Virus record (IMG/VR): IMGVR_UViG_3300025645_000414
Span: 1-25,293 of that record
Length of the DNA: 25,293 bases
Direction: 5' to 3' (one strand)
DNA from: a virus
The stretch's first letter is position 1; each line of letters opens with the position of its first letter. This document shows, in pieces, positions 1 to 25,293 of the stretch. The position numbers and the translations under genes are program-made. The notes beneath the pieces were generated by a model. That model did no database searches. It saw only the letters and a program-made list of their open reading frames with translations, and was not told the DNA's origin.

Positions 1-470
1 AAGCCGCCAAGACCGCCGATGGCTGTCATAGCGTTAAATTCATCAGGATTCATGTGAACGAGCATACTGTCGCCGTTACGACCCTGCTGCTGTACGCGCT
101 TGGCCTCACCCACAAGGCCGCCACCTTCCATTAAAACCGCATCTGGCGCTTTCTGCCCCTCAAAGTAATTGAACATCGGGTCCATTCCCGGCTCATAGCT
201 TGATGGTGGCGTAATGGGGACGCGGGGGGTGGGGTTGTATTCTACTAATTCTTCGGGACCAAAAATTTGATCTGTCATTTGTTGTTGGACCGAGGGCATA
301 CTCAAAAGAGTTCCCCCGATGCCGCCTTGTTTTTCGGCAGCATCAAAAAAACTTTCAAGCCCAGCACGGGTGTACTCTGAGCCGTCAGGCGTGGTCCCCA
401 CCATTTTCTGAGAGGTGATGGTAATTGGCGGATTAGATGCTTGATCGACTTGAGGATATATGACAGCCAT
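1..470 (-). CDS. Large virion protein of unknown function, N-terminal 156 residues only (runs off the left edge)
   Basis: The frame opens with ATG at 470 and stays open to base 1, so the C-terminus lies outside the window. An AGGAG Shine-Dalgarno sequence sits 7 bases upstream. The visible protein starts MAVIYPQVDQASNPPIT and is rich in Pro, Gly and Gln. Around residues 118-150 it carries a GGGLVGEA segment followed by GRNGDSMLVHMNPDEF. I associate this MLVHM-P-E signature with large tail-region proteins of uncultured marine phages, but I know of no assigned function for it. Its place directly after the nozzle and accessory genes suggests a virion protein such as an ejection or tail-associated protein; that is inference. 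It begins 10 bases after the stop of the preceding gene, so it probably belongs to the same transcript. Confidence 0.75.
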   Translation of the reverse strand, partial: MAVIYPQVDQASNPPITITSQKMVGTTPDGSEYTRAGLESFFDAAEKQGGIGGTLLSMPSVQQQMTDQIFGPEELVEYNPTPRVPITPPSSYEPGMDPMFNYFEGQKAPDAVLMEGGGLVGEAKRVQQQGRNGDSMLVHMNPDEFNAMTAIGGLGG

Positions 471-480
471 CAAAAAACTC

Positions 481-789
481 CTAAGAAGTACTTACCGTTA
501 CCGAGCCAACAGCACCCGCCAAGGCGGAAGTAAAATTGTCTTCAGACCGGGCGACTTTCAAAAAGCCGTCCTCATCAACATAAACATCACCGACCCTAAG
601 GTCTGCAACTTCAGTCGGCAGAGATGTCAATATAAGCGTTGACCCCCTAATGTTACCTGTTTCTTGCTCCCTTTGAAAGAAAATCTCTAAGGTTCTAACC
701 AAAGAGTTCATGTATTCAGTGGAATACCCAGACGTAGGTGTAGGCAGGGTAAACGATTGTATCTGACTCCTTTGAACAGAAGACGCCAC
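481..789 (-). CDS. Small tail-region accessory protein (102 aa) with C-terminal GSVTVS motif
   Basis: The start is GTG at 789, overlapping the TAG stop of the nozzle gene (TAGTG), with GGGAG 6 bases upstream; no better start exists. The N-terminal half contains a likely amphipathic helix (about residues 25-42, YMNSLVRTLEIFFQRE). The middle is a beta-rich segment, LPTEVADLRVGDVYVDEDG. The protein ends AGAVGSVTVSTS. The same GxVGSVTV ending occurs in the 119-residue protein at 12557-12916 and is repeated inside the protein at 10763-11179. I recognise no characterised domain. Its position between the nozzle gene and a large virion protein makes a structural or assembly role likely. Confidence 0.8.
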   Translation of the reverse strand: MASSVQRSQIQSFTLPTPTSGYSTEYMNSLVRTLEIFFQREQETGNIRGSTLILTSLPTEVADLRVGDVYVDEDGFLKVARSEDNFTSALAGAVGSVTVSTS

Positions 790-3113
790 TATCTTCTCCC
801 ATCAGGTCGAATATCTATGCGCGGAGCACCCAAGCGCCAAAACACGCCCTCTTCGGTTGACTGCACTTTAACCGACATCTCTCTGCCTCTGAGTCTTATA
901 AATGCCTGTTCTGTAAACTGCTCTACATCAACAGTCTGACTAGCGGTTACCGTAGATGACGACGATGTGCCGAAAGATTGGCCGGGAAAATTACGCGGGA
1001 GAAAAGAAAAGGTTGCGGCAGGGGCCGAAGCAGACGATCCGTTAAAGCTCAAATCGGGAATTACTCTAGAGGCAAACTGAAGCCTATCCCCGTCTCCAAT
1101 TTCAAAATCAGAACTTTCTATAAAAGCTGTTATGGGTGCTGGAGGATTCTGACTCCCATCATCAAATCCATTATCGTGCGAGTACAAGAATCCATCAGAG
1201 CTTGCGGCATTCGGAAACTCTCGCTGGCTTCGATCTATCCAAGCTGTTCTTTCAAGAGAACCTGTATACCAAGCCTTTTCAACAAAATTGTATATGACGT
1301 ACTTATCAATTTCTGTCGCGTCACTCGAAACGTAGAACCATATAACTTCCCCAAACTCGTAATTGCTGCCCGCAAAGAACTTATTGCGTTGACCGAAATT
1401 CATGTTTTGGAAAACAAAATTGCGTACAGAGCACGGTATTGACGTTACACGACCATCGTATGCATAGAAATTATTTGTACCCATCCAAAACGCCGTATCC
1501 CCGACTGCCACATGGGCATTTGGGCCTATAATTGTGACATTTTGAGAAAGAAGGGTTTGACCAAAAATAAAGGGTGAGCCTACAAATCTTAGAGAATGAA
1601 GGCTTCTGTCTGTCCAAACGAGTATTTCTTGTCTGTTCTCAAGCGCAGTAATAATCTCTGAGCCATTATTGATTCTAAGATCACCGGCTGTATTTGTCGT
1701 CGAGGGGGTCCACTGAGTTAAGGACTCCTGATCGCCCCAACGTATTAAAAGAGGATCAAATCCTCCACTCGATAGATCGGTGGTGCCAAGGGCAACAACA
1801 TGCCTGTCATTGTCTGAAACAAGGATAACACGCGCTGCTGTAGGGCAACCGGAGGAACCGGAAAGACTAGAAAGCTCCACTGCCCTGTTACCGAAACCCG
1901 AGCTTGCGTCCCAGTAATAAATACCGCCACCGTAAATGTTGGCTAACAAATCTTCACCAAAGTTGTCCTGACGCCATAGACGAACGGTTATAGTCTCGGT
2001 TGTGCCTGTCTCCACCGGCACCCCCGAACCCCAACCAACAAACTCGTTTGATTCGACAACTGTTGCACCGGAATCGTGAGCAACATTATCAGTGCCAAGC
2101 TGACCGCGCACAGCACTTGTCAGGTCATTAGTCGAGACGCCAGTGTATGTAATAATCTCGTTGTCAATCACGATGGTTCCGACATAAGTAACCGAAGCGC
2201 TTGAAGAATGCGCTGCCTCCGTTGTCCCGTTAAAACCACGAGTTAAAGAAGAAATTTTATTGTTAGTGGTATCTACGTTCTCGTACTTAATCTGCTCAGT
2301 ACCAATCTTTACTATACCAATCCAAGGAAGGCCGGAGACCGACGCAACACTCATTTCCCCGTCACCGATTTGCAAGATCGCTGATAGCGTTGTCGAAGCC
2401 GTGTCAAAGCCCGTAGCGCTTGTCAGAGGAATAGTTGTGGCTGAATCGTTAATACCACCAGAGAGCGTTGTTGTTGTTTTACCAGAAACAGTACCGCCAA
2501 AAAGACCTGCGCCCCAACCAAGACCTCCTGAATCACTCGTCGCCGCGCCAACCGTAATTTCGTAAGAAGCTAAAACAGACGAGCCACCCCCAGCCGTAGA
2601 GCCAGAAGACGACGAACCGGTTGTCACTATGTAATAATTGTTTGAGTCAATTATTTGCGTAATGACATGAGCAGTATTTATTTGAGCAGCCGTAATTCCA
2701 TCAAAAGTGGCAGCCGCAGCAAAAATTACAGTGTCTCCTACCGCAGCGCCATGCCCAGTATGAGTAACATTCAAAGTTCCTGTGCCAGAAGTTAAGGTCT
2801 GGAATGGGTTAGAGCCAAGGGTGAAATTTGATATTCTCAAAGGCGTCACATTATGTATTCCGCCACCCTCTTCAAGTATTAACTTTTTCGAGGTTCCTAT
2901 ACCCATTAAGTCTTGGCCGCTAAGAGTTGACCAGTTAAACAGAGAGCGACAAACCCCAGAAAATGCTGTCGAGTTAATTTTAACCCAACCACCCATTTTT
3001 TGAGGTAGTCCATTTACAAATCTAACTTTATCACAGTCAAACCAACTGCCCTCACCAGCGTATCGGGTAAGGTCTTTATTTATTCCGGGCTTGAAGGTCA
3101 ATTTCTGTAGCAT
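789..3113 (-). CDS. Tail nozzle / DNA-stabilisation protein (P22 gp10-like), 774 aa
   Basis: In P22 and SU10-type phages this protein plugs the bottom of the portal-adaptor stack and retains packaged DNA. The N-terminus (LQKLTFKPGINKDLTRY, then a W/F-rich stretch with CDKVRFVNGLPQKMGGW) and the propeller-like core at about residues 490-560 (ENRQEILVWTDRSLHSLRF, VGDTAFWMGTNNFYAYDGRV) match that family. Residues about 215-353 form a Ser/Thr/Gly-rich insertion with repeated units ending in RG-x2-GT-x4-AH. The ATG at 3113 has AGG 6 bases upstream and is the first start after the palindrome at 3128-3143. The length is above that of classical gp10 (about 470 residues), mostly because of the insertion. 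The family call rests on recalled similarity and should be tested with a profile search. Confidence 0.8.
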   Translation of the reverse strand: MLQKLTFKPGINKDLTRYAGEGSWFDCDKVRFVNGLPQKMGGWVKINSTAFSGVCRSLFNWSTLSGQDLMGIGTSKKLILEEGGGIHNVTPLRISNFTLGSNPFQTLTSGTGTLNVTHTGHGAAVGDTVIFAAAATFDGITAAQINTAHVITQIIDSNNYYIVTTGSSSSGSTAGGGSSVLASYEITVGAATSDSGGLGWGAGLFGGTVSGKTTTTLSGGINDSATTIPLTSATGFDTASTTLSAILQIGDGEMSVASVSGLPWIGIVKIGTEQIKYENVDTTNNKISSLTRGFNGTTEAAHSSSASVTYVGTIVIDNEIITYTGVSTNDLTSAVRGQLGTDNVAHDSGATVVESNEFVGWGSGVPVETGTTETITVRLWRQDNFGEDLLANIYGGGIYYWDASSGFGNRAVELSSLSGSSGCPTAARVILVSDNDRHVVALGTTDLSSGGFDPLLIRWGDQESLTQWTPSTTNTAGDLRINNGSEIITALENRQEILVWTDRSLHSLRFVGSPFIFGQTLLSQNVTIIGPNAHVAVGDTAFWMGTNNFYAYDGRVTSIPCSVRNFVFQNMNFGQRNKFFAGSNYEFGEVIWFYVSSDATEIDKYVIYNFVEKAWYTGSLERTAWIDRSQREFPNAASSDGFLYSHDNGFDDGSQNPPAPITAFIESSDFEIGDGDRLQFASRVIPDLSFNGSSASAPAATFSFLPRNFPGQSFGTSSSSTVTASQTVDVEQFTEQAFIRLRGREMSVKVQSTEEGVFWRLGAPRIDIRPDGRR

Positions 3114-3127
3114 CTAGCACCTAAAAA

Positions 3128-3143
3128 TGTTTCACGTGAAACA
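3128..3143. promoter_or_regulatory. Perfect consensus parS-like palindrome (ParB-binding site)
   Basis: The sequence is TGTTTCACGTGAAACA, a fully symmetric 16-mer. It is identical to the centromere-like parS consensus bound by chromosomal ParB/Spo0J in many bacteria, including Bacillus and Caulobacter. It begins immediately after the TGA of the 74-residue membrane protein gene and fills most of the 30-base gap before the nozzle gene. Read on the minus strand it is followed by TTTTT, so a weak 6-bp, AT-rich hairpin terminator is an alternative. No parA or parB gene is visible in the window. The exact match is seen directly; ParB binding is inference. Confidence 0.7.
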
Positions 3144-3368
3144 TCACTTCTTTGCTTGAGTGAAACTAGTGGCACCAAAATATACCGCGACTAATCCAGA
3201 TAGCCCATAAAAGATTGGACCTATTGGAGCATTACTATACGACGATGGATTTATTAGGACAAAACCTACAGTAACACCCATTAACGCAAGCGCAGCCCAA
3301 CACATAAGTCGGCGATTAATCTGGTATGCTTCCTTATCTGGAATGTTGTCTACTTTCTCGTCAGCCAT
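3144..3368 (-). CDS. Small two-TM membrane protein, holin-like candidate (74 aa)
   Basis: The ATG at 3368 is preceded by AAGGA at 7 bases. The protein has a charged, Asp/Lys-rich N-terminus (about 20 residues). A hydrophobic segment follows at about 23-42 (CWAALALMGVTVGFVLI), then a short polar loop, a second hydrophobic segment at about 50-66 (GPIFYGLSGLVAVYFGA), and a tail ending QAKK. Size, two membrane spans and a basic C-terminus are typical of class II holins. No family signature confirms this, and no endolysin is visible in the window. It is the last of five consecutive membrane or exported-protein genes, and the parS-like palindrome follows its stop codon directly. Confidence 0.75.
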   Translation of the reverse strand: MADEKVDNIPDKEAYQINRRLMCWAALALMGVTVGFVLINPSSYSNAPIGPIFYGLSGLVAVYFGATSFTQAKK

Positions 3369-3369
3369 T

Positions 3370-3906
3370 TTATTTTCCTTTTAATAACGGATTGTCCAAC
3401 GCCCTCTGAAGCGTCTTGTTTAATCGATCTTCTAAGGCGTCGAGTTTAGCATCAACGCTGTTGATTTTGCCGTCAAATCTATCGGAAGCAGAGGATGTTA
3501 TATCGCGCAGGGTCTTCTCTGCTTGCCTCATTGCCGAGCGTGTATCAGCGTCAGCATCGCGAGAACGTCTGTCTACAGCACTAATAGCCCCGTACACTTT
3601 ACTGCTATCGCTGCGCTGGTCTTCCCTTAAATCTCGGGCAATTTCTTGTATCTCGCTAACACGAAGCCGAACCGACGCCATCTCCTTTCTTACTGCTTCA
3701 ACGGTTTCGTTTTGCACCGCTAACTCTTGTCGTATGCCTGAAAGATCAGGAGCCGAATAGCTGGCTATTTTTTTCTTCATGCTTTCGTAGTCTTTGTACA
3801 CTTCAAACGCGCCATATAAGCCACCAACCAGCGTAGATAACGCAAGAAATACGGCCACCATCTTGCCGCCTTTAAACTTAACACCTGCAAATTCAACTTC
3901 AGCCAT
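3370..3906 (-). CDS. Membrane-anchored coiled-coil protein (178 aa)
   Basis: The preferred start is the ATG at 3906, one base after the stop of the preceding gene; an in-frame TTG lies at 3924 inside that gene. The protein begins MAEVEFAGVKFKGGK. One hydrophobic span follows at about residues 16-35 (MVAVFLALSTLVGGLYGAF). The rest, about residues 40-170, is a long charged heptad-rich helix with frequent Arg/Asp/Glu (for example EAVRKEMASVRLRVSEIQEI). This arrangement suits an inner-membrane-anchored rod projecting to one side. Resemblance to i-spanin-like or XhlA-type lysis proteins is only architectural. No catalytic motif is visible and the function is unknown. Confidence 0.8.
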   Translation of the reverse strand: MAEVEFAGVKFKGGKMVAVFLALSTLVGGLYGAFEVYKDYESMKKKIASYSAPDLSGIRQELAVQNETVEAVRKEMASVRLRVSEIQEIARDLREDQRSDSSKVYGAISAVDRRSRDADADTRSAMRQAEKTLRDITSSASDRFDGKINSVDAKLDALEDRLNKTLQRALDNPLLKGK

Positions 3907-3907
3907 G

Positions 3908-5263
3908 TCAGCGTTTCCAATCAAGCTCTACGAGAGCGTTGTGCGACCCGTTTGATTTGCCGAACAAGGTGTAATTCTGCATCCTGTCTACCAAAGAAGG
4001 CCCATCAGGAACTTTTGCACCTGTAAAGAAACCGGGTGTATCAACCAATGCTAATGGTGCTGCAATCTTAGGTGATATCATACCCATAGCCACCATAGTG
4101 GTGGTTTGTGATGCTGCTGAGTATCTCTGCGACGGAGCTATCTTTGCAACCGCCTTTTCAGCCGCCGCTTTAACCTTTTCCTGTCGGCTCTTGGGCTTTG
4201 GAGGAGCTTGCGCCTCTCTAGTCTCTGCCGGGGGTTCTACCGAAGGCTCCGGTTCTGGTTCAGTCTCAGAGGGTCGAGGCTCTGGCTGCGCTTCTGCTGA
4301 CTGTCCCTCTGGTTCCGGCTCCCGTTCAGAAGACTGCTGCGGTTGCTCGGGTTCCGGTTCCGGCTCAGGTTCCGGCTCTCGTGCGCGAGGCTGTTCTACA
4401 GGGGGAGGCGCTATATCCTGCTCTATTTGAGCTTCAATAGTCGCCTCTGCCCGTGATTCCTGTTGCTGCTGTTCCATAGGAGGTGGCGGCAGATCAATTT
4501 GAATGGGCGCTATCTCTGGAGGGGGAGGTGGCGCAGATGGAGCTTGCGGCGCAACGGCAACAGCGATTGGGGCCGCTGCTGGCGGTGGCGGCAAGTCAAC
4601 TGGAGGAGGAGGCACGTTAATCTGAACCGGAGGCGCAGACGCTATTACATCGTTCTGCACAATCTGGTCTAAAATTTGCTGCTCTACTACCTGTTCATGC
4701 GTAAACGTAAGCGAAGGCTGCGAGAATTTAGGTCCGAAAAATCCAGAGTGAAACCCGGCATCCACGCCGAATAGCTCAAACTCCCCCGTAAGTATGCTGA
4801 AGCTGTTTTCTTGAACGGTATCCGTGAAATCAAATGTGCGAAGACCACTAAAATCTAATTCAACCTGACGCTCAAACTTCTCAACTACTGTATTTGTGAC
4901 ATCAAACAACGCTACCGTTAGGTTAAAAATATCGCGGCAATCGCCGCCCTGCGTGATGCTGGTACAAGTGGATAGCGTGGCGTTGCTAGGATGACTGTCC
5001 ACGGTAACCGCGCTGTTGAGGGTAAAGCCTCTGCGAACCTCGTCCTCGGTCAATGGAACGTCAAACGTGCTCGTATAAGTGCCGCCACCCGCCGTAGCGT
5101 TACCTGTGCAAAACTCCCCGGCAGAACAGCCTCTTGCAGAACCATCAGATGTCGTTGACCCACTCGTCGTAAACGCGGACATATTAGGAAGGACATTGGT
5201 CGTCGTTACAGTTTCCGCCAACGCAGAAGACGACATAAGCAGAAATGCAATCAGCCAACGCAT
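3908..5263 (-). CDS. Exported protein with long Pro-rich and Glu-Pro-rich linker (451 aa)
   Basis: The ATG at 5263 overlaps the upstream stop (TGATG) and has GGAGG 6 bases upstream, so it is preferred over the in-frame ATG 18 bases further out. It gives a classical Sec signal peptide, MRWLIAFLLMSSSALA, with likely cleavage before ETV. Residues about 17-195 are beta-rich with four Cys. Residues about 205-275 are poly-Pro blocks (VPPPPVDLPPPP). Residues about 285-355 contain repeated Glu-Pro. A Lys/Ala segment and a roughly 75-residue conserved-looking tail follow. The linker recalls the periplasm-spanning Pro/Glu-Pro region of TonB, but no TonB C-terminal domain is recognised. It is coupled to the 185-residue exported protein upstream. 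The role is unknown; acting across the host periplasm is inference. Confidence 0.85.
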   Translation of the reverse strand: MRWLIAFLLMSSSALAETVTTTNVLPNMSAFTTSGSTTSDGSARGCSAGEFCTGNATAGGGTYTSTFDVPLTEDEVRRGFTLNSAVTVDSHPSNATLSTCTSITQGGDCRDIFNLTVALFDVTNTVVEKFERQVELDFSGLRTFDFTDTVQENSFSILTGEFELFGVDAGFHSGFFGPKFSQPSLTFTHEQVVEQQILDQIVQNDVIASAPPVQINVPPPPVDLPPPPAAAPIAVAVAPQAPSAPPPPPEIAPIQIDLPPPPMEQQQQESRAEATIEAQIEQDIAPPPVEQPRAREPEPEPEPEPEQPQQSSEREPEPEGQSAEAQPEPRPSETEPEPEPSVEPPAETREAQAPPKPKSRQEKVKAAAEKAVAKIAPSQRYSAASQTTTMVAMGMISPKIAAPLALVDTPGFFTGAKVPDGPSLVDRMQNYTLFGKSNGSHNALVELDWKR

Positions 5264-5820
5264 CAATCGCCTCCGTACCATTCTTCTTGGTCAGGAAAAT
5301 TAACGTGCTCGGAATCTTGTTGAGGCTGCGAAGATGCCGTTTCCGCTTTTACCTGCAATCGCACAATAGAACCTTCCGGTGCCTGTTCTGGATTCTTGAC
5401 CCACTCCTGTTTCGCCGCGTCCCCAATCTTGCCCATAAACGGGCAGGGTGTCCCAGCCATCCAAAGACCGTCAAATACTCGAACCTCTTGGCAAAGAATG
5501 CTAATGCCCGCGACTTTCAGCCCCATACCAAATACTGACCGCGCCAGCTTTATTCTCTCGCAGTTTAAGTCACGAGTCGTTGTGCCACCGGAAACGCCAA
5601 AAAGACCAGTTTGCAGAGCACCGCTGGTTCCGACCTGACAGATGTCGTTGTTGTTAACGACTATAGAAGGACTAGACGCTGTAGGTGGTGTTTTATCAAC
5701 TACTGTTGAACTACTTACTGTGGCTGACGTTACTGTATCAGCCGCATAGGTTGGGAGACTGAACAGGAAATCCACAAAGACGACAACCAGTATAAAAGCT
5801 GCAATCAACCGGGCAGACAT
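5263..5820 (-). CDS. Exported Cys-containing conserved phage protein (185 aa)
   Basis: It starts with ATG at 5820, just after the TAG of the preceding gene. A signal peptide of about 26 residues (hydrophobic LIAAFILVVVFVDFLFSL, ending TYAA before DT) is followed by a Ser/Thr/Val-rich linker. A conserved-looking core at about residues 55-135 contains four Cys, with segments NNNDICQVGTSGALQTG, RDLNCERIKLARSVFGMG, CQEVRVFDGLW and AGTPCPFMGKIG. I recall similar Cys-patterned proteins in other marine phages, always without a known function. Four Cys in an exported protein suggest disulfides. It overlaps the start of the next exported protein by one base, so the two are probably made together. Confidence 0.85.
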   Translation of the reverse strand: MSARLIAAFILVVVFVDFLFSLPTYAADTVTSATVSSSTVVDKTPPTASSPSIVVNNNDICQVGTSGALQTGLFGVSGGTTTRDLNCERIKLARSVFGMGLKVAGISILCQEVRVFDGLWMAGTPCPFMGKIGDAAKQEWVKNPEQAPEGSIVRLQVKAETASSQPQQDSEHVNFPDQEEWYGGD

Positions 5821-5985
5821 CTACATTTTCCACAGCATTCCAGCCATCATCAGGATGACGGCACCGGCTGCGCTAATCATAATAAGCTCCAGCCGTTTAA
5901 TCCGCTCGATTGTCTCTTTCCACCTCTCCGCACACACTGCTTCGTGTGTGTTTAATTTGGCTTCAACATCCTTAACAGTTGCCAT
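5821..5985 (-). CDS. XhlA-like small membrane protein (54 aa)
   Basis: The ATG at 5985 forms TAATG with the upstream stop, with GGAG 8 bases before it. An in-frame ATG at 6003 is less likely because the Shine-Dalgarno lies downstream of it. The protein has a charged helical N-terminus (VEAKLNTHEAVCAERWKETIERIKRLE) and a single C-terminal membrane span (LIMISAAGAVILMMAGMLWKM). A short coiled coil followed by one C-terminal span is the architecture of XhlA/haemolysin-associated phage proteins that accompany holins. It opens the five-gene membrane/exported island. Assignment is by architecture only. Confidence 0.7.
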   Translation of the reverse strand: MATVKDVEAKLNTHEAVCAERWKETIERIKRLELIMISAAGAVILMMAGMLWKM

Positions 5986-6545
5986 TAGCCAAGCTCCGGC
6001 CAATCATAAAGGATACCAGACTTATTTCCTTCTGAATCAAACGTAACAAACAGCGCCGCTACAGCATCAGTGTTTGCCGCACCGTCAATTGCGCTTTCCA
6101 TTGCAGTTGCTTTGGTGCGAATCGCATCGCGATAGGTCTGGATGTTAGCTGGAACAGCGGTATTGTTATCAGCCTTACGAACGATGGCCCAATCTGTCTC
6201 AGCCAGAAGAGATGCCTGTTGCGCCTTTACTTCAGCCTTTAGCTGGGAGCGGACGCCCGGTTCCATAATCTGGTTGCCATCATCATCGTTTACCGCATTC
6301 CCGTCGCTATCCACCAAACCCACATCGGTCAGACTTTTCGCTGTCTTAGAGATCGTCACACCATCAGCCTGATAACCCCATGTGTAAAGGCGGCTATCCG
6401 GCGGCGTCTCCGGTGTTACCTCAGTTAAACCAGCAGCGGCTTTGTCACTGGGCGACCAGATGTGCCAGTTCTTAGGGTGCGTAATGCCGTTGTCATCGGT
6501 CCACGCTTTGTGTTCCTTAATAGTTCTGCCGGAGTATTTCCACAT
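5985..6545 (-). CDS. Tail fibre assembly chaperone-like protein (186 aa)
   Basis: The ATG at 6545 has AGGA 7 bases upstream. The C-terminal half contains QLKAEVKAQQASLLAETDWA followed by IVRKADN, then PANIQTYRDAIRTKATAMES at about residues 102-155. This resembles the phage tail assembly chaperone family (LLAxTDWxxxR ... P..i..YRd.lR). The N-terminal half (WKYSGRTIKEHKAWTDDNGI, WHIWSPSDK) may contact the fibre. It lies directly downstream of the 954-residue lectin-like fibre gene, the usual place for a fibre chaperone or an attached tip protein. It ends DWPELG and overlaps the next start by one base. Whether it is a chaperone or remains in the virion cannot be decided here. Confidence 0.75.
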   Translation of the reverse strand: MWKYSGRTIKEHKAWTDDNGITHPKNWHIWSPSDKAAAGLTEVTPETPPDSRLYTWGYQADGVTISKTAKSLTDVGLVDSDGNAVNDDDGNQIMEPGVRSQLKAEVKAQQASLLAETDWAIVRKADNNTAVPANIQTYRDAIRTKATAMESAIDGAANTDAVAALFVTFDSEGNKSGILYDWPELG

Positions 6546-6554
6546 AACCTTATC

Positions 6555-9419
6555 CTATCTTGCTGTCGCTGGCGCTGCGCCGTCACCGCCAAACGGATGC
6601 TCTGCGAAGGCCATGAACACATATTTTTGACCACTACTATTCATGGCGCTGTTAGTCGTTCTCACTTTGAAACCGTTAGACAGATATGAAGCACGGCGCG
6701 ATCCAGCAGCGTTATCTTCTTCTGCGTTGTTGGTGCTCATAACAAGAACTGCGTTCATGTCGTTGCCCGCTGTAGGGCTATTACCATTTGCGCCAGCCGC
6801 AGACCCAAAGTTTCCGCTACCTCGGGCTGTGTCCAAAATCGGCCAGCTTTCTGTTCCAGTGCTTTTTATCATAACCCAACGGGGTTTAAAGCCGGTATAA
6901 ACAAAAGGCCCGTCTACATTTCCATTTCCTGTGTAGGAACCAAACTTTGAAAATCCAGCAACCGATGCCCAAAGGTACGCTATGTGCGATCCAACTTTGT
7001 TTACACCGTCGCTTGTTCCGATTGAGAAAACAGAACTTGTTGGCGCAGTGTCTTGCCAAATCGTAGAACTGCTTGCCTCACCGTTAGTCAGATTGAGAAA
7101 AAGGTTTTTTGTCCAGCCAATCGAATTGTGACCAACATTCCAACTTTCAGTATTTGAATAGTCTTTAATAACAATCCACTCTGGGGCAACTCCTAACGAA
7201 TGCGAAATTGTGCGGTTGGTTTTGTTGCCCGTGTACTGGACAATATCAAAACCGGGGGTTGCTCCTTTTTTCCATTGCCACGCGACATAGGTTCTACCTG
7301 ACCCGTTAAAGTTTACATCTGTCGTGTCTAGATCAAATCCGTTACTCTCAAACGTAAGCTGCGCGGTGCCATCTACATCTGCCGGATCAGCTTTATTGGA
7401 ATAAATCCGTGAGGTTGTGCCTCGTACATCATCAAACCAGACTTTATTATCACCGTTAGATCGGGGTGCGAGAATGAGAAGGTCCGCTTCAAAATCTCCG
7501 GCGTTTGCGGCGTTTGTAATAGCTAGGCCGCTGCTGCCGTTGCCAGTGTAAAGTTGTGGATGAAAATACTCGGACCCATCTTTGATTGATGGTGTGGCAA
7601 GGTTGGCACTTGTCAACTCTTTAAAATCTGCCGTTGGTGTGCCGCTCAAGCCTTGGAAAGTTGCTGTAATAACTGTGCCAGAGCCATACGGCGCACAACC
7701 AAAGTGGAGCGAGTTTTGTCCCGTCAGGCCAACCGTATTACTTACGCCTGTGGCAGCGGGAAATATCTCCACGCCGTCATCAAATATCTTAATTGTGTCG
7801 GCACTACTATCATATTCAACACGCATTAAGCTGTTAGCTGCGCCAGCCCCAAGATCAATTAGTACACTAGCTGTAGGATTGCCTTTAAAAATTTCGCCAG
7901 TTCCTACATTGTAGCCATACATATTGGAATTGCCGCTCGTAACGGTATTATTTCCTAATTGCATAATACCAATCAGGCCAAATGTTCCTGATGATTTTTG
8001 AAACTCACAAGCATATTTTCCACCATCGTCAATTGCAAAAGTGCTTATGGCTCTTTGATAAGAATTGCCAGTTGCAGTAGCGACCAGATTGCCATCTGAC
8101 AGTCCTGCCCCTGCCCACAATGGATTGAGGGTTGATGCGTTCAAAGTCGGCGTATCTGACTTCTGATCCGCCGCTGCTAGGCCACTGCTAAAAAAGTTAT
8201 TTCCTAGTGTTGAATTGTCTACCCAAACAACTTGACCAAGATCGGCTGCGGCATCCCCTTGAGCTATCGCAATACGAACAGTGTTTGTGCTTGTTTGAGA
8301 GAACGTATGGACATCAGAGCCATTACGAATAAGTTTAATTGTCCCGCTGCTACGGGTCATTTTCCAAGTGTCGCCATCAGCGATTGTCGTAGCGTTTACC
8401 TGAACAGCCCCGCCATAAAAAATATCTCTGTTAGCAGATACCGATGATGTCTGTATGTACCAACTATCAGTCATGTTTTGCATGTTGCCAGCAGATGAAC
8501 TGTCACTAAAAGTTCCGTCTTCGCCGGTTTCGTACACACCAATGACAAAGTTAGCCATATTGTTGTAGCGCCACGAAAATTCAAAGTCTCCGGTAAACGT
8601 ATCAGCAGTTCTTATCGCCTTGTTGTCTGTGTCCGCTTCAAGACGACCATTACTGTAAGTGTAGCTGCCTGTCGCACCAGTATACTGAGATGCGGCATAG
8701 CTAATTACCTGATCTCCAGAGATTCTAACGTCTTCTCCGAGGGCGGTAGAATCAGCACCTGTGAGGTAGTAGCCGTTGGTTCCGTAAGCACCGCTGTACT
8801 TCTTCGGAATCCACACACCATCGTCGTTATACTCACCAAAATCTGTTGGAGATTTTGCTGTCCCGTCTACAAAATTTATCTCAGCTATGTACCCACTAAA
8901 ATAACCATTGCTGCTATAGGCACCTCGCCCAATGTTGTGGGCAATAGCAGAGTTAATTACAAGATCATTGTTTTGGCTTGGGTAAGTTTCAGTTCCAAAC
9001 GCCGTGACCTGTGAGCCGTTTACGTAAAGTTTGATGCGATTAGCCTCTGTTCCTTGCGTGGTATCGTAAACAAGAGCGAAATGATACCAAGCACTAACAT
9101 CTCTAAAACGCTGCGATGTAATTAGATTGCTCTGAGTGCTACCCTCATAATCGGAAATTCGCAATGTGTCGTCCGACTGACCGAACTGCATAATGAAATC
9201 GTTACTGCCACCGTCACCAGCCGACAAAATAATTTGGGGAACAGAGCCGTTAAAAAGGTCTGCTCGTTTAACCCAAGCTGAAAAAGTCCATGTTTTACGA
9301 TTAGAGGCGAGAGGCGTTCTGGCTAAAAAAGCAGAATCATCGTCATTAAAACGAATAGACTGACTTATCTCGTAGTCCGCTCCAGCGTTAGCCAGCCATT
9401 GTGAGCCGAACATTGTCAT
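6555..9419 (-). CDS. Multi-domain lectin-like tail fibre / receptor-binding protein (954 aa)
   Basis: The ATG at 9419 overlaps the previous stop (TAATG); a second ATG lies two codons later. Residues about 17-185 look like a LamG/concanavalin-type sandwich (SIRFNDDDSAFLARTP, WTFSAWVKRAD, WYHFALVYDTT, RIKLYVNGSQV, YFSGYIAEINFVDG). Residues about 250-400 form a second beta-sandwich. Residues about 440-595 look SPRY-like (GGKYACEFQ, GYNVGTGEIFKGN, MRVEYDSSADTIKIFDDGVE). Residues about 720-945 match a C-terminal repeat I recall from marine phage fibres, DUF7483-type (SHSLGVAPEWIVIKD, GSYTGNGNVDGPFVYTGFKP, YVFMAFAEHPF). A string of carbohydrate-binding folds in a tail gene cluster implies host-surface recognition. 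Domain borders are estimated by eye, and the number on the family is recalled. Confidence 0.82.
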   Translation of the reverse strand: MTMFGSQWLANAGADYEISQSIRFNDDDSAFLARTPLASNRKTWTFSAWVKRADLFNGSVPQIILSAGDGGSNDFIMQFGQSDDTLRISDYEGSTQSNLITSQRFRDVSAWYHFALVYDTTQGTEANRIKLYVNGSQVTAFGTETYPSQNNDLVINSAIAHNIGRGAYSSNGYFSGYIAEINFVDGTAKSPTDFGEYNDDGVWIPKKYSGAYGTNGYYLTGADSTALGEDVRISGDQVISYAASQYTGATGSYTYSNGRLEADTDNKAIRTADTFTGDFEFSWRYNNMANFVIGVYETGEDGTFSDSSSAGNMQNMTDSWYIQTSSVSANRDIFYGGAVQVNATTIADGDTWKMTRSSGTIKLIRNGSDVHTFSQTSTNTVRIAIAQGDAAADLGQVVWVDNSTLGNNFFSSGLAAADQKSDTPTLNASTLNPLWAGAGLSDGNLVATATGNSYQRAISTFAIDDGGKYACEFQKSSGTFGLIGIMQLGNNTVTSGNSNMYGYNVGTGEIFKGNPTASVLIDLGAGAANSLMRVEYDSSADTIKIFDDGVEIFPAATGVSNTVGLTGQNSLHFGCAPYGSGTVITATFQGLSGTPTADFKELTSANLATPSIKDGSEYFHPQLYTGNGSSGLAITNAANAGDFEADLLILAPRSNGDNKVWFDDVRGTTSRIYSNKADPADVDGTAQLTFESNGFDLDTTDVNFNGSGRTYVAWQWKKGATPGFDIVQYTGNKTNRTISHSLGVAPEWIVIKDYSNTESWNVGHNSIGWTKNLFLNLTNGEASSSTIWQDTAPTSSVFSIGTSDGVNKVGSHIAYLWASVAGFSKFGSYTGNGNVDGPFVYTGFKPRWVMIKSTGTESWPILDTARGSGNFGSAAGANGNSPTAGNDMNAVLVMSTNNAEEDNAAGSRRASYLSNGFKVRTTNSAMNSSGQKYVFMAFAEHPFGGDGAAPATAR

Positions 9420-10678
9420 TAGCTGAACGCCAACTGCGGTGCGCCTAGCTGGATACTACCTGACGCCTTGACGAAGTATGGGACTACATCAACCGCACTT
9501 GCTGCGGTGCTAAGTGTAATGCCGCCTCCAGCAGGGCTTTCGTAGTCCGTTCCAAGGCTAAGAGTTCGCGAACCCGTTCCGTCTTGGATGAACACGAACA
9601 CACCAGATTGACCTACCGATTCCGTGGATGGGTTAGCCAAAGTCACGTTACCCGTGAGGGTCAGCACAAAGTTTTGGTGAGCAGAGAAGTCAATCGTCAC
9701 ACTGCCTGTGTTTGACGTATCAGTGTCAGTCTCTGCAAGAATAATCGTGCCACCGTTAAGCTGCCCAGCAACCGTCACATTGGTGGTGCCTGTCGGAATC
9801 TCAATGACATCCGCATCAGCATCGTTCTTGATTGTGACATCGTTGGTCGAGCCTTGGCCTGTAAGGATAAGCCCTTCGGCAGCAGTGTAACCAATCGCGG
9901 CGTTGTCTCCGGCAGCGGTATCTCCATCCGGTTCAAAAGTAGCGGCTGTAGCTACACCAACAACATCCAACCCACCGGCCATTGTAACGTTTTGTGTTCC
10001 CGTAGGGATTTCGATTACATCAGCGTCCGCGTCATTCTTAATGGTAACGTCGTTGGTGCTTCCCTGCCCGGTAAGGATCAAACCTTCCGCAGCGGTGTAA
10101 CCTACAGCGGCGGCGTCCCCGGCAGAAGTGTCACCATCCGGCGTAAACGTGGCCCCAGTAATATCACCGGTCGCGTCTATTGCAGTAAAATTACCAGCAG
10201 CGGGAGTAGAACCTCCAATGACCACTCCATCAATGGTACCGCTATCGATATCAATGTCTGCTAAAGCATCGAAGACGGCAGCCCCGGAGCCAGCGCCATC
10301 TGTTACGACAATCTTATTCGCCCCATTGGGAATAGTTATCTCAGCGCCGCTACCTTGCTTGATCGTAATCGACTGGCCTCCAGTCGTTGCGTTCTCAATA
10401 ATCCATATTTTTGAAATCGTATTGGGAGCAAGTGTGACGGTGCGCGTAGCGTCTAGGGTCGTGGATGTGATCTTCAGGTAGATAGACCTAACGGCATCAG
10501 CCACGCCATCTGCCATAGTAATCGTCGTGTTTGCATTTGAGGCCATATTCTCAGTGCCGTAGCCAAAAGCCTCGGCTATAAGCTCAAGATTAGTATTCGT
10601 CGTGGACCCCCAAGTACCAGCATTCTCGCCGGTCGCCATCTCTGAAAGACGAAGGTCATTTGTGTAAGCTGTTGTCAT
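9419..10678 (-). CDS. Tail fibre / appendage protein with 70-residue internal repeat (419 aa)
   Basis: The ATG at 10678 has GGAG 9 bases upstream. The N-terminus (AYTNDLRLSEMATGENAGTW, GSTTNTNLELIAEAFGY) is a form I recall from fibre-like proteins of marine phages and could be the virion-attachment part. The rest is Gly/Thr/Asp/Ala-rich beta structure. Two copies of a unit beginning TF-x-PDGDT-x-AGD at residues 177 and 247 are spaced exactly 70 residues apart. They share 36 identical consecutive residues (193-228 and 263-298), listed separately. The C-terminal part (about residues 309-419) has a different beta-rich sequence ending GAPQLAFS. It is followed by the lectin-like fibre gene with a one-base overlap, so both are likely parts of one adsorption apparatus. 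Confidence 0.8.
   Translation of the reverse strand: MTTAYTNDLRLSEMATGENAGTWGSTTNTNLELIAEAFGYGTENMASNANTTITMADGVADAVRSIYLKITSTTLDATRTVTLAPNTISKIWIIENATTGGQSITIKQGSGAEITIPNGANKIVVTDGAGSGAAVFDALADIDIDSGTIDGVVIGGSTPAAGNFTAIDATGDITGATFTPDGDTSAGDAAAVGYTAAEGLILTGQGSTNDVTIKNDADADVIEIPTGTQNVTMAGGLDVVGVATAATFEPDGDTAAGDNAAIGYTAAEGLILTGQGSTNDVTIKNDADADVIEIPTGTTNVTVAGQLNGGTIILAETDTDTSNTGSVTIDFSAHQNFVLTLTGNVTLANPSTESVGQSGVFVFIQDGTGSRTLSLGTDYESPAGGGITLSTAASAVDVVPYFVKASGSIQLGAPQLAFS
9785..9892 (-). repeat. Fibre repeat copy 2 (residues 263-298)
   Basis: This segment encodes 36 residues beginning GYTAAEGLILTGQGS and ending IEIPTGT, all identical to copy 1 at 9995-10102. By codon-by-codon reading, 26 of the 36 codons differ from copy 1 and all differences are synonymous, including a TCG/AGC serine switch and a CTT/TTG leucine switch. 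Confidence 0.9.
9995..10102 (-). repeat. Fibre repeat copy 1 (residues 193-228)
   Basis: The first copy of the 36-residue identical block, offset by 210 bases from copy 2. The flanks also match but less strictly (TFTPDGDTSAGDAAAV here, TFEPDGDTAAGDNAAI in copy 2), so the full repeat unit is about 55-60 residues within the 70-residue period. Confidence 0.9.
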
Positions 10679-10746
10679 GGCTCATATCTCCAATGCCCGC
10701 AAAAAACGAGCTTTTCTAATAATACAGCAGCCTAATAAGTATTTAC

Positions 10747-10764
10747 AGAAACAATTTTGTTTCT
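10747..10764. other. 18-base inverted repeat at the end of the GSVTV-repeat gene
   Basis: On the plus strand AGAAACAA and TTGTTTCT flank two T residues, giving an 8-bp perfect inverted repeat that covers the first two bases read of the TAG stop at 10763-10765. The following minus-strand bases (GTAAATACTTATT) are AT-rich but have no T-run. This may be a weak terminator, an mRNA-stabilising hairpin or chance. It lies in the 84-base gap before the fibre gene, the largest gap in the tail region. Confidence 0.35.
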
Positions 10765-11179
10765 AGGCCGCTACGTCTACCCATTGTGCGTTCTGAGAGG
10801 GACTTATAGCCGGGTAACTTCCCGCGTTTTGAGTAGGTACTATTGCATCCCAAACATTTACATCCCCCACCGCACCCGTGGCAGAAAGTCCTGTGACCTC
10901 AATCGTTGAGCCGCTACCTTCAGCGACAGTGACCGAACCAATAGCGCTCTGGCCTTCGGAACCTGTTACAGAAACAGTAACCCCAGAGCCTTCGGCCACA
11001 GTAACCGAGCCAACGCTGCCGGTTCCTGCAAGACCTGTTACAGAAACACCGACACCAGTCGCAACTGTTACCGAGCCAACCGCCCCAGTTCCGGCAACCC
11101 CTGTTGCCTCAACTGGTAAGGCTTCGTTCCAAGAACCGCTGCCCCATGTGCTGCGGCCCCAACCTGTAACAGCAGCCAT
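10763..11179 (-). CDS. GSVTV-repeat structural protein (138 aa)
   Basis: The ATG at 11179 has AGAGGA 7 bases upstream. The N-terminus is Trp/Gly-rich (VTGWGRSTWGSGSWNEALP). Four imperfect repeats of about 23 residues follow (starting near residues 23, 45, 69 and 93), each of the form VTG-x-AGTGAVGSVTVAEG. A short tail containing SYPAISPSQNAQW closes the protein. Alternating Val/Thr and Gly turns predict a beta-solenoid or stacked beta-strand structure. There is no signal peptide or enzyme motif. It lies just before the fibre genes and shares its repeat motif with the C-termini of two other proteins in the window, so a virion appendage role is the most economical guess. I recall similar proteins in marine phages, all uncharacterised. 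Confidence 0.78.
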   Translation of the reverse strand: MAAVTGWGRSTWGSGSWNEALPVEATGVAGTGAVGSVTVATGVGVSVTGLAGTGSVGSVTVAEGSGVTVSVTGSEGQSAIGSVTVAEGSGSTIEVTGLSATGAVGDVNVWDAIVPTQNAGSYPAISPSQNAQWVDVAA

Positions 11180-11191
11180 GTCTAGATTCCT

Positions 11192-11626
11192 CTAAGCGAT
11201 TCTAATAATCGCGCTGGAGGAGTTCGCCGTAGGAAACTGAATTGTGAAATCCCCCGAAGAACTAGACTTGTCCGAACCAAAATCCAAAACTACAACAGAA
11301 GGATCACCTGAAGCTGTGTCGTTAAAGATCAAGGCACCACGGGCGGTAATGCTTGACGAACCAAATGTTAAGTCTGCAAAATCCGTAAAGGCCGTAGTCG
11401 AACTTGTGGTCGGGTCCACTCTCGTTAAAGAGCCACCCTTCGCTGAATATCCTGTACCTGAGACTTCATTTGAGCTTGTGTAAGCAGTTGTTGCAGCGTT
11501 GAAAGACGCAGAGTTCGTATACAAAGCCAGATTGAACGTGTTACCGCCACTGTTTTTGAAATTATGAACGCCTTCCAAAAGCTCTTTCTTGAAAGACGTA
11601 CACATAAAATTACCGCTAAAGGCCAT
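11192..11626 (-). CDS. Conserved phage structural protein (144 aa)
   Basis: Two ATGs are adjacent (11629 and 11626). The second is preferred because GGAGG then sits 5 bases upstream, against 2 for the first, and because it gives MAFSGNFMCTSF. The sequence continues KKELLEGVHNF, then NTFNLALYTNSASFNAATTA and a Ser/Thr-rich beta-pattern ending SSAIIRIA. I recall this N-terminal pattern from many marine phage genomes next to tail genes, without a named function. It has no membrane segment and no catalytic motif. Ending 13 bases before the GSVTV-repeat gene, it probably belongs to the tail or connector set. Confidence 0.8.
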   Translation of the reverse strand: MAFSGNFMCTSFKKELLEGVHNFKNSGGNTFNLALYTNSASFNAATTAYTSSNEVSGTGYSAKGGSLTRVDPTTSSTTAFTDFADLTFGSSSITARGALIFNDTASGDPSVVVLDFGSDKSSSSGDFTIQFPTANSSSAIIRIA

Positions 11627-11919
11627 CATGCCCTCCTTAATAAATCAGCGAGATCGTTATACCCGCCCGTTAAAGCGATCTGTACACAACGATCCCTCTC
11701 AGAGCGCATAGCTTCTTTAATATAACCCAAAACAAGACTTTCGACACTTAACTTATACGCTCTAGCCTGTTCTCTTATTTCTGGCGGAGCATTGTCACTG
11801 ACATATATGAGCTTACGGCTGCAAAGCCTTGCAAGCTGCTCAGAAGAAAGACCTCCATTGCTACTTGTCTCTACAAAAACAGAGGGAACATCGCCAGTGG
11901 AAAGGGCCTCAGATATCAT
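11626..11919 (-). CDS. Small helical protein of unknown function (97 aa)
   Basis: The ATG at 11919 overlaps the adaptor stop (ATGA) and has AGGAGG 5 bases upstream, one of the strongest ribosome-binding sites in the window. After a flexible N-terminus the protein is mostly helical and charged (SSEQLARLCSRKLIYVSDNA, PPEIREQARAYKLSVESLVL, YIKEAMRSERDRCVQIAL) and ends DLADLLRRA. No domain is recognised. The strong initiation site and position between the adaptor and a structural protein suggest an assembly or virion component made in quantity. Confidence 0.8.
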   Translation of the reverse strand: MISEALSTGDVPSVFVETSSNGGLSSEQLARLCSRKLIYVSDNAPPEIREQARAYKLSVESLVLGYIKEAMRSERDRCVQIALTGGYNDLADLLRRA

Positions 11920-12548
11920 GCGGACCTCCTAACACCATTCCGATAATTATCAGAATTAACATCTTGCAGCGAATACCTTGCAAGGGAGGACAAGGCCTCT
12001 TTGTAGCGAGTATCATAGAACGTCATGATGTCCTGCTCCCCTTTCAAGTATGTGTAAGCCTCAACAAGACAGGCATACAAGAGAGCGGCCTCAGCATTCG
12101 TACTCAACCAAGTTGTTGTGTTTGTAGAAGACAATTGTGTGGGACGAGATTTGTAATTGATCTGTATCGTGTAGGCAGAGTCCGGCACTGGACCCAAAAT
12201 AAAAAACGAATCATCAAAATGAGCGTAATGCTCTGGAGCGCCTTTTACGTCAGTATCCGGGTAAGCCTCTCTGATAAAAGAAACATCTTTGGGCAGCAAA
12301 TATGTATATTCGTTACCGGATGAGATACGAGCTAATGACAGGACAGAAAAAAGATCACTGGGCTTGGACAAGTATGTCGAGCCGTCACTGGTCGTCCCTG
12401 TCGCTGCCTTTCTAAAATTTGGCAGGTCAATATCAAAGAAGATGCGTGTTTCGGCTTGACCAATAAACGTGTCTATATTGGTAACGAAGGAAGTTTCTGA
12501 CGTTTGCGTGTAATCTTGCAGCGCTGTTTTTAATTCTGAGTAATTCAT
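11916..12548 (-). CDS. Head-tail adaptor protein, SU10-adaptor-like (210 aa)
   Basis: The ATG at 12548 has AGGGG 5 bases upstream. The N-terminus (MNYSELKTALQDYTQTSETS, FVTNIDTFIGQAETRIFFDI) and the following DLPNFRKAATGTTSDGSTYL and LSKPSDLF segment resemble the adaptor family described for phage SU10 and common in podovirus-like marine phages. A helical C-terminus follows (NAEAALLYACLVEAYTYLKG, RYKEALSSLARYSLQD). The adaptor ring docks below the portal and connects it to the nozzle, both encoded here. The length of about 210 residues fits. The family call is from recalled pattern and is fairly secure. Confidence 0.8.
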   Translation of the reverse strand: MNYSELKTALQDYTQTSETSFVTNIDTFIGQAETRIFFDIDLPNFRKAATGTTSDGSTYLSKPSDLFSVLSLARISSGNEYTYLLPKDVSFIREAYPDTDVKGAPEHYAHFDDSFFILGPVPDSAYTIQINYKSRPTQLSSTNTTTWLSTNAEAALLYACLVEAYTYLKGEQDIMTFYDTRYKEALSSLARYSLQDVNSDNYRNGVRRSA

Positions 12549-12556
12549 AACGACCC

Positions 12557-12916
12557 CTAAGACACCGAAACTGTAACGCTTCCAACTTGCCCCGAAGCCT
12601 GTAGGCTTGTTTGTGTTGAAAAGCCGTAAAGAGGTTCCAAGCTATTCCTGTCTCCTACCGGGTTCCAGTTAGCCGAGGCATTAGAAGAGGAGTCAGTTCT
12701 ATTGTCGGGCCTCGCCCCAAGCAATGCTTGAGGGTCATCGACAGGATATCTGCCAAGAAAGTTTTGGGGATGGTCAGGGTCAAGCATGTCCTTACCTACC
12801 CTAAGCCCAGTCCGCTTTCCGTCTTGGACCTCAAAAACAAGGTCTTTCAGCTTGTACGTGAAGCCGCTCCTGTCACAAATCCCGAGGGCATATTTTCCTG
12901 CTGCAAAAGAAGACAT
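12557..12916 (-). CDS. Conserved phage protein (119 aa) with C-terminal GSVTVS motif
   Basis: The ATG at 12916 overlaps the upstream stop (TAATG). GGAGG lies 12 bases upstream, longer than usual, so coupling to the upstream gene is likely. The protein begins SFAAGKYALGICDRSGFTYK, includes DLVFEVQDGKRTGLRVGKDM, then DPDHPQNFLGRYPVDDPQAL. A flexible Asn/Ser-rich segment leads to the ending SGQVGSVTVSVS. That ending matches the repeat in the 10763-11179 protein and the end of the 481-789 protein. The two Cys-free halves show no known fold. It sits between two connector-like genes, so it is probably a minor structural protein. Confidence 0.8.
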   Translation of the reverse strand: MSSFAAGKYALGICDRSGFTYKLKDLVFEVQDGKRTGLRVGKDMLDPDHPQNFLGRYPVDDPQALLGARPDNRTDSSSNASANWNPVGDRNSLEPLYGFSTQTSLQASGQVGSVTVSVS

Positions 12917-13605
12917 TAGTAAGAATATCCTCCCGGTATTAACTGCACACCGGCTTTCACCCTATCCTCAGCCGCGCACAAGGAAAACTGCTCTTCATAG
13001 ACCTGTTTCAACAGCCCCACACGATCAAATGACTCTGGTCTTTTCATTGCTACGTGATACGCCAATCCAGATGTCAAAGCTGGCAACCAACGATCCGGGG
13101 CATCATAGGTATTCGCTCCAGCAGTACCCGTATCTTGAATTCTTTTAACTCTCAGGAACACAACCGTGTACGTTTCTGTATCATCAGGAACGGGCCATAG
13201 AGTGTATTGAGGAGATGTCGTTCTCTGTATGTAAATTTGTAGAGGCTTGCCCTGAGTGAGCTTATTCGGGATGTTCTGAAAGGTGGAGGGGCTTACCCTA
13301 ACAAGGCTTGTATCTGCCTGTGTGTTTGTATCGCCCGCATTTGTCCGAATGTGATGCTCAAGGAAATCAATGGTGCCAGCGGGAAACGGATAAGTGGATG
13401 TTCCAGCGGTGAGGGCTTGGGTCCCCTCCTCAATGGTCCACAGATTGAGTCCACGGTTTATCCACTCCAAAGACATAAGATCAAGACTACGACGAGCCGT
13501 CTTGAGATCGTATCCTCCACGCATCTCAAGACCGGCCCGTTCATAAGCCTCCTCGCAGATATCAATGATATCCAGAGTAAAATCTGATGTCCCGCTAGTC
13601 GCCAT
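12916..13605 (-). CDS. Connector / head-completion protein candidate (229 aa)
   Basis: The ATG at 13605 starts 4 bases after the stop of the Met-Lys repeat gene, with only a poor AAGGAAG-type site further upstream. The N-terminus is helical (LDIIDICEEAYERAGLEMRG, GYDLKTARRSLDLMSLEWIN, RGLNLWTIEEG). A beta-rich middle follows (ALTAGTSTYPFPAGTIDFLE, PQYTLWPVPDDTETYTVVFL), then helices to the end. A helical bundle followed by a beta-domain is the topology of P22 gp4-like and T7 gp11-like tail-adaptor proteins. I recall close relatives in marine phages under names such as tail-tube or head-completion protein. It is likely part of the portal-tail junction; which ring it forms is not resolved. Confidence 0.75.
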   Translation of the reverse strand: MATSGTSDFTLDIIDICEEAYERAGLEMRGGYDLKTARRSLDLMSLEWINRGLNLWTIEEGTQALTAGTSTYPFPAGTIDFLEHHIRTNAGDTNTQADTSLVRVSPSTFQNIPNKLTQGKPLQIYIQRTTSPQYTLWPVPDDTETYTVVFLRVKRIQDTGTAGANTYDAPDRWLPALTSGLAYHVAMKRPESFDRVGLLKQVYEEQFSLCAAEDRVKAGVQLIPGGYSY

Positions 13606-13609
13606 TTAG

Positions 13610-13750
13610 TTACTTCTTCTTCCTTGTCTTGCTGCCGCCGCGCATCATCATTTTCTTTTTAGTGCCACCGCGCATCATCATTTTTTTCTTGGTGCCACCG
13701 CGCATCATCATTTTCTTTTTACCGTTTCCGTTTTTACGACCCATTGCCAT
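13610..13750 (-). CDS. 46-residue Met/Lys-rich basic protein with three KKKMMMRGGT repeats
   Basis: The ATG at 13750 has AAGGAG 8 bases upstream and overlaps the end of the 180-residue gene by 17 bases. The stop is TAA at 13610-13612, 4 bases before the next start. The protein reads MAMGRKNGNG, then KKKMMMRGGT twice and KKKMMMRGGS once, then KTRKKK. It contains 11 Met and 14 Lys in 46 residues and no acidic residue. The clear ribosome-binding site and the fit between flanking genes argue that it is real despite its size. It is the last of five tandem basic-protein genes. A nucleic-acid or acidic-surface binding role is plausible from charge only. Confidence 0.8.
   Translation of the reverse strand: MAMGRKNGNGKKKMMMRGGTKKKMMMRGGTKKKMMMRGGSKTRKKK
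13631..13720 (-). repeat. Three tandem 30-base repeats encoding KKKMMMRGGT/S
   Basis: Units are 13631-13660, 13661-13690 and 13691-13720, exactly in frame and without spacers. The central part, encoding MMMR, is identical in all three on the plus strand (CGCATCATCAT). Differences are in the Lys codons, the Gly codons and the last residue (Thr, Thr, Ser in order of translation). Copy number could vary between relatives by slippage. Confidence 0.95.
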
Positions 13751-14276
13751 AACTTAATCTCCTTCTATCTAAGACCAGAGTTTCATAAAGATGATCTGCA
13801 AAATGATTATAATACCCAATCTCCTCAAGCGCTAGACTTGCTTTGTTTAATGTGCTCAAGGGCTGGATGAAGACCATCATGTAATCTTCGTCTAAATCAG
13901 ACTCCCAATCATTGTCCGTTAAAAAAGCCTCGCTCTCCTCTGACGGCGGAAAATCTGGGTGAAATAACATAAGATAGATGTCAGTGGAAAAGTTCTCTTT
14001 ATTCCATATCTGAACCCATCTATCCCAAAGATCGACCCTGCTCAGGTTAAAATTAACCCAAATAGCCATGTCAAAAGATTTTGGATCAAAATCTCTTATA
14101 GCGGCTTTTAGATCAACAGGACCTTCACCAACCCAGACATCGACTCGTTTACCTTTCCAAGCGCTCTCAGCGTAAGGGCAAGCCTTTAACCCAGACAGGT
14201 GAGGGTTTGGAAGATCAAGAACTTCACGAGACCAACTTCTCAAGTCTTCAAAGACGGGCTGATGCCTTGTGTTCAT
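13734..14276 (-). CDS. Acidic protein of unknown function (180 aa) within the basic-protein cassette
   Basis: The ATG at 14276 forms ATGA with the upstream stop. The protein starts MNTRHQPVFEDLRSWSREVL followed by DLPNPHLSGLKACPYAESAW, a pattern I recall from other marine phage genomes without function. The middle is Trp/Asp-rich (DMAIWVNFNLSRVDLWDRW) and the C-terminal half is acidic (SEESEAFLTDNDWESDLDED). There is no signal peptide, membrane span or enzyme motif that I can name. It is the only non-basic protein in its cluster, so it might neutralise or chaperone the flanking basic proteins; that is speculation. An A-rich slippery sequence just upstream could fuse it to the preceding basic protein. 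Confidence 0.82.
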   Translation of the reverse strand: MNTRHQPVFEDLRSWSREVLDLPNPHLSGLKACPYAESAWKGKRVDVWVGEGPVDLKAAIRDFDPKSFDMAIWVNFNLSRVDLWDRWVQIWNKENFSTDIYLMLFHPDFPPSEESEAFLTDNDWESDLDEDYMMVFIQPLSTLNKASLALEEIGYYNHFADHLYETLVLDRRRLSYGNGS

Positions 14277-14455
14277 TTCTTTTTTTTCTTTGTTGCCTTT
14301 TTGCGCTTGCTAAGTTTTTTAAGATCAGCGCCGGTAATTTTATTCCTCGGAGGAGCAACCTTAGCGAGTTTCTTTTGCTTTGGCGTGTACTTAGAGAACG
14401 GCATCTTCCTGTTACCTTTCATTTGGCTTCGCATCTGAGAACGAGAAACAGGCAT
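14273..14455 (-). CDS. Small Lys-rich basic protein (60 aa)
   Basis: The ATG at 14455 begins 2 bases after the previous stop. The sequence starts MPVSRSQMRSQMKGNRKMPF, includes TPKQKKLAKVAPPRNK and ends ATKKKKK. About a third of residues are Lys or Arg and only one is acidic. The 3' end is a run of A with an A-AAA-AAG heptamer (0-frame codons AAA-AAA-AAG) two codons before TGA, overlapping the next ATG. No domain is recognised. It probably acts with its neighbours as a DNA- or RNA-associated or internal-head basic protein; that is inference from composition and position. Confidence 0.78.
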   Translation of the reverse strand: MPVSRSQMRSQMKGNRKMPFSKYTPKQKKLAKVAPPRNKITGADLKKLSKRKKATKKKKK

Positions 14456-14457
14456 GA

Positions 14458-14709
14458 CTATCTGTGCTTTCTAGTTTTCTTAGCAATCTTTTTAGGCTGC
14501 TTCACGTACTGCTTGCCCTTTTTCATGCCTCGACGCTTTGCTGCTGAAGTCCTTCTGTACTCTTCAGGACTTAAAGATTTTATCGCTGAAGTCGGTAAAT
14601 ATCTTTCTCCGGTAGCCTTAGAGCCTTGAGTGGAAGGCTTACCAGACTTTGTCCTCCACTTCTGTTTAGTCCAACTACTAAGGCTCTTCTGAGACTTTTT
14701 CTTAGCCAT
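14458..14709 (-). CDS. Small basic protein, DUF5872-like (83 aa)
   Basis: The ATG at 14709 overlaps the upstream stop (TGATG). The sequence starts MAKKKSQKSLSSWTKQKWRT, then KSGKPSTQGSKATGERYLPT, and ends KQPKKIAKKTRKHR. The SW/KW-x-KQKWRTKSGKPS block with GERYLP is a pattern I recall from a widespread small phage and bacterial family called DUF5872. The name is from memory. Its function is unknown. It is very basic throughout, and its Trp residues and conserved block suggest a folded element rather than a mere tail. Confidence 0.82.
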   Translation of the reverse strand: MAKKKSQKSLSSWTKQKWRTKSGKPSTQGSKATGERYLPTSAIKSLSPEEYRRTSAAKRRGMKKGKQYVKQPKKIAKKTRKHR

Positions 14710-14915
14710 CAGTCTCGGTACCCACCACCAGCTTTCTTATAGCGTTGCGCCAACATTTGAGCTTTGCGGGCAGACCACTGACCCGGCTTGCCGCCCTTGC
14801 CACCGGCTTTGATAGAATTAAAAAGACGCTTTCGCATAGCTGGCTTCGTGTAGTTACCAGCCTCGTTAACGCGGCTTTTCGTCTTCTTTTTTGCTCGGGT
14901 TTTTTTAACTGCCAT
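14709..14915 (-). CDS. Small basic conserved phage protein (68 aa)
   Basis: It starts with ATG at 14915, 6 bases after the preceding stop, with only a weak GGAAG-type site. A Lys-rich leader (MAVKKTRAKKKTKSR) precedes a more conserved-looking core, VNEAGNYTKPAMRKRLFNSI, then KAGGKGGKPGQWSARKAQML and KKAGGGYRD. I recall this core (AGNYTKPxxRKRxF...GQWSARKAQMLAxxYKxxGGGY) in many phages and some bacteria, with no known function. The Gly-Gln-Trp-Ser-Ala-Arg-Lys motif is the feature to search for. It is third of the five basic genes. Confidence 0.85.
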   Translation of the reverse strand: MAVKKTRAKKKTKSRVNEAGNYTKPAMRKRLFNSIKAGGKGGKPGQWSARKAQMLAQRYKKAGGGYRD

Positions 14916-14921
14916 GTCTAA

Positions 14922-15227
14922 TCAACACTTCCAGCGCTTGCGGGCTTGACGCAAACGACTATTAGGGTTTTTGGCTGCTTTAGGAAACTTCTTCATTTGC
15001 CCAGCGGAACGAGCGCAAAAAGATTTGCGTCTCTTCGCGGCTTTGCTGCCCGGTTTGACCTTTCCTGTGACAGCAGTCTTTAGCTTGCTGCCGGGGTTCT
15101 GCCGACGATATTTAGCAACGCCCTTCTTGGTCATCCCGGCACCAGACTTCGTGGGCCGCTTATGACCACCCTTGATGGTCATGCCCTTCATTCCAGTACT
15201 GCGCCGTTTCTTTGGTTTAGAAGCCAT
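14922..15227 (-). CDS. Basic protein with C-terminal RKSFCARSAGQM motif (101 aa)
   Basis: The ATG at 15227 has AGGGG 8 bases upstream. The first 45 residues are Lys/Gly-rich and disordered-looking (MASKPKKRRSTGMKGMTIKG). The remainder includes GVAKYRRQNPGSKLKTAVTG, KVKPGSKAAKRRKSFCARSA and NSRLRQARKRWKC. The RKSFCARxxGQM ... NSRLxxARxRWxC pattern is one I recall from a phage family of unknown function. Two Cys, one at the very C-terminus, could form a disulfide or metal site. It is strongly basic with no acidic residue. It leads the basic cassette immediately after the head-surface protein genes, consistent with an internal-head or DNA-associated protein. Confidence 0.83.
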   Translation of the reverse strand: MASKPKKRRSTGMKGMTIKGGHKRPTKSGAGMTKKGVAKYRRQNPGSKLKTAVTGKVKPGSKAAKRRKSFCARSAGQMKKFPKAAKNPNSRLRQARKRWKC

Positions 15228-15238
15228 AGCCCCTACCC

Positions 15239-15643
15239 CTAAGCGTAATACTTAACTGCCCGGATGACGATTTCATATGCGTCCCCAGATGCTTCCGTCC
15301 CTAATGTAGAAAGGAGAATGTCTCCGGTAGCATTTGTCCCGTACATCTTCAGGCCGCCTATATTGCTGAAATCTTGATAATTCCAACCAACCCCAGCGTT
15401 AAAGGCAACGACATCCGTATCGGCGTCGTACCAAAGCTGAACTCCGTCAAAGCCGTGGACTTGCGCCCATATCTCTTGAATGCGTACCTCGTTACAAGCC
15501 GCTCCAGTTGCGCTTGAATTTAACGCTGACACATCAATCTTTGTTACTTTGCTCTCACCAGTAGAGTCAGAAAGGTTTGTTAACTGAACAACAAGTTGAC
15601 GCTCTCCGTCCTCTATGGTGGTTACATTTACTGCATCCGCCAT
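15239..15643 (-). CDS. Probable head decoration / structural protein (134 aa)
   Basis: The ATG at 15643 has GGGAG 6 bases upstream. The protein is beta-rich and soluble (NVTTIEDGERQLVVQLTNLS, TKIDVSALNSSATGAACNEV, then GVQLWYDADTDVVAFNAG). It ends with a beta-strand (AYEIVIRAVKYYA). I recall this type, with VSALN and a W-DAD segment, next to capsid genes in marine phages. The position two genes after the major capsid protein and the even size make a capsid-surface role reasonable. No named family is certain. Confidence 0.75.
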   Translation of the reverse strand: MADAVNVTTIEDGERQLVVQLTNLSDSTGESKVTKIDVSALNSSATGAACNEVRIQEIWAQVHGFDGVQLWYDADTDVVAFNAGVGWNYQDFSNIGGLKMYGTNATGDILLSTLGTEASGDAYEIVIRAVKYYA

Positions 15644-15661
15644 ATCAATCTCCCAAAGGTG

Positions 15662-15681
15662 GGGAGGGGCGAACCCCTCCC
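15662..15681 (-). terminator. GC-rich hairpin between two head-surface genes (terminator or attenuator)
   Basis: On the minus strand GGGAGGGG and CCCCTCCC flank a TTCG loop, an 8-bp perfect stem of seven G-C pairs and one A-T pair. It lies 11 bases after the stop of the 236-residue gene and 18 bases before the next start. The downstream sequence (CACCTTTGGGAG) has only three T residues, so it may be a partial terminator or a 3' mRNA stabiliser. Confidence 0.6.
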
Positions 15682-15691
15682 AGTCCTTAAA

Positions 15692-16402
15692 TTACCGTTC
15701 GACTGCACAAATAATGAAGTCAAGGGTCATGGTTTTTGCTGCGGCTGCACCATTCTGAATGCCGAATGCGATGGTCAATTCTTCATCGTCAGGGACATTC
15801 GTAAGAGTGGTTTGTTCTCCAACTTTCGCATCGTCCATAAAGATACTGAACGAGCCAGAGCCTGAATTGCCACTTGGTTCGTAAGCAAATGCAACGGTAA
15901 TGAACGTGTCATCAACAAGAGTGCCAATCGCAGTGTTTGAAGTGGCGGAGTTGTTCTTCTCAATGTGGAAATCGATGTTGGCATCGCCATCATCTTTTTG
16001 AAAGAAGATTCCGTCAGTCGTATCAAGCGGCGTGGTGTCAGTGATCGTGAGACCCATAACAACGTCAGACTGGGTAGCGTCATTCACTTTGAACTTCGCC
16101 TTAAAGAACATGCGCTTCGTGGAAACGAACTTAAACGCCTCGCCTTTCAAATTAAAGAAATCGAGATCGTTATCGCCAGCCGCGTTTGTGATAAGAAGAG
16201 CACCACCGGCTTGTGAAGTGAGAGCTTCAGTCGCACTTCCGGTACCAGCTTCAGTGGTTGTAATAGTCCACTCATCAGCATGATACGTGAAGAAGTCATT
16301 CACATACGAATAAAACTTAAAGGGATCGAGATACGGATAGTCGTAGAGGGGATTGCCAACCGTCTGGTTGGAAACGCCGTTTGTAAAATGAGTAGTCGCC
16401 AT
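15692..16402 (-). CDS. Head-associated protein with concanavalin-like pattern (236 aa)
   Basis: The ATG at 16402 has a near-perfect AAGGAGG 7 bases upstream, predicting high expression. The N-terminus (ATTHFTNGVSNQTVGNPLYD, YPYLDPFKFYSYVNDFFTY) is followed by a beta-sandwich-like pattern. That includes LDFFNLKGEAFKFVSTKRMF, FFKAKFKVNDATQSDVVMGL, DGIFFQKDDGDANIDFHIE and FITVAFAYEPSGN. It resembles LamG or concanavalin-type folds but I see no ligand-binding signature. It follows the major capsid gene across a terminator-like hairpin. I recall equivalents in marine phages as abundant unidentified virion proteins. A decoration or head-fibre role is inference. Confidence 0.78.
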   Translation of the reverse strand: MATTHFTNGVSNQTVGNPLYDYPYLDPFKFYSYVNDFFTYHADEWTITTTEAGTGSATEALTSQAGGALLITNAAGDNDLDFFNLKGEAFKFVSTKRMFFKAKFKVNDATQSDVVMGLTITDTTPLDTTDGIFFQKDDGDANIDFHIEKNNSATSNTAIGTLVDDTFITVAFAYEPSGNSGSGSFSIFMDDAKVGEQTTLTNVPDDEELTIAFGIQNGAAAAKTMTLDFIICAVER

Positions 16403-16453
16403 AACAGTTCCTCCTTAGAACCAACGCCGAAGCGCCATCATGGACAAAATAAA

Positions 16454-16479
16454 GGGGGGAGAGATCATTCTCTCCCCCC
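16454..16479 (-). terminator. Rho-independent terminator after the major capsid gene
   Basis: On the minus strand GGGGGGAGAGA and TCTCTCCCCCC form an 11-bp perfect stem around a 4-base loop (ATGA), followed by TTTATTTTG. It begins 5 bases after the capsid stop codon. The strong stem plus T-rich tail make this the best intrinsic terminator in the window. Since similar structural genes continue downstream on the same strand with no obvious promoter, it probably acts as a partial terminator that sets capsid protein in excess. Confidence 0.82.
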
Positions 16480-16484
16480 CACGA

Positions 16485-17393
16485 TTAGGATGCTCCGGGA
16501 GAACCGAAGATACCCAAGGGATCGGAAACACCGAAAGAATAACGCTCACGCGCTTTGTAGCGCACGTTACCCGTCTGGAAGTCTCCGTCCATACCAGTCG
16601 TCATCGGAGCACGTTCAAAGTGCTTCATTCCGTTCGGCACATCAGTGCAGAGGAACCAAGCATTGGTGTCCGTGAGATAGTGGTTAACAGAATAACCCTC
16701 AGGGATCGTTCCGTTGTTGCGGATCGCGTTGACATCATTGTCCGCAGTACCAACCCGCTGATCTGTTTCCAGAATGCGAGTAGCAACGAACATGAGGTCA
16801 GGCGGCACAACCAGCTTACGCGGACGAGCCGCAATAAGCAGACCACGTTGGTCTGTCCACTTAGCAATCTGAATAACAGAAGCCTCAAGGGAGGTCTCGT
16901 TAAGGTCAGAAGCTGTTGCTGGACGGTTAGAGTTGGTGCCTCCACTCACAAGCGGGTGAGCAGTGCTGAACAACGTAACTCCATCACCAGACTGGTAGGT
17001 GTTGAATCCGTCATTCAAAGGCGCGGCAGCCTTTACCTGCTTGGTGTAAGCCATTGCCCGTGCGAGAGCTTTGGTATAACGAGCAGAAAGTGAGTCATAG
17101 AGGTTATCCTCAATGGCTTCTTCCGTGATCGAAAAGCCCATCGCAATGGTTTCATGGTTATACCTAGCCGTAAACGACTCCTGTGCGACATCATACGAGA
17201 TCGAAGCACCCTCGTTTTTAACAGGGGCAGCGTCGAAGCCGGAAAGTGCGACCTCTTCCTCGAAGCTACGATCCGAAGACTCGGTGTCATAGACTTCAGT
17301 ATGCTCGTCCTCGTATTTTGCGTACTCCAGACCGAAAAGAGCGTTAAGCCCCGGCAGGAGTTCTTTAAGCATTTGTGCTCTTGAAATAGCCAT
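16485..17393 (-). CDS. Major capsid protein, Mu gpT-like (302 aa)
   Basis: This is the shell-forming head subunit. The ATG at 17393 has AGGA 10 bases upstream. The family pattern is clear: an N-terminal helix (RAQMLKELLPGLNALFGLEY), then SFTARYNHETIAMGFSITEE and AIEDNLYDSLSARYTKALAR, a loop with LFSTAHPLVSGG, a beta-segment RPRKLVVPPDLMFVATRIL, and the C-terminal KARERYSFGVSDPLGIFGSP. This matches the Mu-like gpT/HK97-fold major head subunit set. The length of about 300 is typical. It lies downstream of scaffold and two small head-region genes and is closed by a strong terminator-like hairpin, all consistent with the most abundant virion protein. No separate protease is seen, so it may mature without cleavage. 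Confidence 0.93.
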   Translation of the reverse strand: MAISRAQMLKELLPGLNALFGLEYAKYEDEHTEVYDTESSDRSFEEEVALSGFDAAPVKNEGASISYDVAQESFTARYNHETIAMGFSITEEAIEDNLYDSLSARYTKALARAMAYTKQVKAAAPLNDGFNTYQSGDGVTLFSTAHPLVSGGTNSNRPATASDLNETSLEASVIQIAKWTDQRGLLIAARPRKLVVPPDLMFVATRILETDQRVGTADNDVNAIRNNGTIPEGYSVNHYLTDTNAWFLCTDVPNGMKHFERAPMTTGMDGDFQTGNVRYKARERYSFGVSDPLGIFGSPGAS

Positions 17394-17396
17394 AGC

Positions 17397-18002
17397 TTAG
17401 ATTCCTGTCGTGTCTTGGTACTGGTGAGACGCACAGCTATCGCCGGTCGCATCACCACCCGAGTTGAACTTACAAATGACATCCGTAAAGGCGTCACCAA
17501 CGGAAGAGTTCGGACCATCGACAAAATCGATGATACGGACTGGAAGAGTTTTAGTGACCGCGATACTGCCGCCGTCAATAGCATTCCTACTCGTTCCAAT
17601 CGCAGTCGAGCCAGCAGTCTGTACGACAGCAACATTATTGCCGAGTCCAGTCTGAGCAATCGCCTCATCAGCCTGAGCCTGAAATACGACATTCGGATCA
17701 TCACAGACATAAGCCATGATGTCATCAGCCACAGTATTAGCAGGATAGTGCTGTGCAAAGGTGAGTTGGCTCGTGCTGGGGTCCGTGTAACGAACTCCAA
17801 CAAAGATTCCACAAGGCGTCATCGCAGTCGTTCCGGTGTCCTTTTCAACAGTACCGGAGCTAACGAGCTTGACAACGTCCCCATAGAAGATGGCGGTTCC
17901 GTAGTTGCTGGCAATTTTGATGTGGCGAATTGCATCAGACCAAGTGCCACCTCCAAGTAAGCCGACAGGACGAAAACCATGTGGTGTAGCAGTGGTAGCC
18001 AT
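17397..18002 (-). CDS. Head-region protein of unknown function (201 aa)
   Basis: The ATG at 18002 has AAGGAG 8 bases upstream; an upstream in-frame ATG at 18029 would place this site inside the gene and is rejected. The protein starts MATTATPHGFRPVGLLGGGT, then WSDAIRHIKIASNYGTAIFY and GDVVKLVSSGTVEKDTG, and continues as beta-strands with ITDFVDGPNS-like turns near residue 160. I recall this N-terminus (ATPxGxxPVxLxGG ... IASxYxTxIFxGDxVK) as very common beside capsid genes of marine phages, with no established function. A minor capsid or decoration role is likely. It ends 3 bases before the capsid start. Confidence 0.82.
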   Translation of the reverse strand: MATTATPHGFRPVGLLGGGTWSDAIRHIKIASNYGTAIFYGDVVKLVSSGTVEKDTGTTAMTPCGIFVGVRYTDPSTSQLTFAQHYPANTVADDIMAYVCDDPNVVFQAQADEAIAQTGLGNNVAVVQTAGSTAIGTSRNAIDGGSIAVTKTLPVRIIDFVDGPNSSVGDAFTDVICKFNSGGDATGDSCASHQYQDTTGI

Positions 18003-18046
18003 ACCGTGTTCTCCTTCCAAAGAAGACAAAGATTAAACCAAAAAGA

Positions 18047-18523
18047 TCAATCCGGTTTCCTGCCACTACCAAAAGAAACTCTACTAGAAGATTCGTTCAG
18101 CTTTGGCATTCGAGGATCACTCTCGCGCATATAGTTATTGTCAACAGACTCAACCTGCCTAGCTGCCGCTTGCGCGTAATACTCATTACGTGCGTCTACA
18201 TTGTCGATGGTAGTCTTGCAAAGTAGCAAACCCCCCACTTCGATGTTTCCAGAACCGCCCCACTTACTATCGTGGTCAGACTGTAGCATCAATTCGGGAT
18301 GATCTTCTGACTTTACAGGCTCCCATCCCTCTCGAAACCGCTTCGACGTATTCACGTTATCGGCGTTTCCAAGAGTTGCTGTCCTAATCCACCGAAAGAC
18401 GAAGCCTTCCTGCGGCTCGGGATCAGGTAGAACTTGCGGCGGTTCCCACGCTTTATCACGCACCTGTGTTTCGCGGGCCTGTGCCTGTCTTGGTTTGCGC
18501 TCTGTTCCTCTAACGTCAGCCAT
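18047..18523 (-). CDS. Head-region hypothetical protein (158 aa)
   Basis: The ATG at 18523 has AAGGAG 7 bases upstream and overlaps the scaffold gene by 8 bases. The N-terminus is charged and Pro/Glu-rich (RKPRQAQARETQVRDKAW, PPQVLPDPEPQEGFVFRWIR). A conserved-looking middle follows (SKRFREGWEPVKSEDHPELM, NIEVGGLLLCKTTIDNVDAR), then a helix AYAQAAARQ-type segment and a disordered tail ending GSGRKPD. I recall similar proteins between scaffold and capsid genes in related phages. The function is unknown; a role in procapsid assembly is inferred from position and overlap. Confidence 0.8.
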   Translation of the reverse strand: MADVRGTERKPRQAQARETQVRDKAWEPPQVLPDPEPQEGFVFRWIRTATLGNADNVNTSKRFREGWEPVKSEDHPELMLQSDHDSKWGGSGNIEVGGLLLCKTTIDNVDARNEYYAQAAARQVESVDNNYMRESDPRMPKLNESSSRVSFGSGRKPD

Positions 18524-19475
18524 TACTCATCTCCTTCATAAGCTGTACCGCGTACTGTTGAGGCGATATACCCAATTTCTTAGCGAGAGAAACTTGGGTG
18601 CTAGTCAACTCCACTTTGCGCGGCGATGCACCTGACCCCCTTTTAGTCGGCGCGACCACCGGAGTTCTTCGAGAAGTCGGAGTTTCACTAGCAGGAGTAC
18701 TGCCTTCCCCGAAGAATTCCGAAAACTGCCCCTGTAGGGCAGAATCTATCTGTTCATAATAGCCCGGATTGTTACGAGGGTCTACCCCCTGTTTAACGAG
18801 CTTCTCATGCAGCCCAACAGCAAAACCAGTCATCTCCTCGTGACCGGGCTGTTGAAACCATGCATTTCTCTTTAACCAATCAACTGCCATAGGATCAGGA
18901 GGTTGAATCTGCTGTGCTGGCTGTGGCTGTTGTTGAGCCTCAGACGGGACAGGCTGCTGAAAAGCATCTGCTTCAGAAGAATAGCGAACCCTCTCTGCAT
19001 GAAGTCTGCTCAGTTCAGACTGGGCGGTGACAACGGCATCCGTGTCCCCCGTCTCATAAGCCTCTCGATATTGCCGTTTAGCACCTTCAATCTCACTGTC
19101 GGTCTTGGCCGCGACCTGATCATACAGGAGACGCCTTAACTCAGAGTGTTGATTTTTTAACGACTCATTTTCGCTTTGAATTTGTTTGGCGTAGTTAACG
19201 GCTTCACTGTTTTCTCTCTGGAAGCGTTCTTTTTCTCGCCGCTCTTCATTGTACTCATAGCGCAACTTTCCAATACGCTTTTGAATACGTTGACTAAGTT
19301 GACCCTCTTCCAAATCACCTTCTTCAGATTCTTCAGAGCCATCCGCCCTGACTGGACGATTCCGATCCACTTCAGGAGTGTCGTCTACTACTTCGACCTC
19401 AACGGCATCTGGGTCGATATCTAAATCAACCTCTAACTGCTCGACTTGGTCTTCCGCTAAATTTTGATCGCTCAT
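18516..19475 (-). CDS. Capsid scaffolding protein (319 aa)
   Basis: It directs procapsid assembly and is absent from mature heads in typical phages. The ATG at 19475 overlaps the co-chaperonin stop (ATGA). The first 58 residues are very acidic (DLDIDPDAVEVEVVDDTPEV, EESEEGDLEEGQ). Residues about 58-175 form a long charged coiled coil (RIQKRIGKLRYEYNEERREK, NYAKQIQSENESLKNQ). A Gln/Pro-rich linker follows at about 175-200. The C-terminus is basic and helical (SPRKVELTSTQVSLAKKLGI), as in scaffolds that bind the capsid subunit through a basic C-terminal helix. Position before the capsid gene fits. Assignment rests on architecture and order, not a named family. Confidence 0.8.
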   Translation of the reverse strand: MSDQNLAEDQVEQLEVDLDIDPDAVEVEVVDDTPEVDRNRPVRADGSEESEEGDLEEGQLSQRIQKRIGKLRYEYNEERREKERFQRENSEAVNYAKQIQSENESLKNQHSELRRLLYDQVAAKTDSEIEGAKRQYREAYETGDTDAVVTAQSELSRLHAERVRYSSEADAFQQPVPSEAQQQPQPAQQIQPPDPMAVDWLKRNAWFQQPGHEEMTGFAVGLHEKLVKQGVDPRNNPGYYEQIDSALQGQFSEFFGEGSTPASETPTSRRTPVVAPTKRGSGASPRKVELTSTQVSLAKKLGISPQQYAVQLMKEMSNG

Positions 19476-19846
19476 ACCTTTTTGATCCCCCTTGGGTCTT
19501 CAACAACAGCCTCAACGGAGTCATCATTTATAACTCTGAACTCTTGCCCATGAATTTCTATTCGTGTTCCTGAGTAAGAGCGCATGAGAATAAAGTCACC
19601 CTCCTTGCACCAAGGGCCGTTCGGAAACCTTTCGGTATCTTTATAAGCGTCAGGCCCTATTTTCAAAACCATCCCGACCATGCTTGCTGCCTCTTCACGC
19701 TTTCGCGTATCTTCAGGCAACAAAACACCGCCTTCGGTTTTCTGTTCTTTTTCTGGTATCGCAATTAAAATTCTGTAGCCAACAGGCTCTGGCAAAGCCT
19801 TTGCTTTTCGGGCCTCGTCCAGTTCTACAACTTTTTCTTTACTCAT
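19472..19846 (-). CDS. GroES-like co-chaperonin (124 aa)
   Basis: Phage co-chaperonins such as T4 gp31 replace host GroES as the lid of GroEL so that the capsid protein can fold. The ATG at 19846 (MSKEKVVELDEAR) overlaps the upstream stop and has AAGGAG 6 bases upstream; a longer in-frame start at 19906 is not supported. Residues about 20-31 (EPVGYRILIAIPEK) match the first GroES strand. Residues 36-48 (KTEGGVLLPEDTR) match the mobile loop, with VLL in place of the GroEL-contacting hydrophobic tripeptide. WCKEGDFILMRSYSGTRIEI and HGQEFRVINDDSVEAVV match the C-terminal strands. At 124 residues it is longer than bacterial GroES (about 97) because of an N-terminal extension and a loop around residues 66-78. 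It precedes scaffold directly. Confidence 0.87.
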   Translation of the reverse strand: MSKEKVVELDEARKAKALPEPVGYRILIAIPEKEQKTEGGVLLPEDTRKREEAASMVGMVLKIGPDAYKDTERFPNGPWCKEGDFILMRSYSGTRIEIHGQEFRVINDDSVEAVVEDPRGIKKV

Positions 19847-20045
19847 CTTCTTCTCCTTTACGCAAGGCCTCAAACAGATCAAGAAGCTCTCTCTCTGCCA
19901 AGGCAAGTCCCTCTATTACGCCCACAATCTTGTGGTACTCTTCAAAGCTACGCGCACCACCGGTAGCCAAGAAGTCGGCCTTCTCATTCATCGAAGACCT
20001 AAGGTTTTTTTGAAAAACCTCATAAACATTTTCAATGATCGCCAA
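19839..20045 (-). CDS. Small helical protein with TTG start (68 aa)
   Basis: The start is TTG at 20045: an in-frame TGA lies four codons upstream, GAGG sits 7 bases before the TTG, and the next Met is residue 19. The protein is predicted helical throughout (ENVYEVFQKNLRSSMNEKAD, SFEEYHKIVGVIEGLALAER, ELLDLFEALRKGEEDE) with an acidic end. No family is recognised, though I recall small proteins of this type between portal and scaffold genes. Its ribosome-binding site is buried in a hairpin that also contains the portal stop codon, which suggests it is translated only by coupling to portal translation. Confidence 0.72.
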   Translation of the reverse strand: MAIIENVYEVFQKNLRSSMNEKADFLATGGARSFEEYHKIVGVIEGLALAERELLDLFEALRKGEEDE

Positions 20046-20053
20046 TTCGCACC

Positions 20054-20075
20054 CTCAGGTTATTTTTAACCTGAG
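20054..20075 (-). promoter_or_regulatory. Hairpin spanning the portal stop codon and masking the next ribosome-binding site
   Basis: On the minus strand CTCAGGTTA and TAACCTGAG form a 9-bp perfect stem around AAAA. The portal TAA (20066-20068) is at the end of the 5' arm, and the GAGG site (20053-20056) of the TTG-start gene is at the base of the 3' arm. A ribosome finishing the portal would open the stem. There is no following T-run, so it is not a typical terminator. Confidence 0.65.
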
Positions 20076-22573
20076 TTATTTGTATTGCTATTATTCGGCC
20101 CCATCAAGTTTTTTCCGACATCAGCAAGAATTTTTGCAGTATCCAGAACCTGTTTTTTGCTGGCGTCTTCCTTACGCTGCTGAGACTCAAGAGATTCTTG
20201 CGCTATTTGAACGCCTAAACGCGCACCTTCCATTCTTTCTTGAGACTTGATTCTGATAAGCTCCGTCTCCTGACGCATCTGAGCTTCTTTCATCTTAGCT
20301 ACCATCCGGGCTGTATCGGTCTGAGCCTTACGCTCAAGATCAGCCGCTTCAAGCTGAAGCTCTTGCTGCTGCAACTGGAATACAGGATCATTAAGTTTTT
20401 CCTGATTCTCTCGCATTTGCTCTTCCATAACATCTTTGCGGAACAGTCGATCAGACGCTTCAGCCACAAGACGAGACAACTTGACTTCAACATCCTCTGG
20501 AAGCGGCTCGTTCTCAGGCGGCAATTCTACACCAAGCTCTTTCTCGATTTCTCTGCGATACTTGTAGCCGAGATGCTCTTGAATGTGGGCTGCCATAGCT
20601 GCCTGTATCGTTCCCGCCATAGGGCTTTGACCAACAAGCTGTTGTATCTTCGGGTCTTGAATTGCATTCATATGAATTTGAATATGAGAATCGTGATCTT
20701 GATAAGAGAACGCTTTAAGTGGTTTGCCGTTCAATACGTCCATATTCTCAGAGACTGGATCACGCGGGGTAGCATCCTCGGACAAGGGAATAATTGAATC
20801 CGCGTCTTGGATGCCCAACACATCAAGCATCTGGCGATGAAGCTCAGGAAGATCATACATCTGTGGCGCTTGCTGAGATAGCTGCAACGCAGCCTGATAC
20901 TGCATAATCCTCTGGCTCATGGTGGATGCGTTGGGATCGCTGACAGGAATAATGTCCAACCTACCGTCAAAATCCTCCGCTTTAACTACGTCATCATCTG
21001 ACTCGTACTCATAGTTCTGGTCTGCCCCAAAGTCATGAACAAGATCAGAAATGAGCACAAACTCACGCTTCATAGAAGCATGAAGTCGGGCCTGAATTGC
21101 AGTCATAACTTTCATTGACCGCTCAATAAGAGCAAGCGTTGTTCCGACAGGAGCATCTTGCTTCATGTCTGCCAGCTTTAGATCGGTCAGAGATGCGAAA
21201 CGGCGACCCTCTTCGACAAGCTCACCAAGCATCTGGTGCAGGACATTACTGGGTTCTTTGTACGGAAGGAAAGTTATGTTGTCCTTAATGGCACCGCCGG
21301 GAACGTCAACGTCACGGAACTCACCCGGCATAATTGGCGTATCGTCGCCTTTGATTCTGAGTCCGCGAGACTTCAGGCCGCCCGGAAGGTTTGCAAGAGT
21401 ACCAGCGTCAATAAGCTGACGCATGAGAGATGTTGCACTTTTTGCGATACCTCCAATTAAATGGATTAGACCAAAGCCGTAGAACCCAAGACCCGGCATA
21501 TACTGATAATGCACAAAGTGCATACGCTTGGTTTTCTGCTCGTCATCCTCGTACCAGTTGCGGCGAATGGACAGGATTTCATTATTTGATCGAAGAATAG
21601 TTACAACGTAAGGAAGCGCGATTTCAGTTGGTTCTCCATCTTCCCCAACATCCTCATACCCCGAAAGGTCAAGATCGACATGAATTTCAAGAACCTGATG
21701 ACGGGTATCTGAGCTTCCTGTTGAGCTTTCTCCCTCTAGCTCGTCGTACTTTTCCTGAATGTCAGTATCAAAGTCAGGAGCGTTGCCAATCTTCATCTCG
21801 CGGTAAAGACCCGCTACCTGCAACTTCCTGATCTCGTTTGATGTCTTCCGCATGATGTGCGTGTACCGCTCTGCGGTCAGAAGATCAGACGCCCCGTAGC
21901 TAACAACAAAATCTTCTGCGGGAACGAAAGACGTACATATGCGCCCCATAGAAGCATCGTAATAAACTTTTTTGAACGCAGAACCGGCTAGAGGGAGGCT
22001 GAAGAGTAACTGCTCCATCTCTGGCCTGTACTCAGTCATTTTGTCTGTCAAAAGAAAATTCATGTAGTCCCGCACTCGATGGGACTGTTTTTCTTTCTCA
22101 TCGGTCATCTTGCCGAGAATTTTTGTTTTTACCGGACCTGAGGCTGGAAACACTTCCATAATCGCCTGAGACTGAAAGCGCACAATCGCTTCAGTAAGAA
22201 TTGGATGATACACACCACAAGCACCCGGCCAAGGTGTTGTCCTGTCATCAATGTTCAAACCGAGTAGGTCTAACCCCTCGACATATGTTTTCGCCCAATC
22301 AGAACGCGAGTCTTTGTCAGATTCAAAATCTCCAATAAGATTAGAGGCAAGTGACCGAAGCTCGTCTTCCTCCATGTGCTCTGCGAGGTTAGAATCGTGA
22401 TCCTGCGGTAGTATGTCTTCAGTCTGAGGATCGAAATCAATAATTACGCCACCCTCTTCGGTGGAAATGGCAACTGCTTCAGGATTGACAATCGCAACCT
22501 CAACTTCTTGAGCGTTGGTGTCAGGGTCCATTAATTCGATTTCGCTCTCTTCAAGTTTTTTTTCAATAGCCAT
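20066..22573 (-). CDS. Portal protein, P22-like family (835 aa)
   Basis: The dodecameric portal forms the DNA entry channel at one head vertex and docks the terminase and later the adaptor. The ATG at 22573 has AGGA 7 bases upstream. After an acidic N-terminus, residues about 95-165 contain LDLLGLNIDDRTTPWPGACG followed by VYHPILTEAIVRFQSQAIME and FPASGPVKTKILG. The central part includes FVPAEDFVVSYGASDLLTAE and GFYGFGLIHLIGGIAKSATS. These are hallmarks of the large portal family I associate with P22-like and marine podovirus-like phages. Residues about 665-820 form a Gln/Glu/Arg-rich coiled coil (QQQELQLEAADLERKAQTD), possibly the P22-type barrel. The position after terminase supports the call. 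Confidence 0.9.
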   Translation of the reverse strand: MAIEKKLEESEIELMDPDTNAQEVEVAIVNPEAVAISTEEGGVIIDFDPQTEDILPQDHDSNLAEHMEEDELRSLASNLIGDFESDKDSRSDWAKTYVEGLDLLGLNIDDRTTPWPGACGVYHPILTEAIVRFQSQAIMEVFPASGPVKTKILGKMTDEKEKQSHRVRDYMNFLLTDKMTEYRPEMEQLLFSLPLAGSAFKKVYYDASMGRICTSFVPAEDFVVSYGASDLLTAERYTHIMRKTSNEIRKLQVAGLYREMKIGNAPDFDTDIQEKYDELEGESSTGSSDTRHQVLEIHVDLDLSGYEDVGEDGEPTEIALPYVVTILRSNNEILSIRRNWYEDDEQKTKRMHFVHYQYMPGLGFYGFGLIHLIGGIAKSATSLMRQLIDAGTLANLPGGLKSRGLRIKGDDTPIMPGEFRDVDVPGGAIKDNITFLPYKEPSNVLHQMLGELVEEGRRFASLTDLKLADMKQDAPVGTTLALIERSMKVMTAIQARLHASMKREFVLISDLVHDFGADQNYEYESDDDVVKAEDFDGRLDIIPVSDPNASTMSQRIMQYQAALQLSQQAPQMYDLPELHRQMLDVLGIQDADSIIPLSEDATPRDPVSENMDVLNGKPLKAFSYQDHDSHIQIHMNAIQDPKIQQLVGQSPMAGTIQAAMAAHIQEHLGYKYRREIEKELGVELPPENEPLPEDVEVKLSRLVAEASDRLFRKDVMEEQMRENQEKLNDPVFQLQQQELQLEAADLERKAQTDTARMVAKMKEAQMRQETELIRIKSQERMEGARLGVQIAQESLESQQRKEDASKKQVLDTAKILADVGKNLMGPNNSNTNNSG

Positions 22574-22619
22574 AAATTTATCCTTTAGGGATCAATACTA
22601 GTTAAGGCAGATTTATTGC

Positions 22620-24110
22620 TCAATAGTAATCTGCCTTCATGCGCGGGATGAACTCGTCGTCTTCATCGGAGTCTACTCGGACAAAGCCCCCCTGCCTAAA
22701 CCTCAATAAAGCCTGAGTGCTGCTATCAACCAAGTCATCATGAGCGCCCACCGGGAAAGCAGCAAACTCTTCGATCACTTCTTCGGCCCAAGAAGTTTGA
22801 GGTGTCCAAACCACGCCAGATGCAAAAAGATCACTTACTGCGTTTACTCGTGCAATCTTATCATTGCCACGCGAGGGAGTGAACTCACCAATGGGCATAC
22901 CCATTTGGCGTAACTCGAATATCAGAGGAGTACCCGCTGCTTTTGCCTCTACGATACAGGCGTCAGGCTCCCACTCGTTGTACATCTTATACGCTACGCT
23001 TTTAAGTTCCGGGAACTCCATTCTTTCTTTGAAGGCGTCTAAAAGAATAATGTTAGCGCCATCATCCTCATCGTAAAAAACACCCCACGTAGTACATGCT
23101 GAATAGTCAGCGCGTTCGTGTTTGAGAAAAGCCGTGTCCCAAGACTGGATTACAAACTCACAATTAGGTGGATTCTTATGCTCCCAAGGCCTCCACCATT
23201 CTCTCTTGATGATCGCGTTCTCTTCCGCAGTCGGGTCTTGCTGGTACTGGGCAGACCACTTGGAAGAAGGAAGTTCCGCTTTCAGCTTTTCTAATTCTTC
23301 CTTAGACCAAAACTCAGGCCAAAGAGGATTACCAGATGGCATGATTGCGGGAAGCTGAATGACCTCCCACTCATCACTGCCGTCTCTTTGCTGGGATGCT
23401 TTTAGTATCTGACCAGCCAAATCTCTTTGGTGCCATCGGGTCATAACAATTACGATTGCGCCACCCGGCTGTAATCGCTGGCGAGGTCCTGATGTGTACC
23501 ACTCGTACACAGGGTCAAACACAGAAGCATCAGGCGATCTCGCTTCTTGTTCACTGTGCGGATCGTCGATGATTAGAAGATCAGCGCCTTTACCAGTCAC
23601 AGCACCACCAACACCAATAGCGAAGTACTCTCCCCCTTTGTTGGTGTTCCAACGACCCGCCGCCTTTGAATCCTGACGCAGAGCGACATCCTTGAAGACT
23701 GACTTGAAGTCATCGTCGCCCACGAGGTTTCGGACTTTTCGGCCAAAGCCAACAGCGAGTTCTGCTGTGTGGGCAGTTTGAATAACTTTCTTCTCGGGGT
23801 ATCTGCCCAAGAACCATGCCGGAAGCAGATAGCTGGCAAATTCAGATTTGGTATGTCGGGGAGGCATGTTGATGATCAGGCGTTTTAGTTCGCCATTACA
23901 AACACGCTCAAATGCTTTAGCCATAATCTCATGATGGCTGCCACCAATAAAGGCAGGCCACATCTGTCGAACAAATTTTAGATACTCGTTTTGTGCGGAC
24001 TCGCGTTTTGTCGCTGAGTCTAAATCCTGCAACAGGCGAAGTATCTCTGCCTGTTCTTCATGCGGTAGTGAAGAAACCTGACTAAGATAGTTTTGAAGCT
24101 GTGCATCCAT
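22620..24110 (-). CDS. terL: Terminase large subunit (496 aa)
   Basis: This ATP-driven motor and nuclease packages DNA through the portal. The ATG at 24110 has GGAG 8 bases upstream. The ATPase half has a variant Walker A, MPPRHTKS, at residues 82-89. Walker B is LLIIDD at 178-183, and a coupling motif VIVMTRWHQRD follows at about 220-230. The C-terminal RNase H-like nuclease half has its acidic residues in IQSWDTAF (D325), IVEAKAAG (E388) and AHDDLVD (D458/D459/D462). The length and motif spacing match full-length TerL of the TIGR01630-type. No small terminase subunit is recognised in the window; it may lie upstream beyond the right edge, or one of the small upstream genes may serve. Confidence 0.96.
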   Translation of the reverse strand: MDAQLQNYLSQVSSLPHEEQAEILRLLQDLDSATKRESAQNEYLKFVRQMWPAFIGGSHHEIMAKAFERVCNGELKRLIINMPPRHTKSEFASYLLPAWFLGRYPEKKVIQTAHTAELAVGFGRKVRNLVGDDDFKSVFKDVALRQDSKAAGRWNTNKGGEYFAIGVGGAVTGKGADLLIIDDPHSEQEARSPDASVFDPVYEWYTSGPRQRLQPGGAIVIVMTRWHQRDLAGQILKASQQRDGSDEWEVIQLPAIMPSGNPLWPEFWSKEELEKLKAELPSSKWSAQYQQDPTAEENAIIKREWWRPWEHKNPPNCEFVIQSWDTAFLKHERADYSACTTWGVFYDEDDGANIILLDAFKERMEFPELKSVAYKMYNEWEPDACIVEAKAAGTPLIFELRQMGMPIGEFTPSRGNDKIARVNAVSDLFASGVVWTPQTSWAEEVIEEFAAFPVGAHDDLVDSSTQALLRFRQGGFVRVDSDEDDEFIPRMKADYY

Positions 24111-24148
24111 CTACTACGCTCCTCAAAAAGGAAAGGACGCAAGAAGCG

Positions 24149-24170
24149 CCCTTTCCCGGTGCGTAAAGGG
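24149..24170 (-). other. Hairpin in the leader of the terminase gene
   Basis: CCCTTT and AAAGGG flank a 10-base loop as a perfect 6-bp stem. A second, longer-range inverted repeat pairs CCGGTGC (24156-24162) with GCACCGG (24198-24204). The two overlap and could be alternative structures. There is no T-run at the expected place on the minus strand, so a simple terminator is unlikely. Confidence 0.4.
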
Positions 24171-24229
24171 GAACTTGCACGGGTATCGGGCACCCCGGCA
24201 CCGGCCCACCATAAAGATGGAACGATCAT

Positions 24230-24257
24230 ATAATATATGAAGGTCGATATAATTCAA
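24230..24257 (-). promoter_or_regulatory. Candidate sigma-70-type promoter for the head operon
   Basis: On the minus strand TTGAAT (24252-24257) and TATTAT (24230-24235) are separated by 16 bases in an AT-rich stretch of the largest gap in the window (24111-24279). It would transcribe the terminase and everything after it, giving a leader of about 110 bases before the terminase ATG. Both boxes are imperfect matches to TTGACA and TATAAT, and AT-rich phage gaps give such matches by chance. Confidence 0.4.
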
Positions 24258-24279
24258 TGCTAAAGAACCCAAGAAGACA

Positions 24280-24888
24280 TCAGTAGTTGAACGTCACAAA
24301 ATTTGAATTAGACCATTCGTATGCGAGTTCAATGTCCTGAGGGTCGTTGCGGTCGTATCGCCCCCATGCTTCGGTGCTCACCTCTCCGCTGGAGATCAGG
24401 CTCTTCAAGCTCTTTTTTTCTGCACGATCATCACTGAGCCAATACTTTTCGTAGGCAGGGGAACTTTTGGGAGCGTTTATATACATCCACCCAGCCCTGT
24501 CTTGCCATCCAACTACAAGAAATGCGGGTACATTCTTTTTCTCTGAAAGATTGATCAGAGCATCGCACTTCATCTTCGAGAGCTTGTAGGTCGCATAATC
24601 ACCGTATCGCGGCTTTCTTTTTTTGACTTCGACAAGTGCAAGAGGTTCGCTATCCGGCACACGAATAACGCCTCCTGAATCAAGCCTCACGAAAAGGGGC
24701 TTCTTCATTACAAAATCATATGAAACAGTCTTCCCTGTCTGATCAAATAGTACATGACCCTTTTCACGCTTGCCGTCTTCGCCTGTGCTTTTATCGTCCA
24801 CCGTCCAAACAACAAACTGTTTGTGAAAGGCGTCAACAACTTTGACCTCATGCTTTGCATCATTATCTGTCTGATAGAGGGGCCTCAA
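24280..24888 (-). CDS. PD-(D/E)XK nuclease-like protein (202 aa)
   Basis: The start is TTG at 24888, overlapping the upstream stop (TTGA), with AAGGGG 6 bases upstream; the next in-frame Met is residue 61. The nuclease core is suggested by an N-terminal helix with E14, then SYDFVMKK with D58. The strand ALVEVKKRK has E87 and K89 (the E-x-K pair), followed by a helix TYKLSKMKCDALINLSEKK and a strand PAFLVVGW. This order matches Holliday-junction-resolvase/VRR-type folds. The C-terminus after about residue 150 is unassigned. Possible roles are trimming of packaged DNA, junction resolution before packaging, or host DNA degradation. The fold call is by motif only and the role is inferred. Confidence 0.72.
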   Translation of the reverse strand: MRPLYQTDNDAKHEVKVVDAFHKQFVVWTVDDKSTGEDGKREKGHVLFDQTGKTVSYDFVMKKPLFVRLDSGGVIRVPDSEPLALVEVKKRKPRYGDYATYKLSKMKCDALINLSEKKNVPAFLVVGWQDRAGWMYINAPKSSPAYEKYWLSDDRAEKKSLKSLISSGEVSTEAWGRYDRNDPQDIELAYEWSNSNFVTFNY

Positions 24889-25112
24889 GACTTGCCCCTT
24901 AACGATGCCCAGACTTCAGGCGGGTAAATACTCCTCGCACGACCCGGAGGGGTATAGAGAAATCCATCGTCTGTGAGCGAACGTATAATTCTGTAAGCAT
25001 TAGATGGATGCGTTCCCATCCCATTTGCTATCTCCCTGTACGAAGGCGAGTGGTTATTTTTCTCCCAGAATTTTCTCACGAAGCTCAGAACCTGCTGTTG
25101 TCGTTTTGTCAA
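24885..25112 (-). CDS. LexA-like winged-helix DNA-binding protein (75 aa)
   Basis: The pattern MTKRQQQVLSFVRKFWE, then SPSYREIANGMG and HPSNAYRIIRSLTDDGFL followed by a basic wing (PPGRARSIYP) matches the N-terminal DNA-binding domain of LexA. The C-terminal autopeptidase of LexA is absent; the protein simply ends WASLRGKS. The TTG at 25112 is preferred because GGAGG lies 9 bases upstream. A GTG at 25121 would add three residues but directly abuts that GGAGG. Either start leaves a 59-68 base overlap with the upstream gene. It could regulate phage late genes or occupy host LexA-type operators; no target site was identified. The HTH fold is fairly sure, the role is not. Confidence 0.78.
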   Translation of the reverse strand: MTKRQQQVLSFVRKFWEKNNHSPSYREIANGMGTHPSNAYRIIRSLTDDGFLYTPPGRARSIYPPEVWASLRGKS

Positions 25113-25293
25113 ACCACTCACCCTCCAATTCTAGAATGTAGACAGGCTTACTGCTGGTGACGGCCCATCCTATCTCTTCAGCAACGCCGGGACTGTCTTG
25201 CCAACCCGTAAGGGCAGCCACTGCCATCACATCGGCATTCTTGAAAAACTCAGCATCACGCCTCATCCACCATTCCTTGGGATGCTCGGGTAC
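25054..25293 (-). CDS. DUF1937-like protein, C-terminal 79 residues (start beyond the right edge)
   Basis: The frame is open to the window edge, so an internal ATG at 25266 need not be the start. The visible part reads VPEHPKEWWMRRDAEFFKNA, then DVMAVAALTGWQDSPGVAEE, IGWAVTSSKPVYIL and a polar tail. The D-x-M ... GW-x2-SPGV-x2-E-x3-A ... KPVYIL pattern resembles DUF1937/DUF4406 proteins, which share a nucleoside 2-deoxyribosyltransferase-like fold. Enzymatic activity is not established for those families and the catalytic N-terminal part is not visible here. The last 59-68 bases overlap the LexA-like gene in a different frame, longer than any other overlap in the window. Confidence 0.65.
   Translation of the reverse strand, partial: VPEHPKEWWMRRDAEFFKNADVMAVAALTGWQDSPGVAEEIGWAVTSSKPVYILELEGEWFDKTTTAGSELREKILGEK

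Follow-up and report, generated by a model that had tools for sequence, protein, structure and literature searches.

A cassette of small basic proteins with a conserved gene pair: candidate DNA-associated accessory proteins of ocean phages

Between its capsid and adaptor genes, a virus represented by IMG/VR record IMGVR_UViG_3300025645_000414 encodes five small, strongly basic proteins and one acidic protein. Here, we report that the conserved core of this cassette is a pair of genes, B68 and B83, often with a member of the B101 family nearby. We tentatively read the cassette products (probability about 0.45) as late, exchangeable, low-copy, nucleic-acid-associated proteins, carried in the virion, that protect or organize the genome, with B68 and B83 as the rejoined halves of one unit.

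Results

The window (the whole stretch of 25,293 nucleotides that was analyzed) carries its main genes on the minus strand: terminase, portal, GroES-like, capsid, cassette, adaptor, and tail genes. The cassette and its flanks are as follows.

16485-17393, minus strand: major capsid protein, one flank of the slot (phrog_371, 3e-24; PF25209)
16453-16480, minus strand: terminator-like hairpin between the capsid gene and the remaining late genes, upstream of the cassette
14922-15227, minus strand: B101, 101 aa, net charge +35, DUF6321 (PF19846), ATG start
14709-14915, minus strand: B68, 68 aa, net charge +19, PHROG 17747, ATG start
14458-14709, minus strand: B83, 83 aa, net charge +25, PHROG 14910, ATG start
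14273-14455, minus strand: B60, 60 aa, net charge +22, local basic protein, ATG start
13734-14276, minus strand: A180, 180 aa, acidic (net charge -14, pI 4.6), PHROG 28122
13610-13750, minus strand: B46, 46 aa, net charge +19, three copies of a 30-bp repeat, ATG start
12916-13605, minus strand: adaptor/connector protein, the other flank of the slot (SU10_adaptor PF24175, 53.1 bits)

A sequence-only reading of the window had picked out five basic open reading frames (ORFs) interrupted by an acidic one, and all of them were recovered with the same positions and lengths. Lysine and arginine make up 31 to 41% of the five basic proteins, and 11 other window proteins that were checked have net charges of 0 to -60. 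The genes are tightly packed, with overlaps of 1 nt (B68/B83), 4 nt (B60/A180), and 17 nt (A180/B46). Elsewhere, the window holds a gene for a GroES-like co-chaperonin between the portal and capsid genes (19472-19906; phrog_3188, 8e-18) and, at 3908-5281, one for a 457-aa protein that includes an extended region rich in proline and glutamate.

In comparison with the relative L006, synonymous sites in the cassette are saturated (pS, 0.76 to 0.94) and dN is 0.135 for B101, 0.097 for B68, 0.194 for B83, and 0.199 for B60, comparable to the adaptor gene (0.187); because dN is low while synonymous sites are saturated, B101, B68, B83, and B60 are constrained proteins. The conserved-looking cores remarked on from the single sequence recur in the family alignments: GQWSARKAQ.LA..Y...GGGY is nearly invariant in the B68 family (42 rows), W....W.TKSGK is conserved in the B83 family (57 rows), and SFCAR...W.C is conserved in the B101 family (44 rows), where R66, S69, R73, and W99 are invariant and C71 and C101 nearly so. 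AlphaFold2 predicted B83 (mean pLDDT, 92; pTM, 0.75) and B101 (mean pLDDT, 81; pTM, 0.62) to be compact small domains. The accompanying claim that these proteins are not random low-complexity tails agrees with the predicted folds of B83 and B101; B46 is a simple repeat. Profile searches of PDB sequences with B101, B83, and B68 returned no match at an E value of ≤1, and a Foldseek search with B83 found nothing in the PDB with an E value under 3.9. The best VIA-align hits, 2i9f_B for B83 (Z, 3.1; 45 aligned; rmsd, 3.6) and 2rkh for B101 (Z, 3.4; 52 aligned; rmsd, 4.4; one chain compared), were not meaningful and were rejected as homologues of solved structure. In BFVD, B83 matched unnamed proteins and B101 matched DUF6321 proteins.

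At least one strongly basic ORF (net charge of at least +10 and at least 20% K+R; simple greedy ORF calling) lies in the slot between the capsid and adaptor genes in 52 of the 54 complete loci, those in which both genes of this type are present, and at least three do in 42; the 54 count two contigs twice (L088/L010 and L101/L013). B68 served as the seed for eight of these loci, and the cassette itself was the query that retrieved L003 and L005; without the B68-seeded loci, the counts are 44/46 and 34/46. Of the 380 ORFs in the slot, 189 are basic; the stretch from portal to capsid has 3 basic ORFs among 186, and the stretch that follows the adaptor has 20 among 325. The slots of L076 and CRP-901 (L172) have none. 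Basic ORFs are concentrated in this slot, whose content is shuffled. Among the other basic families that recur near the B101-B68-B83 trio are one found in 66 loci and another found in 42 loci (members at L019:2980-3312 and L136:9699-9992, one of them a weak match to DUF5754, E value of 0.033), and tiny basic HNH-like proteins adjoin the trio in 10 loci (for instance, L107:1958-2212; HNH_3, E value of 2e-4, below the cut-off).

The five basic genes do not form the single set that had been proposed, since B60 and B46 are local and the conserved unit is B68 plus B83, with the B101 family often near. B60 matches at only six places in the loci, three of which are the window, L163 (the window's own slice), and the near-identical L086, and it matched nothing in phage records; neither B60 nor B46 has a significant PHROGs family. 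The repeat protein B46 has homologues only in the window, L163, and L086. At its position, L006 has a 42-aa ORF with MAMG and MMRGG in common and with different repeats; B46 is fast evolving. A180 has homologues in HMO-2011 (gp66) and in further loci that carry B68 and B83, and one relative, in L147, matches DUF1415 below the cut-off; A180 might partner the basic proteins.

B68 and B83 match PHROG 17747 (E value of 6e-34) and PHROG 14910 (E value of 1.5e-34) strongly and over nearly their full length, but PHROGs lists the two families apart and without function, and their pairing, fusion, and bacterial homologues are unstated there. In all 77 viral loci seeded with B68 (L086 to L162, best matches only), B83 is on the same strand no more than 3 kb away; in 56 of the 77, many of which are short contigs, neither a capsid nor an adaptor gene of this type was seen. 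B68 and B83 each match 19 isolate phage records; both are present in 18 of the 20 records that match either, a set in which one phage is counted twice and most phages have other capsid genes. The carriers are HMO-2011, Roseobacter CRP phages, several pelagiphages, Methylophilales phages, and two Synechococcus phages. The sequence-only reading depended on synteny in relatives, and L006 keeps the whole gene order. Placement between head and connector genes holds for this phage type, but in most other phages the genes lie beside the terminase gene or come last among the late genes: MEP402 has the order B101-B68-B83 directly before terminase, in HTVC034P the B68-B83 pair closes the late genes after a peptidase gene, in HTVC033P the unit is near an amidase gene, and in HTVC010P-type, HMO-2011-type, and other phages the cassette genes are away from head genes. 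On a B68+B83 tree of the 77 loci, capsid type must change 10 times, versus a shuffled mean of 25, and the well-supported branches force only 1 change; repeated exchange between phage types is suggested by this tree.

Fused forms also exist. The viral contig L130 encodes both domains in a single ORF in the order B68-B83. When bacterial and archaeal genomes were scanned with B83, 13 places turned up; each lies in a metagenome or single-cell assembly, and each also carries B68. In seven, B68 and B83 are separate genes, L182 having the capsid, portal, and adaptor of this type and the other six looking phage-like by gene content (read by eye); the remaining six, from Pelagibacteraceae single cells, hold one 138-aa ORF in the order B83-B68. 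B68 was found in 18 of 197 Pelagibacteraceae genomes, in frames of 139 to 149 aa in 14 and in short frames in 4; the eight long frames opened were all fused, and the four short ones were all adjacent pairs. Elsewhere, both are rare (B68 in 8/385 of a class-wide sample; B83 in 8/398 of a phylum-wide sample), and most are fused as B68-B83. Fused chromosomal proteins also occur in other Alphaproteobacteria, and both domain orders are seen overall.

Among 10 fused bacterial proteins, DUF5872 (PF19197; cut-off, 27.5 bits) scored 27.7 and 27.6 bits, barely above the cut-off, in two and 26.8, 25.3, and 19.8 bits, below the cut-off, in three, with no listing for the remaining five; the matches span both halves. 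The window B68 and B83 gave no DUF5872 match at an E value of ≤1, and we therefore describe them as homologues of segments of DUF5872-matching proteins rather than as family members. The bacterial matches contain both B68 and B83, whereas the window has them as separate genes without a Rho_N/SAP-like tail and more basic than the high-GC forms. A Rho_N-like stretch was detected in five of six high-GC fused proteins (E values of 4e-5 to 0.07, all below the cut-off), and B68-B83 proteins of 166 to 189 aa (L216, L217, L218, L220, and L221, from Alphaproteobacteria or other Pseudomonadota) have a subthreshold Rho_N/SAP-like stretch at the C terminus. Charge per residue averages +0.25 in phage cores, against 0.02 to 0.16 in seven high-GC bacterial cores, 0.19 to 0.29 in four Pelagibacteraceae cores, and 0.12 to 0.22 in the other four bacterial cores (L207, L208, L209, and L214). 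In fused bacterial proteins, B68 corresponds by homology to the N-terminal part and B83 to the second part, and from this homology we infer that the phage B68 and B83 are the separated halves of the bacterial fused unit.

The chromosomal B83-B68 gene of Pelagibacteraceae (L193:7992-8408 and L188:7992-8408) has as neighbors in L193 genes for amine oxidoreductase, DUF1365, CMAS, DUF3833, SDR, and TspO (Pfam), and the ORF layout of L188 is that of L193. Outside Pelagibacteraceae, no conserved neighborhood of fused genes was seen by eye in nine 10-kb regions. By analogy, the Pelagibacteraceae group resembles a singlet-oxygen response set, that of Rhodobacter sphaeroides (RSP1091-1087), a likeness that, beyond one common family, we presume; a photo-oxidative role of the B83-B68 protein would be an analogy drawn from its gene neighbors. 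The common family is DUF1365, to which UfaO of RSP1091-1087 belongs (PMC7380195).

Nearly every capsid gene of this type (91 of 93) has a hairpin of -12 kcal/mol or better within the next 75 nt; for six other genes taken as controls, the tally is 2 to 12 among 61 to 114 flanks. The hairpin may separate capsid expression from that of the downstream genes. Its strength and its place between the capsid gene and the cassette suggest a low copy number of the cassette proteins, and the sequence in this way argues against their being made in bulk.

B101 is a DUF6321 member (48.9 bits; curated cut-off, 28.5; E value of 1e-12), to judge from a score above the cut-off and from its sequence, which retains the SFCAR motif and the W.C positions at the C terminus. 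In contrast to the stand-alone B101 gene in a basic cassette, DUF6321 in the T4-like cyanophages opened is the C-terminal part of proteins of 165 to 517 aa, encoded near or between terminase genes; in P-SCSP1d, DUF6321 directly follows the capsid gene. No DUF6321 match was found in one Pelagibacteraceae genome, but the control genomes gave none either, so this search is uninformative.

Virion data bear on this family. In Table 3 of PMC10665884, the DUF6321-tailed ORF137 of S-CREM2, whose coordinates there are those of gp137, was detected in virions by mass spectrometry (4 unique peptides, 4.1% coverage), and the authors state that regulatory proteins detected this way could be co-purified. ORF137 has a net charge of -20 overall and +16 in its last 90 aa. 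S-SCSM1_29, a DUF6321 protein, carries the deposited label "virion protein" and is probably among the 45 virion proteins reported for S-SCSM1 in PMC9602691. The DUF6321 gene product S-SZBM1_192 is absent from the 30-protein virion list of S-SZBM1 in the excerpt of PMC9146016, the text covered of the P-SCSP1u cryo-EM paper names no such protein, and the virion literature covered yielded no report of B101, B68, or B83 as small proteins in virions. Fully tryptic peptides of 7 to 30 aa are few (B101, one; B60, one; B46, none; B68, three; B83, four), so absence of the small proteins from virion lists means little. Syn5 gp58, considered as a possible DUF6321 protein because it is a structural protein encoded just before terminase, like DUF6321 in S-TIP28, was rejected because the profile matched nowhere in Syn5 or P-SSP7.

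Open PMC papers yielded no paper on DUF6321 and, for DUF5872, only a table row for an algal virus; their titles and abstracts held no description of the unit (pairing, split and fused forms, and bacterial copy). The cassette had been called undescribed as a unit, and within these searches this stands for the unit as such but not for its parts, as DUF6321 is in Pfam and B68 and B83 are PHROGs without function.

Discussion

In the reading that we prefer, B68 and B83, made from adjacent genes, probably reunite as a two-subunit complex, and B101 (DUF6321) would be a second domain, one that larger phages carry as the C-terminal tail of bigger proteins. The cassette proteins would most likely bind DNA during or after packaging, would enter the head in modest copy number, and would then pass into the cell with the genome and protect or organize it there; for the B68-B83 complex, charge and the Rho_N/SAP-like stretch on some bacterial homologues suggest DNA or RNA binding. 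Counting against this reading are the absence of S-SZBM1_192 from its virion list, the negative overall charge and low coverage of ORF137 and the co-purification warning, the distance from head genes in many other phages, and the hairpin, which suggests low expression. The internal or ejected head proteins of T7, P22, and T4 are the systems to compare: the likeness lies in late genes, charge suited to DNA, and virion evidence for one relative, but the cassette proteins match no named internal-protein family in PHROGs and are putative virion components. Sequence comparison likewise gave nothing to back the histone-like label that had been suggested: the five basic proteins matched no HU, histone, or protamine family in Pfam or PHROGs, nor did the four that were scanned in NCBIfam.

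The same late proteins might instead act in the infected cell, binding RNA, ribosomes, or host DNA or protecting replicated phage DNA, as exchangeable accessory genes. We give this possibility serious weight, though short of an even chance: the genes move from terminase in MEP402 to the late end in HTVC034P and the amidase gene in HTVC033P, slot content is shuffled, and the bacterial homologue in a stress-like operon is a cell protein; yet a DUF6321-tailed protein was detected in S-CREM2 virions, and the slot is far richer in basic ORFs than neighboring stretches. That the proteins aid head assembly, as basic partners of acidic scaffold, capsid, or cement proteins in closure or completion with no part for DNA, would suit genes that stay beside capsid genes in this phage type and have acidic neighboring proteins, but it seems to us improbable, because the basic ORFs are dispensable for this capsid type, L076 and CRP-901 having complete slots without them, and the B68-B83 pair also occurs in phages where this capsid/adaptor type was unseen.

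The repeats of B46 and the rare conservation of B60 might suggest low-complexity or spurious ORFs, basic through base composition, but constraint, invariant cores, the confident B83 fold, and the 77/77 pairing make this the least credible account of the cassette, and it is excluded for B101, B68, and B83. A bolder extension, which we regard as a long shot, is a nucleic-acid-protecting module of two parts, shared by bacteria, which would keep it whole, and phages, which would split it. SAR11-type hosts would retain the fused copy in a photo-oxidative-stress-like operon, while the particle-borne, more basic, and swappable phage version would shield DNA from light and oxidative damage, either in surface water or as it enters the cell.

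The families described here are widespread in ocean phages and have no assigned function. Through their pairing, their fusions, and their bacterial homologues, several genes so far labeled "hypothetical" become a single unit that can be tested and has a counterpart in cells. Should the proteins be particle-borne, as in our preferred reading, they would represent a widespread class of virion DNA-associated proteins that tends to be missed by trypsin-based proteomics. The cassette thus offers candidate DNA-associated accessory proteins of phages.
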